Assembly: GCA_031271405.1 (NCBI GenBank)
Contig: JAISVT010000011.1
Coordinates: 1-59,155 of the forward strand
From: Candidatus Endomicrobium macrotermitis
GTDB lineage: Bacteria; Elusimicrobiota; Endomicrobiia; Endomicrobiales; Endomicrobiaceae
Direction of reading: 5' to 3'
DNA length: 59,155 bases
Positions 1-59,155 of this stretch are shown one piece after another. A model generated the notes under the pieces. The model was not told the origin of the DNA. It searched no databases and saw nothing but the letters and a program-made list of their open reading frames with translations. Position 1 is the stretch's first letter; each line of letters begins with the position of its first letter. Both the position numbers and the translations under genes were made by a program.

Positions 1-205
1 TTCTTCAACTACAGCTTCTTCCTCAACAACCGGTTCCTCTTCAGCTACAACCTCTTCTTCAACTACAGCTTCTTCCTCAACAACTGGTTCCTCTTCAGTT
101 ACAACCTCTTCTTCAACTACAACTTCTTCCTCAACAATCGGCTCCTCTTCAACTACAACCTCTTCTTCAGCTGCAGATTCTTCCTCAACAGCCGCTTCCT
201 CTTCT
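1..205. repeat. 54-bp in-frame tandem repeats encoding an acidic tail
   Basis: The sequence TTCTTCAACTACAGCTTC recurs with a 54-base period, starting at 1 and 55, with more diverged copies to about 205. On the minus strand each unit encodes 18 residues built from EEEPVVEEEAVV-like blocks of the giant protein. The array continues past the window edge, so copy number is unknown. Such arrays can vary in length by slippage; that is inference. Confidence 0.9.
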
Positions 206-3200
206 TCGCCCTCTTCGGCACCTCTAAAACCACGCATTCTACTGTCGGAAAGGAGTGTGCCTTCTCTAAAATTAGGATTCGCCGTAAGTATTTTAGGTTT
301 ACTAATCTCATCATTATCATTCAAAGAATATTTCTCATATACTTCTTCTATGGTAACGGCTGCGTCAATAGTATTATCTTTTGAATCATAAAGATATATT
401 ACTCCGCCTTTGCTGTACAGCCTTACAAAATGTCCGACTCCTTCCTGAATGTACAAAACGACTTCCTCTCCATCGGCCAAGGCAGACCGCAAGCCGTTTA
501 TATCCACGATATAACCTTTATATTTTGGTCCGAGGACTTCCGCAACGGCGCCCATTGAAGTCAACATTTGATTTTCGGAAACATCAAATCCAAAGCCTCC
601 GGTTTTAACGGATGCTCTTATAAGATCTCTTGAAAGGCCTTCAATATTAATGGGATCCAACTGACCGCCAAGCACCTGAGCCAATACCTTCACCGCACAG
701 TTAACAGGATTAATATCTTCAGATTGAGCAGTATTTACAATTATTCCGCCGTTTTCATCAAAATCGAAAACCCTAATGGCGCCTTCTCTTATGGACTGTT
801 CAATAATATTATTCACTTCAGAATCGCTATATCCCCCGGAAGACATTAACAACTCTCTAAGTTCATCCATTGTTCCGACATTTTCCAACACATTAATCTG
901 TACGTCTGTCATAATCTGCTGCTGCGTTTGAACAGCCACCGCTGCTTGTGCGTCAACTGCCCTGTTTGCAAACATAGGAAAAATCATTCCTGCGTTAAAT
1001 GTAGTAGCCATGAGTTTAAATGCGGATTTATTGTTAAAGAAACGAAATAATGCCGCCAGCACCGGATTTACTTTAGGTTTGTTTTTATCAAAATTTTTCT
1101 TTAAAATATCGTTAAGTTTATTTCCGTCAATAAAGATATTAGGTACATTTCCAAATAATCTTCTCTTGTTAAACAGCCCTCTCAACACTACGCCAATGCC
1201 TATCGCTGCTGTAATTCCAACTGCAGCAACAACTATAGGATTTGCCGCCACAATACCGGCTATCGCTGTAAAGTTTGTTACCACTAATGCCGCTATTGTC
1301 GGGATTGCAGGAACGGCAATCATAAGAATTTTCGACAAACCTGAATCTTTGACATAAAATTTCTGATTTTTTGCCGAACCTTCTATATAAGGCGTTACCG
1401 CTTTTAAAACAATTACTCCTATAGCAGCCAAAACGACTGTTATGCCTATTATAACTATACCTATAGGACCTAAACTCAGTAATGTCGCTCCAAAAGTCCA
1501 CAAGAATCCCGAAATTGCTCCGGCGGATAAAAATCCCGCTATTCTCCAATTACGCGCTTTTTTATCGCTCGCGCTTGTATCTTTTCTTTCTTCATTATAC
1601 GTTCTCTGCAATTGCAAAAATTTCGCTGCTACACCCGCAACTGCAACGATACCTACTATTGCCAAAACTATCGCAGGAACTGTAACTATTGCACCTGCTA
1701 TAAGAAGGCTTGCGATTTTTGCAATGGCAGCCAAAGCAAAAGCGGAAACAACGCCGGTGGTAAGAGACGAATAAATATATGATGTATCTGTGACTACATT
1801 TTCTTTTGTTATTGAAGGAATTACTCTTCTGTTAGCAAATCTCGCAATTCCGGTTAAAAGTACACCCGCGCCTGCAAAGATTAAACCGGCAATAATTAAA
1901 GGAGCCCCGACAGAAGAAAATATGCCTATGACGGTGAGAGCAACAGAGGAAAATATCAAAGAGGTAGTTATACTCTGCGAAATTCTGTTAAGCGTTCCTT
2001 TTATGGCTTTTGTTCTATTCTCTTTGCTGTAATTATATTCATATGTTTTATATGCAACATCAAGGCTGTGTTTTGACTGATATCTTCCCAATTTATCCCA
2101 AAAAGTTTTTTTGCCTACATACAAACCAAGCAATACTGCGGCAACCAATGCAACCGGAAGCGCAATACTTGAAACGGAAAAACCGGCAATGACCAAAGCG
2201 GAAGCTTTTACAATAAATCCCGCAGTAACAATAACCGACCCTGTAAGAAGCATTGGTAAGAAGGGAACTAACATATTTGCAAGAGAAAGCCCGCGCGAAA
2301 AAATAAAATTCCCCGCATCGGAGAAAAAGTCCCTGATTTGATTTCTGCTAAATCTTGTTTTAACCGTCTTCGTATTGAAACCCGCCACATCTGCTTTTTG
2401 AATTTGATTAAAACCTCTGTTTGCCATACGGTAAAATCTGGCAACGCTTAACTCTTTGGGTGTTGTTCCTGCCTTTTGAATAAACCAATTGATTATTCTA
2501 TTTCCGAAAACAAAATTACTTCTGTTTTCAACATCAGATATCGCATTTAAGAAATTTCTCTTCGCCGCCAGCAACTCATTGTATTTTTGCTCTCTTATTG
2601 CTTCGGCAATAACCTCTCCGTCCTCACGCGTAGTCTTTCCGTTTGCCTGAGCAAGCTTTACATAATCTTCAGGCGTCAACGCATCTCCAAAATAAACTCT
2701 CTGCCAAGCTTTACTATCACTCCCTTTTTGAAATAAAGAGAGAATATCATTTATCCTGTCTCTGAAAAACGATATTCTGTCATCGGTTATTTGTGTAACT
2801 TGCGAAGACAATCTTTCATTGTCTCTGACTGATTCGGCCTGTTCAAAATATTTAACACCTTCTTCTGCGTTCTGCTGATACTGCTCATTTTGCATAATCT
2901 GATATACAATCGGGAAAAGGCCTTTGCTCTCATATATTTTACTGTCTTTACCCATATCGGATAAGAATTTTTCTATCCTTGCTATTTCTTCGGCAGAAAA
3001 ATCCACTTGTATAGACGCGCTTGTTTCAGGACTTGCGCTAATTAAACTTAATATATGTTGAACGCTGTCGCCTGATTTTTGTTGTAATTCTTCCAAAGCT
3101 CCTACATATTCGTAAAAACCTGCATCTCCGTCGCCTCTTTCAGCCCTGCCCGAGTCCTGAACACGTACAATTTTACTTGATACTCCTGTACCGAATTTAT

Positions 3201-6200
3201 AAATTGTAACATTGGAAAAACTCACTCCGGTCGACAAAACATTGGTATGTACTATAACAGCTCCTCTTTCCAAAAGACCGGCAACTGTATTGCGAAATTT
3301 ATCGCCTAATATACTTTTTAATGTATAATCCACAAAAAGTATGGCATTATTAACCTTGGTGCTATCTATGAAAGCATCTCTTAAAGCCATAAATACACTT
3401 TCTAAAGCTTCTCTTTTGGCTTTCGAGAACTTTTGCAGTGCCTCGGCTTCCTTTAAATTTCTCTCAAGCGCTTCTATTTTTTCCGATTCGGATTTTTTTT
3501 CTTTGGCTTCACTTAATCTGGCTTCGGCTATCCTAACTTCGACATCCGCTTTACGTTCTGCATCAATAGCAATATCAAGTTCTGATTTTTTTGCTCTCAA
3601 TTCTTCAGTTGAAAGAACCGACATATCACTATTTTCTTCTACTATTGTACTTATTAGTTCTTCTCCGGCATCTAAAGAATCAACCCTTACCATAGAAGCA
3701 ACATCACTGCTGACGCTTCTTAAATCTTTTATACGGTTTGCAATATATGTATTTGCCTGCTTTACGGTTTCAAGAATTCTCATTCCGGCATTAACGCCTC
3801 TGGGTTTAACATCCGAGGCATCGCTCTTTCTCCTTTCAGCCTCAGACAAATCTAAATCAACTACTTCTTTTCCCAGAATATCTCTTACAAAATCCCCGAT
3901 AAGCGATAAAGATCCGGACAATCCTGTCATTCTTTCAAGCCTGTTTCCGAACAGTTTTTTGTACACATATAAAAGCATTATCTGGTCTTCAATCTGGTTT
4001 TGAAGAGAAGCATAATCAGGATTATTTGCAACGGCAATTGCAACGGCAAGAAGATGATCTGAAGGGGCTTTTCCGACCTCGACTTCGTTAGTTAAATCAT
4101 TAACCGGAGCGCTGACTCCTCCTGAAGTTTCGGAAAGGCCGGCACCCGACATATAAAATTTTCTTGCCGTCAAAGCTTGGCTTATCGCAACAGTCCATGT
4201 CCTGCTTAAAGCTTTGGGACTTGGTAATATTCTTATTTCCGAACCCGAACTTTCAACTCTTTCGAATAACTCTTCCTGTAAAGCTTCATAAAACGGCGAG
4301 TATTCGCCGTCTTTTCCGCTAAAAACGTCATACTGCGCATTCAAACGAACTTTGTGAGCCGACTCTTCAACGGAAAACGCCTTTTTTTGTTCAGTTTCAT
4401 TAAGAGCAAGCAGCCTTTCTGCAACTTTGTCAGCATGTCTTGCCACCAACAAATTTAATTCTGCGTCACCTTTAGGATTATTCCCGGAAATTATAAGAGG
4501 CGTTACAAAATCGGTTCCTATTAACTGATCGGCTTCGTCCGCAATAGTGTAAAAATTTCTGCCGGAAGACAATAATTCGCCCGACATATCTTCAAAGCCT
4601 ATTCTGCTAGGAACGGTAACCAAAATAGAAGTCTGTTCCAATAATTCTTCCAGGCTGCTTCTAATTTCATCAGCTTGACGTACGCCATTTTCAAATCTAA
4701 CAAGTCTATATTCATCGTCTAAAAACACGCCTATTGAAAAACTTCCTTTCTTTACTATTGCGTCAAGCACAGCCGGATGATTAATAATTTCGGCTAATCC
4801 GTCGGCACTCTGGTCAACGAGAGTTTTATTGGCAGTCGTTATAATAAGAAAATCCGACGGAGTTCTTTCTTCTTCTGTAAGCCATTTTAAAGCGGAAAGA
4901 TTTATCATACCGCTTTTACCGCCGCCCATTTCTTTTTGAAACAGTGTGTTTTCCCAGCCGCTTCGAATGCTATTTGCACCTTCCACCTGACCTTGAGTGG
5001 GATCGCTTTCTATTTCAAAATTTTTGCCTATAGTCTGCCTCATAGCTGCATAAAACGCATTCAGCAGATTGTCATTGCCAAATGCTTTTCTATTTCTTTC
5101 AGCCCTTTCGGCAGGAGATAACAAAGTTTCGGTTACTTCTGCTGCGGTTACTGCTGCTTGTCTTGAAAATCTTCCCTTCAACGAATTCCAAAGATTTGCC
5201 GAGGCATCTTGTATGACATTAGGCATAAAAGTCCACGCATCGCCAAGAAAAACGGCAAGTTCAGAACGGCCGGGATTATTAAAATGCCTCAATTCATGCA
5301 TAAGAAATACTTTAAGGAATGTTCTATATCTTATATTCAGGCCATCTGAAGGCGAAGTAAAAAATTTGCCAAAAAGGCTGGGGTTTACGTAAATTACTCT
5401 ATTGCCTTCGTCATTTAAACCTACCTTAGCAAAAGTATATTTATTGAAACCAAACTTTTCCTTTATTTCATCGTTTGCAAATTCAAATCTGGCATCAGAT
5501 TTTCCTTTTGCGCTATCGGGAATTAAAGAGAGAGACCGCTGCAGCAAATCATTATCGCTTCCATCGCTGGTCGTAATAGAATTAACCGCAAGAACAAACG
5601 ATTCGGCTAAACCGGTTAAACCCAAAATACCTAAAACTGCACCGAAAGCTATAACAAAAGGAGCAAAGAACACACCGATAACAGAAATCCCGCTTACCAA
5701 TAAAGGAATTGACAAAGCCATTAAAGCCGCGCCGATTACGCCGGAATTTAATGCAGATTTAGCTTTTGGCGCTTCCGATGAAGTTCCGCCGGTACGTACA
5801 AAAGAGCCATTTTCATAAGAATAGATATTTCCATTTGCATTAAGTTCAACATTTCCGGCCGCGGAAACAGAAACTTCAGCCGCAATGCTTAATTTATTAG
5901 CAGATATAATTTGTTTTAAAACATTACTTATCGCAGTAGCCACATTTGAGTCAATTTTGCCGCCGGCTGCTGCATAAACATTTGCAATATATGCAAGTTG
6001 TTCAGTCGTAGGCAACTGACTGATGTTTAAAGTCGCCAATGCCTGAAAAGAAATTTTGCTTTGTTCTTTTGCGATTTTATAATAAGTTTCTTCGGCTACC
6101 TGCACGCCGCCGGTTACGTTGGGGGTTATTACTACGTAGGATATGTTATTTTTGGCTAAAAGCGCCGACACGCCTTCGGTGTGAAAACCGCCGGTAATTA

Positions 6201-7740
6201 TTACTTCCACGTTTTTGGCGTCTCTTAGCGAAGCAATGACTTTTTCCGTATCGGTTCTTTCTGCGGCAATATCGTCTTTCAATACGACGGGCACGGAAGC
6301 ATTGATTCCGTCTATGTTGTCAATGAAGTATTTGTTTCTGTCAATGTTGATATAGTAAAATTTATCTGCTTCTTTTTCGTACTCTTCCAAAAGGGCGAGT
6401 TTTTTATTATCGACATACTTTACCCAGAGATTTTTAAACTGTTCTACATTTGCCCTGTAATATTCGTAATCGTCGGATGTAATTTTGCTCGAATAAAAAT
6501 CTCTCAAATACTTTACAAACCCCGCCAAAAACACCACTTCTCTTTCGCTGTTGTTTGTAGAAAATTCAAAGTTTATTTCGGAAGCAAGCCTTTCTTCTTC
6601 TTTCAACATTTCCAACGGATTTACTTTCTGGCTTAAGTCTATGTAATTAAAAAATTTATTCAGTTCCGGGAAATTGACAGACAAGTCAATTTGGTTCTCT
6701 TTTGAAATCTTTACGAAATAAGTATAAAGCCTGTCGAGTTCCGTAAAATTGTTTGTGGCCTCGGTTATCATTTTGTAAGCCGAAAAAGGCAAAACTTCTT
6801 TCAGCTTGTACACAAACCCTTGAAGTTCCTGCGTAGCTCTTTCATAATTTATTTTCTTGCCTTCAGCCAAAAGATTTACATAAGCCCCGATATTTTCGTA
6901 TTTGTACATATCTATGCCGAGGTTGTCGGTATGTTTAGCCATCAACGCAAAATATTTTTTCGCATCGCATAGTCCGGCGGCATATTCTTTTGACAACTCG
7001 TCAATTTTTTGCTGTCTCCTGTTGAAGTACATCCCTTTAAGTATGTCTGCGTCGGCTTTGATACTGTCTAAAACAAGAGAAATGTCCGATTGAGAATTTA
7101 ATATATCTCCGAATCTTTTAAGATTTGCAAGATATTCTTCTTTGTTTTCAAGCCCCTTGATCACTGTAGGCCGGTTGCTCGTTACGGAATAATATTCGGC
7201 GCCCGTAAGCCTGCCGCCGTCAATCAATGCGGAAAGAACTTTTTCTTTAACGTCTTTATCGGATATATTTGCAAGCCACGAAGTATCAACCTGCCCGTAC
7301 GCGCCTTCAAGGTAAACGTTCTTGACGCCGTATTCTTTATCGAAAGTATTTATGATATTGCTTATATTCTTTTGCGTTTCCGGATGCGAATGCAAATCCT
7401 GAATATTGATTATCACTGTATCGCTGCCCGCAAAATTTGATGACGTGATTCTGCCGTAAGAATACGGAAGCGTAAAATCCGAAAACACTTGTTTAAACTG
7501 CTCGGTTTGTTTTATGTTATCGACAACCATTGCAACGCTTTGCCCGTAAACAAAAGACAAGAGAAAACAATTAACTATAAAGATAGCAATAAGTTTTACG
7601 GCATTAAGTTCGGAAACCCAGAGAGCGGCTCTCCCCGACTGTTTTGCCGCGCCGGAAATTAAAGACGATATCAGCATCTTTAATTTTTCTTTAAACTTAT
7701 CCATAAAACCCCCGAATGTTAGATTATTAATTGTTTTCAT
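1..7740 (-). CDS. Giant multidomain membrane protein, C-terminus off the window (at least 2,580 residues)
   Basis: One reading frame stays open from the ATG at 7740 to the left edge; I traced it by translation. Visible order from the N-terminus: a membrane segment (about 48-66); a region with QDLH (about 114), LEGA (about 145) and ITGGFHTEG (about 516-524) that recalls TraB/ChaN-like folds; a hydrophobic pair (about 660-700); HELRH (815-819); MGGGKS (938-943) and DEAD (1068-1071), followed near 1530 by SGRAERGDGDAG, resembling SecA motif VI; a long series of hydrophobic segments (about 1810-2190); a C39-like region with NCAVKVL (Cys 2348) and GHFVRLY (His 2437); and a Glu-rich repeated tail. 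The start is supported by GGAGG upstream and by an ATGA overlap with the preceding gene. Enzymatic activity of any region is inference; the Walker A and motif VI matches are degenerate. The family resembles giant proteins I recall from Elusimicrobiota/Omnitrophota. Confidence 0.85.
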   Translation of the reverse strand, partial: MKTINNLTFGGFMDKFKEKLKMLISSLISGAAKQSGRAALWVSELNAVKLIAIFIVNCFLLSFVYGQSVAMVVDNIKQTEQFKQVFSDFTLPYSYGRITSSNFAGSDTVIINIQDLHSHPETQKNISNIINTFDKEYGVKNVYLEGAYGQVDTSWLANISDKDVKEKVLSALIDGGRLTGAEYYSVTSNRPTVIKGLENKEEYLANLKRFGDILNSQSDISLVLDSIKADADILKGMYFNRRQQKIDELSKEYAAGLCDAKKYFALMAKHTDNLGIDMYKYENIGAYVNLLAEGKKINYERATQELQGFVYKLKEVLPFSAYKMITEATNNFTELDRLYTYFVKISKENQIDLSVNFPELNKFFNYIDLSQKVNPLEMLKEEERLASEINFEFSTNNSEREVVFLAGFVKYLRDFYSSKITSDDYEYYRANVEQFKNLWVKYVDNKKLALLEEYEKEADKFYYINIDRNKYFIDNIDGINASVPVVLKDDIAAERTDTEKVIASLRDAKNVEVIITGGFHTEGVSALLAKNNISYVVITPNVTGGVQVAEETYYKIAKEQSKISFQALATLNISQLPTTEQLAYIANVYAAAGGKIDSNVATAISNVLKQIISANKLSIAAEVSVSAAGNVELNANGNIYSYENGSFVRTGGTSSEAPKAKSALNSGVIGAALMALSIPLLVSGISVIGVFFAPFVIAFGAVLGILGLTGLAESFVLAVNSITTSDGSDNDLLQRSLSLIPDSAKGKSDARFEFANDEIKEKFGFNKYTFAKVGLNDEGNRVIYVNPSLFGKFFTSPSDGLNIRYRTFLKVFLMHELRHFNNPGRSELAVFLGDAWTFMPNVIQDASANLWNSLKGRFSRQAAVTAAEVTETLLSPAERAERNRKAFGNDNLLNAFYAAMRQTIGKNFEIESDPTQGQVEGANSIRSGWENTLFQKEMGGGKSGMINLSALKWLTEEERTPSDFLIITTANKTLVDQSADGLAEIINHPAVLDAIVKKGSFSIGVFLDDEYRLVRFENGVRQADEIRSSLEELLEQTSILVTVPSRIGFEDMSGELLSSGRNFYTIADEADQLIGTDFVTPLIISGNNPKGDAELNLLVARHADKVAERLLALNETEQKKAFSVEESAHKVRLNAQYDVFSGKDGEYSPFYEALQEELFERVESSGSEIRILPSPKALSRTWTVAISQALTARKFYMSGAGLSETSGGVSAPVNDLTNEVEVGKAPSDHLLAVAIAVANNPDYASLQNQIEDQIMLLYVYKKLFGNRLERMTGLSGSLSLIGDFVRDILGKEVVDLDLSEAERRKSDASDVKPRGVNAGMRILETVKQANTYIANRIKDLRSVSSDVASMVRVDSLDAGEELISTIVEENSDMSVLSTEELRAKKSELDIAIDAERKADVEVRIAEARLSEAKEKKSESEKIEALERNLKEAEALQKFSKAKREALESVFMALRDAFIDSTKVNNAILFVDYTLKSILGDKFRNTVAGLLERGAVIVHTNVLSTGVSFSNVTIYKFGTGVSSKIVRVQDSGRAERGDGDAGFYEYVGALEELQQKSGDSVQHILSLISASPETSASIQVDFSAEEIARIEKFLSDMGKDSKIYESKGLFPIVYQIMQNEQYQQNAEEGVKYFEQAESVRDNERLSSQVTQITDDRISFFRDRINDILSLFQKGSDSKAWQRVYFGDALTPEDYVKLAQANGKTTREDGEVIAEAIREQKYNELLAAKRNFLNAISDVENRSNFVFGNRIINWFIQKAGTTPKELSVARFYRMANRGFNQIQKADVAGFNTKTVKTRFSRNQIRDFFSDAGNFIFSRGLSLANMLVPFLPMLLTGSVIVTAGFIVKASALVIAGFSVSSIALPVALVAAVLLGLYVGKKTFWDKLGRYQSKHSLDVAYKTYEYNYSKENRTKAIKGTLNRISQSITTSLIFSSVALTVIGIFSSVGAPLIIAGLIFAGAGVLLTGIARFANRRVIPSITKENVVTDTSYIYSSLTTGVVSAFALAAIAKIASLLIAGAIVTVPAIVLAIVGIVAVAGVAAKFLQLQRTYNEERKDTSASDKKARNWRIAGFLSAGAISGFLWTFGATLLSLGPIGIVIIGITVVLAAIGVIVLKAVTPYIEGSAKNQKFYVKDSGLSKILMIAVPAIPTIAALVVTNFTAIAGIVAANPIVVAAVGITAAIGIGVVLRGLFNKRRLFGNVPNIFIDGNKLNDILKKNFDKNKPKVNPVLAALFRFFNNKSAFKLMATTFNAGMIFPMFANRAVDAQAAVAVQTQQQIMTDVQINVLENVGTMDELRELLMSSGGYSDSEVNNIIEQSIREGAIRVFDFDENGGIIVNTAQSEDINPVNCAVKVLAQVLGGQLDPINIEGLSRDLIRASVKTGGFGFDVSENQMLTSMGAVAEVLGPKYKGYIVDINGLRSALADGEEVVLYIQEGVGHFVRLYSKGGVIYLYDSKDNTIDAAVTIEEVYEKYSLNDNDEISKPKILTANPNFREGTLLSDSRMRGFRGAEEGEEEEAAVEEESAAEEEVVVEEEPIVEEEVVVEEEVVTEEEPVVEEEAVVEEEVVAEEEPVVEEEAVVEE

Positions 7741-8351
7741 TTTAAGCCTCCGTCTGCCTTCCATATAAAATGGAAAAACCCAACTTTGTTAAAAAACAAA
7801 ATCGGGCAGGCAAAATATATATTTGACATCTTTTTTATCCTTACGGGTATGCCCCTCGGTAACATCGACATAATAATTAATAATAATAACAAGAATCGAA
7901 AGGCATTATTATCGAATCGACAAAGCAGATTTTTATACTCCTGTACTGAAAATAAATACGCTCCGCTCAATGCAAACTTCGCGCCTCCGCCGAACGAAGA
8001 CGGAACGACAGCCGTCAATTCTTCTTTAACTTTCTTTTCATTCTTCTTCGCAAAAATCACGGCGTAAACGTCTCTTAAGTTCGTTTTAGAACCACTCGTA
8101 GCGTCGCTGAAAGAATTACCGGAATTTAACAAATCGTTAACTATTTTTATGGGTAGATTTATATTGCTGTAAATCCTGCTTAAACTCGAACCTAACTGCA
8201 TCACATTTTTATCAACTGAAATACCGGGTTTGTAAAAAGCCGAAAGATTTGCCGAATTTAAAAACAATGAAAAAACAACAACGACAACAATCTTAAAGAT
8301 CGAAGTCTTTTTAAAAACCCTGAAATGGTGGTTTAAATGTTTAGTTTTCAT
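7737..8351 (-). CDS. Small exported or membrane protein, upstream partner of the giant gene
   Basis: 204 residues of no recognised family. Residues about 18-38 form a hydrophobic segment ending in SANLSAF, which looks like a signal peptide or anchor. A second very hydrophobic stretch (about 150-162, FRFLLLLLIIMSML) lies toward the C-terminus, followed by basic and aromatic residues. A middle part with VVPSSFGGGAKFAL could be related to the region before the QDLH motif of the giant protein, but that is only a resemblance by eye. Its TGA overlaps the ATG of the giant gene (ATGA), so the two are very likely translationally coupled. The promoter lies so close to the start that the transcript would be almost leaderless. 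The C-terminal third reads unlike a normal domain, so an old frameshift is possible. Confidence 0.6.
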   Translation of the reverse strand: MKTKHLNHHFRVFKKTSIFKIVVVVVFSLFLNSANLSAFYKPGISVDKNVMQLGSSLSRIYSNINLPIKIVNDLLNSGNSFSDATSGSKTNLRDVYAVIFAKKNEKKVKEELTAVVPSSFGGGAKFALSGAYLFSVQEYKNLLCRFDNNAFRFLLLLLIIMSMLPRGIPVRIKKMSNIYFACPILFFNKVGFFHFIWKADGGLK

Positions 8352-8362
8352 TTTGCGTTAAA

Positions 8363-8390
8363 ATTATAACGAATTTGCTATACTTTGCAA
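8363..8390 (-). promoter_or_regulatory. Sigma-70-type promoter of the giant-gene operon
   Basis: On the minus strand TTGCAA (8390-8385) and TATAAT (8368-8363) are separated by 16 bases. A start about 7 bases after the -10 box would fall near 8356, only about 5 bases before the ATG at 8351, and no ribosome-binding site is visible there. Confidence 0.7.
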
Positions 8391-8442
8391 TGCTTTTTTG
8401 ATATTTTTTTTAATTTTAAAACAGATGCGCACTCTTGCCGGA

Positions 8443-9792
8443 TTACACCGGATTGACCAGCATTTTTTGTTCAACCAAACCGGCGTCAATCCATTGCTTT
8501 ATTAGTTCGCCGGTAGGCTCTACAACCGGCTCATACTCGATTATGTTCCCGCTGCCGTCTTCTTTTTCGGCCAAAACATAACCTTTGAATGTGTTGACAT
8601 AATTGAACCCTTCCGGTATCGAAACGATTTTATCGTCAACACTCTTCTTTTTGAAAAAAATCTCGTCCGTACCGTTGGAATAACGCATTACATCGCTGGG
8701 CTGTGTAACCGCCGAACCGAAATCGCCCAGCTGCAAAACAACTTCTCTTCTTTCATTTTTAAAAATCGTAACCTGGCTTGTCCTGACATCCCAAATTCCT
8801 ACAAGCTGCCCCTGATGATACAGATTTTTACTTATGGCTTCGTCATTAAACGAAGTATATAACGTTCTGCCGTCAACATCGTACCAAGTGGTTTCCTGAT
8901 TTTCTCTGTTAAACGTTGAAACAAGCTGCGAACCGTTCCACAAATAATCGACAGTTACAGCTCCGGCGTAATTCTTTGAAACCGTCTGTTTTCCGTTTTC
9001 AAAATACGTAGTTTCTCTTGTCGCAGGGTCAAAAGAACTTTCTAAAACGTGATTGCCTTTGTCGTCATAAACATAGTTATATTTAGAAAGGACAACGCCG
9101 TCTTTATTTTCCGTATACAACATTTCACTATTTTCGGAAAAATGCGTTTTATTTCCGTACATATCGGTTTTTACGCGCATCCTGTTCTTATCGTCATACT
9201 CGTATTTGGCCATACGATTGCCTTCATAATCAAGTTCATACGAAGCAAGACCTTTTTCGTCAAAAACAGTTTTTCCTTTGGTCATTTCGTTTGTAACCGC
9301 GGAGATGGTTTTACCGTATTTGTTATATTCGTAGGTTTTCGTAAGATTATTGTCTTTGTCGTATTCTTTTATGATTTTTCCGCCGATGCCGGTCTCTTTG
9401 GTTGAAAGAAGTTCGCCGAATTCATTCATTACTTCAATCTTATTCGTACCCTTTATGTTGCGAGAGATGCCGGTAAGGTTACCCTGCGCATCCCTTGTTT
9501 TGGTTATGCCGTTAAGAGAATAAGTCGTTTTTCCGTCCTTGGATATGCTCACGGCAAGTCTTCCGTTAGGAGTATAATACAATCTCGATCCTGAAGAGTC
9601 CGTAGCGACTATAGGTCTGTTTGGAAGAATTTGAAACATGCGGTTAGGCTTGGCAAAATCCCTGAGATCTTCAACGCTTCTGCCTTCAGGGCCTATTTTG
9701 TAAGGGTTGGGGGTCGGTAAAAACGATGCGTTTACCGATGACGACGCGAGCAGTATCGATGATATCAACGCCAAGATATTTTTGTTTTTCAT
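8443..9792 (-). CDS. Secreted YD/RHS-like repeat protein
   Basis: 449 residues. The N-terminus (MKNKN, then a hydrophobic run ending in SSVNA) is a clear signal peptide with likely cleavage after VNA near residue 22. The body consists of short beta-hairpin-like repeats rich in Tyr, Asp, Gly and Asn, such as KEYDKDNNLTKTYEYNKYGK and YEYDDKNRMRVKTDMYGNKT, as in YD-repeat proteins of the RHS group. It lacks the long core and the toxin-like C-terminus of true RHS toxins, and the last 60 residues are not repetitive. It is therefore most likely an extracellular or periplasmic structural or binding protein. The start has a strong AGGAGGAA site 8 bases upstream. It has its own promoter, so it is a separate unit from the giant-gene operon downstream. 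Confidence 0.75.
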   Translation of the reverse strand: MKNKNILALISSILLASSSVNASFLPTPNPYKIGPEGRSVEDLRDFAKPNRMFQILPNRPIVATDSSGSRLYYTPNGRLAVSISKDGKTTYSLNGITKTRDAQGNLTGISRNIKGTNKIEVMNEFGELLSTKETGIGGKIIKEYDKDNNLTKTYEYNKYGKTISAVTNEMTKGKTVFDEKGLASYELDYEGNRMAKYEYDDKNRMRVKTDMYGNKTHFSENSEMLYTENKDGVVLSKYNYVYDDKGNHVLESSFDPATRETTYFENGKQTVSKNYAGAVTVDYLWNGSQLVSTFNRENQETTWYDVDGRTLYTSFNDEAISKNLYHQGQLVGIWDVRTSQVTIFKNERREVVLQLGDFGSAVTQPSDVMRYSNGTDEIFFKKKSVDDKIVSIPEGFNYVNTFKGYVLAEKEDGSGNIIEYEPVVEPTGELIKQWIDAGLVEQKMLVNPV

Positions 9793-9816
9793 GATTTATT
9801 CCTCCTCTACGATAAA

Positions 9817-9825
9817 ATTATACCA
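9817..9825 (-). promoter_or_regulatory. Extended -10 promoter of the YD-repeat gene, within an inverted repeat
   Basis: TGG followed by TATAAT reads on the minus strand 25 bases before the ATG at 9792. No good -35 box is seen. The arms ATTCCTC and GAGGAAT flank the -10 box; the downstream arm overlaps the ribosome-binding site. This may be an operator-like arrangement. Confidence 0.6.
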
Positions 9826-9871
9826 AACAGAAGAGGAATCAGACTAAAATAGATGTGATTTATTTGTGAAA

Positions 9872-10270
9872 TTACTTGATGTCCGGAATGCCGTAATTTA
9901 CGACCATGATGCGCATTCTTATAGGCTTGCCGTTTATGGTTTTGCCTCTTGTAGGCTCGTATATATTTCCGAAGACTGTCGCGAGCTGCCCTGTATTTTC
10001 GGTCAACTCTTCAAGTTTATCTCCGAATAATACATAATACAAACCGTTCTCGCTGCCTTCGAGATAGAGAGTTTTTTCTTCATCCTCTGCCTGTTTTATA
10101 ATACCTTTCACTTTTACCATCAAATCACTGCTGACTATGTTCGGTTTCAAATATTTTGCTCTCATATATTTTACATATGCATACGGAACCACTAAAATTA
10201 AAGCCGCAATAACCGCGATAATTACCCCAAAAATAACCCATTTCTTTTTATTTTTTTGAGACGGTTCCAT
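9872..10270 (-). CDS. Small single-span membrane protein, unknown function
   Basis: 132 residues. A basic N-terminus (SQKNKKKW) precedes one strong hydrophobic helix (about residues 12-30), so the remaining 100 residues probably face the periplasm. The soluble part is mixed and charged (KVKGIIKQAEDEEKTLYLEG) and ends in a short beta-rich stretch (IRMRIMVVNYGIPDIK). I do not recognise the family. The topology could suit a pilus- or secretion-related accessory protein, but nothing in the sequence shows it. It sits between ribH and the YD-repeat gene and has its own promoter, about 40 bases before the ATG. Confidence 0.6.
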   Translation of the reverse strand: MEPSQKNKKKWVIFGVIIAVIAALILVVPYAYVKYMRAKYLKPNIVSSDLMVKVKGIIKQAEDEEKTLYLEGSENGLYYVLFGDKLEELTENTGQLATVFGNIYEPTRGKTINGKPIRMRIMVVNYGIPDIK

Positions 10271-10308
10271 AATACCCCCGCTGTTTAAATTTAAGTACTT
10301 TGGAAAAG

Positions 10309-10337
10309 ATTATAACTGATTTTTTTTACATTTGCAA
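10309..10337 (-). promoter_or_regulatory. Promoter of the small membrane protein gene
   Basis: TTGCAA (10337-10332) and TATAAT (10314-10309) are separated by 17 bases on the minus strand, about 40 bases before the ATG at 10270. The -35 hexamer is the same as in the giant-gene promoter. A short ATTGC-GCC-GCAAT hairpin just upstream could end the rib transcript, but it is weak. Confidence 0.7.
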
Positions 10338-10358
10338 TATTGCGGCGCAATTTTTGCA

Positions 10359-10820
10359 TCATATTTGCGAATACAAAGAAACCATTTCTATCGCGCTTAC
10401 AGCAGCGTCGGCGCCTTTATTGCCGGCCTTTGTGCCTGCCCTTTCCACAGCTTGCTCTATAGTATCCGTAGTCAAAACTCCGAAAATCACCGGAACTTTG
10501 CTTTGAAGCCCGACAGAAGCAACTCCTTTTGAAACTTCCGCCGAAACATAATCAAAATGAGGCGTTGCTCCTCTTATAACGCAGCCCAAACATATAACGG
10601 CGTCCGCTTTTCCGCTTTCGGCGATTTTTTTTGCGACCGCCGGTATTTCAAACGCTCCGGGAACCCAAACCAAAGAAATATTTTCGTCCGTAACGCCGTG
10701 CCTTTTAAGCATATCTTCAGCGCCGCCGATGAGTTTGTTCGTGATAAACTCATTAAATCTTGAAACGACTATCGCAAATTTTTTTCCGTCGCCTTTCAAC
10801 TGACCGTTTACAATTTTCAT
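10359..10820 (-). CDS. ribH: 6,7-dimethyl-8-ribityllumazine synthase
   Basis: 153 residues, the usual length. It condenses 5-amino-6-ribitylaminouracil with 3,4-dihydroxy-2-butanone 4-phosphate, the penultimate step of riboflavin synthesis in the cytoplasm. Family landmarks are present: [11 protein letters not shown] near residue 20, VPGAFEIP near 53, [14 protein letters not shown] near 80 with the conserved His, and FGVLTTDT near 113. It is the last gene of ribD-ribE-ribBA-ribH and follows ribBA by about 90 bases. GGAGA lies upstream of the ATG. It should respond to the FMN riboswitch at the head of the operon. Confidence 0.96.
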
Positions 10821-10911
10821 TTTTCTCTCCTGTTTAAACTACAGCGGTTTTGAGTATAAAATAAGGCGATGACAACATATGCCGTCAACTTCACTCGCCG
10901 CACCGCACTCT

Positions 10912-12123
10912 TCAAACTGCCTTTAATATGTGCCCCATCTTTTCTTTTTTCGTCCTTAAATATCTTTTGTTCGGCTCGGCCGGCTTAATTTCAAGAGGGA
11001 CTCTTTTTGAAATTTTAAGACCGTATCCCTCAAGCCCGACGATTTTGCGTGGATTATTCGTCATAAGGTTTATGCTTTTTATGCCGAGTTCGGATAAAAT
11101 CTGCGCGCCTATGCCGTAGTCTCTTAAATCCGGCGCAAAACCCAAAGCAATATTTGCTTCGACGGTATCCATTCCTTTTTCCTGCAAATGGTACGCTTTA
11201 AGCTTGTTCGCAAGGCCTATACCCCTGCCTTCCTGATGCATATACAGTACAACGCCCTGCCCCGCTTTTTCAACGGCTTTTAACGCCGTTTCAAGCTGGT
11301 CTCCGCAGTCGCATCTCAAAGAATGAAAAATGTCGCCGGTTTCGCACGACGAATGAACTCTCACCAAAACGTTTTTTTTGCCTTTTACGTCGCCTTTTAT
11401 TATCGCAAGATGAGTGTCTTTCGTCACGGAATCTTCAAAAAGGTCAAGTTTGAAATGCCCGAACTTTGTCGGAAAATTTACGCTTACGATTTCTTTTACA
11501 AGTTTTTCCGTCTGCCTGCGGTAATTTACCAGATCCTCTATAGTTACAATTTTAAGATTATGTTTTTTCGCAAATTTCAGCAAATGCGGCATTCTTGCCA
11601 TTGTGCCGTCTTCGTTCATTATTTCGCAGATGACACCCGAGGGGTAAAGGCCGGCAAGTTCCATTAAATCTACCGCGGCTTCCGTATGCCCCGTTCTTAC
11701 TAAAACGCCGCCGTCTTTATAACGCAAAGGGAATATGTGCCCGGGACGGCTGAAATCTTCCGGTTTTGCCGTTTCGTCTATAAGTTTTTTGACAGTCACA
11801 GCCCTGTCATAAGCTGAAATTCCCGTCGTAGTGCCTATCCGGTAGTCAACGGATACGGTAAAAGAACATCCTTTTTTTTCAGTCGGTTTTTCAACCATGT
11901 TTTCGATTTCAAGTTCTTCAAGCCTGTCGTTTTTCATAGGCACGCAGATAAGGCCTCTTGCGTGTTTGGTCATAAAGTTGATAATTTCAGGCGTGGTTTT
12001 TTGGGCAGAACATATCAAATCCCCCTCGTTTTCCCGCCCCGGATCGTCAACGACTATAACCATTTTCCCGGATTTTATATCTTTTACCGCGCTTTCCACG
12101 CTTGCAAACGCTTTATTTTTCAT
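10912..12123 (-). CDS. ribBA: Bifunctional DHBP synthase / GTP cyclohydrolase II
   Basis: 403 residues, the normal size for the fusion. Residues 1 to about 205 are 3,4-dihydroxy-2-butanone-4-phosphate synthase, with the acidic DDPGRENEGDL motif and RPGHIFPL. Residues about 206-403 are GTP cyclohydrolase II, with the zinc ligands in SSCETGDIFHSLRCDCGDQ, the catalytic RGIGLANK stretch and NNPRKI near 356. It feeds both branches of riboflavin synthesis: ribulose 5-phosphate to DHBP, and GTP to the pyrimidine precursor. It starts 13 bases after ribE. Confidence 0.97.
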   Translation of the reverse strand: MKNKAFASVESAVKDIKSGKMVIVVDDPGRENEGDLICSAQKTTPEIINFMTKHARGLICVPMKNDRLEELEIENMVEKPTEKKGCSFTVSVDYRIGTTTGISAYDRAVTVKKLIDETAKPEDFSRPGHIFPLRYKDGGVLVRTGHTEAAVDLMELAGLYPSGVICEIMNEDGTMARMPHLLKFAKKHNLKIVTIEDLVNYRRQTEKLVKEIVSVNFPTKFGHFKLDLFEDSVTKDTHLAIIKGDVKGKKNVLVRVHSSCETGDIFHSLRCDCGDQLETALKAVEKAGQGVVLYMHQEGRGIGLANKLKAYHLQEKGMDTVEANIALGFAPDLRDYGIGAQILSELGIKSINLMTNNPRKIVGLEGYGLKISKRVPLEIKPAEPNKRYLRTKKEKMGHILKAV

Positions 12124-12136
12124 ATAAATTTCCTTT

Positions 12137-12754
12137 TCAAAATCCGTTTTCTTTAAGCATATCCAAAGTAATGCCGCCGGCGTTTTTACCGCTTGTAAAT
12201 TTTTCGATGTATTTTGCCAGAATATCCGTTTCTATATTTACGAGATCTCCGGCTTTTTTATACTTTAACGCCGTATTGTCAAAAGTTTCCGGGATTATGT
12301 AAACTTCAAATCCCGAAAGGCCGGCATTTGATACCGTAAGGCTTATGCCGTCAACGGCTATAGAACCTTTGTCAACGCAATATTTGATTATATTTTCAGG
12401 GCAAGAAAAATTTATTTTGAAAAACCTGTCCGTTTTTTCGATTTTTTCGATTTTTGCCGTTGCGTCGATATGTCCGTTTACAATATGCCCGCCGAGACGC
12501 GACGAAAGCTGCAAAGCTCTTTCCAAATTGACTTTTGAATTCGGTTTAAGGCTCGACAAATCGGTAATTTTATCCGTATGCGGACTGTAATCCGCCGTAA
12601 AATTTCCGGGGTTTACGGAAACGGCCGTAAGGCAGACGCCGTTTACCGAAACGCTGTCGCCTACGGCAATAGAACCGAGTTTAGTTTCAACAGTAATCTG
12701 CGACTGTGAAATATTTTTGACGATTCCTATGTCTTCTATAAGACCCGTAAACAT
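12137..12754 (-). CDS. ribE: Riboflavin synthase, alpha chain
   Basis: 205 residues, the usual length. It dismutates two molecules of 6,7-dimethyl-8-ribityllumazine to riboflavin and a pyrimidine. The protein begins MFTGLIEDIG and has the expected two lumazine-binding repeats, each with an SVNGVCLTAV or AVDGISLTV core (near residues 38 and 135) and a GGHIVNGHIDA segment near 93. It lies between ribD (13 bases before it) and ribBA (13 bases after), which shows tight co-expression. Confidence 0.96.
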   Translation of the reverse strand: MFTGLIEDIGIVKNISQSQITVETKLGSIAVGDSVSVNGVCLTAVSVNPGNFTADYSPHTDKITDLSSLKPNSKVNLERALQLSSRLGGHIVNGHIDATAKIEKIEKTDRFFKINFSCPENIIKYCVDKGSIAVDGISLTVSNAGLSGFEVYIIPETFDNTALKYKKAGDLVNIETDILAKYIEKFTSGKNAGGITLDMLKENGF

Positions 12755-12767
12755 TATGATTTTCCTT

Positions 12768-13829
12768 TTATTTAACTTTTCCGGTTACAAGCAAATCCGC
12801 GCCGATTTTACGGACTTTCATATCTTTAATTTTTATAGCGTCTTTTATTTTTTCAGCGCCGTTTCCGCTTACAACCGAAACCGCATTTTTTCCGCCTATA
12901 ATTTTAGGCGCGATAAAAAAATATATGTCGTCAACAACATTTGAAAATAACGCGGAAGAAATGACGTTCCCTCCGCCTTCAATAAGCACTTTTTTCAAAG
13001 CCAGGCTTTTAAGTTTATCGATAATTACGCTAAAATCTTTTCTTGCTGATTTCATATTTACGCCGGCCAAAATAACGCCGTCTTTTTTCATATGCTCCGG
13101 AACGTTTTTAACTTTTTCATCGTAAATGACAACCGTCGGAACGGAACAGTCAAACAAATGATAATTTTCCGGCAGTTCCAGCTTGAAATCTATTACAACC
13201 CTTACGGGATTTCTTCCTTTGGAATGCGAAGTCAAAAGCGGGTTGTCCTTTAAGGCCGTATTTGTCCCGACTAAAACAGCATCGTAACGGGTCCTGAGTT
13301 TATGGACAAAATCCCTGGACTTTTCCGAGGTTATCCATTTCGAATCATAATTACACGAGGCTATTTTCCCGTCTAAAGTCATCGCCGCTTTTACGGAAAC
13401 TTTCGATTTTTCTTTTAAACCGAAAAAATATTCTTTTACCGCGGTTTTTGCCCGCTTTGACAAAAGGCCGTAACAAACTTCGACGCCGTTTTTCTCTAAA
13501 ACTTCACGGCTTCCCGACACGTTCGGGTCTTTTACGGCGGCAAAAACTCTCTTTATTTTCGATTTTATAATGCTCCGGGTGCAAGGCGGCCTTTTGCCGT
13601 AGCTGTTGCAAGGTTCAAGCGTTACGTACATATCCGCGCCTTCCGCTTTTTTGCCCGCGTCGGTAAGCGCGTTTATCTCGGCATGGTTTCCGCCGAAACG
13701 CTTATGATAGCCTTTGCCCACAATTTTGCCGTCCTTGACTATAACGCAGCCCACTTTAGGATTAGGAAAAACTTTCCCTTCCCCTTTTTCGGCAAGCTCA
13801 ACGGCAATTTGCATATATTTTTTATCCAT
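12768..13829 (-). CDS. ribD: Riboflavin deaminase/reductase
   Basis: 353 residues, typical for the bifunctional enzyme. The N-terminal cytidine-deaminase-like domain (1 to about 145) has the zinc site: GGNHAEINAL near residue 47 and EPCNSYGKRPPCT near 72. The reductase domain follows (about 146-353), with KAAMTLDGKIA, WITSEKSRDFVHKLR and LIEGGGNVISSAL. The first gene of the rib operon. The chosen ATG lies immediately after the U-tract of the riboswitch terminator, and I see no purine-rich ribosome-binding site before it or before the next Met (residue 6), which is unusual. Confidence 0.95.
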   Translation of the reverse strand: MDKKYMQIAVELAEKGEGKVFPNPKVGCVIVKDGKIVGKGYHKRFGGNHAEINALTDAGKKAEGADMYVTLEPCNSYGKRPPCTRSIIKSKIKRVFAAVKDPNVSGSREVLEKNGVEVCYGLLSKRAKTAVKEYFFGLKEKSKVSVKAAMTLDGKIASCNYDSKWITSEKSRDFVHKLRTRYDAVLVGTNTALKDNPLLTSHSKGRNPVRVVIDFKLELPENYHLFDCSVPTVVIYDEKVKNVPEHMKKDGVILAGVNMKSARKDFSVIIDKLKSLALKKVLIEGGGNVISSALFSNVVDDIYFFIAPKIIGGKNAVSVVSGNGAEKIKDAIKIKDMKVRKIGADLLVTGKVK

Positions 13830-13837
13830 AAAAAGAA

Positions 13838-13874
13838 AAAATCCCGCAAGAATATAATTATATCTTCGGGATTT
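13838..13874 (-). terminator. Intrinsic terminator between the FMN aptamer and ribD
   Basis: In the minus-strand transcript, AAATCCCG pairs with CGGGATTT and is extended by an AT-rich inner stem, then a T-run (TTTTTTCTTTTT). It lies between the FMN aptamer and the ribD start, the standard place for the expression platform of a transcriptional riboswitch. Confidence 0.85.
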
Positions 13875-13888
13875 ACCGCAAAAAACGC

Positions 13889-14045
13889 ATAATATCTTCT
13901 CTCATCCGGACTTTACCGTCGGCATCCGATTTTCACGGATTCAATCTGTTTTTTAAAACAGAGTCGCAGGCTTAAAAGCTTTTTGCTTTTTCACTGCCGG
14001 TAAGGAATATGGAGCTTTGCTCCCTTCACCTTCCCCGAAGATTCG
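13889..14045 (-). ncRNA. FMN riboswitch (RFN element)
   Basis: On the minus strand the element starts with ATCTTCGGGG and ends with the strongly conserved block GCCGACGGTAAAGTCCGG, then ATGAGAGAAGAT. These ends pair as the closing P1 stem. Between them are TACCGGCAGTGA and AAGCCTGCGA, also RFN hallmarks. It lies directly upstream of ribD. By family knowledge, FMN binding should favour the downstream terminator and shut off ribD-ribE-ribBA-ribH. Confidence 0.95.
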
Positions 14046-14081
14046 GCTTTGCCTTACGGCGGCGCCGTCAAATTTTCGCTA

Positions 14082-14110
14082 ATTTAACCATTTTTACATT
14101 TATATGTCAA
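14082..14110 (-). promoter_or_regulatory. Promoter of the rib operon
   Basis: TTGACA (14110-14105) and TTAAAT (14087-14082) are separated by 17 bases on the minus strand. The box lies about 37 bases before the 5' end of the FMN aptamer, the right place for the riboflavin operon promoter. Confidence 0.7.
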
Positions 14111-14177
14111 TTACGTTACGCTATTTCATAATCAAAATCCTGCAGCGTTCGGTTTCTGTCTTTCCCGCATTAAACAT

Positions 14178-15380
14178 TTATCTGTTGATAAGCTTATATC
14201 TTATTCTTTTTCTCAAGGATTTAATAAAAATAAAATTAGTGATAAACATTACCAGTTTTTCTTTTATTTTTTTCTTCAAAGTAGAAATTCTGCTCCACCG
14301 TTTAAGCTCTTCGGCAGATATGTAGTCTTCCAGAGAATTCGGTTCATATATTGTGTCATTATATTCATACCGGCTGTCTTTCAGCCACTGTTTCATATAT
14401 TTATTCCTTACGGACACGGCATACGCCATCCCGTACGGAAACGGCCGTAAAAAATCCAAATCCGCTTTTATTCCGGTATAGTCGATATTTTTCATCTTAT
14501 TGATTTTGATTTGCTGCGAGAAAATATCATCTCCGGCTCTAAATACAACGGTAAGTTTAATGCCGTCATCTGCAAAAAGCGACAAATGCATAGCCGTACC
14601 TTGAATTCCGGCAAGGTGCTTACAGTTTTTCATAAGACTTATCTGTTCTTCTATCCTTAAATGTTCCGGATATATTATTTTAAACCCGTTATCTTGAAAA
14701 ACTTTTTCTATTTCCTGCTCTCCTGCTACGCTTGTCTCTCTTTTATTGAATTTTGTTCTGGAAAGATAAATTTTATCGTATTCGCGGCCTTTAACGTTAT
14801 CTCTTATCCTTTTATATATTTCATTATGTTTTTTATTGTATGAAGACCCGAATATCAAACCGGATTCTTCGGGAACAACAACAGACCTGAACTTTGCCGG
14901 TTTTGTTATTCTCTCAACATTGTTTTTATTCAGCCCGAACAGTTCAAGAATTTCAATAAAAAAAACATCTGATTCACCTATATAAACGGCTTTTTTATTT
15001 GACATTCCCGAATCAAAATAAATCCACAGGCGATTCAGGGATTCTAAAATAAAATGCCCGAAATGCGATGAAAAATACCCCAGAAACACAACATCTTCAT
15101 CGCGATATACCACGTCGGAATTAAATCGATAATGCGGAGGATAACCCACCTTCACATGAGACAAAGTCTTTCTCGTTTTTGATAAATCTGCGATATTGCC
15201 GTTTGAATCGAATACTCCTCCTTCATTATCTATTTCAGCAAGATTCGAAGAATCGCGAAACGGCAATATAAAAGCATTATCGTAAATTTCTTTTTTCAAC
15301 TCTTTCGTATCTTCTTTTATATTTGACGCATATTCGTTAAACATCTTAATAAAATCATCAGAACCGTAAATTTTATCCAT
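14178..15380 (-). CDS. GT61-family (DUF563) glycosyltransferase
   Basis: 400 residues. The central part has the pattern of family 61 glycosyltransferases: FSSHFGHFILESLNRLW near residue 104, IYLSRTKFNKR near 206, a segment on the position of the other strand (IIYPEHLRIEEQISLM near 237) and GIQGTAMHLSLFA near 260. These bacterial proteins act in cell-surface polysaccharide synthesis. The last 40 residues are basic and partly hydrophobic (LVMFITNFIFIKSL), perhaps a membrane-contacting tail. The donor and acceptor sugars cannot be told. It sits at the edge of a surface-glycan cluster and points away from the aminotransferase gene. AAAGG lies about 10 bases before the ATG. Confidence 0.85.
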   Translation of the reverse strand: MDKIYGSDDFIKMFNEYASNIKEDTKELKKEIYDNAFILPFRDSSNLAEIDNEGGVFDSNGNIADLSKTRKTLSHVKVGYPPHYRFNSDVVYRDEDVVFLGYFSSHFGHFILESLNRLWIYFDSGMSNKKAVYIGESDVFFIEILELFGLNKNNVERITKPAKFRSVVVPEESGLIFGSSYNKKHNEIYKRIRDNVKGREYDKIYLSRTKFNKRETSVAGEQEIEKVFQDNGFKIIYPEHLRIEEQISLMKNCKHLAGIQGTAMHLSLFADDGIKLTVVFRAGDDIFSQQIKINKMKNIDYTGIKADLDFLRPFPYGMAYAVSVRNKYMKQWLKDSRYEYNDTIYEPNSLEDYISAEELKRWSRISTLKKKIKEKLVMFITNFIFIKSLRKRIRYKLINR

Positions 15381-15444
15381 AGTACATACCTTTCTTAAAT
15401 TTTGATAAACAGCACAAGCCTGCAGTTACATTCTATTTCATCAA

Positions 15445-15498
15445 CTACTTCACAAAATCCCGATTGTATAAATACAAAAATAAACATTGTTTTTTCAT
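15445..15498 (-). CDS. Possible 17-residue leader ORF
   Basis: A tiny ORF with AAGGAG 6 bases before its ATG, encoding a peptide that begins MKKQCLFLYLYNRD and ends in TAG. It lies 65 bases before the GT61 gene. The ribosome-binding site is better than that of the GT61 gene itself. It may be a leader peptide or chance; nothing else supports it. Confidence 0.3.
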   Translation of the reverse strand: MKKQCLFLYLYNRDFVK

Positions 15499-15604
15499 AA
15501 TATCTCCTTAAAACAATAATGCAAATTTTTTACTAAGACTTGATTGTATAATAATTAAAGCCATTTTATCAAATTAAATCCGAAGTATTGAGTATTCATA
15601 AATA

Positions 15605-15613
15605 TGTTATAAT
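15605..15613 (+). promoter_or_regulatory. Extended -10 promoter of the plus-strand aminotransferase gene
   Basis: TGT followed by TATAAT on the plus strand, about 50 bases before the ATG at 15662. A TTGAGT lies 14 bases upstream, too close for a standard -35. Another TATAAT at 15547-15552 could be an alternative. Confidence 0.55.
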
Positions 15614-15661
15614 TACGGCATATTTTAAATCCGGTATTGTCTTTATTTATGTGTGTACTTT

Positions 15662-16807
15662 ATGAAAAATTTACAAGAAAATAAGCAAAATAATAAAACC
15701 TTCGTTACTCAGCCGTTACTCCCTTCTTTGGAAGAGTATATATCTCATCTTAAAGATATATGGGAATCAAAATGGCTGACAAATATGGGCGAAAAGCACA
15801 ATCTTTTGGAAAACAGGCTAAAAGGCGTTTTAAAAATTAAAAACGTATCTTTATTTAATAACGGAGCAATCGCGCTTCTGACGGCGCTGAAAGCTCTCGA
15901 CCTGCCGGCAGGCAGTGAAGTTATAACGACTCCTTTTACTTTTGCGGCAACTCCTCACTGCATTTCTTGGAACGGATTGCTGCCTGTCTTCTGCGATATT
16001 GAGCCCGGCACAATGTGTATTGACCCGGATAAAATAGAAAATTTGATCACCGCGAAAACCTCTGCTATTTTAGCCGTCCATGTTTACGGATTTCCCTGCG
16101 ATGTTGAAAAAATAGAAAAAATCGCGCAAAAACATCATTTAAAAGTCATTTTTGACGCCGCGCACGCTTTTACGACAGAATTTAAAGGCAAAAGTATCGC
16201 TACATTCGGAGACATCTCAATGTTTTCGTTTCATGCCACTAAGCTCTTTAATACTGCCGAAGGCGGATGTCTCACGTATAACAATGATGATTTGGTCAAA
16301 AAGATTTACAACCTTAGAAATTTCGGTATTCAATCGGAAGAAATTGTCGAAGAAATCGGAATTAACGGCAAAATGAATGAACTTCAGGCATCGCTCGGGC
16401 TTCTGAATCTTGAACTTTTTGAAGAAGAAAAAAATAAAAGAGCAGAAATAAAGGCCTTTTATGATCAAAATTTAGCCGGTATCAAAGGAATAAGAGTCCC
16501 TCAAATGCCGGAAACCGCGACAAACTCTTACCAATACTACCCTATAGTAATTGAAGACGATTATCCGCTTTCGCGCAATGAATTATATGAAAAATTCAAA
16601 TCGATAAATATTATGACGCGAAAATACTTTTATCCGATCTGTTCCGATTATGAATGCTATAAAGGCTTGCCTTCTTCGTCAAAAGAAAATCTGCCTGTCA
16701 CAAATGAAATAAAAAATAAAGTGCTTTGCCTGCCTTTTTACGGCAATCTGGATTTTGAAACATTGAAAATAATATGCAAAACATTGATGCCCGTGCGCAA
16801 TCAATGA
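15662..16807 (+). CDS. DegT/DnrJ/EryC1-family PLP-dependent sugar aminotransferase
   Basis: 381 residues from the ATG; a GTG three codons upstream is the alternative start. The family makes amino sugars by transamination of nucleotide-linked keto-sugars. Visible landmarks are TTPFTFAATPHCI (near residue 90), FDAAHAF with the PLP-contacting Asp near 165, and SFHATKLFNTAEGG with the Schiff-base Lys at about 194. The preference between 3- and 4-keto sugars cannot be read from this. It is followed after 37 bases by a hexapeptide acyltransferase, so the pair probably makes an N-acylated amino sugar for a surface glycan. No nucleotide-sugar dehydratase is adjacent; it must come from elsewhere. No clear ribosome-binding site is seen. 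Confidence 0.9.
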   Translation: MKNLQENKQNNKTFVTQPLLPSLEEYISHLKDIWESKWLTNMGEKHNLLENRLKGVLKIKNVSLFNNGAIALLTALKALDLPAGSEVITTPFTFAATPHCISWNGLLPVFCDIEPGTMCIDPDKIENLITAKTSAILAVHVYGFPCDVEKIEKIAQKHHLKVIFDAAHAFTTEFKGKSIATFGDISMFSFHATKLFNTAEGGCLTYNNDDLVKKIYNLRNFGIQSEEIVEEIGINGKMNELQASLGLLNLELFEEEKNKRAEIKAFYDQNLAGIKGIRVPQMPETATNSYQYYPIVIEDDYPLSRNELYEKFKSINIMTRKYFYPICSDYECYKGLPSSSKENLPVTNEIKNKVLCLPFYGNLDFETLKIICKTLMPVRNQ

Positions 16808-16844
16808 ATCACACCTTATATCCGAGGCTTAAAAAGGAATATCT

Positions 16845-17411
16845 ATGGCAATAAACAGTTTTTATTCTGAAGTTGAATTAAAGGAATTAGGACTGAAAAG
16901 CTGCGGCAAAAACGTTTTAATTTCAAAAAAATGCTCAATATACGATGCCGAAAACATTTCAGTCGGAAGCAATGTCAGAATAGACGATTTTTGTATTTTA
17001 TCCGGAAAAATAGAAATAGGAAATTACGTTCATATTTCCCCTTACTGCGCCTTACACGGCAAAGCCGGCATTAAAATAGGCGATTTTTGCGGGATATCTT
17101 CACGCGGCACAATATACAGCGTAAGCGATGATTTTTCAGGTGAATTTATGATAAGCCCCATGGTGCCTTATGAACTGACAAACGTTAAAAAAGCCAAAGT
17201 CACGCTAAACAACTATGTTCAGCTGGGCGCGAACACCGTAGTTTTGCCCGGGGTTGTTTTCGGAGAGGGATCTGTAACGGGAGCTTGTACGTTAATATTA
17301 AAAAATACAAAAGAATGGACAATAAATGCCGGTATTCCGGCAAGAGAAATTTCAGACCGAAAGAAAAACATCATAGAACTTTCAAAGAAAATAAAAGATT
17401 TCCAATCTTAA
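16845..17411 (+). CDS. Hexapeptide-repeat (left-handed beta-helix) acyltransferase
   Basis: 188 residues. Repeated [LIV]-G-x4 hexads run from about residue 20 to 150, for example ISVGSNVRIDDFCILSG, IEIGNYVHISPYCALHG and VQLGANTVVLPGVVFGEGSV. His 62 or His 69 in the YVHISPYCALHG stretch would be a candidate catalytic residue by analogy with WbbJ/maltose-acetyltransferase relatives. The C-terminal part has GIPAREIS, common in this family. Its place directly after the DegT aminotransferase suggests N-acylation of the new amino sugar; O-acetylation is the alternative. AAGGA lies about 8 bases before the ATG. Confidence 0.88.
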   Translation: MAINSFYSEVELKELGLKSCGKNVLISKKCSIYDAENISVGSNVRIDDFCILSGKIEIGNYVHISPYCALHGKAGIKIGDFCGISSRGTIYSVSDDFSGEFMISPMVPYELTNVKKAKVTLNNYVQLGANTVVLPGVVFGEGSVTGACTLILKNTKEWTINAGIPAREISDRKKNIIELSKKIKDFQS

Positions 17412-17494
17412 TCTTATGCAGCCTGCATTATATCCGGAAAACGAATTGATTTTTCAAGCAAAATTCAAAAATTAACCCGGTATATCCGCCGTAC

Positions 17495-18538
17495 TTATTT
17501 AAAAAACCAAAATGTTCTTATGATATTTCTTGCAATTCTTATTACTTTGGGCATAAATACAATGTTATTTTTTACCCAGAAACGAAATAGTGCATATTTC
17601 ACTTTTAAAAATTTATCCGGCGAAGCGTTAACAACCGAATTCAAATTAAAATAATCTATACTGTCTTTAATGAGATTTAACATATTTCTTATCTCAAATA
17701 AGGAACATCTCGACAAAAGCCCTATATTCCACCTGTCATAATAACCGACAAGCGTATCGCATACGGCGGCATCAATTATATCTTCGTATTCTTTATCTTT
17801 AAAACCTCTGTCCTTAATATTCTTTTTCAATAGTGTAAAATCTTTTAGGCAAGAAGATACCATCCAAAATACTTTCTTCGAAAGAGAACCCTCTGTTTGC
17901 CTATAGTAATAACTTACCGACTCGTTTACAACTATTTTTTTTGCATACAGCAGCGTTAAAGCCGTAAACGTCATATCAAGCGTAAATAATCTGATGCCGT
18001 TTTCCATAATAACAGAACGCTTAATTAAGCGTCCCCAATGTACGACAATACATTTATAAAACAAAGAAAAAAACTTATATCTGTTTTCATCGTTTATTTC
18101 CACGGTTTCATCAGGATTAATATTCATACCTTTGGCAAGATTTACATTTTTTATATTAGAACCGCCATAGTACTCTTTTATCCCGCCAAACACCATGTCA
18201 TAATTATTCTTTAATGTTTCGGCATTTAAAACTTCAAAATAATTCAAATCCAAAAAATCGTCATGATCCATAAAAAACATATAGCCGCCGGAGCTTCGGT
18301 CAACGGCAAAATTGGTTGCCGCGCTCGCTCCGGAATTAGCCCGGTCAAAAACTTTTAATCTCGAATCTTTCGCGGCATATTCGTTTAATATTTCAAGCGT
18401 ATTATCGGTAGAACCGTCATTAACGCAGATAAGCTCGATATCTTTGAACGTCTGATTGAGCACGGACTCAACGCATTGCCTTATATGCTTGGATGAGTTA
18501 TAGCACGGCACTAAAACGCTTATTTTAGGATTCGGCAT
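17495..18538 (-). CDS. GT2-family glycosyltransferase
   Basis: 347 residues from the chosen ATG. The GT-A fold is clear at the N-terminus: SVLVPCYNSSKHIRQCVESV, CVNDGSTDNT and the DxD motif in FFMDHDDFLDLNYF (near residue 92). The C-terminal 150 residues are less conserved, with a basic, aromatic end that may touch the membrane. A TTG eight codons upstream extends the frame, but the ATG at 18538 has GGAG at good distance and is preferred. It is the last gene of a minus-strand run of four glycosyltransferases. It faces the plus-strand acyltransferase gene tail to tail. Confidence 0.9.
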   Translation of the reverse strand: MPNPKISVLVPCYNSSKHIRQCVESVLNQTFKDIELICVNDGSTDNTLEILNEYAAKDSRLKVFDRANSGASAATNFAVDRSSGGYMFFMDHDDFLDLNYFEVLNAETLKNNYDMVFGGIKEYYGGSNIKNVNLAKGMNINPDETVEINDENRYKFFSLFYKCIVVHWGRLIKRSVIMENGIRLFTLDMTFTALTLLYAKKIVVNESVSYYYRQTEGSLSKKVFWMVSSCLKDFTLLKKNIKDRGFKDKEYEDIIDAAVCDTLVGYYDRWNIGLLSRCSLFEIRNMLNLIKDSIDYFNLNSVVNASPDKFLKVKYALFRFWVKNNIVFMPKVIRIARNIIRTFWFFK

Positions 18539-18574
18539 AGACAGGATTCTCCGAAAAAACAAGTATGCTGTTAA

Positions 18575-19444
18575 TCATAAAAATGTTTGCCCGATTGTTC
18601 TGCTTTTATTTTTATTTCTGATTATATCGCGTAATTTCAACATCTGCGCAAGCCCTCCTCCGACACGGATGCTTGTAATAAGGTATTTTAAAATCTCGGA
18701 TATATTGGTTTTCTTTTCGGGGCGGCTTATATCGTATATTCTTTTCCTGATCAAATGGACTTTTTTTACATGATGCTCGCCTACATGAAAATTGTTTTCT
18801 CTGTCATGATACATAAGCGCTAAAGGCGACACCCCTATTTTCTTCTTATGATACCTTACCCTGTCGGTATAATTGTCATCTTCCGAGTAATGAAAAAACG
18901 ACGGAGAAAAACCGCCTATCTCATTTAAGCATTTTCTGCTGATAAGCCATGCGGCGGCGTTAATGCCTTTGGTTTCGTATAACTCCTTATATTCGTTTTT
19001 TGCAAAATCGAGCAATACGGGAGAACCGCTTTTATCTATATAACCCTTAAATCCTATGTCAAAATCGGTACCGCTTCCGTTATAATGCAAAGGGCTGACT
19101 ATATAATAGTCCTCATTTTTACTCTGCACTTCGGCAAGTTTGCGGATATCTTCACCCGAAATCCAGGCGTCCTGATTTAACAAAAACGCATAATCGAATC
19201 CATTGTCCAGAGCCATCCTGAGCCCGGCATTATTTGCCTTGCCGAACCCCAGGTTTTCTTTGCTTTCGATAATTTTAACGAACGGATATTTGTTTTTTAT
19301 ATGTTCGACCGTATTGTCCGTTGAATTATTATCAAATGCCAATACTTCAAACCCCTGCGGCAAGCCGCCAAACCCGCCGAAGCATTTATCGGCAAATTTC
19401 ATTCCGTTATATGTTACGATAATTATAAGTATTTTATGCTGCAT
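18575..19444 (-). CDS. GT2-family glycosyltransferase, rhamnosyltransferase-like
   Basis: 289 residues. The N-terminus LIIIVTYNGMKFADKCF, the AFDNNSTDNTVEHI motif, ENLGFGKANNAGL and LLNQDAWI (the DxD-like site near 93) match the WbbL/rhamnosyltransferase type. GGFSPSFFHYSEDDNYTDR carries the acidic acceptor-site motif. The enzyme adds a sugar, perhaps rhamnose, to a growing lipid-linked glycan on the cytoplasmic face. The sugar is inferred from family resemblance only. It sits between two other glycosyltransferase genes. Confidence 0.9.
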   Translation of the reverse strand: MQHKILIIIVTYNGMKFADKCFGGFGGLPQGFEVLAFDNNSTDNTVEHIKNKYPFVKIIESKENLGFGKANNAGLRMALDNGFDYAFLLNQDAWISGEDIRKLAEVQSKNEDYYIVSPLHYNGSGTDFDIGFKGYIDKSGSPVLLDFAKNEYKELYETKGINAAAWLISRKCLNEIGGFSPSFFHYSEDDNYTDRVRYHKKKIGVSPLALMYHDRENNFHVGEHHVKKVHLIRKRIYDISRPEKKTNISEILKYLITSIRVGGGLAQMLKLRDIIRNKNKSRTIGQTFL

Positions 19445-19480
19445 TTAAGCTTACCCCTGGCTGTTTAATTTAACGGCTTG

Positions 19481-20323
19481 TTATTTTTTATCCGGATATT
19501 TACCGGCATAATATTTTTTAAGTTTTCTGATTTTTGCCTGCTTTGCGAAATATTTATGCGGCTGGTGAACCAGAAAACCGTGTTTTCTGTATTTATCTTC
19601 AAAAAGAAGGTGCTTTATCATTTCCGACTGCATTTTTAATACTAAGGGCATCATACCGCTTATGATTTTTTTATTAAACTCGGACAAAGGGATAAAATTC
19701 GAAGAAAATTCTACGGAAGAGTTTCCGCAGTTTTGCCCTTCAAAACCTATATGCTGGACTAAACAGTTTTTTGGGACCATAAGCCTGACATTTTCGGAAA
19801 TAAGAAAATCGGAAAGTTTAAAATCCATTGACCTCGGACTTTCTTCCTGAGTCTTGATAAACTTATCCAGCAGAGCTTTCGATATGCAAATCCCGGCAAA
19901 ACCGACATCTTCTTTGTAAACAAACTCGCCGTCAAAATAAATATCCCTGTGCAGCTCGGAGTTATACAGCCCCAAGAATCCGTCTGTTTTTTCAAAATTA
20001 TTGAAGACATAATCGATTGTGTCGGGCCTGAGCAGCAGATCGGAATCGCAAATAAACAAAACGTCGTTTGCGGAATCTAAAAAATCAAGCATTATCCTGT
20101 AAACGTGCAAATCGGCGGATTTGAGATTTTTTTCTCTGTTGACTACTTTGGCGTTCGGGGAATTAAAAAGTTTTTCCAAATATTTCCCGTCAAACTCCGT
20201 ACTGCAGTCGTTAAATACGGTTATATCCGCTTTATCGATATTAGAACATTCATACAGCGATTTTGCGGTAATTTCCAAATAGTTTTTTCTGTTATAAACA
20301 GGTATCGCGACCGTCAGTTTCAT
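19481..20323 (-). CDS. GT2-like (GT-A fold) glycosyltransferase
   Basis: 280 residues. It opens with LTVAIPVYNRKNYLEITAKS and FNDCSTEFDG and has a DxD-type site in LFICDSDLLLRPD near residue 96. A later GFEGQNCGNSS segment follows the acceptor-binding half. The C-terminus is strongly basic (KQAKIRKLKKYYAGKYPDKK). Its ATG overlaps the stop of the preceding GT9 gene by four bases (ATGA), so translation is coupled. Substrate unknown; it belongs with the neighbouring surface-glycan enzymes. Confidence 0.88.
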   Translation of the reverse strand: MKLTVAIPVYNRKNYLEITAKSLYECSNIDKADITVFNDCSTEFDGKYLEKLFNSPNAKVVNREKNLKSADLHVYRIMLDFLDSANDVLFICDSDLLLRPDTIDYVFNNFEKTDGFLGLYNSELHRDIYFDGEFVYKEDVGFAGICISKALLDKFIKTQEESPRSMDFKLSDFLISENVRLMVPKNCLVQHIGFEGQNCGNSSVEFSSNFIPLSEFNKKIISGMMPLVLKMQSEMIKHLLFEDKYRKHGFLVHQPHKYFAKQAKIRKLKKYYAGKYPDKK

Positions 20324-21387
20324 TTTAACATCCCGGTTAATTTCTCGATTATCAAATCGTTATTTATATTGTTTATATCGTTTGCCGCCGCCCCGTTTTT
20401 AGTATCGACCGAAATTTGAACGGCTTTATCATAATTCGGCGCCCAAACTTTATTAAGTTTTTCGCAATCTCCCGAATCGTCCATATACAAAGCTATCATT
20501 TTTTTGTCAAAAGCGGCGGATATATGCACTATAGAAGTATCCGGCGTTATGACAAAATCGGAATATTTTATCAATGCCGCCGCATAAAGGATGCTTTTAC
20601 TCTCGGGAATGTAAACGCGTTCGGAAAGCCGGATATTCCGTTTAATGTCAGGAGCCGCATTTAATATGACCTGCGCTTCTTTATCCGAAAGTATTTTATC
20701 TATTAAACCGTTTGTTTTTTCAAGAGAAAAATTTTTACGTTTTTTTGCGGCATAAGTGTTTAAAAATACCAGCTTTTTTCCGGCAAACTTTTCCCTTATT
20801 TCCATACCGTATTTTTCTTCGTCTCCGCTTAAAAAAACATCGTATTTCAAAGAAGGATTCGCAATACCGAGAAAATTAAGCGCGTCGGAGTATATTTTAG
20901 TTATGTGAATATTTTTATAATTGGAATTCAGCGAAAAATCATAAATATTATAATTTTCCTTATTAAAACCTATAAGAAATTCCGGATTGATTTTCCTTAA
21001 CATATATAAATGCAAAGGCCTGGGCCTGAAAGGAAAGAAATCAACAAAAACGTCTATTTTCTTTGAATTTAAATAATTATAAACGCGCAAATCCTTAAAA
21101 AACTTTCCGGTTTTTACCGCTGTTTCGTCAACATAAGGATTATGTTTGATTATCTCCCGGTTATTCTTTCCGCATAAAACGTAAATCTTTTTATCGGGAT
21201 ATTTTTTTTTCATTTCCCTAAACAGCAAAGTAGAAACGACCATATCGCCGATTTTGTCGTCATCCCTTAAAAACAAAACGGATTTTGCGTTTTCAAAATC
21301 CGGTTTTTTATTTGATTTCTCTCTTTTATCAAATAAAAATTTCGCAAGGCTCTTTCTGAAAGATTTCACGGCATTCTTTATTTTCAT
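20320..21387 (-). CDS. GT9-family (heptosyltransferase-like) glycosyltransferase
   Basis: 355 residues from the ATG at 21387. A TTG eleven codons upstream lies inside a dispersed intergenic repeat and is less likely. Family landmarks: SVLFLRDDDKIGDMVVST (the N-terminal GT-B nucleotide-fold entry, with Asp in the usual position), KKRKNFSLEKTNGLI mid-protein, and the C-terminal sugar-nucleotide signature VITPDTSIVHISAAFDKKMIALY. GT9 enzymes add heptose or related sugars to the lipopolysaccharide inner core, so this supports an outer membrane. The donor is unproven. Confidence 0.88.
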   Translation of the reverse strand: MKIKNAVKSFRKSLAKFLFDKREKSNKKPDFENAKSVLFLRDDDKIGDMVVSTLLFREMKKKYPDKKIYVLCGKNNREIIKHNPYVDETAVKTGKFFKDLRVYNYLNSKKIDVFVDFFPFRPRPLHLYMLRKINPEFLIGFNKENYNIYDFSLNSNYKNIHITKIYSDALNFLGIANPSLKYDVFLSGDEEKYGMEIREKFAGKKLVFLNTYAAKKRKNFSLEKTNGLIDKILSDKEAQVILNAAPDIKRNIRLSERVYIPESKSILYAAALIKYSDFVITPDTSIVHISAAFDKKMIALYMDDSGDCEKLNKVWAPNYDKAVQISVDTKNGAAANDINNINNDLIIEKLTGMLK

Positions 21388-21402
21388 ACGCAAAATAAGT
21401 CG

Positions 21403-21425
21403 TTCGCTCCTAATTCCCAACTGCA
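21403..21425 (-). repeat. Copy of the GCAGTTAGGAATTRGGAG dispersed repeat
   Basis: Minus strand reads GCAGTTGGGAATTAGGAGCG, four bases after the ahcY stop. It matches copies at about 22785-22800, 34811-34845 and 38721-38752. A relaxed copy in opposite orientation is at 38671-38683. Confidence 0.75.
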
Positions 21426-21428
21426 GTT

Positions 21429-22700
<1,272 letters not shown>

Positions 22701-22730
22701 TTATTGCCGTCATCATATTCAATCGCCGCC

Positions 22731-22769
22731 CTGCGTGGACAATAGTCCCCCGCAGAATCTATAAATTAA
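22731..22769 (+). repeat. Fragment of a second dispersed intergenic repeat
   Basis: CTGCGTGGACAATAGTCC followed by GCAGAATCTATAAATTA lies between metK and ahcY. A close, reverse-oriented match is at about 53440-53478 before nnrD. The two differ by a few substitutions and one base in length. Confidence 0.7.
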
Positions 22770-22785
22770 TAACTGTCAAAAACCG

Positions 22786-23955
22786 TCAATTCCTAACTGC
22801 CTTTTTCAGTTCTTCAACTTTATTCAGCTCTTCCCACACAAAGGCTTTGCCTTTTCTCCCGAAATGCCCGTAAGCCGCGGTCTGAGCAAAAACCGGCCTG
22901 CGAAGCTGTAAATATTCGGTAATTCCCTTCGGCGTTAAAGGAAATATTTTTCTTACCGCCGGCTCCAATTCCATTCCTGAAACTTTTCCGCTGTGATGAG
23001 TGTCTATCATCACGGAAACAGGCTCCGCGACGCCTATCGCGTAAGCAAGCTGCACTGTGCATTTTTCGGCAAATCCCGCGGCAACTATATTTTTGGCAAT
23101 ATGCCTTGCCATATAGCATGCGCTTCTGTCAACTTTTGTGGAATCTTTCCCGGAAAATGCCCCGCCGCCGTGAGCGGCCATTCCGCCGTATGTATCTACT
23201 ATGATTTTTCTGCCGGTAAGACCGGTATCGCCCTGAGGCCCGCCGACTACGAATTTTCCGGTGGGATTTATATAAATCTTGGTATTTTTATCTGTAAGTT
23301 TTCCCAAAACCGGATCGATAATTTTTTCGCGGATCTCTTTTTTGGATTTTTCCGTTATGTGTTTTCCGGTTTTATCCAAAATTTCTTCCGTATGCTGCGT
23401 TGAAAGAACTACGGCGTCTATTCTTTTAGGCTTCCAATCGGCATATTCAACGGTAACCTGCGTTTTGCCGTCAGGACCCAAATAAGGAAGAACGCCTTTT
23501 TTTCTGACTTCGGTAAGTTTCATGGCAAGTTTATGCGCAAGCATTATCGGCAAAGGCATAAGTTCGGGAGTTTCTTTGCAGGCAAAACCTATCATAAGCC
23601 CCTGATCGCCCGCTCCGCCCGTATCCACGCCTTGCGCAATATCCGGCGACTGGGAATTTATAACGTTTACAACCGCGCAGTCTTTATAATTAAACCCGAA
23701 TTCGGGCTTATCATAACCTATGTTTTTGACAGCGTCTCTGACTACCTGCTGAATGTTTACGTAAGTGCTTGTGGTAATTTCCCCGCCGACTATTATCATT
23801 CCCGGTGAAACAAACGTCTCGCAGGCGACTCTGGCTTTACTGTCTTTAGCCAAAATAGCGTCAAGAATGGAATCCGAAACTATATCGCAGACTTTATCGG
23901 GATGACCTTCGGTAACCGATTCGGAAGTAAAAAAATAACCTTTCTTATTTTCCAT
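22786..23955 (-). CDS. metK: S-adenosylmethionine synthase
   Basis: 389 residues, normal length. It makes SAM from methionine and ATP. Landmarks: [12 protein letters not shown] near residue 14, [16 protein letters not shown] near 113 and the [19 protein letters not shown] stretch near 262. The last codons (AVRN and stop) come from the dispersed GCAGTTAGGAATT repeat, so the true end of the ancestral gene may have been replaced. An AGGAGA site lies before the ATG. It pairs with ahcY downstream. Confidence 0.97.
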
Positions 23956-23980
23956 CGCAACTATCTCCTTTGCATCTCTT

Positions 23981-24973
23981 TTATCCCATTATTATGGAAT
24001 CGAAAAGAACAATTCCGTCCGGTATAACGCCGGAATATCCCACCACGGTATTTGAAATTCTGGAATTTTTTCCTATTTTCGAGCCGTCCCACACAACGGC
24101 TTTTTCCAAAACGGCATTATCGCCGATCTCGCAGTTTTCGGATATAACCGAATAAGGGTCTATTATAACATTTTTCCCTATTTTTACATTCCTGCCTATA
24201 AAACACGGCCCTTTTATTTTTACGCCTGCTCCGAAACGTTTTGTATCGGAAAACAGCGGTATGTCTATTTTAAGTTTGCCGCCCAAAGCGTCAAAAACGC
24301 CTTTTTTGTACTCAAAAATGTTTCCGATGTCGGTCCAGTATTCTTTCATAACGTAGCCGTATATTTTTTTCTTTTTCAAAAGATTCGGAAACACGTCGGT
24401 CCCGAAATCAAAAAATTTGCCGGAAGGGATATATTTGAAGATTTCAGGCTCGAAAATATATATTCCGGTGTTTACGGTATCGGCGTAAACGTCTTTCCAT
24501 TTCGGCTTTTCTACAAAAGATTTTATTTTTCCGTTCTTGCCGGTTAAAGTTATTCCGTACTCAAACCGCGCGTCTACTTCTTTTAAAACTATCGTGGCAA
24601 CGGATTTGTTTTTTTTATGAAACTCAAGGGCTTTTTTCAAATTTATATCCGTAAGCCCGTCGCCGGACATAACGACGAAAGTCTTGTCAAAAAATTTCTC
24701 CTGCCTTTTTATTGCGCCGGCCGTGCCGAGAAGTTTTTCTTCGACGGAATATTTTATGTTGATACCCGGATTGTTATCTCTAAAATAATTGACAATCGCG
24801 CCCGGGCAATAATACAGATTTACGCATACGTCTTTAAACCCGTATTTTTTTAAATTCTCAAACGTATAATGCAGGGCGGGCTTTCCGGCAACCGGAATCA
24901 TCGGTTTAGGCATATCGTAGGTCAGCGGCCTGAGGCGCGTACCCGCGCCGGCAGCCAAAACAAAAGCTTTCAT
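23981..24973 (-). CDS. Sugar-phosphate nucleotidyltransferase with C-terminal beta-helix
   Basis: 330 residues. The nucleotidyltransferase domain (1 to about 230) begins with [16 protein letters not shown] and [15 protein letters not shown], with [10 protein letters not shown] near residue 100 and [16 protein letters not shown] near 168. A left-handed beta-helix of hexapeptide repeats follows (about 245-330). This layout fits mannose-1-phosphate guanylyltransferase-like or glucose-1-phosphate nucleotidyltransferases; which sugar cannot be decided. It overlaps the upstream epimerase gene by four bases (ATGA), so the two probably serve one nucleotide-sugar route. Confidence 0.9.
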
Positions 24974-25893
24974 TGCGATTCCTTAAAATAATCCAAAGTC
25001 TTCTTTATGCCTTCTTCAACGCTTACTTTCGGCCGCCAATTCAAAAGTTTTCCGGCTTTTTTCGCGTTTAGAAAACTTTTAAACAGTTCTCCTGCTCTTT
25101 TTGGTTTATATACGGCTTTTTTATCCGTTTTTGACAAACGCGACATAATTTTTACTATATCGTTTAACGCAACGGCTTTGTTTGTGCCTATGTTTAATAT
25201 TTGATTATCGGCTTTTTTCAGAGCCGCCATATTTGCGTTTACGACATCGGAGACATAAACGTAATCTCTCATCTGTTTTCCGTCTCCAAAAACCGTTACG
25301 GCTTCGTTGTTTAACATTTTCAAGGCAAATATCGCTATAACGCCGGCTTCGCCTTTAGGATCCTGCCTCAATCCGTAAACGTTGGCGTATCTGAATATGG
25401 TGTATTTTAAACCGTAAATTTCAGAGTAAAATTTTATGTAATTTTCTACGGAATGTTTGGCTATGCCGTACGGCGACAAGGGGTTCGCAAACGCCTTTTC
25501 GTCCGGAGCTTTGCTTCCGCATTCGCCGTAAATAGTGCCGCCGGAAGAAGCGAACAAAATCTTTTTGACTTTATTTTCAACGCACGCGCTTAATATGTTG
25601 ATGGAACCTAAAATATTTATATTCGCATCGTATTTAGGTTCCGCCACCGATTTCCTGACGTCAATCTGCGCGGCGCAGTGGATTACGGCATCCGGCTTTT
25701 CTTTCTTAAATATTGCCTTTATTTTTGCTTCGTCAATTATGTCGGCTTTGTAAAATTTGGCTTTTTTGTTCAGGTTTTCTTTTTTGCCGGAAGATAAATT
25801 GTCTATCACAACTGCCTTGTGCCCGTTTTCAATCAAAGCGTCGGAAATATTAGAACCTATAAACCCCGCTCCGCCGGTAACTAAAACTTTCAT
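24970..25893 (-). CDS. NAD-dependent nucleotide-sugar epimerase (UDP-glucose 4-epimerase-like)
   Basis: 307 residues of the extended short-chain dehydrogenase type. It has the Rossmann motif TGGAGFIGSN at residue 7, the catalytic triad region (ASSGGTIYGE near 117 and YGIAKHSVENY near 142), and RYANVYGLRQDPKGEAGV. The size and motifs fit GalE-type UDP-sugar 4-epimerases. The exact substrate is inference. It is first in a two-gene unit with the nucleotidyltransferase downstream and has GGGAGA before the ATG. Confidence 0.9.
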   Translation of the reverse strand: MKVLVTGGAGFIGSNISDALIENGHKAVVIDNLSSGKKENLNKKAKFYKADIIDEAKIKAIFKKEKPDAVIHCAAQIDVRKSVAEPKYDANINILGSINILSACVENKVKKILFASSGGTIYGECGSKAPDEKAFANPLSPYGIAKHSVENYIKFYSEIYGLKYTIFRYANVYGLRQDPKGEAGVIAIFALKMLNNEAVTVFGDGKQMRDYVYVSDVVNANMAALKKADNQILNIGTNKAVALNDIVKIMSRLSKTDKKAVYKPKRAGELFKSFLNAKKAGKLLNWRPKVSVEEGIKKTLDYFKESQ

Positions 25894-26192
25894 TTTTTAT
25901 TCTCCCGGAATATTTAAGGCACACCCGCAGCGTACGCCCGTATAAAACGCTTTAAAAATATCAGTACCTAATATAGTAAAATCAAGTCCTTTAAAGTAGT
26001 AAAAAAGAACGCAGCCACTACAACTTACGTCAACAGCAAAACATAAAGTTTAGCGTTATAAGGCGTTTTAAATAGTTTGTTTTAAAAACATCATCATATA
26101 TGCAGCGAATTATTTTGATTAAACGCCGGAATGTGTAATTTTATAATATTTGGATTAATTTTAAAAACAACAGTACAACAAAATACTTATAG
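25894..26192. other. AT-rich intergenic region between the epimerase and the restriction-modification cassette
   Basis: 299 bases without a plausible gene. On the minus strand a weak promoter-like pair (TTGATT and GATATT, 17 apart, near 25960-25990) could serve the epimerase gene. No convincing terminator follows the methyltransferase gene. The base composition resembles the adjacent restriction-modification genes, so this is probably the left edge of the acquired segment. Confidence 0.5.
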
Positions 26193-27197
26193 TTATTTGA
26201 CTTTGCATACGAAAATAAATTCTTTATGTCCATCAAAAAAAGTTTTACCTGAATTAAAAAATTTATACTCACTATCGTAAATTTTCAATGTTCCAAATTT
26301 ATATAATAGTTCTTTAATCTCATTAAATTTAATCTTATTATTAGAAGCCTCACTATTTGCTTTGTAAGTATTATTATATGAAAGCACAATGTATTTTGTT
26401 TTAAGTTTTGATACTAAATCCGTTAAAGAATTCAATGCTTTTGACTTTGAATAATTACTTTTTTTCTCATTTCTTGGCATTTTCAGGGTCTTTCCTGAAA
26501 CAGGTAATTTTTTCCATTCCGCTATGTTTTCTAATATATGATAAAAATTTATATATTGTCTTGCATTATAAGGCGGATCTATATATGTTAAATCAACATT
26601 TACCTTACCAGCAATAACATTAGCATCATTACAAGTGATTATAGGTGGATAATTATATTGTTTAATTTCGAGAGGGAGAAGTTCTATTTTTGTGTTTATT
26701 GGAACAGAAGACAAAAATGCCTCATAATGCCCAACAGTGTTTGCGACTTTATCCGCGGAATACAATAAAGAACTGAGAAGTATACAATATTCTCGTTGTG
26801 TTAAACTTTCTTTAATAGTCTCTAAATGTTCCCGGACAGAACCTATAAATTTAGCGTTAGAATGTGAGAAATATGTATCGGAAAAAATATCTGAAAAATA
26901 ATTATCTCTAATAAAATCCGTTGATTTATTATAATAATCTAACCATTTGGAAATTTTTTTAGGACTATATTCTTTATCGGAAAGCCAAGCATTATAAAAG
27001 ACATAATTTGAAAACAAATTATCATTGATACAGACTTTCTTATTTTGAGCTAAAAAATGCTCTGAAACTACCCCTGTCCCTGCAAATAAATCGGCACAAG
27101 TATTAAAATCTATACCTTCGCTATCTAATACTTTATCAATAAATGGCAATAATTTTAATTTATTCCCTATATATCTACGGTTTTGTATTTTATACAT
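26193..27197 (-). CDS. D12-class DNA adenine N6-methyltransferase (distal in cassette)
   Basis: 334 residues. The start RRYIGNKLKLLPFID and the SAM-binding LFAGTGVVSEHF (near residue 42) match D12-class adenine methyltransferases; the catalytic motif is TYIDPPYNARQY (near 208). It lacks obvious similarity to the second methyltransferase beyond the shared fold. It overlaps that gene by eight bases and is the last gene of the cassette. It most likely protects one strand or one half of an asymmetric restriction site, with the recognition sequence unknown. Confidence 0.92.
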   Translation of the reverse strand: MYKIQNRRYIGNKLKLLPFIDKVLDSEGIDFNTCADLFAGTGVVSEHFLAQNKKVCINDNLFSNYVFYNAWLSDKEYSPKKISKWLDYYNKSTDFIRDNYFSDIFSDTYFSHSNAKFIGSVREHLETIKESLTQREYCILLSSLLYSADKVANTVGHYEAFLSSVPINTKIELLPLEIKQYNYPPIITCNDANVIAGKVNVDLTYIDPPYNARQYINFYHILENIAEWKKLPVSGKTLKMPRNEKKSNYSKSKALNSLTDLVSKLKTKYIVLSYNNTYKANSEASNNKIKFNEIKELLYKFGTLKIYDSEYKFFNSGKTFFDGHKEFIFVCKVK

Positions 27198-28113
27198 TAT
27201 AATTCGTTATCAATACTTCCTCTTCTGGAGTTATTCTATCCTTTTTATTATAACTTGAAGAACGATAATGATAGTTTATGTAATGTGTATTGAATCTATT
27301 TTTTTTAATCCAAGAAGATAAAATTGTATTTTCTTTATCTCCTTTTCTTAATACATTTGACAACGCAAATCTTATGCCTCTATCATCTAAATATGATAAT
27401 ACAGAAAGCAATTCTATTTCTTTTATTTCATTCCATTTTGAACCGCTTTCATTATAAACTGCATTTGTGATTAAATACGGCGGGTCTACATAAACAAAAT
27501 CATCTTTATGCAGATCAAGATCTTTAAGGATCTTAAAATCGTTCTGAACAAAATCAATGTCTTTTTTACCAACCCCATGCTTAAACGAAGTCAATTTTTT
27601 ACGAATACTCTCGTTAAAATCTGTTTTTCCGACAGGCATATTGAACTTCCCTTCAGAATTAAAACGTAAATCATTATTAAAGCAAAACACCAAAAGAGTA
27701 AACAAACAAATAGCATTATCTCTTTTAGTATTAAGAGATTTGCTGTTATAAAAACTGCGTAATTTCGAATAACCTTCGGCATTAAATTCCTTTAAGCCGT
27801 TATTGCCCTGTATATATTTTCTATATATTTCATAGCCGTTTTTAAAAGAGTCAGACAATTTAAACTCTTTTATAAACTCTTCTACTTTATCAACAATTCT
27901 TTTTTCAGAAAGGAAACGGAGAGTTTGCAATAATTCTACAACTTTTTTATTGTTATCAAAACAAACAACATATTTGGCATTAGCATTCAATCCGACACTT
28001 GCACCACCGCAACACATATCTACAAACTTATCTATCCTTTGGGGAAATAATGAAAATAATTGACTCAAAAGCCTTGACTTGTTTCCAGTGTAGTTTAATG
28101 GGGATTTTATCAT
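27190..28113 (-). CDS. D12-class (Dam-like) DNA adenine N6-methyltransferase
   Basis: 307 residues, close to the Dam size. It opens with LNYTGNKSRLLSQLFSLFP, the usual start of Dam-like enzymes. The SAM-binding site is FVDMCCGGASVGLN (near 31), and the catalytic motif FVYVDPPYLITN (near 210). The family methylates adenine N6. The ATG overlaps the stop of the preceding HNH gene by four bases (ATGA). It belongs to the same cassette as the other two genes, with a much lower GC content than the neighbours. Confidence 0.93.
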   Translation of the reverse strand: MIKSPLNYTGNKSRLLSQLFSLFPQRIDKFVDMCCGGASVGLNANAKYVVCFDNNKKVVELLQTLRFLSEKRIVDKVEEFIKEFKLSDSFKNGYEIYRKYIQGNNGLKEFNAEGYSKLRSFYNSKSLNTKRDNAICLFTLLVFCFNNDLRFNSEGKFNMPVGKTDFNESIRKKLTSFKHGVGKKDIDFVQNDFKILKDLDLHKDDFVYVDPPYLITNAVYNESGSKWNEIKEIELLSVLSYLDDRGIRFALSNVLRKGDKENTILSSWIKKNRFNTHYINYHYRSSSYNKKDRITPEEEVLITNYNV

Positions 28114-29546
28114 TTTCTTTTCTCCAAATCTTCTTCTAATCCATAAAAACTGCCAAGTGTATTCATATCAACAAAAATACCGTTTTTAATCCACGCTTTT
28201 TTATCTATTCCATCATATATCTTCATTAACAAGTCTTTTACTATTTCGTCTTGTGCATTATGCAATTTGCGATGGCAATTAGGACATATAGGAATCATAT
28301 TTTCTTTTATATCTATGTCATTTTTAAATAAATGAGAATGCTCTAATTTTATAATATGGTGAATTTCGAGATAACGGAGTTGTTTTTTATTCAAAAAGTA
28401 CCCCTCTTTGTGCCAGTCCGACTGAACCCCTAAATAATCAAAAAAACACTTGCTTTGATATCTTTTAATAATACTTTGCTTTTGATCTATTGGAAATTTA
28501 CGCTTTATATTTTTATCAAAAATAACTTCTCTATCTTCATCTTTTATTCCGGAAGCATAAAAAATCACTTCGAGGATATATTTTGATAATTCTTTAAAAA
28601 TTCGCTTCAAATTCCCCTTACCATCATTATTGATTTTAAGAAACTTATTAAATTCATAATCAAAAAGTAAATCAATATATTTATTAATTATATATTCCTT
28701 TTTATCTCTTAAATTGTCAACTTCCATGTTTTCCAAACAGGCTTCTTTAAAAATATAATAATTTGCTATTGCAAAAACATCAGACACGAAACTATTTTTG
28801 CCGCCACCATTAACTATTTTGGTTTTTAACGGATTATTGTCCTTATCAATATACTTACACAATTCAACCATATCAGAACTTTTTGTTTTGTTAGATAATA
28901 TTTTATATGCCATTTCATAAGCGATATCGCAGCTTGGATTGTATAACACAGAAGATATAAAAAGTCTGTTATTGAAATTTTTATTTACAATCAAATCCTT
29001 TGCTTCCGATAATAAATTCCCATCGAAAGAATTTATAATCTTATCAATATATATTAGCGGCTGTTTATCTATTCCAAAATATCTACCCAGTAAAAGGTAT
29101 AAATATAAAAAAGCGCAGACATATTTAGTTCCGTAATTTTGAATAACACCATATAATTTTTCTGATATCAGGTTTAATGATGTGTTGTTTTCAACATTTC
29201 TAAATAATAACGATGCAAGTTCCATCCTTTTAAATTTTTGCTTATGTTTACCTTGCTGTGCTGAGTTATAACACCAATCTTTCCAATCAGAAGGTCTCTT
29301 TCTACGCTTTATATATTCCGGTGCAAGTTCTTTTATATAACCGGCAATTGTGTACGGACTTCTTATATTTGTTGTAATATAGCCAAAAATTCTTGTTTGT
29401 TTAGTATGAGTATTAGAAGTAAAAGATAACGTATCTATTTTGGATATGAATTCTTTAATTTTATCCACAACAACCTCATTTTGTTCCTTAAAAATCTTAT
29501 CTCGTACTAACATTTTCAAACCGTAACAATTTACAAATGGTTTCAC
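28110..29546 (-). CDS. HNH-domain restriction endonuclease (probable)
   Basis: 478 residues. The C-terminal portion has an HNH nuclease site: LEIHHIIKLEHSHLF (near residue 395) followed by NMIPICPNCHRKLHN (near 428) with the Cys pair that would bind zinc. The N-terminal 370 residues are unlike anything I know and probably hold the DNA recognition part. The start is uncertain: GTG at 29546 has its purine-rich sequence too close, the next ATG is at 29513 with no site, and the frame is open upstream to about 29585. It is cotranscribed with the two methyltransferases; the restriction role is inferred from that linkage. Confidence 0.75.
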   Translation of the reverse strand: MKPFVNCYGLKMLVRDKIFKEQNEVVVDKIKEFISKIDTLSFTSNTHTKQTRIFGYITTNIRSPYTIAGYIKELAPEYIKRRKRPSDWKDWCYNSAQQGKHKQKFKRMELASLLFRNVENNTSLNLISEKLYGVIQNYGTKYVCAFLYLYLLLGRYFGIDKQPLIYIDKIINSFDGNLLSEAKDLIVNKNFNNRLFISSVLYNPSCDIAYEMAYKILSNKTKSSDMVELCKYIDKDNNPLKTKIVNGGGKNSFVSDVFAIANYYIFKEACLENMEVDNLRDKKEYIINKYIDLLFDYEFNKFLKINNDGKGNLKRIFKELSKYILEVIFYASGIKDEDREVIFDKNIKRKFPIDQKQSIIKRYQSKCFFDYLGVQSDWHKEGYFLNKKQLRYLEIHHIIKLEHSHLFKNDIDIKENMIPICPNCHRKLHNAQDEIVKDLLMKIYDGIDKKAWIKNGIFVDMNTLGSFYGLEEDLEKRK

Positions 29547-29609
29547 TTCCTCAATCTTTAAGTTACTTACAACTTTATAAGCAACTTAAACCCATTACAC
29601 ATTCAACAA

Positions 29610-30674
29610 TTATTTTTTAGCCGGTTTTGCGGGCTTTTCTTTAGCCGGCTCTTCTTTTTTATTTTCTGCCGCTTCTTCTTCCGTTCCGAACGCTTTTGCG
29701 CGGATTTTGTTTTCTATTTCCGAAGCTATAGCGGGATTTGCGAGCAAAAACGCTTTTGCATTGTCCCTGCCCTGCCCGAGCCTTTCGCCGTTATAACTGA
29801 AAAAAGCGCCCGCTTTTTCAATGATATTATCGCTTACTCCCATATCTACAAGATATCCCGGCTTGTCAACGCCCACTCCGAACATTATTTCGAATTCCGC
29901 CTGCTTAAACGGAGCCGCGACTTTATTTTTTACTACTTTTACCCTTACTCTGTTGCCGGTCACTTCATCGCCTTTTTTCACGGATTCTATCCTTCTTATG
30001 TCAAGCCTTACCGAAGAATAAAATTTCAGCGCAAGCCCTCCGGGAGTCGTTTCGGGGCTTCCCCACATAACGCCGATTTTCTGTCTTAACTGATTTATAA
30101 AAACTATGGAAGTTTTCGATTTGGATATGTTTGAAGTGAGTTTTCTCAAAGCCTGGCTCATAAGCCTTGCCTGAAGCCCGACAAAAGAGTCGCCCATTTC
30201 GCCTTCGATTTCCGCTTTCGGGACAAGAGCCGCAACGGAATCCACCACAATTATGTCAACCGCTCCCGAACGCACCAATTTATCGGCAATTTCAAGCGCC
30301 TGCTCGCCGGAATCGGGCTGCGAAATCAAAAGATTGTCTATGTCTACGCCAAGTTTGGAAGCGTAATCCGGGTCCATAGCGTGTTCCGCGTCTATATAAG
30401 CCGCTATCCCGCCCATTTTTTGTGTTTCGGCAACCATGCACAAAGCAAGCGTTGTTTTTCCGGAAGATTCAGGCCCGTAAATTTCAATTATCCTGCCGCG
30501 CGGAATGCCGCCTATGCCGATTGCTATATCCAAAGGCAAAGCGCCGGTAGGTATAATATCGACTTTTTCTTTCGAATGCTTTTCGCCCAGCCTCATAATC
30601 GCTTCTTTGCCGAAATCTTTCTCTATCTGCGAAAGCGCCAAATCCAATGCTTTAAGTTTTTCGTCTTTTGCCAT
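29610..30674 (-). CDS. recA: Recombinase RecA
   Basis: 354 residues. The ATG at 30674 is chosen for its GGGAGGAG site; an open extension of 14 codons upstream lacks support. Walker [10 protein letters not shown] is near residue 54, Walker [13 protein letters not shown] near 128. The second DNA-binding loop reads [17 protein letters not shown] instead of the common RMKIGVMFGNPETTTGG. The C-terminus has a Lys/Glu/Pro/Ala-rich tail. It performs homologous strand exchange and would regulate LexA cleavage if a LexA exists. It runs directly into the restriction-modification cassette downstream with about 60 bases between. Confidence 0.97.
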
Positions 30675-30702
30675 AAAATGACTCCTCCCGATATTTTTCA
30701 AT

Positions 30703-30732
30703 ACATTAGCATACAAGCGTATCCCTTGTCAA
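30703..30732 (-). promoter_or_regulatory. Promoter of recA
   Basis: Consensus TTGACA (30732-30727) and TAATGT (30708-30703) with 18 bases between, upstream of the ATG at 30674. No recognisable LexA operator was seen. Confidence 0.65.
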
Positions 30733-30796
30733 GTACCTTAACGGCAATTACGAATTGCTTTTATATATTTTTATTATTTTATTCGATTTATTATTT

Positions 30797-31180
30797 TTAA
30801 AAACTCCCGAAATAACCGTTAAAAAACATCCCGTGAACTTCGTCTACTCTTGAAAACGGCAACCATTTACAATCGTTTAAATATTTTTCTTTAACGCTTA
30901 CACCCGGCATATTTGCCGTTTTTTGCAGTTTATCGAAAAGATTATTTAAATATTTTTGAGAAGATGAAGCATTGTAACTAATATCCAAGGATGCAAAATT
31001 GTCTCCGCTGTCCCATTCTTCTTCTTTGGGTATAACGGCTTTTTTTATAACGCCGGAAGCCCGGCTTACGCCAAGAGAACCTGCAGCTTTGTCTATTCCG
31101 TCTGAAGCCAAGTCCGTCAATGTAGAGCAGCTTGACAATGTAAAAACGAAAATTATCAATAAACTCAGATTTTTCTTTAT
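30797..31180 (-). CDS. Small putative lipoprotein, possible ATA start
   Basis: About 127 residues if begun at 31180. The stretch KKNLSLLIIFVFTLSSC is a typical lipoprotein signal peptide with an LSSC lipobox; the mature protein starts at that Cys. The only ATG-like start in position would be an ATA, one base after the stop of the nucleotide-sugar dehydrogenase; starting at a TTG (31159) would remove the basic n-region. The mature part contains GVSRASGVIKKAVIPKEEEWD and is polar, with no family recognised. It is probably anchored in the outer or inner membrane and is cotranscribed with the upstream glycan genes. Confidence 0.6.
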   Translation of the reverse strand: MKKNLSLLIIFVFTLSSCSTLTDLASDGIDKAAGSLGVSRASGVIKKAVIPKEEEWDSGDNFASLDISYNASSSQKYLNNLFDKLQKTANMPGVSVKEKYLNDCKWLPFSRVDEVHGMFFNGYFGSF

Positions 31181-32482
31181 TTAAATTCTTACTATTTTAT
31201 TCGATTTGCCGTTTTTGAAGACGTTTCTTGAATCGACTATTATTTGCGAGTCTTTTAAAACTTTTTTATAATCGACATTCGTGTGGTCTGTCACTATTAC
31301 TACGGCGTCGTATTTTTTCAAACCGTTCAGATTTTTTTCGGATTTCAAAACGCTTCCGCAGGAACAATTTTTTATCTCCGGTATATACGGATCGTAATAA
31401 GAAACTTTCGCGCCTTTTTCGAGAAGAATATTTATAACGTCAAGCGCGGGAGATTCCCTTACGTCGGACACGTCTTTTTTATAAGCCGCGCCCAAAGCAA
31501 GGATTTTGGAATTTTTTAAAGCCTTGGCTTTGGAATTTAAAGCGTCCGTAACTTTTGATACTACGTATTCCGGCATTTTGGAGTTCATTTCTCCGGCAAG
31601 CTCTATAAACCTTGAATAGAAATTTAAAGTTTTAAGTTTCCACGACAGATAATGAGGATCTAAAGGAATGCAGTGCCCGCCTATTCCGGGACCCGGATAA
31701 AAAGGCATAAAACCGAAAGGTTTTGTGGCTGCGGCTTCTATAACTTCCCAAACGTTAAGTTTAAGTTTATCGCACATCAAAGCCACTTCGTTTACAAGCG
31801 CTATATTTACCGCTCTGAAAGTGTTTTCCAAAAGTTTTACCATTTCGGCGGCTTCTGTCGACGAAACTTTGTGGACTTTCGTGAAAGACGAATATACTGC
31901 CGCGGCAAGGTCTGTGCATTTTTCGCAGTGCCCGCCGACAACTTTCGTAGTGTCTTTTATGCCGAACTTTTTATTTGCCGGGTCTATTCTTTCCGGGCTG
32001 AAAGCCAAAAAGAAATCTTTGCCGGCTTTAAACCCCGTTTCTTCAAGAATCGGGAGCATCAATTCTTTTGTAGTCCCCGGATAAGTAGTGGATTCCAAAA
32101 TTATAAGCTGCCCTTTTTTCAAAGTTTTCTTTATGTTTTTTGCCGCGGACAATATATAGGAAACGTCCGGATCTTTCGATTTTCTCAAAGGAGTGGGAAC
32201 GCATATTATGATAACGTCTTCTTTTGAAAGTTTGTTAAAATCGGACGTGGCGTCTATTTTTTTTGCTTTCACAAGCTCTTTTAAAAGGCCGGTATCCACG
32301 TCGCCTATATAAGATTTTCCGCCGTTTATGTACTTAACTTTAAACTCGTCAACTTCAAAGCCCGTGGCGGAAAAACCCTGCTTTGCAAGTTCCACCGACA
32401 AAGGAAGCCCGACATACCCCTGCCCTATAACCCCGATTTTTGCCTTACGCTCATTGATTTTTTGCAGTAATTCTTTAAACAT
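31181..32482 (-). CDS. Nucleotide-sugar 6-dehydrogenase (WbpA/TviB-like)
   Basis: 433 residues. It has the NAD motif IGVIGQGYVGLPLS (near residue 17), the middle PERIDPANKKFGI stretch, and the catalytic Cys in GPGIGGHCIPLDPHYLSWK (near 262). The size and VPTPL and SPERIDP motifs fit UDP-N-acetylglucosamine/mannosamine 6-dehydrogenases rather than UDP-glucose dehydrogenase. The product, a uronic acid sugar, would go into a surface polymer. Its neighbour, an epimerase of the UDP-glucuronate type, is consistent with sequential uronate metabolism. Confidence 0.9.
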   Translation of the reverse strand: MFKELLQKINERKAKIGVIGQGYVGLPLSVELAKQGFSATGFEVDEFKVKYINGGKSYIGDVDTGLLKELVKAKKIDATSDFNKLSKEDVIIICVPTPLRKSKDPDVSYILSAAKNIKKTLKKGQLIILESTTYPGTTKELMLPILEETGFKAGKDFFLAFSPERIDPANKKFGIKDTTKVVGGHCEKCTDLAAAVYSSFTKVHKVSSTEAAEMVKLLENTFRAVNIALVNEVALMCDKLKLNVWEVIEAAATKPFGFMPFYPGPGIGGHCIPLDPHYLSWKLKTLNFYSRFIELAGEMNSKMPEYVVSKVTDALNSKAKALKNSKILALGAAYKKDVSDVRESPALDVINILLEKGAKVSYYDPYIPEIKNCSCGSVLKSEKNLNGLKKYDAVVIVTDHTNVDYKKVLKDSQIIVDSRNVFKNGKSNKIVRI

Positions 32483-32572
32483 TTTTCCGCCTTTTTAACA
32501 GTATGACTCAACTTTTGCCGTCATTTTGTGTTTTCACCTTCACTTTTCACTTTCAACTCTTCACTATGATTT

Positions 32573-33538
32573 CTAAAGTTTTATATCTTTAAACCAAGAT
32601 TTATTCTTCAGGTACCAGTCAACAGTCTTTTTTATCCCCTGCTCCAAAGAAATTTTAGGAGACCAGCCCAAAACTTTTTTTGCTTCCGAGATATTTGCCC
32701 AGGTTGCGTCAATATCGGCTTTATGAAACGGCTTATAATCGTATTTCGCTTTTTTGCCGAGATTTTTTTCTATAAGGCCTATCATATAATTTAATTTATA
32801 CGGCTTATTTCCGCCGAGATTTATGGTTTTGTATCCCGTTTTCTTCAATGCCCTGATAACGCCTCTCGATATGTCTTCCACATAAGTAAAATCCCTGCTT
32901 TGCGAGCCGTCGCCGAAAAGCTCTATGGGCTTTCCTTCGTCGATCCATTTTATAAAACGTATTATGCTCATATCCGGCCTGCCGGCGGGGCCGTAAACCG
33001 TAAAAAACCTTAAAACGGTTATGTCTATTGCGTAAAGATAATGATACGAATAACACATAGCTTCCGCGCCTTTTTTTGACGCGGCATAAGGAGATATCGG
33101 CGTGTTTACCGCAAGAGTTTCGGAAAAAGGCATTTTCTGCCCCGCGTATAAAGACGAGGTGGAAGCCAAAATAAACTTGTTTATTTTATTTTCTCTTGCG
33201 CATTCCAAAAGGTTCAGCGTTCCGGTCATATTTGTCGAAACGTAAACAAACGGGTTTTCCATACTGTACCGCACGCCGGCCCTTGCGGCCAGATTTATTA
33301 TTGCGGTAATTTTATGTTTTTTGATTATATTATCAACGGATTTTTTGTTTTCTATGTCCGCTTTGTAAAAAACAAAGTTTTTTAGCTTTTTAAGTTCTTT
33401 TAAACGGTAATTTTTAACGCGGACATCGTAATAATCGTTCATATTGTCAACGGCTATCACGTCTTTGCCGGATTTTGCAAGCAATTCGCACGTTTTTGCG
33501 CCGATAAACCCGGCCGCGCCGGTCACTAAAATAGACAT
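32573..33538 (-). CDS. UDP-glucuronate 4-epimerase-like SDR enzyme
   Basis: 321 residues. Rossmann motif TGAAGFIGAKT is at residue 6; the AVDNMNDYYDVRVKNYRL stretch is typical of UDP-glucuronate and UDP-GalNAcA epimerases. The catalytic region shows STSSLYAGQ and YAASKKGAEAM. RFFTVYGPAGRPDM and DGSQSRDFTYVEDI are also typical. It would convert a UDP-uronate to its 4-epimer in the same pathway as the neighbouring dehydrogenase; substrate inferred. Its promoter and GGGAAA site precede the ATG. Confidence 0.9.
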   Translation of the reverse strand: MSILVTGAAGFIGAKTCELLAKSGKDVIAVDNMNDYYDVRVKNYRLKELKKLKNFVFYKADIENKKSVDNIIKKHKITAIINLAARAGVRYSMENPFVYVSTNMTGTLNLLECARENKINKFILASTSSLYAGQKMPFSETLAVNTPISPYAASKKGAEAMCYSYHYLYAIDITVLRFFTVYGPAGRPDMSIIRFIKWIDEGKPIELFGDGSQSRDFTYVEDISRGVIRALKKTGYKTINLGGNKPYKLNYMIGLIEKNLGKKAKYDYKPFHKADIDATWANISEAKKVLGWSPKISLEQGIKKTVDWYLKNKSWFKDIKL

Positions 33539-33576
33539 ATTTTTCCCTTTAAAACAGATTTCGGAAATTATATAAA

Positions 33577-33582
33577 ATTATA
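33577..33582 (-). promoter_or_regulatory. -10 box upstream of the epimerase gene
   Basis: TGT TATAAT on the minus strand about 40 bases before the ATG at 33538. The -35 region is weak, so this is an extended -10 type if real. Confidence 0.5.
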
Positions 33583-33638
33583 ACAGCCAAAAGAAGATAA
33601 GCGAAGACAAAGCCGCTGCCAAACTTCTTACCCTCCCG

Positions 33639-34721
33639 TCATCCCGCCCTCCGCTTTATTATTCCTCCGCCAAAAACGACATCGTCTTTATAAAATACGG
33701 CGCTTTGCCCGGATGTTACCGACATTTGGGGAGTTTCAAAAACAACTTCAGCCGTACTTTCTCCCATAGGGATAACCGCGGCTTTTGAAGGGGCGTTTTG
33801 CCTGCGGATTTTTACCGTTGCGTTAAAAGGTTCTTTCGGAACGGGAACAGAACCCCACGAAACTTTTTCAGCCGTAAGCGATTTAGAGTATAAATCTTCT
33901 TTTGAACCCAAAACGATGACATTTTGCTTTGCCGAAATATCGATAACGTATAAAGGCTCTTTTGTTCCTCCGGGAAGCCCCAAACCCTTGCGTTTACCTA
34001 TGGTATAATTCCAAATTCCGCTGTGTTTTCCCAAAACTTTACCGTTTTTATCTACAATGTCTCCCGGGTTTGCCTGAAACCCGAGTATATCGTTATAATC
34101 CCCGCAGTAAAAATCCTGGCTGTCGGGTTTTTCGGCTACGGGAAGCCCTATTTCTTTGGCAATGGAACGGACTTCGCTTTTTATAAGGTTACCCAAAGGG
34201 AAAAGCGTTTCCGATAAAGTTTTTTGCGAAAGGCGGTATAAAAAATACGTCTGGTCTTTGTTTAAATCTTTTGCTTTTTTGAGCTGATACTTTTTTATTT
34301 CGTCATTATAAACGATATTTGCGTAATGGCCGGTGGCAAACTTATCAAACCGTATCCCGCCGCGTTTGGCCGCCTCGGGCAAAACGCCGAACTTAATATA
34401 TGCGTTGCACCAAACGCAGGGGTTCGGGGTGCGTCCCGATTTATATTCGCTTTTAAAGTTTTCCAAAACGGTTTTTTTATATTCACTGCTGCAGTCTATT
34501 ACTGTAAAAGGTATGTCTAAAAATTCCGCGATTTTCTTTACGGTTTTAATATCCCCGTCTTTAGGGGCTATGCACCCGTTTCCGCCCGCAATTTTAGGCA
34601 CGGGCAAAGAATCGTCCCATATCGACATCATCGCGCCGGTTACTTCGTGCCCCTGTTTTTTTAATAAATAAGCGGACACGGCAGAATCAACGCCTCCGCT
34701 TAAGCCGACCAATATTTTCAT
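33639..34721 (-). CDS. mnmA: tRNA 2-thiouridine synthase MnmA
   Basis: 360 residues from the ATG at 34721, which has GAGAGGA before it; the longer open frame begins in repetitive intergenic DNA. The ATP-pyrophosphatase P-loop is in VGLSGGVDSAVSAYLL at residue 4, the first catalytic Cys in RTPNPCVWCNAYIKF (near 95), and the second in PDSQDFYCGDYND (near 190). The C-terminal barrel follows. It thiolates U34 of Lys, Glu and Gln tRNAs with sulfur from a cysteine desulfurase. Confidence 0.96.
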   Translation of the reverse strand: MKILVGLSGGVDSAVSAYLLKKQGHEVTGAMMSIWDDSLPVPKIAGGNGCIAPKDGDIKTVKKIAEFLDIPFTVIDCSSEYKKTVLENFKSEYKSGRTPNPCVWCNAYIKFGVLPEAAKRGGIRFDKFATGHYANIVYNDEIKKYQLKKAKDLNKDQTYFLYRLSQKTLSETLFPLGNLIKSEVRSIAKEIGLPVAEKPDSQDFYCGDYNDILGFQANPGDIVDKNGKVLGKHSGIWNYTIGKRKGLGLPGGTKEPLYVIDISAKQNVIVLGSKEDLYSKSLTAEKVSWGSVPVPKEPFNATVKIRRQNAPSKAAVIPMGESTAEVVFETPQMSVTSGQSAVFYKDDVVFGGGIIKRRAG

Positions 34722-34800
34722 TAAAGTTTTCCTCTCATTCGAATCAATCGATTTTATCTGACTTGGATTTCCGCGCCCTTTCATGCCTTGCAATGACGGC

Positions 34801-34845
34801 AAAAAGCCGCTCATTCCTAACTCCTCACTCCTAATTCCTAACTGT
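34801..34845 (-). repeat. Dispersed repeat copy supplying the hydE 3' end
   Basis: Minus strand reads ACAGTTAGGAATTAGGAG, then TGAGGAGTTAGGAATGAG, a tandem-like arrangement of the same unit. The first copy encodes the last residues and stop of hydE (TVRN). Confidence 0.75.
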
Positions 34846-35919
34846 CTTTATCCGGAATCCCTTACCCTCCGAAACGGTTCTGCCTATTGCTTTTATCTTG
34901 TTTTCTATATTCAGCCTGCTCTCTGCCGGGCTTTCCGAAACGCGCGCTTTTCCCGGGTATATTTCATAAAACTTTCTTAAATCGCCCTCGGTCGCATTCG
35001 GCATTACGACATTCGCGCCGCTTTGCAAAGCTATTATACGCCCGTCAGGGTTTAAAGTTTCCATAGCCGTTGTCGCGGGTATGTTGATATCCGGCATTAT
35101 CAAACGCAAAATCGCCATAACCCTAAGCGACAAATCAAAGTAGTTGCCTTTACCGTCTAAAACCGTTAACTCCTCACTCCCCGCTGCCGACTCTTCGCTG
35201 CCGTTAAAAACAGGCGTGTCCGGATTATAAATAAAAGGCCCTATTCCCGCCATGTCCACCGGGATAGATTTCAAAAAAAGAATATCTTCGGCTATGCTTT
35301 CCAAAGTTTGTCCCGGAAGCCCCGCTATTATGCCCGAACCCGTTTCATACCCCAGCTTTTTTAAATTTTTAAGGCATTCCATTCTGTTTTTAAGGCTCAT
35401 GCCCGGGTCGAGTTTATTATAAAGGGTTTCGTCCGTGGTTTCTATTCTTAAAAGATACCTGTCGGCGCCCGCTTCTTTGTACGCTTTGTACTCGTCATAA
35501 GTTTTTTCGCCTATGCTTAAAGTCAAAGCAAGGTCAAGATTCTTTATTGCGGATATGATTTCCCGCATTTTCCCGGCCGTATAGTACGGGTCTTCGCCGG
35601 ACTGTAAAACTATAGTTTTATAGCCGTATTCTTTGGCTTTATACGCAAGATCGATTATTTCTTCAGGTTCCAAACGGCGGCGCGCAAGTTCGGCATTATC
35701 TCTTCTTAAACCGCAGTAAAGGCAGTTTTGTTTGCAGTAATTGGAAATTTCTATCAAAGCCCGCAGGTGAACTTCATCGCCCGCATACTTTTTACGAACC
35801 GCGTCCGCCGCGGCAAAAAGCGCGCTGCCGTTTCCGGCTTTTAAAAGCCCGAGTATTTCGGCTTTATCCAAAGAATGGGTATTTACGGCTTTGTCCAATA
35901 CCGTTACGGTTTGTTTCAT
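34831..35919 (-). CDS. hydE: [FeFe]-hydrogenase maturase HydE
   Basis: 362 residues. Radical SAM motif SNYCKQNCLYCGLRRDN near residue 60 (CxxxCxxC). Further HydE features are VLQSGEDPYYT near 99, LRIETTDETLYNKLDP near 149 and IPATTAMETLNPDGR near 292. HydE acts with HydF and HydG to build the H-cluster, so a [FeFe]-hydrogenase should exist elsewhere. Between about residues 246 and 262 there is a repeat-like in-frame insert (GSEESAAGSEELTV) that looks foreign, and the extreme C-terminus (TVRN) is derived from a dispersed repeat. An alternative role as a related BioB/ThiH-like enzyme is unlikely. Confidence 0.92.
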   Translation of the reverse strand: MKQTVTVLDKAVNTHSLDKAEILGLLKAGNGSALFAAADAVRKKYAGDEVHLRALIEISNYCKQNCLYCGLRRDNAELARRRLEPEEIIDLAYKAKEYGYKTIVLQSGEDPYYTAGKMREIISAIKNLDLALTLSIGEKTYDEYKAYKEAGADRYLLRIETTDETLYNKLDPGMSLKNRMECLKNLKKLGYETGSGIIAGLPGQTLESIAEDILFLKSIPVDMAGIGPFIYNPDTPVFNGSEESAAGSEELTVLDGKGNYFDLSLRVMAILRLIMPDINIPATTAMETLNPDGRIIALQSGANVVMPNATEGDLRKFYEIYPGKARVSESPAESRLNIENKIKAIGRTVSEGKGFRIKTVRN

Positions 35920-35927
35920 ACGGGTAA

Positions 35928-37208
35928 TTATACATTTTTTGAAAATATAAAACCTTTGGCTTTTATATGGCGGAAGGCCATTACGGAAATATAAAGCTCG
36001 CCTATTACCATTATTACGGACATTCCGGTATCTTTAAAAGGCAAAGCCAAAACGGGTATGAGCGCAAAACTTATAATTGCGGAAAACGCGGTGATTTTTG
36101 CGAAATTCGCTTTCATTTCGAAAGGATACATAACATGCATGGAAAAAATCATATTTAAAGTGTATAAAAACGGCACAGCGGAGATTATTTTAACAAGTAC
36201 CGCCGACGCCGCGTATTCCGGCCCTAAAAAAACTTTTACTATAAGCTCGGCTCCGAAAAAAAGTTTGGCGGAAAGCAGCAGCGAAACAGCGGCAACGGAC
36301 AAACTGTAAGTCCTCAAAAAAGCCACGGCCTTTTCTTTGGATTCTTTGGCGACTTTGCTCATATAAGGGTATGCCGCGTGCACCACCGGCTCAAACAGGG
36401 ATTTTACCGGAATAAGAATGCTCAAAGCCGCCCTGTAATAGCCTACTGCGGCATTGTTTGCGATAAAACCCAAAATGAAAACGCTGGCGGACATATACGC
36501 GTTTGAGGCAAAATCCGAAACGAAATAATGCCAGCCCCTTTTGAAATAGTAAACAATCCTTTCAAAAGGCTGAAACTTAAATTTTACGCCGAAAACTTTA
36601 TAAATTATCCATACGCTTACCACTCCTATTATAAGGGAACTCAGCGATTCGAGAAGCGGCACAAGATAGTAATCGTCCGCCGTTCTGATAAAAACAAAAA
36701 CCGACACTACGTATAAAGTCCCCATTATCAGATTCAAATAAGCGATATAGCGCATTTTTTCCAGCCCCTGGAAAAACCACGCGGTAAAAAAGATGTCGGA
36801 AAAAACCGTCAGAAAAGCAAAACCGAACACAAGTTTTTCGCCGCTGATTTTCGGCACAAACAAAAGCACGGGCACAAAAACGGCCGCCATCGCCAGAAAA
36901 ATCAGCGCTTTGATGATAATTGTCGTAGAATAAATTTCCGTAATTTTATTATTGTCGCTTTTGTTTATCGCTATGCGTTTTACGGCGGAATAAGAAAAAC
37001 CGTACTCCACAAAAACCGCGAAAAACTGCGAAACCGCGATAGCAAAAGCCACAAGTCCGAACTTGTCGGGAGACAAAACTCTTACAAGGTAAGGTATCGG
37101 GATAAACGGTATTATATATTGCGCCGCCTGCAAAAGGGTAAGATAATACCAGTTTTTGAAAAGCCTTTTTTTTCTTTTATCGTATGCGGGAAAGTTTTTT
37201 ATTTCCAT
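35928..37208 (-). CDS. Polysaccharide flippase (Wzx-like)
   Basis: 426 residues from the ATG at 37208; an open extension of 22 codons upstream lies inside the upstream gene. It has about twelve hydrophobic segments, starting after the basic KRKKRLFKNWYYLTLLQAAQ and continuing with IPFIPIPYLVRVLSPDKFG, which is typical of O-antigen/teichoic acid flippases of the MATE-like group. It would move a lipid-linked oligosaccharide across the inner membrane. The upstream stop and this ATG overlap by one base (TAATG), so it is translated together with the DUF2779 protein gene, an unexpected partner. Confidence 0.88.
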   Translation of the reverse strand: MEIKNFPAYDKRKKRLFKNWYYLTLLQAAQYIIPFIPIPYLVRVLSPDKFGLVAFAIAVSQFFAVFVEYGFSYSAVKRIAINKSDNNKITEIYSTTIIIKALIFLAMAAVFVPVLLFVPKISGEKLVFGFAFLTVFSDIFFTAWFFQGLEKMRYIAYLNLIMGTLYVVSVFVFIRTADDYYLVPLLESLSSLIIGVVSVWIIYKVFGVKFKFQPFERIVYYFKRGWHYFVSDFASNAYMSASVFILGFIANNAAVGYYRAALSILIPVKSLFEPVVHAAYPYMSKVAKESKEKAVAFLRTYSLSVAAVSLLLSAKLFFGAELIVKVFLGPEYAASAVLVKIISAVPFLYTLNMIFSMHVMYPFEMKANFAKITAFSAIISFALIPVLALPFKDTGMSVIMVIGELYISVMAFRHIKAKGFIFSKNV

Positions 37209-38659
37209 TATCCGTTGACCGTCTCGGCAAGAAAAGCGTGAATTTTTACCATAGCCAAAGTGTCCTGCGCGCAATATTTTAAAAGGTTCTTTTTGGTTTC
37301 CGATATTTTTTCATCGTCATATAAACCCATTGCCATAAAGGCAAACGCAGCGGCAGCGTCGCCGCCTTCGCCTATTTCAAGGCAGTCGTAATTCATTTCG
37401 GGCACCATTACCGGAAGCACTTTTTTTATTGACGAACGTCCGTGAAAATTTATGTCGTAATAATTTTTTCTGACCAAAATTTCAAAATCTACAACTCTTT
37501 CGGCTATTTTGCTTAAATCTTCGCACAAATCGGGAAAGAGTCCCGCAAGCCTTGATATTGCTATCCTCTCGAAATTCGCATAGGTTATTATGCTTCCTTC
37601 GTTTCCCAAATACTCTATAAGTTTTTCCGCTATTTCCCTGCGGCAGTCTTTTTTGTGATCGGCTATATATTCGCGATGCCCCGAAACTTTTCCGATTTCA
37701 TCGCTTTTGTCTATGGAAAACTGCGTTACAAGCTGCGTGTGCGGGGCAACGTCCGGATATAAAGGCATTATGGTAGTAACCGATTCGAAATCAAGATAAT
37801 AAAACGGCGCTTTTAAATTGCCGAGTTCGGTTTTCAGGTTCGGCGACACGTAGGTTTTTCCTGTGAGAACGCAGTCTTTGACGATTTTCTGCTGTTCGGT
37901 AAGTTCAAAACTTTCCGGGATTTTATCTATCGTGTCGAATCCGGAAGTTATAAGTTCTTCCATTGCCGGAATTGAAAGCCTCGGCAAATCGAAAATGTGA
38001 TTTTTAACGCCTTTGCCGATGCATACGTCAAAAACCGGGCAGTTTTTGCAGGCTCTTTTCAAGGAAGGCTCGGGCATTTTATCGGATTCCGTTTCTTCAA
38101 AAGCCTTTCCCGAAATATCCGTAAATTCCTGAAGCCTGAGTTCAACCTTTTCGCTGCAGTCCAAAGTTTTAAACAGCGCGGACGCGTCCATACCCAGACG
38201 GTAACCGTTGGCAAGATGCATCAAAGACGCTTTACTGACGTTTATCCCGCTTTTTTTGAGAACCATCGCGCTGAAAGTCATATCCTGAACGTATTTTACC
38301 TTGTATTTGCTTCCGGATTTAACTTCGAAAAGATGCCATGTGCCGTCGTCAAGTTTTTGTATTATGTCCGTGCGCACGGAAAACCCGTCCGATATGAATG
38401 ATGCTTCGGCAAAGGTTTTATTGGCCGGGTTTTGCAGCAATTCCCGCGTATAAGCCGCGCTGTCGGACAAATACCTTTTTTGCGCGTTGACCGCGTCAGG
38501 AAAAAGCTGCCAAGATATTTTGTGCACGTTGTTTCCCTCAAGGGTAAGAAGCTCGTTGTTTAACCCTTCAAGCCGCGGCAGCATCCCCCTTTTGGACATC
38601 CAGCCCAAAGCGGGACAGCTCATATAGTTAAGGAAAACAGTTTTATTTATATAACCCAT
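37208..38659 (-). CDS. DUF2779-type protein: Cas4-like nuclease region plus RNase H-like exonuclease region
   Basis: 483 residues. The first half has the features of a PD-(D/E)xK nuclease of the Cas4/RecB type: an Asp in VRTDIIQKLDDG, FEVKSG near residue 112, and a Cys cluster (ACKNCPVFDVCIG near 208, with the first Cys near residue 15) that could bind an iron-sulfur cluster. The second half begins with FYYLDFESVTT (near 288), an exonuclease-like DxE start, and ends with a YCAQDTLAMVK stretch, the DEDD-type final Asp. I recall this as the DUF2779 family; function is unproven. The flippase gene follows by a one-base overlap. Confidence 0.8.
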   Translation of the reverse strand: MGYINKTVFLNYMSCPALGWMSKRGMLPRLEGLNNELLTLEGNNVHKISWQLFPDAVNAQKRYLSDSAAYTRELLQNPANKTFAEASFISDGFSVRTDIIQKLDDGTWHLFEVKSGSKYKVKYVQDMTFSAMVLKKSGINVSKASLMHLANGYRLGMDASALFKTLDCSEKVELRLQEFTDISGKAFEETESDKMPEPSLKRACKNCPVFDVCIGKGVKNHIFDLPRLSIPAMEELITSGFDTIDKIPESFELTEQQKIVKDCVLTGKTYVSPNLKTELGNLKAPFYYLDFESVTTIMPLYPDVAPHTQLVTQFSIDKSDEIGKVSGHREYIADHKKDCRREIAEKLIEYLGNEGSIITYANFERIAISRLAGLFPDLCEDLSKIAERVVDFEILVRKNYYDINFHGRSSIKKVLPVMVPEMNYDCLEIGEGGDAAAAFAFMAMGLYDDEKISETKKNLLKYCAQDTLAMVKIHAFLAETVNG

Positions 38660-38670
38660 TTTTTTAATCA

Positions 38671-38752
38671 GAATTAGGAATTAACGGCAACGGCAAAATC
38701 GGATTCCGTGTCAAACGCACGATAATTCCTCACTCCCAATTCCTAACTGCCT
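38671..38752. repeat. Two opposed copies of the dispersed repeat between two genes
   Basis: GAATTAGGAATTAACG on the plus strand (38671-38686) and CCTCACTCCCAATTCCTAACTG (38728-38749) face each other across about 40 bases. The right copy encodes the end of the PHP gene. Confidence 0.7.
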
Positions 38753-39581
38753 TTAATTTTTCCACCGCGGAATACGGGACTTTTATCCTGCCCATAATCG
38801 GAGGTTCGTTTTTATATTCGCCGTGACAGTCGGAACCGCCCGTGGCGATTAAATTGTATTCCTCGGCCAAAGCCAGAAATTTTTTCACCGCGCTTTCCGG
38901 ATGCTTCGAATGCCACGCTTCAATGCCTTTAAGCCCGCCGTCAACAAGCGATTTAAACATTGTTTTATCCGTATAGTGGACATAATAAGGATGCGCCATG
39001 ACCGCGACCCCTTGCGCATCCGATATAAGATTTACGGCTTCCTGAGCGCTCATTGAATGTTTCGGGACATAAGCCGGCTTATTTACCGCAAGGTACCTTT
39101 GAAAAGCGTCCTGAACGCTTTTTACGAAACCTTCGTTTATCATTGCTTTGGCGAAATGCAGCCTGCCTATGGATTTTTTACCGGCGTTTTCCAAAAAACT
39201 TTCGTCTTTTAATACGACGCCGTTTTCTTTTAATTTTGAAAGTATTTCATAAGCCCTTTCAAGGCGGGTTTTTCTGAAAACGGATAAAATTTCTTTGAGT
39301 TTTTCCGATTTGTAATCTATGAAGTAGCCCAAAATATGCATTTCGGTTATCTGCCCGTCAGAATCCCGCGTGCTTGAAGAAAGCTCGATCCCCGGAATTA
39401 TCTCGACGCCCAAGCCTTCGGCGGCTTTTAAAGCTTCGTCAATGCCGTCAACCGAATCATGATCGGTAATGCTGACCGCGGCAAGATTCATCTTTTTCGC
39501 ATATTTTACGGCTTCCGCAGGCGAAAACATCCCGTCGGAACAGCTGGTATGTATATGTAAATCTACGTATTTATCATTCAT
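38730..39581 (-). CDS. PHP-domain phosphoesterase
   Basis: 283 residues from the ATG at 39581; twelve more codons are open upstream without a good site. The PHP metal motifs are present: DLHIHTSCSDG near residue 7, SITDHDSVDG near 38, PGIELSS near 64, VMAHPYYVHY near 194 and GGSDCHGEY near 250. This size and pattern fit the YciV/RNase AM type (3'-5' nucleotide or short-oligonucleotide phosphatase). It ends with AVRNWE, coded by the dispersed repeat. Substrate is inferred by family only. Confidence 0.9.
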   Translation of the reverse strand: MNDKYVDLHIHTSCSDGMFSPAEAVKYAKKMNLAAVSITDHDSVDGIDEALKAAEGLGVEIIPGIELSSSTRDSDGQITEMHILGYFIDYKSEKLKEILSVFRKTRLERAYEILSKLKENGVVLKDESFLENAGKKSIGRLHFAKAMINEGFVKSVQDAFQRYLAVNKPAYVPKHSMSAQEAVNLISDAQGVAVMAHPYYVHYTDKTMFKSLVDGGLKGIEAWHSKHPESAVKKFLALAEEYNLIATGGSDCHGEYKNEPPIMGRIKVPYSAVEKLKAVRNWE

Positions 39582-39647
39582 AAAAAACCTAAAAAACGGA
39601 AGCCCGGCAGCGGACAAATCTTTTGCCGAACTTCCGGTCTTCTGCCG

Positions 39648-40949
39648 TTAAAGCAGTTCTGACGACAAAGCCGCCAAATTGCTTCTCTCGCTCTTTGAAA
39701 AAGTAATATGTCCGAAAAGATCCTGTCCTTTGAATCTTTCCACAAGATAAGTAAGCCCGTTTGACGAAGCGTCCAAATAAGGATTGTCTATCTGGTACGG
39801 ATCGCCCGTCAAAACTATTTTCGTGCCGTTTCCGGCCCTTGAAATAATGGTTTTCACTTCGTGAGGCGTCAGATTCTGCGCGTCGTCTATAATGATATAC
39901 TGCTGGGGCAAAGAACGCCCTCTTATGTAAGTAAGGGAATCGACTTCTATTTGTCCCGAAGAAAACAGATAATCTATTTTCTCGTCGGTTTTTGAATCAG
40001 GATGGCCTTTATCCATTAAAAATTCGAGATTGTCGTTTATCGCGCCCATCCACGCGCCGAGCTTTTCTTCTTTTGTGCCCGGCAAAAACCCGATATCCCT
40101 TCCCATCGGGATAATAGGCCTTGCTATGTAAAGTTTTCTGAAATATCTTTCCTCTACGGTTTTTTGCAGGCCGCAAGCCAAAGCGATTATTGTTTTCCCG
40201 GCGCCCGGAAGGCCTACGAGAGTTACAAGATTTATATCGTTGCAAAGCAGCAGTTCCACGGCGAATTTCTGCTCGATATTGAGAGGCTTGATGCCCCACG
40301 GCAGGGAATTCTGGTGAAATATCGGCGTTAAGGCATTGTCTTTTTTTGAAAATTTTGCCAAAGCGCTTTTAGAGCTTCCCGCTTCGTCTTTTAAAGAAAC
40401 GCACTCGTTCGGATAAAATTCCTGTTTTAAAGAAACTTTGCCGTCTTTATAAAATTTGTCTATTTTTTCGCCCGGCACTTTCACTTCTTTCCAGCCGGAA
40501 TAAAGCTCGTCTATTTTTACTTTGGACTTTTCGTAATCCTGGGTCTGAATGTCGAGTATCTCGGCCTTTATCCTCAAATTTATGTCTTTGGTTATGAAAA
40601 TTACTTTTTCTTTTTTCGCTTTCAGGCTCGCGGCGATCGAAAGTATCTGATTGTCCGATTTCTGCCCTGAAAAATCGCTCGGCAGATCTATGCCGTTATG
40701 GTTCATCTCTATTTTGAGTATTCCGCCGTTTTTAATCTTTACGCCTTCGGAAAGTTTGCCTTTAGACCTCAATTCGTCGAGAGTTCTTGTAATAAGCCTG
40801 GCGCTTCTGCCCCTTTCATCGTTCAGTTTCTTAAACGAGTCCAATTCTTCTATTACTGTCATCGGAATAACGACTTTATTGTCTTTAAACGAAAAAACCG
40901 CGTCGGGATCGTGAAGCAGAACGTTGGTGTCAAGAACAAATGTTTTCAT
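39648..40949 (-). CDS. PIN domain-PhoH ATPase (PhoH2/YlaK type)
   Basis: 433 residues. The N-terminal PIN nuclease-like domain (1 to about 150) begins TFVLDTNVLLHDP with conserved acidic residues. The C-terminal PhoH ATPase has GLPGAGKTIIALA (near residue 243) and IIIDDAQNLTPHE (near 348). Family knowledge indicates ATP-dependent RNA unwinding and cleavage for such PIN-PhoH fusions. No VapB-like partner gene lies upstream; DUF1846 precedes it by about 50 bases. Confidence 0.93.
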   Translation of the reverse strand: MKTFVLDTNVLLHDPDAVFSFKDNKVVIPMTVIEELDSFKKLNDERGRSARLITRTLDELRSKGKLSEGVKIKNGGILKIEMNHNGIDLPSDFSGQKSDNQILSIAASLKAKKEKVIFITKDINLRIKAEILDIQTQDYEKSKVKIDELYSGWKEVKVPGEKIDKFYKDGKVSLKQEFYPNECVSLKDEAGSSKSALAKFSKKDNALTPIFHQNSLPWGIKPLNIEQKFAVELLLCNDINLVTLVGLPGAGKTIIALACGLQKTVEERYFRKLYIARPIIPMGRDIGFLPGTKEEKLGAWMGAINDNLEFLMDKGHPDSKTDEKIDYLFSSGQIEVDSLTYIRGRSLPQQYIIIDDAQNLTPHEVKTIISRAGNGTKIVLTGDPYQIDNPYLDASSNGLTYLVERFKGQDLFGHITFSKSERSNLAALSSELL

Positions 40950-40995
40950 TTCGTCTCCTTTTTAGCCGCGGCGGGCAGCTGTAATTATAACTCCG

Positions 40996-42480
40996 TTAAA
41001 CGTAATACAAATCGCTGGTCGGAAATTCGGGAGTACACGTAACGTCTATCCCTAATTTTTTAAGAGCGTCTTCATCCGCCTTTGACAGTATGTGAGAGGA
41101 ATGCGCCGTGCATCCCTTCAAATCGTAAAGTTTCCCGAGGCATTTTTCCGCAGACGGATCGGTCGCCGCGCATATGCTTAAAGCGTTTAAAACTTCGTTA
41201 AGGCTGAGCAGCGGATTTTTATCGCACAGTATTTTTTCTTTAAGCATCAGCATAGGCTCTAAAACGGCGGGCGAAATAAGATGTATGTCGTTGGGGATTC
41301 CCGCCAATTGTTTGACGCAGTTTAAAACAAGGCTCGAAGCCGCGGATAAAATGTCCGTCGTCCTTCCCGTTATAACGCTTCCGCCGTTCGTAATCAGCGC
41401 CATGGCCGGGCTTTTGCTTTCTCCGGACTTTTCAAGCGCCGGAACTACAGCCGATCCGTATTCCGGGGTCACACCGACCTGCTCCATTATGATTTCCAGT
41501 TTCTTTACCGCGTTGATTTCCGCGCGCCCTTCTTTGTAATAACAGGACGCTCTGAAATATCTTCTTACGATCTCCTGTTTGGCGGCTTCCCGCACCAATG
41601 CGTCGTCGGTAATGCAATAGCCGGCCATATTTACGCCCATGTCTGTCGGAGACCGGTAAACTTTATCGGTTCCCATAATTTTCGTAAGTATGTTTTTTAC
41701 TATCGGAAATATTTCGATGTCGCGGTTATAATTTACAGCCGTTTTGCCGTATGCTTCCAAATAGAAAGGGTCTATGGCGTTAATGTCGTTCAAATCCGCC
41801 GTAGCGGCTTCATAGGCAAGATTTACCGGATGGTTTAAAGGCAGGTTCCATATCGGAAACGTTTCGAACTTGGCATAGCCCGCTTTTATATTTTTTTTAT
41901 TCTCATGATATATCTGCGAAAGGCAGGTCGCCATTTTTCCGCTTCCGGACCCGGGGCCTGCGACAACGACAAGCGGCCTTGTAGTTTCTATGTACGGGTT
42001 AGCGCCGTACCCCTTGTCGCTTACGATAAACTCGATATTGGTCGGATAACCTACTATCGGCTTATGAAGATATACCTTCTCGCCCCTTAACTCAAGTTTA
42101 TTTTTAAACATATCGGCCGAGGGCTGGTCTTTATACTGGGTAATGACAATACTGCTTATGTAAAGGCCCATCTTTCTGACATTATCGATAAGAAGCAAAA
42201 CGTCCATATCGTAAGTGATTCCCAAATCCGCCCTTATTTTGTTTCTCTCGATATCGGCCGCGTTTATGCATATGATGATTTCCGTTTTTTCTTTTAATTT
42301 TTCCAAAAGCAAAACTTTGCCGTTTAAGTTAAACCCGGGCAAAACTCTTGCCGCGTGGTAATCGTCAAAAAGCTTTCCGCCGAACTCCAGATACAATTTA
42401 TGATTGAATTGTTCAGCTCTTTTAAGTATTTGTTCCGTCTGTTTTTCCATATAAGACGAATTGTCAAAACCGATTTTCAT
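40996..42480 (-). CDS. DUF1846 family protein
   Basis: 494 residues, the size usual for the family. It matches the family I know as DUF1846 by its start (MKIGFDNSSYMEKQTE), by HKLYLEFGGKLFDDYHAARV near residue 28, and by VVAGPGSGSGKMATCLSQIY near 171, which looks like a P-loop-like segment. Mid-protein GYAKFETFPIWNLPLNHPVN is also characteristic. The biochemical function is not known to me. It lies between PhoH and purF. Confidence 0.85.
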   Translation of the reverse strand: MKIGFDNSSYMEKQTEQILKRAEQFNHKLYLEFGGKLFDDYHAARVLPGFNLNGKVLLLEKLKEKTEIIICINAADIERNKIRADLGITYDMDVLLLIDNVRKMGLYISSIVITQYKDQPSADMFKNKLELRGEKVYLHKPIVGYPTNIEFIVSDKGYGANPYIETTRPLVVVAGPGSGSGKMATCLSQIYHENKKNIKAGYAKFETFPIWNLPLNHPVNLAYEAATADLNDINAIDPFYLEAYGKTAVNYNRDIEIFPIVKNILTKIMGTDKVYRSPTDMGVNMAGYCITDDALVREAAKQEIVRRYFRASCYYKEGRAEINAVKKLEIIMEQVGVTPEYGSAVVPALEKSGESKSPAMALITNGGSVITGRTTDILSAASSLVLNCVKQLAGIPNDIHLISPAVLEPMLMLKEKILCDKNPLLSLNEVLNALSICAATDPSAEKCLGKLYDLKGCTAHSSHILSKADEDALKKLGIDVTCTPEFPTSDLYYV

Positions 42481-42528
42481 TTTCTCTCCTGCCGCATATA
42501 CTCGATTATTTCCCGATATTCTCCGCGT

Positions 42529-43902
42529 TTAGGCTTCTTTATACGTATCTTTTGAAATTTTCGTCGGATATTTGCCCGTAAAACAAGCCGAACAGAAAAC
42601 GTTTTTGCACTTGCCGGAAGGACAGCACGATTTTTTAAGATTATCTATGCTTAAAAAAGTCAGGCTTTCGACCTCAAGATATTCTTTTATTTTTTCTATG
42701 GACTGATTCGCCGCGATTAAATGCTCTTTCGAAGGCGTATCTATGCCGTAATAACACGAGCTTATCACCGGCGGGCTTGATAAAGCAAAATGAATTTTCT
42801 TTACTCCCGCGTCTTTAAGCATCTTGATAATCCTTCTTGACGTAGTTCCTCTGACTACGGAATCGTCTATAAGGACTATGTCTTTGCCGCTGACAACTTC
42901 TTTTATCGGCCGGAGTTTCAATTTCGCGGTCAAATCTCTTAAATTCTGGGAAGGCTTTATAAAGGAACGCCCCAGATAATGGTTTCTGACAAATCCGGCT
43001 TCAAATAGTATTCCCGACGCTCTCGAAAAACCCAAAGCCGCAAAATATCCGGTATCGGGAACAGGCATAACGATGTCGGCTTTGACGCCTTTCATCTGTT
43101 CGGCCAGATAAGCGCCCATTTTTACCCTGGCTTCCTTAACGCTTTGCCCGAACATTATGCTGTCCGGCCTCGAAATATATACCTGTTCGAATATGCAGGT
43201 CGATTGTTTTGACGGTTTTTTATAAAAAAACGATTTTTTTATTTTTCCTTTTTCTATGACGACTATTTCACCCGGCTCTATGTCCCTTATGTATTTGCCG
43301 CCGATCACTTCTATGGCAGCCGTCTCGGAAGCGATTATGTAAGAATTGTCTATTTTTCCCAAAACAAGCGGCATCAAACCGTTGACGTCTCTGGCGCCTA
43401 TAAGCGTTTTATCCCTCAAAACCGCCAGCGAAAACGATCCGTCGGCATAACTTAAAGATTTAGCCACGACGTCCGGAAAATTTCCTTTCGACATTGCTAT
43501 AAAATGCAGAAAAATCTCGGTATCCGACGTATGGTTGAAAATCGCGCCTTTTTTTAAAAGCTCGTTTCTGAGCTTCGGGAAATTCGTTATGCTGCCGTTA
43601 TGGGCCACCGACACCTGCCCGTGTATGCATTCTATTTGAAAAGGCTGGGCGTTTGTAAGAGAACTTTTTGCGGCGGTGGTATAGCGGACATGCCCTATGG
43701 CGGCAGTCCCGGAATGCATATTCAAAGCGTCGGCGTTCACAAGCCTTGAGACAAACCCCATCGAACGGAAACTTTTCATATTTCCGTTTCCGCTTATGCT
43801 TATGCCGGCGGATTCTTCCCCTCTGTGCTGCAAAGTCATAAGTCCCGCGGCAACAAGAGTAGCCGCGTTTTCCGTATTTTCAACCCCTATTATTCCTGAC
43901 AT
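42529..43902 (-). CDS. purF: Amidophosphoribosyltransferase with Ser replacing the catalytic Cys
   Basis: 457 residues, normal length. Catalyses the first step of purine synthesis (PRPP and glutamine to phosphoribosylamine). The N-terminal glutaminase domain keeps HRGEESAGIS, GHVRYTT, AHNGSITN and SDTEIFLH. However the protein begins MSGIIGVE where the family has MCGIxG; the codon is TCA. The phosphoribosyltransferase part has VLIDDSVVRGTT near 363 and ends with CSACFTGKYP. AGAGG before the ATG and the lack of an upstream alternative start make the call firm. The glutaminase activity is therefore doubtful, but the PRPP site is intact. Confidence 0.93.
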   Translation of the reverse strand: MSGIIGVENTENAATLVAAGLMTLQHRGEESAGISISGNGNMKSFRSMGFVSRLVNADALNMHSGTAAIGHVRYTTAAKSSLTNAQPFQIECIHGQVSVAHNGSITNFPKLRNELLKKGAIFNHTSDTEIFLHFIAMSKGNFPDVVAKSLSYADGSFSLAVLRDKTLIGARDVNGLMPLVLGKIDNSYIIASETAAIEVIGGKYIRDIEPGEIVVIEKGKIKKSFFYKKPSKQSTCIFEQVYISRPDSIMFGQSVKEARVKMGAYLAEQMKGVKADIVMPVPDTGYFAALGFSRASGILFEAGFVRNHYLGRSFIKPSQNLRDLTAKLKLRPIKEVVSGKDIVLIDDSVVRGTTSRRIIKMLKDAGVKKIHFALSSPPVISSCYYGIDTPSKEHLIAANQSIEKIKEYLEVESLTFLSIDNLKKSCCPSGKCKNVFCSACFTGKYPTKISKDTYKEA

Positions 43903-43977
43903 ATCAACCTCTTTTCAAACATTTATAAAATTACTATATGAACTCTATTTTTCTTTTAGCCTTTCTGACTCCGATTT

Positions 43978-44367
43978 TCACGCCGCCGCAGGAATTTTCA
44001 AAACCGGAGACAATATAACGCAGGACTTTGCGCTTTGAATAACTTCTTTTGAAAGATCGCGCAGCTTTCTTATGAGTCTAGGGCTGTCCATAAAATGATG
44101 CAAGTCTTTAAATGCAAAAACAGTGTTGTCTTCATCGTCTCTTAAAGCGTAATTTACGGCCGCTTCCGGATCTTGAATCGCGTTTTTCTCATTTGTAAAA
44201 GCGTTTACAAATCCGTTGGAACTGTCCCAAAACAAAAGATTTTTTTGGAAATTTTCGGCAATTTTTATTAACGATTCCTCAACGCGTTCTTCTTCCCATG
44301 AAACGATATATATAATAGGATACTTGGCGGATATCAATATTTTTATGTCTTTTTCGGTTTTATCCAT
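43978..44367 (-). pseudogene. N-terminal fragment of a Ycf46-like AAA ATPase
   Basis: 129 residues. LISAKYPIIYIVSWEEERVEESL, with the sequence LFWDSSNGF, KDLHHFMDSPRLIRKLRDL and VILSPVLKIP, corresponds to the N-terminal part of Ycf46-type AAA proteins, which are usually about 500 residues. The frame stops right after KIPAAA, so Walker A and B are missing. It sits in a decayed-looking region between purF and carB. A short, independently kept fragment remains possible. Confidence 0.65.
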
Positions 44368-44382
44368 AAAGACCCCGTTATA

Positions 44383-45495
44383 TTATTTCCGTTTTTGAGT
44401 TTCAGGCGCCGGCAATTTTTCAAGTTCTGCTTTATCCGCTTCGGAAATACCGCCGTTTTCTTTTAAATAATCCGAAAAAGATTTTCCTTCACTGTCTTTT
44501 GCCGCCGTATCTGCGCCTTTGCCGATAAGGTATTTGCATATTTCAAAACTTGAACTTTTTGCCGCGTAGAGAAGCGGAGTCATGCCGTTTTTATCTTTAA
44601 AGTTAATATCTGCGCCGTTATCGACAAGTATTTTAATTATATCAAGCGCGTTACCGCGGTGCGCCGCAATCGCCCAAACAAGGGGCGGCGTGCCGGATTT
44701 TTTATCCGTTTTATTTACATCTGCGCCGTGATCTGTCAATAGTTTTACTATTTCAAGACCGGTCTGTTCATTGCCGCCAAAAGATATGACGGAATGAATT
44801 AAAGGAACAAAACCGTAATCGTTTATATCGCTTTTATTTACGTCAGCCCCTTTTTCCAAAAGAAATTTTATAATATCCGCGTCAGGCTCCGGATAAGCCG
44901 TTAAAGCGCTTGATAAAACGGTGTAACCGCCTATACCAAGGCCTTCAAACACCGGCACAACGGCATTTACGTCGGCTCCGTTTTCTATTAAAATTTTCGC
45001 CATATCGTATTTATTGCGGGTTATGGCAATCGGCAAAAACTGCATGTAAGGTTTATCCGTAAAATCGAATAATACTCCGTTTAAATTTACTCCGTCCTTA
45101 ATCAGTTTTATTGCGTCATCCGGACTATTGCGTTCTATTGCCGCCCAAAATTTCATTTGATTGATAAAACCGGCATTATTCCTGCGTAAAAAATCCGATT
45201 GCAAACCGGCAATTATACATGCGGCAAAAATAATTACGGCTATCGTTTTGTTAAATTTCTTTCTGGCCAGCGATATGCCGGACAACAGTAAAAAAACATA
45301 AAACAAGGCAAACGCAGCGGTCAAACTGCAAACCGGATAAGATTTAAACCAAGCGGATATGTAATCTAAACCTTCCTGAAACCCGTATTTTTGCAATGCC
45401 GAAGCAACTAAAAATAAAACCGTAAAAAATGTCAGTAAGTATAATGAAGCATATACTATTAACAGCCAACCGGTAATTTTTCTTATCTTTTCCAT
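44383..45495 (-). CDS. Membrane ankyrin-repeat protein
   Basis: 370 residues. Three hydrophobic segments fill the first 110 residues (about 9-33, 55-75 and 84-102). The rest is composed of five to six ankyrin repeats, with ILIENGADVNAV, FLLEKGADVNKSD, LLTDHGADVNKTD, ILVDNGADINFKD and YLIGKGADTAAKD, ending in a Lys/Glu tail. Ankyrin repeats bind proteins; the partner is unknown. It lies 15 bases before the AAA-fragment gene. The hydrophobic part has no recognised fold. Confidence 0.88.
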   Translation of the reverse strand: MEKIRKITGWLLIVYASLYLLTFFTVLFLVASALQKYGFQEGLDYISAWFKSYPVCSLTAAFALFYVFLLLSGISLARKKFNKTIAVIIFAACIIAGLQSDFLRRNNAGFINQMKFWAAIERNSPDDAIKLIKDGVNLNGVLFDFTDKPYMQFLPIAITRNKYDMAKILIENGADVNAVVPVFEGLGIGGYTVLSSALTAYPEPDADIIKFLLEKGADVNKSDINDYGFVPLIHSVISFGGNEQTGLEIVKLLTDHGADVNKTDKKSGTPPLVWAIAAHRGNALDIIKILVDNGADINFKDKNGMTPLLYAAKSSSFEICKYLIGKGADTAAKDSEGKSFSDYLKENGGISEADKAELEKLPAPETQKRK

Positions 45496-45519
45496 CGCGC
45501 ATCCTTTCTTAAGAAAATA

Positions 45520-45711
45520 TCATATTGCCAAAACGATTGTTCCCAAAACTATTAAACAGCCGCCGAGAACCGTTTTTACGGTTATAGCCTCATTTAAAAA
45601 CATAAACGCAAAAAGTATGCCGAAAACCACGCTCACTTTGTCAACCGGAATAACTTTTGAGGCTTCGCCGATTTGCAGCGCTTTAAAATAAAACAGCCGA
45701 CAAAAGCGCAT
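45520..45711 (-). pseudogene. C-terminal remnant of an EamA/DMT-family transporter
   Basis: 63 residues that look like the last two transmembrane helices of a drug/metabolite transporter: FYFKALQIGEASKVIPVDK, then two hydrophobic segments ending GGCLIVLGTIVLAI. There is no start for a full-length protein upstream; carB ends about 100 bases away. It is most simply a fragment of a lost gene. Confidence 0.65.
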
Positions 45712-45811
45712 AAATCAACCACATATACCCTTCTCTGCGCAAACTCGGCAGCCGATGTCCGGCAACCGCCAAGCCTTTTACCGAACTGCCGAACTTCTAT
45801 TCTTCCGCCTT

Positions 45812-48800
45812 TTAAAGGCTTATCATATCTTCTATCTTTTGAAGCGATTCGTACGAATCGAACGCCCTCAAATACGCCATTGTTTTTTCGAGATTGGTTA
45901 AAATCGAACAGCCGCATTTTACCGCGGTTTTTCTTATTTCGGAATTATTTTTAAGTTCGTCAACCGTTAAATTTTTGTTTATGTTTATTACAAAATCCAC
46001 TTTGCCGTCAATAATCGTGTTTACTGCGCGCGGGGTCCTGTTCCAGTGAACTATATTTACTTCATATCCGTGCTTTTGCAGGTATTCGCCCGTGCCTTTG
46101 GTGGCGTAAACCGGAACGCCGAGTTTATAAAGGCTGTCTACCACTTCCATAAATTTAACTTTGTCTTTTTCCCTGCCGGTGCTTAAAAGTATGCCTTTTT
46201 TAGGCTTTACGACTTTTGTGGCTTCCATGGACAAAAGCATGGCTTCGTCAAATTTTTTCCCCAGACACCCGACTTCGCCGGTCGAAGCCATCTCCACGCC
46301 GGTTACCGGGTCCGCGCCGTCAAGCCTTTGGAAACTGAACATGGACGCTTTCACTCCTATATAAGGGATTTTGCTTTCGTCTATAAGAATTTCTTTGACT
46401 TTCTCGTTATTCATGATTTTGCAGGCGGTTTCGGCAAGGTTTACTCCGGAAACTTTCGAAATAAACGGAAACGAACGCGACGCCCTGGCATTGCATTCGA
46501 TAACTTTTACGTCATTGTCTTTTGCGATAAACTGTATGTTGAAAGGACCGTTAAGGTTAAGGCCTTTGACTATTTTTCTGGTTATGTCCTTTATTACGTT
46601 TACGGTATGCACGTACAGCTTTTGCGCGGGAAATACCATCGTGGCGTCGCCCGAATGAACTCCCGCGTTTTCAACGTGCTCGCTGACAAGCGACAGCATA
46701 ACTTCGCCGTTTTTGGCTATCCCGTCGCACTCTATTTCTTTCGCGTCAAGGATAAATCTGGATATTACTACGGGAAAATCCGCGGAAATGTCTTTTGTGA
46801 GCGACAAATAATAATCCAAACTCTGCTTGTCATTAGCCACGTTCATAAGCGTGCCGGACAATACGAAACTCGGGCGTATAAGAACGGGAAAACCGTTTTT
46901 CTCTATAAACTTTTCTATTTCCTCTATCGAAGTGGCCGATGTCCATTCGGGCTGATCTATGCCGAACTTGTCAAGCAAGGCGGAGAATTTTACCCTGTCT
47001 TCGGCGCAGTCGACGCTTTTCTGGCTGTGTCCCAAAATATTTACTTTTACGTCGCTCAAAGGCTGTATCAAATTGTTCGGGTTTTGCCCGCCCATGCAGG
47101 CTATCACGCCTTTCGGGTTTTCTATGTCTATGACGTCCAAAACTCTTTCAAAAGAAAGCTCTTCGAAGTACAGCCTGTCGGACGCGCTGAAATCCGTCGA
47201 AACCGTTTCGGGATTGCAGTTTATTATCACGCTGTCGTTTTTCTTTTGCTTAAAATAGTTGCTGGTCATAACCGAACACCAGTCGAACTCAAGGCTTGAA
47301 CCTATGCGATAGCTTCCGCTTCCCAGCGTAATTATGCTGTTTTTATTCTTTTTCATGGACACGTCGCTGTGCGTGCCGTCGTAAGTGAGGTAAAGATAAT
47401 TCGATTTTGTCGGATATTCCGAAGAAGTAGTGTCTATTTGTTTTACTACGGGCTGAATTTTGAGTTTCTTTCTCAGCTTTCTTATCCCCAGCGACAGGTT
47501 TCTGACTTCTCTTATGGTAAGTTTGATTTTTCCGGTAGAAACCGCCGACAAATATATTTTCGTGAGCTGAAAATCCGAAAACCCCCTCGATTTAAGGCGG
47601 AGTATGTGATGTTTTTCTATTTTCGAAAAATCTTTGTAGATTTCCTCTTTTGTTACCGCGTCGCGTTTCGTTTTAGGGGTAAAAAAATCCGAAATCTCGC
47701 CTTCTGCCGCGGCAAGATAGCGGATATGCGACAGAAACCAGTAATCTATTTTCGTTTTATCGTAAACGTATTCCAAAGTCTTGCCGCGTTTGAAACTTTC
47801 GTAAACGGCAAACACCCTTAAATTTGTCGGATTTAAAAGCTCTTTTTCAAGTTCTTCGTCCTGGGCGTTTTTAAAAACGCCGGCTGTAATGCCTTCTTCG
47901 TTTTCGTTTACCATTCTCAGCGCTTTCTGCATCACTTCGCAGAAGTTTCTGCCTATCGCCATAACTTCGCCGACGGACTTCATCTGCGTTCCGAGCTGCT
48001 TGGAAACGCCGCTGAACTTGCTTAAATCCCAGCGCGGGACTTTAAGCGAAACGTAGTCCAAAGACGGCTCGTAAAACGCCGAAGTCGTGCCCGTAACCGG
48101 ATTTTTAAGTTCAAGCAAATCGAATCCTATGACGACTTTTGCCGCTATGTAAGCTATCGGATATCCCGTAGCCTTGCTTGCAAGCGCCGAAGAACGCGAA
48201 AGCCTCGCGTTGATTTCTATGACGTAAAAATCGTACCCTTCGGGGTTTAACGCGTACTGAACGTTGCATTCCCCGACAATGCCGGCGCTTCTTGCTATCT
48301 TTATCGCGGCTTCGCGAAGCATTCCGACTTCCGTGCCGTTTATCGACTGGCACGGAGCGATAACTATGGAATCGCCGGTATGAATGCCCATAGGATCCAT
48401 ATTTTCCATATTGCAGATGGTTATGCAGTTGCCGCTTTTATCCCTCATTACTTCGTATTCTATTTCTTTCCATCCGTGCAGCGATTTTTCAACCAAAACC
48501 TGCGGAGAAGACATTAACGCCGCCTGTGTAAGTTTTTTGAGTTCCGACGGGGTTCTCGCAAGACCCGAGCCGAGCCCGCCTAAAGCAAAAGCCGAACGAG
48601 TAATTACGGGATAACCGATTTGTTCGGCAACCTGCAAAGCCTCTTCTACGGTATTTGCCGAATGGCTTTGGGCTATAGGCATATTTATCGACTGCATTAG
48701 TTTCGAAAATAAATCCCTGTCTTCCGACATTTCCAAAGCGTCAACCTGAGTGCCCAAAACTTTAACGCCGTACTTTTTCAAAACGCCTGTCTTTTCAAGT

Positions 48801-49123
48801 TCTATGACGCAGTTTAAAGACGTCTGCCCGCCGAACGAAGAAATTATTGCCGCGGGTTTTTCCGTTTTTATGACTTTTTCTACCCAAAACGGAGTTATCG
48901 GATACAAATAAACCCTTTTATCCGGGCCGCTGTTTGTCTGGACGGAAGCGATATTTGGATTGATAATGATCACTTCCAGATTTTCTTCGGCCAAAGCTTT
49001 GACCGCCTGCGAGCCCGAATAATCGAACTCCCCGGCCTGCCCTATGGACAACGCGCCGGAACCAAGCAAAATCACTTTCTGTTTTTTCCCGTTTTTGGGG
49101 AGCAAAAAATCTAAAATCGGCAT
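45812..49123 (-). CDS. carB: Carbamoyl-phosphate synthase, large subunit
   Basis: 1103 residues, slightly longer than the usual 1,070. Two homologous ATP-grasp halves are visible: SIGQAGEFDYSGSQA near residue 28 and RIGSSLEFDWCSVM in the second half. The C-terminal domain (about 960-1103, KKGILLSTGREKDKVKF) is the methylglyoxal-synthase-like allosteric region. It makes carbamoyl phosphate for pyrimidines and arginine, with the glutaminase CarA. Carbamoyl-phosphate synthase genes are normally adjacent; here a three-gene cassette separates carA from carB. It has its own promoter. Confidence 0.97.
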   Translation of the reverse strand: MPILDFLLPKNGKKQKVILLGSGALSIGQAGEFDYSGSQAVKALAEENLEVIIINPNIASVQTNSGPDKRVYLYPITPFWVEKVIKTEKPAAIISSFGGQTSLNCVIELEKTGVLKKYGVKVLGTQVDALEMSEDRDLFSKLMQSINMPIAQSHSANTVEEALQVAEQIGYPVITRSAFALGGLGSGLARTPSELKKLTQAALMSSPQVLVEKSLHGWKEIEYEVMRDKSGNCITICNMENMDPMGIHTGDSIVIAPCQSINGTEVGMLREAAIKIARSAGIVGECNVQYALNPEGYDFYVIEINARLSRSSALASKATGYPIAYIAAKVVIGFDLLELKNPVTGTTSAFYEPSLDYVSLKVPRWDLSKFSGVSKQLGTQMKSVGEVMAIGRNFCEVMQKALRMVNENEEGITAGVFKNAQDEELEKELLNPTNLRVFAVYESFKRGKTLEYVYDKTKIDYWFLSHIRYLAAAEGEISDFFTPKTKRDAVTKEEIYKDFSKIEKHHILRLKSRGFSDFQLTKIYLSAVSTGKIKLTIREVRNLSLGIRKLRKKLKIQPVVKQIDTTSSEYPTKSNYLYLTYDGTHSDVSMKKNKNSIITLGSGSYRIGSSLEFDWCSVMTSNYFKQKKNDSVIINCNPETVSTDFSASDRLYFEELSFERVLDVIDIENPKGVIACMGGQNPNNLIQPLSDVKVNILGHSQKSVDCAEDRVKFSALLDKFGIDQPEWTSATSIEEIEKFIEKNGFPVLIRPSFVLSGTLMNVANDKQSLDYYLSLTKDISADFPVVISRFILDAKEIECDGIAKNGEVMLSLVSEHVENAGVHSGDATMVFPAQKLYVHTVNVIKDITRKIVKGLNLNGPFNIQFIAKDNDVKVIECNARASRSFPFISKVSGVNLAETACKIMNNEKVKEILIDESKIPYIGVKASMFSFQRLDGADPVTGVEMASTGEVGCLGKKFDEAMLLSMEATKVVKPKKGILLSTGREKDKVKFMEVVDSLYKLGVPVYATKGTGEYLQKHGYEVNIVHWNRTPRAVNTIIDGKVDFVININKNLTVDELKNNSEIRKTAVKCGCSILTNLEKTMAYLRAFDSYESLQKIEDMISL

Positions 49124-49201
49124 TTCCTTTTCCTCTTCTTCTCTTTATGGCGTCTTAAAACTGCCCCGAAGCCGGCAACCACAAAGACATATATGAATTT
49201 A

Positions 49202-49207
49202 ATTATA
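49202..49207 (-). promoter_or_regulatory. -10 box upstream of carB
   Basis: TATAAT on the minus strand, about 80 bases before the carB ATG. No convincing -35 box. A separate carB promoter would fit the presence of a cassette between carA and carB. Confidence 0.45.
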
Positions 49208-49257
49208 AGCGCAGAACAACCAAATACTTTATTAAATTTTTATTTATTTTTCTTTCG

Positions 49258-49464
49258 TCAGCTGAAACTTTTCTCATTTTCAAACAAAGAAAATATATAC
49301 AATGCGCTTCGTCCGTAAAGGCCTGTTGATTCGTCGTCAAGAGAAACCGCAGTGCTTGATTTATAAAACATATCCAGAGCTTCTTCCGGGCTTACGCCGT
49401 ATTTTTTGGCTATTAACTTTACAGTTTCGACCGCAAGAGTGGCTTTTATCAGCTTATGAGACAT
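49258..49464 (-). CDS. Small protein, third gene of the DUF3990 cassette
   Basis: 68 residues from the ATG at 49464. The codons before it belong to the overlapping upstream gene. The protein is helical and charged, with KLIAKKYGVSPEEALDMFYKSSTA and GLYGRSALYIFSLFENE. I have seen similar small proteins beside DUF3791/DUF3990 genes but do not know a role. It follows the DUF3990 gene by one base. GAGG lies before the ATG. Confidence 0.65.
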   Translation of the reverse strand: MSHKLIKATLAVETVKLIAKKYGVSPEEALDMFYKSSTAVSLDDESTGLYGRSALYIFSLFENEKSFS

Positions 49465-49465
49465 T

Positions 49466-49957
49466 TCAGGCTTCCTCAAAACCGGCATAGTTTAAAAATG
49501 ACAAAGCTTTATCGGTATTGAAACAAATTTGATTGTTAATTTTTTCAAATTTCAGCCTTTCCAAAGCGTCTTCTTTTCGCATAATTCCGGCAACTACGAA
49601 CGAAACGGTTTCCCCTACATTATCATTCGCTATTTTCCCTTCGACAATATCATAACCGTGCTTATAGCCTATGCCGCTTCTGCAAGCGCACACCATATTT
49701 AGCCAATCAAGCGACGGTTCTGAAAAAACCTTGACGTTCAATTTGTCATAATTCGCTTCATCAAAATCATAAATTGAAATTATAGCCTTTGAGTTTCTGC
49801 CTTGATTTATTTCTATAGCGGCTTTTCGTTTCGCCCAGCGGACAGCCTGTTCTTTTATATCGGTAGTATAAAAACCGCTTCCGAAATCCCTTCCGTATTC
49901 GGCAATTATAATTTTCGGATTTTCTATCGACACGGTCGAACCATGAAACAATTTCAT
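49466..49957 (-). CDS. DUF3990-type protein, ADP-ribosyltransferase-like (putative toxin)
   Basis: 163 residues. KLFHGSTVSIENPKI at the start, FGSGFYTTDIKEQAVRWAKR near residue 24 and GKIANDNVGETV near 104 match the DUF3990 family, which resembles ADP-ribosyltransferases (HGS and FYTT as the R/H-S-like elements). The final E motif is not certain. Genes of this type are found beside DUF3791 genes in toxin-antitoxin-like loci; the toxic role is inference. An ATG at 49957 with GGGG upstream is chosen; a longer upstream extension overlaps the DUF3791 gene. The cassette splits carA from carB. Confidence 0.75.
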   Translation of the reverse strand: MKLFHGSTVSIENPKIIIAEYGRDFGSGFYTTDIKEQAVRWAKRKAAIEINQGRNSKAIISIYDFDEANYDKLNVKVFSEPSLDWLNMVCACRSGIGYKHGYDIVEGKIANDNVGETVSFVVAGIMRKEDALERLKFEKINNQICFNTDKALSFLNYAGFEEA

Positions 49958-49958
49958 A

Positions 49959-50153
49959 TTATTTCCCCTGCAAATAATCATCAAAAAACCGCATAAGGTA
50001 TTCAAAAGACATTCCGTGTAAATCTTCATACTCGGTTTTCAGCGCGGCAAGCAACCCGCTATCCGCAAACTTTTTATAAACTTGCGGTCCTGTTGAACCC
50101 GTATGCTCCGCATAAAATTCTATGCAGAATATTTCAAACGACAATAAACTCAA
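49959..50153 (-). CDS. DUF3791-like small protein (putative antitoxin)
   Basis: 64 residues, helical and acidic: EIFCIEFYAEHTGSTGPQVYKKF, then LLAALKTEYEDLHGMSFEYLM and FFDDYLQGK. This agrees with the short DUF3791 family that commonly precedes DUF3990 genes. Its stop is one base before the DUF3990 ATG, which suggests coupled translation and a stoichiometric antitoxin-like role, by inference from gene arrangement only. Confidence 0.7.
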   Translation of the reverse strand: MSLLSFEIFCIEFYAEHTGSTGPQVYKKFADSGLLAALKTEYEDLHGMSFEYLMRFFDDYLQGK

Positions 50154-50210
50154 ACCGCCGCTCCCGTTACTTATTTTTTCTAAATCTAAAAATTCAGGGC
50201 GAATTGCCGC

Positions 50211-51338
50211 TTACAACTTCTTTACAAATTCATCCATGATCCACGCCGTGTCGTTTTCCGCGTGGAATTGTACGGACATATAAGGTTTTGTTTTATGTTT
50301 TAAGCCTTCTACGGATTCGTCGTTGGCGTTTTCAAACCAGAGCTCCCAGCCTTCCTGTATGCTTTTCTTGTCAACGGCATATCTGTGGTTTTGGCTTGTC
50401 ATATACGCGTGTTTTTCGGGAAGAGAGAAAACCGGCTGGTTATGGCTTCTGTGCCCGCGGGCAAGCCTTTTTGTTTTCGCGCCCGACGCCAAAGCCAGTA
50501 TCTGATGACCCATACATAATCCGAAAACCGGTTTGCCGGAACCGAGAACGTCCTTTCTGACCCTTTCGACCAGATCGCCCGTGTTTTGAGGGTCGCCGGG
50601 GCCGTTCGATATAATCCACCCGTCAACGTCAGTTTTGGAAAAGTCCGAATCCCACGGAAGAAGCAAAACTTCGCAGCCTCTTTCGACAAGCATTCTTGAA
50701 ATGGTCAGTTTCGCGCCGCAGTCTATGACCGCGACTTTTTTCGCGCCTGTCCCGAATCTTTGTATTTCTTTTGTGGAAACCGACGGCATAAGGTTGTATT
50801 TGGAAGGATCGACGTATTCGCTGTCTTTAAAATTTTTCAAAAATTCAAATCTGTCGATCTTTTCTTTTTTCGCGCCTTCCGGAACGATTCTGCCGAAAAG
50901 ATTCCCGTTTTCCCTTATCATCTGCACCAAATATCTTGTGTCGACGCCCGCAATTCCCGGAACGTTATTTTCTATCATCCACTGCTCCAAAGATATCCCG
51001 CCTTCGTGATGATGGCAGCCGTCGTAAATATCGGACACCACTATGCCCTGGGTCTTTATCGACCCGCTCTCGTGCCCTTTGGCCATAAAAAAATCCCCGC
51101 CTTTGGGGGCAGGGATACCGTAGTTGCCTATAAGACAAAAACTGAATACGAGAATTTGACCCAAATATGACGGATCGGTCATCGCTTCGCTGTATCCGAG
51201 CATTCCCGTATTAAACACCATTTCGCCGCTGACCGTCGCGTCCGCTCCGATAGCGCTTCCTTCGAGAGTTATCCCGTTTGAAAGTTCGAGATAAGCTTTC
51301 TTGTACTTCTTTAACAAAACTTTTTCGCCGTTTTTCAT
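50211..51338 (-). CDS. carA: Carbamoyl-phosphate synthase, small (glutaminase) subunit
   Basis: 375 residues, usual length. The N-terminal half (GITLEGSAIGADATVSGEMV and TDPSYLGQIL) is the carA-specific domain; the C-terminal half is a class I glutaminase with the nucleophile in FGLCMGHQILALASG (near residue 266) and VQFHAEND as the His/Glu part (near 351). It supplies ammonia to CarB. It is upstream of the DUF3791-DUF3990 cassette and has its own promoter, whereas carB follows the cassette. Confidence 0.97.
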   Translation of the reverse strand: MKNGEKVLLKKYKKAYLELSNGITLEGSAIGADATVSGEMVFNTGMLGYSEAMTDPSYLGQILVFSFCLIGNYGIPAPKGGDFFMAKGHESGSIKTQGIVVSDIYDGCHHHEGGISLEQWMIENNVPGIAGVDTRYLVQMIRENGNLFGRIVPEGAKKEKIDRFEFLKNFKDSEYVDPSKYNLMPSVSTKEIQRFGTGAKKVAVIDCGAKLTISRMLVERGCEVLLLPWDSDFSKTDVDGWIISNGPGDPQNTGDLVERVRKDVLGSGKPVFGLCMGHQILALASGAKTKRLARGHRSHNQPVFSLPEKHAYMTSQNHRYAVDKKSIQEGWELWFENANDESVEGLKHKTKPYMSVQFHAENDTAWIMDEFVKKL

Positions 51339-51379
51339 AACCCGTTCCTGTATGTAAATTTTAATTATCCTAATCGCAG

Positions 51380-51388
51380 ATTATACCA
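51380..51388 (-). promoter_or_regulatory. Extended -10 promoter of carA
   Basis: TGG TATAAT on the minus strand about 40 bases before the carA ATG. The -35 region is not convincing; the TGN suggests an extended -10 type. Confidence 0.6.
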
Positions 51389-51410
51389 TTTTTTAAGCCT
51401 GCAAATCATC

Positions 51411-52562
51411 TTAAACTTCGGAAAGAAACTTTTGGGCGCAAAACGCAAGATATTCCGCGGCTTTCGGCAAAACGGATTCGTCTATATTGAAATTGCTGTG
51501 ATGCCACGGATAAGACGAGGCCTTGCCGCCGTACGTGCCTATGTATAAGAAATTACCGGGAACTTTTTCCAGATATTCCGCAAAATCCTCCCCGCCCATG
51601 GAAGGTTTTTCCAAAATCACCGTATTTTCGCTGCCGTAAAACTCTTTCGCCGTTTTCCGGCACATTTCGGTAACCTCTTTGGAGTTTATCAAAGCGTTGC
51701 CGACGGCCTGATAATGAATTTTGGATTTTACGCCGAAAGCCGTTTCAACAGCTTTCAGTTTCCTTAAAATGCTTTCTTTTATAAGTTTTCTGGTTTTGGA
51801 GTTCAAACTTCTGACTGTGCCGTCAAGAGTTACTTTCTCGCATATTATATTGTATCCGTCGCCGCCGGAAATTTTGCCGAACGTTATAACCGCGGGCTCT
51901 ACCGGATTTACTTCCCTTGATATTACGGTTTGGGCTGCATTTATAAACGCGCAGGCCGCGACTAAAGCGTCTTTTCCCAAATGCGGATAGGCCCCGTGCG
52001 CTATTTCGCCTTCGATTTCTATGTTCAGCTTATCTACGGCGGCCATCATGGCGCCGAACTTCAAGCCTATTTTTCCGGATTCTATCCACGGGCAGACGTG
52101 AATCCCCAAAATAACGTCAACTTTCGGGTCTTCCAAAACTTTTCCGTCAACCATGCCTTTTGCGCCGGCGGAAGTTTCTTCGCTCGGCTGAAAAATAAAT
52201 TTTACGTTTCCGTTCAAAGAGTCTTTTTTGCGGCTTAAAAGTTTTGCCGCTCCCAAAACAACGGCCATATGGGCGTCATGCCCGCAAGCGTGCATAACGC
52301 CTGATTTTTTCGATTTATATCCTACTTTATTGTCTTCCTGGACCGGCAAAGCGTCCGTATCGGCCCTAAACGCTATGGTCTTACCCGGTTTAGCGCCCTT
52401 AATAATTCCCAAAACGCCGGTTTTTCCTATGCGTTTAAAGGGAATCTTAAATTCTTTCAGTTTCGACTCTATGAATTTCGCGGTATCGAATTCGCATCCG
52501 CTAAGTTCCGGATATTTGTGTATATGCCTTCTTATCCGTATTATTTCGTTTTCAGCCGCCAT
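51411..52562 (-). CDS. M20-family amidohydrolase
   Basis: 383 residues. It has the M20 metal-binding pattern: RADTDALPVQEDN near residue 65, HACGHDAHMAVVLGAA near 90 and FQPSEETSAGAKGM near 123, with the catalytic Glu pair EE. The C-terminal KPSMGGEDFAEYLEKVPG matches the IAA-amino acid/N-acyl-amino acid hydrolase subgroup. It would deacylate N-acyl amino acids or dipeptide-like compounds. It overlaps the end of the nnrD gene by 11 bases, so the two are cotranscribed. Confidence 0.92.
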   Translation of the reverse strand: MAAENEIIRIRRHIHKYPELSGCEFDTAKFIESKLKEFKIPFKRIGKTGVLGIIKGAKPGKTIAFRADTDALPVQEDNKVGYKSKKSGVMHACGHDAHMAVVLGAAKLLSRKKDSLNGNVKFIFQPSEETSAGAKGMVDGKVLEDPKVDVILGIHVCPWIESGKIGLKFGAMMAAVDKLNIEIEGEIAHGAYPHLGKDALVAACAFINAAQTVISREVNPVEPAVITFGKISGGDGYNIICEKVTLDGTVRSLNSKTRKLIKESILRKLKAVETAFGVKSKIHYQAVGNALINSKEVTEMCRKTAKEFYGSENTVILEKPSMGGEDFAEYLEKVPGNFLYIGTYGGKASSYPWHHSNFNIDESVLPKAAEYLAFCAQKFLSEV

Positions 52563-53394
52563 TTTTTCCCTCCGTTAACGCATAAGGAATATTTTCAATT
52601 ATATCTCCGGCGACAACGCTTATGCCTTTGTCCCTTTCCGATATTTCTCCCGCCAAACCGTGAATATATACCGCAAATTCTGCGGTTTTGAACAAATCTG
52701 CGCAAACTGCGGAAAAAGCCGCTATCATACCGCTTAAAACGTCTCCGCTTCCTGCGGAAGCCATCGCGGGGGTCCCGGAATTATTTTCGTATAAATTTTT
52801 GCCGTCCGAAACCAGAGTTTTATTGCCTTTCAAAACGCAGACAAGAGAATTATCTTTTGCAAAATCTTTTGCCGACTTTTCCCTGTTTTCTTTTACGCAA
52901 GAAACGGGTTTGCCGGTAAGTTTCGCAAACTCTCCCTCATGCGGGGTAATGACAATATTCGCCTTTGCTTTTTTTAAAACTTCAAAATTTTCGTTTAAAG
53001 CCGAAATCGCGCACGCGTCTAAAATTACCGGCATTTCCGCAAAAGAAGTGATTTTTTGTATAAAATCATACAAATATTTTCCGTTTTCAAGACCGGGGCC
53101 TATTATAACGGAAGAAACTCTCCTTTCGGAAATGAACTTTAAAATATCGTCCGCCGTTTCGTAAACGAAGTACATAGTCTCGGGCTTTGACAGAGCGTAA
53201 ACCGCGCTTAAAAAACCGCTTTTGACGGCATAAGTTACAAGCCCCGCGCCCGAACGCAAAGCGGCATTGCAGCACAAAACTCCGGCGCCCGGCATATATT
53301 TTGAACCTGCTATAACCAGGACATGCCCGTAATCGTATTTGTTGCTTTCGGGGTTTCTGTTCAGCTTAGAATAAAATCCGGAAAAGTCAGGCAT
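52552..53394 (-). CDS. nnrD: ADP-dependent NAD(P)H-hydrate dehydratase
   Basis: 280 residues from the ATG at 53394, which has AGAGG upstream; eleven upstream codons lie within a repeat. It has GHVLVIAGSKYMPGAGVLC near residue 24, the NITITPHEGEF-like stretch IVITPHEGEFAKLTGKP, and the ATP/ADP site NNSGTPAMASAGSGDVLSGM near 205. The family repairs hydrated NADH and NADPH. The YjeF N-terminal epimerase domain is absent, so the dehydratase is a stand-alone form. The gene is near acpS, a common linkage. Confidence 0.93.
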   Translation of the reverse strand: MPDFSGFYSKLNRNPESNKYDYGHVLVIAGSKYMPGAGVLCCNAALRSGAGLVTYAVKSGFLSAVYALSKPETMYFVYETADDILKFISERRVSSVIIGPGLENGKYLYDFIQKITSFAEMPVILDACAISALNENFEVLKKAKANIVITPHEGEFAKLTGKPVSCVKENREKSAKDFAKDNSLVCVLKGNKTLVSDGKNLYENNSGTPAMASAGSGDVLSGMIAAFSAVCADLFKTAEFAVYIHGLAGEISERDKGISVVAGDIIENIPYALTEGKNGG

Positions 53395-53410
53395 CTTCAG
53401 AGCCTCTGTA

Positions 53411-53487
53411 TATGTCACCCTGCGCAAAGCCGAAGGGTCTATAATTTATGGATTCTGCAAAGGACTTTGTCATCGCAGAATGACAGC
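53411..53487 (-). repeat. Dispersed intergenic repeat element between acpS and nnrD
   Basis: Minus strand: CTGTCATTCTGCGATGAC, then AAAGTCCTTTGCAGAATCC, then ATAAATTATAGACCC and GCGCAGGGTGACA. The middle segment matches the fragment at 22731-22769. The element abuts the nnrD start. Confidence 0.75.
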
Positions 53488-53498
53488 TTGTTCTGCCT

Positions 53499-53834
53499 TT
53501 AAAAGACTATTGCGGCGGCAACCGCATATTTCTCCGTGTGCGAAAGCGACACGTCTATTTTTTTATACCGTTTATTTTTTATATATACTTCCGGCTTTCC
53601 GGACCGCGTATTTTTTATGGATATGTCGGTTATGACCAGTTTTTTATTTTTCGCGCTCAAAGCTTTCCAGACGGCTTCTTTGGCCGCAAACCGCGCCGCC
53701 AAATGCAGGGCAGGCCGCTTTTTAGGCATACAATAAGATATTTCGTCGCCGGCAAAGACGCGTTCAAGATAATCTTTGTCTTTTACGTATTTTTCAAACC
53801 GTTTCACTTCTTCGATATCTACGCCTATGTTCAT
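53499..53834 (-). CDS. acpS: Holo-[acyl-carrier-protein] synthase
   Basis: 111 residues from the ATG at 53834, which matches the usual length; the longer frame has an unlikely hydrophobic prefix. The start GVDIEEVKRFEKY contains the first metal-binding Asp; HLAARFAAKEAVWKAL near residue 45 holds the second Glu; and VSLSHTEKYAVAAAIVF near the C-terminus is the family ending. It transfers 4'-phosphopantetheine to ACP. It lies next to nnrD, a common pairing. Confidence 0.95.
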   Translation of the reverse strand: MNIGVDIEEVKRFEKYVKDKDYLERVFAGDEISYCMPKKRPALHLAARFAAKEAVWKALSAKNKKLVITDISIKNTRSGKPEVYIKNKRYKKIDVSLSHTEKYAVAAAIVF

Positions 53835-53977
53835 AAATCCCTTTTTAACGGCAAAGTAAAAAATTGAAAGTATAAAGTTAAAAATAAAACAATCGTGTTT
53901 CCGCAAAGCAGAAACCTAAAACAAATTCCGGCTCTGCCGAAATACGGCATTTTCACTTTCCGCTTTTAACTTTATTT

Positions 53978-54703
53978 TTACAGCAAGCTTGCAGAAGCTT
54001 CGTCCAAAATCACGGTAACGTCCGGATGGAGATGGAGGAAAGTGGCCGGCACGCCGGCTGTAACGGATCCCGCAAAAAGTTTTTTGACAATGATAGCTTT
54101 GCTCTCTCCCGTGATCAAAAGAAGAACGGCTCTTGCTTTCATTATCGTTCCCATACCCATGGTAAGCGCTCTTTCGGGCACGTCTTCTATATTTTTAAAG
54201 AAACGGGAATTGGTTTCTATTGTGCTTCGGGTAAGCCCCGTCAGATGCGTGGCGAGTTTAAGCTCGTTTTCAGGCTCGTTGAAACCTATATGTCCGTTTA
54301 CGCCAATCCCGAGCACCTGTATATCTATGCCTCCGGCTTCAGAAATCTTACGCTCGTAAGAAAGGCATTCTTCTTCGGGATTTGCGCTTTCGCCGTCAGG
54401 CAAATGTATGTTTTCCGGTTTAATGTTTATATGCGAAAACAGATTGTCCCGCATAAAAAAATCATAGCTCTGGTCATTGCTCTTTTTTATAGGATAATAT
54501 TCGTCCAGGTTAAACGTTTTGACTCCGGAAAAATCCAGCCCGGTTTTTTTGTGCATCTCCACAAGCCTTCTGTACATTCCCACGGGGGTCGAACCCGTAG
54601 CCAGTCCGAGCACGCTTTTCGGATTTTTACTGATTTGTTTTGCCAAAATTGCCGCTCCCAAAAGCGACGCTTCGTCATAATTCTTACAGATAATCCGTTC
54701 CAT
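53978..54703 (-). CDS. nagB: Glucosamine-6-phosphate deaminase
   Basis: 241 residues from the ATG at 54703; eight more upstream codons are open. It begins with IICKNYDEASLLGAAIL and has LATGSTPVGMYR near residue 35, FNLDEYYPI near 63 with the catalytic Asp, LGIGVNGHIGFNEPEN near 126, and ALTMGMGTIMKA near 166. It converts glucosamine 6-phosphate to fructose 6-phosphate and ammonia, linking amino-sugar catabolism to glycolysis. It is directly downstream of pdxJ with a short gap. Confidence 0.95.
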   Translation of the reverse strand: MERIICKNYDEASLLGAAILAKQISKNPKSVLGLATGSTPVGMYRRLVEMHKKTGLDFSGVKTFNLDEYYPIKKSNDQSYDFFMRDNLFSHINIKPENIHLPDGESANPEEECLSYERKISEAGGIDIQVLGIGVNGHIGFNEPENELKLATHLTGLTRSTIETNSRFFKNIEDVPERALTMGMGTIMKARAVLLLITGESKAIIVKKLFAGSVTAGVPATFLHLHPDVTVILDEASASLL

Positions 54704-54719
54704 AAATTCATATCCCCCG

Positions 54720-55463
54720 TTACTCAAACGTATACTTCCTCATCAAACTTTTCATATCGCTTACGGCTTTCTCAAGGCCTGTAAACACTGATTTCGATAT
54801 TATCGAAAAACCTATGTTAAACTCGTTCATTTCCTTTATTGAACATATCTTTTCGATATTGGCATAATCAAGACCGTGCCCGGCGTTTACCGTAAGCCCT
54901 TTGGAAACCGCAAAAGAGGATGCATCGGCGATTTTTTTAATCTCGTCTTTGAATTCCGGCGAAATTTTCCCGCGCTCTTTGAAAAAACGGGCGTACTTTC
55001 CCGTATGTATTTCTACCGCGTCCGCAAAGATCTGAGAACACGCGTTTACCTGGTCAATGTCGGCCTCGATAAACATGCTGACTTTTATTCCGGCTTTTTT
55101 CAGCCTTGCGGTTATGCCGGCAAGCCTGTCTTTTTGGCGCGCTACGTCAAGCCCGCCCTCCGTAGTAAGTTCTTCTCTTTTCTCCGGCACGAGGCAAACG
55201 AAATGAGGTTTTACTTCCAAAGCGATTTTTACTATTTCATCGTTTGCCGACATTTCAAGATTGAGTTTTGTCCTAAGCGTCTCTTTCAAGCCGAAAACGT
55301 CGGTATCCTGTATATGCCGCCTGTCTTCCCTGAGGTGAACGGTTATGCCGTCCGCCCCGGCCTTTTCGCAAACGGCGGCAGCGTCCGTTACGCTCGGAAA
55401 ACCTTCTTTTCTGGCTTCCCTTAAAGTCGCTATATGGTCTATATTAACGCCCAGTTTTATCAT
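54720..55463 (-). CDS. pdxJ: Pyridoxine 5'-phosphate synthase
   Basis: 247 residues, normal length. The family start LGVNIDHIATLREARK is present, with GADGITVHLREDRRHIQD near residue 34 and AGHGLDYANI near 195. It closes the pyridoxine ring from 3-amino-2-oxopropyl phosphate and deoxyxylulose 5-phosphate. The ATG overlaps the glmM end by 20 bases, so it is coupled to the cell-wall precursor unit. Confidence 0.96.
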   Translation of the reverse strand: MIKLGVNIDHIATLREARKEGFPSVTDAAAVCEKAGADGITVHLREDRRHIQDTDVFGLKETLRTKLNLEMSANDEIVKIALEVKPHFVCLVPEKREELTTEGGLDVARQKDRLAGITARLKKAGIKVSMFIEADIDQVNACSQIFADAVEIHTGKYARFFKERGKISPEFKDEIKKIADASSFAVSKGLTVNAGHGLDYANIEKICSIKEMNEFNIGFSIISKSVFTGLEKAVSDMKSLMRKYTFE

Positions 55464-56811
55464 TTATTTCCCCGTATATAAAATCCGCGGTTTTTTCCGC
55501 GATTTCACGTATTCTGTTTTTATCTTTTCCTTCAACCATAACGCGAAGCAGGTTCTCGGTGCCCGAATACCTTACAAGCATCTGGCCGTCGCCCGAAAGT
55601 TCTTTTTTGAAACTTTCTATAAGTTTTCGCGATCCGGGCAGCTTTTCAAGCGGGACTTTTTCGGAAACTTTTTTGTTTATCAAAATCTGCGGATATTTTT
55701 CGACGCCCGAAACGAACTCGGACAAAGTTTTATTCTCGGCGTTCAAAGCCTCAAGGAGCTGAACCGCGCTTAAAATGCCGTCGCCGGTCTGCAAAATATC
55801 GCCGAAAATAAAATGCCCGGACTGTTCCCCGCCCAAAGACGCTTTATATTTTCTCATATCTTCCAGAACGTATCTGTCTCCGACTTTTGAAGCGACGGTT
55901 TTTATACCCGCTTCTTTCATGGCTTTGAAAAACCCGGTATTTGCCATAACAGTAGCGACCAATATGTTGTTTTTCAATTTTTTGTTCTTTTTCAGATATT
56001 TTGCCATAGAAGAAAGGAAAAAATCGCCGTCTCTTATTTCGCCGTTTTCGTCTATGCATATAAGCCTGTCCGCGTCTCCGTCAAAAGCAAAACCGCAGAA
56101 CGCTTTTTTCTTTTTTACGGTTTCCGCGGCGTGCTGCGGATGCAATGCCCCGCAATTCAAATTTATATTTTTCCCGTCCGGTTTTGCGTTTAAAACTATG
56201 ACCTTTACGCCGAGTTTTTCCAGTATTTCCGGAGCGCATTTGTAAGACGCGCCGTTTGCGCAGTCGATTACGACGGTTCTGCCTTTCAGAGAATTTTTGC
56301 AGCCGGCGCCGGCGGCTTTTATTATGAATTTTTCATAATCTTTTAAAAGGGAAGCGTTTTCTTTAATTTTCGTTTTCGATTTGTCCGGGCGCGGCGCGGC
56401 GCAACAGTTTGCAAGGTGTTTTTGTATTCCGCTTTCGATTTCCGCTTCAACGGCGTCGGCAAGTTTTGAGCCTCTCGAATCGAATATTTTTATTCCGTTG
56501 TCGTTATACGGATTATGCGAAGCGGATATCACTATCGCCGCGCAGTAATTTCCTTTTCTGACAAGGCACGAAGCCGCGGGCGTAGGCATGACGCCGCCGA
56601 AAACGGTTTTTACGCCGGCTGACAAAATGCCTTCGGCCAGGCATTTTTGTATTCTTTTGCCGGACTGCCTGGTGTCGCGTATTATAAGGATTTTCGAAGC
56701 GGAATTTTTTAACGTTTCCGCAGCCGATTTTCCTATCACAAAAAGAGTTTTATCGTCGAAAGGAAATTTTGAAGAATCCCCTCTTATTCCGTCTGTGCCG
56801 AAGAGTTTCAT
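55444..56811 (-). CDS. glmM: Phosphoglucosamine mutase
   Basis: 455 residues, the expected length. It starts LFGTDGIRGDSSKFPFD, has the catalytic phosphoserine in IVISASHNPYNDNGIKIF (Ser near residue 96), the metal loop FAFDGDADRLICID near 240, and VRYSGTENLLRVMVEG near 418. It interconverts glucosamine 6- and 1-phosphate for peptidoglycan and lipopolysaccharide. It follows cdaA and a minimal cdaR, the usual cdaA-cdaR-glmM arrangement. Confidence 0.97.
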   Translation of the reverse strand: MKLFGTDGIRGDSSKFPFDDKTLFVIGKSAAETLKNSASKILIIRDTRQSGKRIQKCLAEGILSAGVKTVFGGVMPTPAASCLVRKGNYCAAIVISASHNPYNDNGIKIFDSRGSKLADAVEAEIESGIQKHLANCCAAPRPDKSKTKIKENASLLKDYEKFIIKAAGAGCKNSLKGRTVVIDCANGASYKCAPEILEKLGVKVIVLNAKPDGKNINLNCGALHPQHAAETVKKKKAFCGFAFDGDADRLICIDENGEIRDGDFFLSSMAKYLKKNKKLKNNILVATVMANTGFFKAMKEAGIKTVASKVGDRYVLEDMRKYKASLGGEQSGHFIFGDILQTGDGILSAVQLLEALNAENKTLSEFVSGVEKYPQILINKKVSEKVPLEKLPGSRKLIESFKKELSGDGQMLVRYSGTENLLRVMVEGKDKNRIREIAEKTADFIYGEINDKTGR

Positions 56812-56825
56812 TTATTTATCCGTTA

Positions 56826-56924
56826 TTACCTGTATAAGGCAAGCATCCATACGACCACCGCAAGCCCGAAAGCCAGAAGTTTAAGATGCAGGTTCTTTTT
56901 GATTTTGTTAAACAAGTTTTTCAT
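56826..56924 (-). CDS. Minimal CdaR: single membrane helix only (32 residues)
   Basis: A small ORF, MKNLFNKIKKNLHLKLLAFG followed by a hydrophobic run LAVVVWMLALYR and tandem stops TAATAA. The ATG overlaps the cdaA stop by four bases (ATGA). The position between cdaA and glmM and the N-terminal NLHLKLLAFGLAVVVW pattern match the start of CdaR/YbbR, whose normal form carries several YbbR domains after this helix. Here those domains are gone. It may be a remnant, or a retained helix that still regulates CdaA. Confidence 0.75.
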   Translation of the reverse strand: MKNLFNKIKKNLHLKLLAFGLAVVVWMLALYR

Positions 56925-57688
56925 TTTGAACTCAATACCTTGCCGTTAGTATCTATAATTTCCGCAAGTTTCTGCGGGGTTATGTTGCCTCTGAGCCTTC
57001 CCTTGTAAGCGACTGAAATTTGGCCGGTTTCCTCGGAAACCACTATTATTATCGCGTCGGTTATTTCGCTGAGCCCCAGCGCAGCCCTGTGCCTTGTGCC
57101 GAATATTTTAACGTTCATATCGTTGCTTAAAGGCAAAAGGCAGCCCGCGGCGACTATCTTATCGCGGTTTATTATTACCGCCCCGTCGTGAAGAGGGGCC
57201 GACTTATTCTTAAAAATGGAAAGAAGCAGCTCTTTCGAAATGTTCGCGTTAAGAGCCACTCCGGTATCGGCAAAATTTCTTAAGCCCATGTCGTTTTCGA
57301 TAGCTATGAGCGCTCCGGTCATAGAAAGGCTCAAACTTTCGCCGGCTTCCGTTATTTCCTGGATGTATCTGTTTTTTATTCCGGTTCCGGTGCCCCAAAT
57401 CTGCCCGCCGATCTGCGCGAGGAAATTCCTTATTTCCGTCTGAAAAACAACCGTAAAAATAATTACGGCGGCAAGCCAGAAATTATTTAAAATCAGGGTG
57501 AGCGCTTTTAAGTGCAATACGTCCCTTGCGATAACGGTCAAAGCGAGTATGACCAAAATCCCGAGAATTATCTGTATGGCTTTAGTGCCTTTGATAATAA
57601 GGATAGCCTTGTAAAACAAAAACGTAAGGATGAGTATGTCTAAAATATTGACTATATAAGAATCGTAAACGTTCTTCAACGCTTCCAT
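56921..57688 (-). CDS. cdaA: Membrane diadenylate cyclase CdaA
   Basis: 255 residues. Three hydrophobic helices lie in the first 85 residues (ILDILILTFLFYKAI, QIILGILVILALTVI, NNFWLAAVIIFTVV). The DisA_N cyclase domain follows, with the active-site motifs LHDGAVII (near residue 165) and GTRHRAALG (near 197). It makes cyclic di-AMP. The gene order cdaA-cdaR-glmM is the standard one; the coupled mini-CdaR gene is next. Confidence 0.95.
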   Translation of the reverse strand: MEALKNVYDSYIVNILDILILTFLFYKAILIIKGTKAIQIILGILVILALTVIARDVLHLKALTLILNNFWLAAVIIFTVVFQTEIRNFLAQIGGQIWGTGTGIKNRYIQEITEAGESLSLSMTGALIAIENDMGLRNFADTGVALNANISKELLLSIFKNKSAPLHDGAVIINRDKIVAAGCLLPLSNDMNVKIFGTRHRAALGLSEITDAIIIVVSEETGQISVAYKGRLRGNITPQKLAEIIDTNGKVLSSK

Positions 57689-57692
57689 ACCG

Positions 57693-58889
57693 CTATACTC
57701 CCCTTATGTTATTTATCAAATTTAAAGCCTCGGCAGTTTCTTTTACGTCGTGAACTCTTACTATGTCGGCTCCCGAAAAAGCCGCAAAAACATTAGCGGC
57801 TACAAACAAAGGCCGCTTTTCAAACGATGTTTTCCTTTCACCGGAAAAACCCTGCACAAACCTTTTACGCGACACTCCGGCAACGACCGCGCCCAGAGAA
57901 GAAAAAACATTCATATTTTTTACGAGTTCCATATTGTGCGCGGCGGTTTTTCCGAAACCGTTTCCGGGATCGACGGCTATAAAACCGCTTTCTATGCCGA
58001 AACTTTCCGCGTACTCTTTTTGTTTTTCCAAAAATTCAAAAACTTCCGAAACACAGTTTTTATATTGCGGATTTTTTTGCATATTTCCCGGAGTCCCCTT
58101 CATATGCATAAGAATAACTCCGGCTTTTTCGTCCGCTATAAGTTTTGCAAGTTTGTCTTTCGCGTATCTTAAAGCGTAAATATCGTTTATTATGTCCGCG
58201 CCCTCAGAAAGAGCGGCTTTTGCTGTCTCATATTTGTAAGTATCTATTGAAACCGGGATTTTTACGGATTTTTTTATTTTTTTTAATGCCGGAATAAGCC
58301 TTTTTATCTCGGTTTTCGCGTCAACGGGCTTAACGCCCGGCCTTGTGGACTCCGCGCCCATGTCTATTATTTGCGCCCCGTCTTTTTCAAATTCCAAAGC
58401 CCGTTTTAAAGCGTCATCGGGATTTGTAAGCCCGTCCCCGGAAAAAGATTCCGGATCCGTATTTATTATCCCCATTACCGCGGGCTTTCCGAAAATAATC
58501 CTTGATTTTTTAAATCTGAAAACTCTTTCGCCGCCTGAAATATCCGCAATTACGGATTTCAGCTTTTCGGAAACTTCTTTCAGCCCGAACGGCTGCAAAC
58601 AAAGTTTGTCTTTTAAAATCTCCAGCTGCCTTACCGTGGCTGACAGGACAATGCCGGAAAAACCTTTTTTAAACCTGCTGACGTTTTCGCTTACCGCCGC
58701 TTCCGCTCCGCAGGCAAGAGCTTCCTGTTTTAAAATATTTGCCGCTCTGTTATCGAGCTTTTCGATCATCACCGGCTTTAAAAGCGCTTTTTTCGCAAGC
58801 GGTTTCATAACGCGCGGATCGCAGCCCGTTTTTTTTACGAGATTTAACGCGTCGCTAAAATTGTCAACAACGGCTTTTCTTACAAGCAT
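57693..58889 (-). CDS. folP: Dihydropteroate synthase with N-terminal extension
   Basis: 398 residues, about 120 longer than the common enzyme. The catalytic barrel begins near residue 130: VMGIINTDPESFSGDG, IIDMGAESTRPG, VSIDTYKYETAKAA, ADIINDIYAL, AVDPGNGFGKT and VAGVSRKRFVQ, all expected. It joins para-aminobenzoate to the pterin diphosphate. The N-terminal 120 residues do not resemble HPPK or DHNA domains; similar N-extended forms exist in other phyla. It follows folE, and cdaA follows within 4 bases of its stop, so a folate and c-di-AMP transcript is likely. Confidence 0.93.
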   Translation of the reverse strand: MLVRKAVVDNFSDALNLVKKTGCDPRVMKPLAKKALLKPVMIEKLDNRAANILKQEALACGAEAAVSENVSRFKKGFSGIVLSATVRQLEILKDKLCLQPFGLKEVSEKLKSVIADISGGERVFRFKKSRIIFGKPAVMGIINTDPESFSGDGLTNPDDALKRALEFEKDGAQIIDMGAESTRPGVKPVDAKTEIKRLIPALKKIKKSVKIPVSIDTYKYETAKAALSEGADIINDIYALRYAKDKLAKLIADEKAGVILMHMKGTPGNMQKNPQYKNCVSEVFEFLEKQKEYAESFGIESGFIAVDPGNGFGKTAAHNMELVKNMNVFSSLGAVVAGVSRKRFVQGFSGERKTSFEKRPLFVAANVFAAFSGADIVRVHDVKETAEALNLINNIRGV

Positions 58890-58925
58890 TTAAAATCCTT
58901 GTCTTTGTCTGCCTTCTTAATCTTC

Positions 58926-59155
58926 TTACTTTAAGAGCGCCGTTGCCTCGGATCTCGTGCGCATATCTTTCAAAAATATGCCGCGCATTGCGGAAGTTAT
59001 CATTTTTGATCCGGGCTTTTTGACTCCCCGCATCGTCATGCAAAGATGTTCGGCTTCCATTACGACCATAACGCCGCGGGGCATAATGGATTTCATTACG
59101 GTATCGGCAACTTGTTTCGTAAGCCTTTCCTGAAGCTGAAGCCTGTTTGCAAAAA
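58926..59155 (-). CDS. folE: GTP cyclohydrolase I, C-terminal part (5' end off window)
   Basis: At least 75 residues of the C-terminal domain are present; the 5' end lies beyond the right edge. [36 protein letters not shown] and [11 protein letters not shown] are signature segments of GTP cyclohydrolase I, including the conserved zinc-ligand Cys in EAEHLCM. It makes dihydroneopterin triphosphate for folate. The neighbouring folP supports the assignment. Confidence 0.96.

What the first reader, a model, noticed from the sequence alone, without database searches (positions are those of the whole stretch)
1..7740. Giant protein that joins a TraB/ChaN-like region, an HExxH motif, a SecA-like ATPase region, many membrane spans and a C39-like peptidase region
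The frame stays open over at least 2,580 codons and carries, in order, QDLH/LEGA/GGFHT, HELRH, GGGKS/DEAD/GRAERGDGDAG, a long hydrophobic series, a Cys/His pair like C39 peptidases, and a repeated acidic tail. Each part is visible in translation. Their combination in one chain is not one I know as a described system; a self-contained envelope export or processing machine is a hypothesis only.
Basis: partly seen in the sequence, partly recalled or inferred. Interest (0 to 1): 0.75.

Follow-up and report, generated by a model that had tools for sequence, protein, structure and literature searches.

The report
Secreted giant protein with SecA-like motor
An uncultured termite-gut-type bacterium makes about twenty very large proteins that share the same front end and the same short tail but carry different enzymes in between, and the one in this window carries a relative of SecA, the motor that pushes proteins across membranes.

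Summary
One minus-strand frame is open from ATG 7740 to base 1 (2,580 codons). The window is the whole contig, cut inside a 54-nt repeat, so the gene is incomplete; complete proteins at the syntenic locus in relatives have 10,563-11,689 aa. The SecA reading is confirmed by profile (E 2.5e-12) and by fold (Foldseek E 2.7e-12, SecA the top 24 hits). HE[L/I/A]RH is conserved. The N-domain is only weakly Tiki/ChaN-like, and the Cys/His region is C39-like only by motif.

The larger finding: this protein belongs to a family in Elusimicrobiota (Endomicrobium and relatives), with about 19 loci (at least 7% of this genome) and tens of matches per genome in other classes. Each member has a signal-peptide-like start, a conserved ~510-aa head, a variable payload (SecA-like; PGI+PGM+UDP-sugar pyrophosphorylase; PPDK; six AAA+ with VWA; RelA/SpoT; MFS) and a C-terminal tail ending [IVLM]L-x-[AGSC][AS] (39/39 in Endomicrobiaceae; 0/376 background ORFs). 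In another class the tail is [IV]QA (10/10) while the tmRNA tag is ANTELALAA.

Best reading: exported polymorphic multi-enzyme giants, this one carrying a SecA-derived motor. Export is inferred, and targets are unknown. Giants with SecA-like domains are, from memory, reported in Omnitrophota; I found no description of the head-payload-tail family.

The parts
1..7740 (-). giant CDS, 2,580 codons seen, 3' end missing (contig end)
   Evidence: contig length 59,155
7546..7602 (-). hydrophobic segment of a signal peptide or anchor after a K/R-rich N-terminus (conserved NCFLL..VYGQ)
   Evidence: 50 of 50 N-complete family members have one
5965..7512 (-). conserved head domain (~510 aa), weakly Tiki/ChaN/EreA-like; QDLH 7401, LEGA 7311, GGFHT 6192
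5284..5298 (-). HELRH motif, gluzincin-like
   Evidence: H, E, R, H and downstream E, V and D invariant in 8 sequences
2530..5067 (-). SecA-like motor region: GGGKS 4926, DEAD 4539, GRAERGDGDAG 3150
1165..2277 (-). series of about 9 predicted membrane spans, shared with G003, G012, G015, G019
265..732 (-). Cys/His/Asp region, C39/papain-like by motif only; present in 2 of 5 relatives examined
1..204 (-). acidic 54-nt tandem repeat at which the contig breaks
7737..8351 (-). 204-aa exported-type protein; stop overlaps the giant's start (ATGA)
8443..9792 (-). 449-aa secreted RHS/YD-repeat-like protein, syntenic with the giant in relatives
9872..10270 (-). 132-aa single-span membrane protein, syntenic

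Best explanation
The gene encodes one member of a lineage-wide family of exported, polymorphic giant proteins of Elusimicrobiota. Shown: a common head with a signal-peptide-like start, a common short C-terminal tail in complete members, and a fast-changing payload in between; in this member the payload is HExxH, a SecA-derived DEAD motor, about 9 membrane spans and a C39-like Cys/His region. Inferred: the N-terminal signal sends the chain through Sec; head and tail act as address or processing signals read by a lineage-specific partner; the payload acts outside the producing cytosol, most likely at or in a partner, host or prey cell, where nucleotides exist, because payloads are extra copies of nucleotide- or sugar-phosphate-using enzymes whose housekeeping copies exist elsewhere in the genome. 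The SecA-like member would be a membrane-embedded polypeptide-moving or unfolding motor coupled to proteolysis.
For: SecA identity. Head in about 19 own loci and 60 of 248 phylum genomes. Signal-like starts 50/50. Tail: 20/20 closed members, 15/15 further Endomicrobiaceae members and 4 C-terminal pieces, against 0 of 376 other ORFs; in class-level relative G163, 10/10 end [IV]QA. Tail differs from the G163 tmRNA tag ANTELALAA. Polymorphic payloads. Stand-alone PGI, PPDK and SecA also present. Head conserved and payload fast: dN 0.108 against 0.80. Operon neighbours carry signal peptides or a span.
Against: No localisation or expression data. No dedicated receptor for the tail found; the S41/CtpA protease is nearly always single-copy with or without giants. 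Relatives G003, G012, G015, G019 and G023 have Q in place of Walker A S/T, and L033 and L046 lack the HExRH motif, so catalysis may be lost in places. The window copy's own C-terminus is not seen. Tail conservation is looser in other families of the order (12 of 17 readable ends).
Confidence: 0.5

Rival explanations
1. A membrane-anchored SecA paralogue working for the producing cell: the motor faces its own cytosol and, with the HExxH and Cys/His parts, exports and trims substrates.
For: SecA fold, membrane spans and protease-like motifs in one chain; conserved operon with secreted proteins.
Against: A normal SecA is present. The signal-like start predicts that the head and motor are outside. 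Paralogues with the same head and tail carry unrelated enzymes.
Confidence: 0.15
2. Surface giant used for attachment or coat, in which the enzyme-like payloads are decaying passengers without activity.
For: Omnitrophota giants are proposed as coat or adhesins (PMC10066038). Walker A changed in five relatives; motifs lost in L033 and L046. High payload dN.
Against: DE, motif VI arginines and HE.RH stay conserved while surrounding sequence diverges. PGI motifs and PPDK phospho-His motif intact in paralogues. Window Walker A intact.
Confidence: 0.2
3. The C-terminal tail is a degradation tag (ClpX/tmRNA-like or tail-specific protease) that controls giant levels rather than an address.
For: ILSAA/LAAA resembles ssrA-type and Prc-type ends; CtpA is present.
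Against: In G163 the tail is [IV]QA while its tmRNA tag ends LALAA. 0 of 376 other ORFs carry it.
Confidence: 0.2
4. Assembly or frame artefact.
For: The contig ends in a repeat.
Against: Independent assemblies hold the same architecture and synteny.
Confidence: 0.01

Closest known systems
SecA preprotein translocase ATPase (Pfam SecA_DEAD PF07517)
   Same: NBD1 motif II, SecA-specific nGk..lvD..Tg region, NBD2 and motif VI; top fold match
   Different: 18-31% identical among its own relatives; embedded in a giant exported-type chain with membrane spans; Walker A altered in five relatives; cell also has a normal SecA
Giant ORFs of Omnitrophota and Velamenicoccus (PMC10066038; West-Roberts 2023 preprint, recalled from memory to report divergent SecA DEAD domains in most full-length giants; text not held)
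   Same: Very large ORFs with many membrane spans, few recognised domains, and by recollection divergent SecA-like domains
   Different: Another phylum; shared head and C-terminal tail not tested there; no homologue found with the tools available
Polymorphic toxin/effector systems (PMC3482391)
   Same: Conserved trafficking part with variable enzymatic payload; that paper notes SecA-like helicase domains in Amoebophilus effectors
   Different: Payloads here are mostly housekeeping-type enzymes in the middle of the chain; tail is constant; no immunity genes identified
Tiki/ChaN/EreA/TraB superfamily
   Same: QDxH, VEG and GGFH motifs; Pfam ChaN hit E 0.0023 in a distant head; EreC best globular fold hit
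   Different: Below curated cut-off; large helical insert; no significant fold match

Membership tests
SecA ATPase | SecA_DEAD sequence profile | tested here: met
   All 6 members match, best E 3.6e-12; A2 profile hits SecA chains at 2.5e-12. The window copy alone is below the cut-off.
SecA ATPase | SecA fold (two NBDs with PPXD) | tested here: met
   Foldseek top 24 all SecA, E 2.7e-12, prob 1.00; pLDDT 69, pTM 0.41; TM-scores low, domain packing unsure
SecA ATPase | Walker A GxGK[ST] | tested here: inconclusive
   GGGKS in the window, GGGK[ST] or GAGKS in three divergent relatives; GKGKQ or GGKQ in five relatives
SecA ATPase | Drives preprotein translocation with SecY | not testable with these tools
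   needs biochemistry
Tiki/ChaN/TraB/EreA | Family profile above curated cut-off | tested here: not met
   best E 0.0023, 18.4 bits against 27.7; none for Endomicrobiaceae heads
Tiki/ChaN/TraB/EreA | Fold match | tested here: inconclusive
   EreC rank 2 at E 0.45; nothing below 0.001
M48/M56-type gluzincin | HExxH plus downstream E | tested here: met
   H39 E40 H43 E51 D58 invariant in 8 sequences
M48/M56-type gluzincin | Family profile or fold | tested here: not met
   no Pfam peptidase hit; region modelled with low confidence
C39 peptidase | C39 profile above cut-off and Q..DC.x.C motif | tested here: not met
   E 0.094 in one of three members; C, H, D conserved but N-C-A context
Giant exported family described here | signal-like start plus head | tested here: met
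Giant exported family described here | C-terminal [IVLM]L-x-[AGSC][AS] tail | tested here: inconclusive
   window copy truncated; complete syntenic SecA-like orthologues G015 and G097 end RQILSAA and GILAAA
Polymorphic toxin system | adjacent immunity gene | not tested
   no search for immunity genes was made

The most novel reading that the evidence does not exclude
Elusimicrobiota have a dedicated, undescribed export and sorting route that recognises a conserved head and a lineage-specific C-terminal tail and delivers multi-enzyme giants, including exported extra copies of core machinery such as SecA, PGI and PPDK and a six-AAA+ chain, to other cells.
Probability: 0.3. Interest if true: 0.88.

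Novelty: new variant of a known kind. Interest (0 to 1): 0.68.

Why it matters
Giant proteins are common in Elusimicrobiota and Omnitrophota, and their function is an open question. A constant head and a constant, lineage-specific tail give the first handle that I know of for counting them, for finding their export partner, and for testing where they go. Payloads that duplicate housekeeping enzymes, SecA among them, are unexpected for exported proteins. Most genomes of reduced intracellular relatives show none, and some carry broken copies, which links the family to life among other cells.

Tried and rejected
A single-sequence Pfam scan of the giant gave only weak DEAD (E 0.0022) and chance hits. 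The first genome-contig scan with the SecA part found nothing. Profile of distant heads against PDB sequences: chance hits only. Viral contigs: no relatives. tmRNA-tag mimicry as the whole explanation of the tail rejected for G163. S41 protease copy number gives no correlation. Pfam on 6,140 aa of the 10,988-aa orthologue beyond the motor: nothing. An attempt to test Omnitrophota directly was not possible with the searches left. My notebook entry saying 17/17 for the second tail set is wrong; the count is 15/15.

Full report
1. The observation. The minus-strand frame runs without a stop from 7764 to base 1. The likely start is ATG 7740: GGAGG lies before it, the upstream 204-aa ORF ends in an ATGA overlap with it, and relatives begin MKTINN at the same place. 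The 3' end is missing because the contig (59,155 bp) breaks in a 54-nt acidic repeat.

2. Homologues of the whole chain. Five relatives carry the same head, HE[L/I/A]RH, motor and, in four, the membrane region. More distant versions of the motor occur in other named MAGs of Endomicrobiaceae. The gene cluster 132-aa membrane protein, 449-aa RHS/YD-like secreted protein and giant is syntenic across many of them; the 204-aa ORF is syntenic in a smaller set. Complete proteins at the syntenic locus have 10,988 aa (G015), 11,689 aa (G097) and 10,563 aa (G021). The motor is recognised in G015 and in the G097 contig; in the G021 contig (L033) only its first part matches and HExRH is absent.

3. The motor. 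The window copy alone barely matches, but a six-sequence profile finds SecA chains in the PDB (E 2.5e-12), all six members match SecA_DEAD (best 3.6e-12), and the predicted model (mean pLDDT 69, pTM 0.41) has SecA as its top 24 Foldseek hits (E 2.7e-12). The aligned SecA-specific stretch after the DEAD box argues against a generic helicase. DE and the motif VI arginines are invariant. Walker A is canonical in the window (GGGKS) and in L020, L028 and L032, but carries Q in place of S/T in G003, G012, G015, G019 and G023. The genome has a separate ordinary SecA.

4. HExxH, head, Cys/His. HExRH with downstream E and D is invariant in eight sequences; it is absent in L033 and L046. The head is modelled well (pLDDT 82, pTM 0.80) but has no significant fold match; EreC is the best globular hit at E 0.45. 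Distant heads from other classes hit Pfam ChaN/Tiki at 0.0023 and 0.0059, under the cut-off, and QD.H, EGA and GGFH are invariant across the phylum sample aligned. So it is ChaN/Tiki-like, not a demonstrated member. The Cys/His region is shared with G003 and G019, with a C39 hit of E 0.094 in one member.

5. The family. A profile of the head finds about 19 loci in this genome, 60 of 248 phylum genomes, all sampled families of the order, and 22-61 matches each in four genomes of other families of the phylum. Matches are not proteins: some chains give more than one. Heads sit at the front of long frames of up to 12,656 aa. In this genome they sum to about 47,000 aa, 140 kb or 7.4%, a lower bound because many are cut by contig ends (my sum). 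G001, a single 1,588,979-bp contig and probably E. proavitum (my inference from its size), has none; many reduced genomes of one genus (g8) have none, and one (G063) has copies with internal stops.

6. Payloads. Other copies in this genome carry CofD+HAD; UDP-sugar pyrophosphorylase + PGI + PGM; six AAA_5 domains + VWA; HD_4; PPDK; RelA/SpoT; PLP enzyme; CBM48 + amylase; calcineurin phosphoesterase; MFS; APH; several of these (RelA/SpoT, PLP, APH, VWA, amylase) are below Pfam's cut-off. PGI motifs and the PEP-utiliser His motif are intact. Stand-alone PGI lies directly upstream of the PGI-bearing giant in G000, and beside the corresponding head-bearing giant in G003, G012 and G015; in G003 and G015 PGI was not detected inside that giant. 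Stand-alone PPDK also exists. PPDK-bearing giants with the same head occur in G000, G012, G037 and G163, so that pairing is old. Head evolution is slow (dN 0.108, dS 1.14) and the motor fast (dN 0.80, dS 2.2, near saturation) in the same gene between two species of one genus.

7. The tail. All 20 closed members in the first set (three further closed frames were set aside because they are fragments or frame-broken), 15 of 15 in a second Endomicrobiaceae set and four C-terminal pieces end [IVLM]L-x-[AGSC][AS]. Of 379 other ORFs three matched, and all three are pieces of giants, leaving 0 of 376. The pattern was written after seeing the first members, so the second set is the fairer test. Position -4 is Leu in 23 of 23 and only the last ~12 residues are shared. 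In other families of the order 12 of 17 readable ends finish A[A/G] (some of the others may be misread ends). In G163, of another class, 10 of 10 end [IV]QA, while its tmRNA tag is ANTELALAA. A tail that is constant within a lineage and changes between lineages suggests recognition by a partner; which partner is unknown. S41 protease does not track the giants.

8. Function. Positive N-terminus followed by a hydrophobic segment (50 of 50 members, simple hydropathy test, no control computed) predicts export of the rest. Payloads need nucleotides or sugar phosphates, which are cytosolic, and housekeeping copies exist. I therefore favour action in or on other cells, but this step is inference. The SecA-like member is most likely a membrane-embedded polypeptide motor; activity is untested.

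9. Known or new. Giants in Elusimicrobiota are counted in PMC11573180 and discussed with Omnitrophota in PMC12057145 and PMC10066038. From memory, the West-Roberts 2023 preprint reports divergent SecA DEAD domains in most full-length Omnitrophota giants; the text is not held and I could not check it. The 2024 Endomicrobia genome paper does not use the terms searched. I found no description of the head-payload-tail family. I rate this as a new variant of a known kind.

Noticed in passing
L113:277-15852 (G000:C36): 5,192-aa giant with a VWA-like region (MIDAS DNSGS) followed by six dynein/midasin-type AAA+ domains in a bacterium, behind the same head and ending VLCAS.
   Followed up: partly
L112:3692-14872 (G000:C21): Giant with UDP-sugar pyrophosphorylase, PGI and PGM, directly downstream of the stand-alone pgi gene; the pgi-giant adjacency recurs in G003, G012 and G015.
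   Followed up: partly
G163 giants, L175-L184: All ten C-termini end [IV]QA, a different but equally constant tail in another class of the phylum.
   Followed up: partly
G063:C20:17147-18631: Head domain with five in-frame stops in a 1.1-Mb relative, suggesting decay of the family during genome reduction.
   Followed up: no
L109 end and L211 end (G000:C62 and C44): The two contigs share an exact 119-base end overlap; together they hold one head plus PPDK giant ending NILAAA.
   Followed up: yes
window 8443-9792: Secreted RHS/YD-repeat-like protein found next to the giant at this locus in many relatives; role unknown.
   Followed up: partly
L042:2324-17376: Two head-bearing giants in tandem.
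   Followed up: no
L030:9878-17856: One giant split by a frame break; the downstream piece keeps the tail SILGAA.
   Followed up: no
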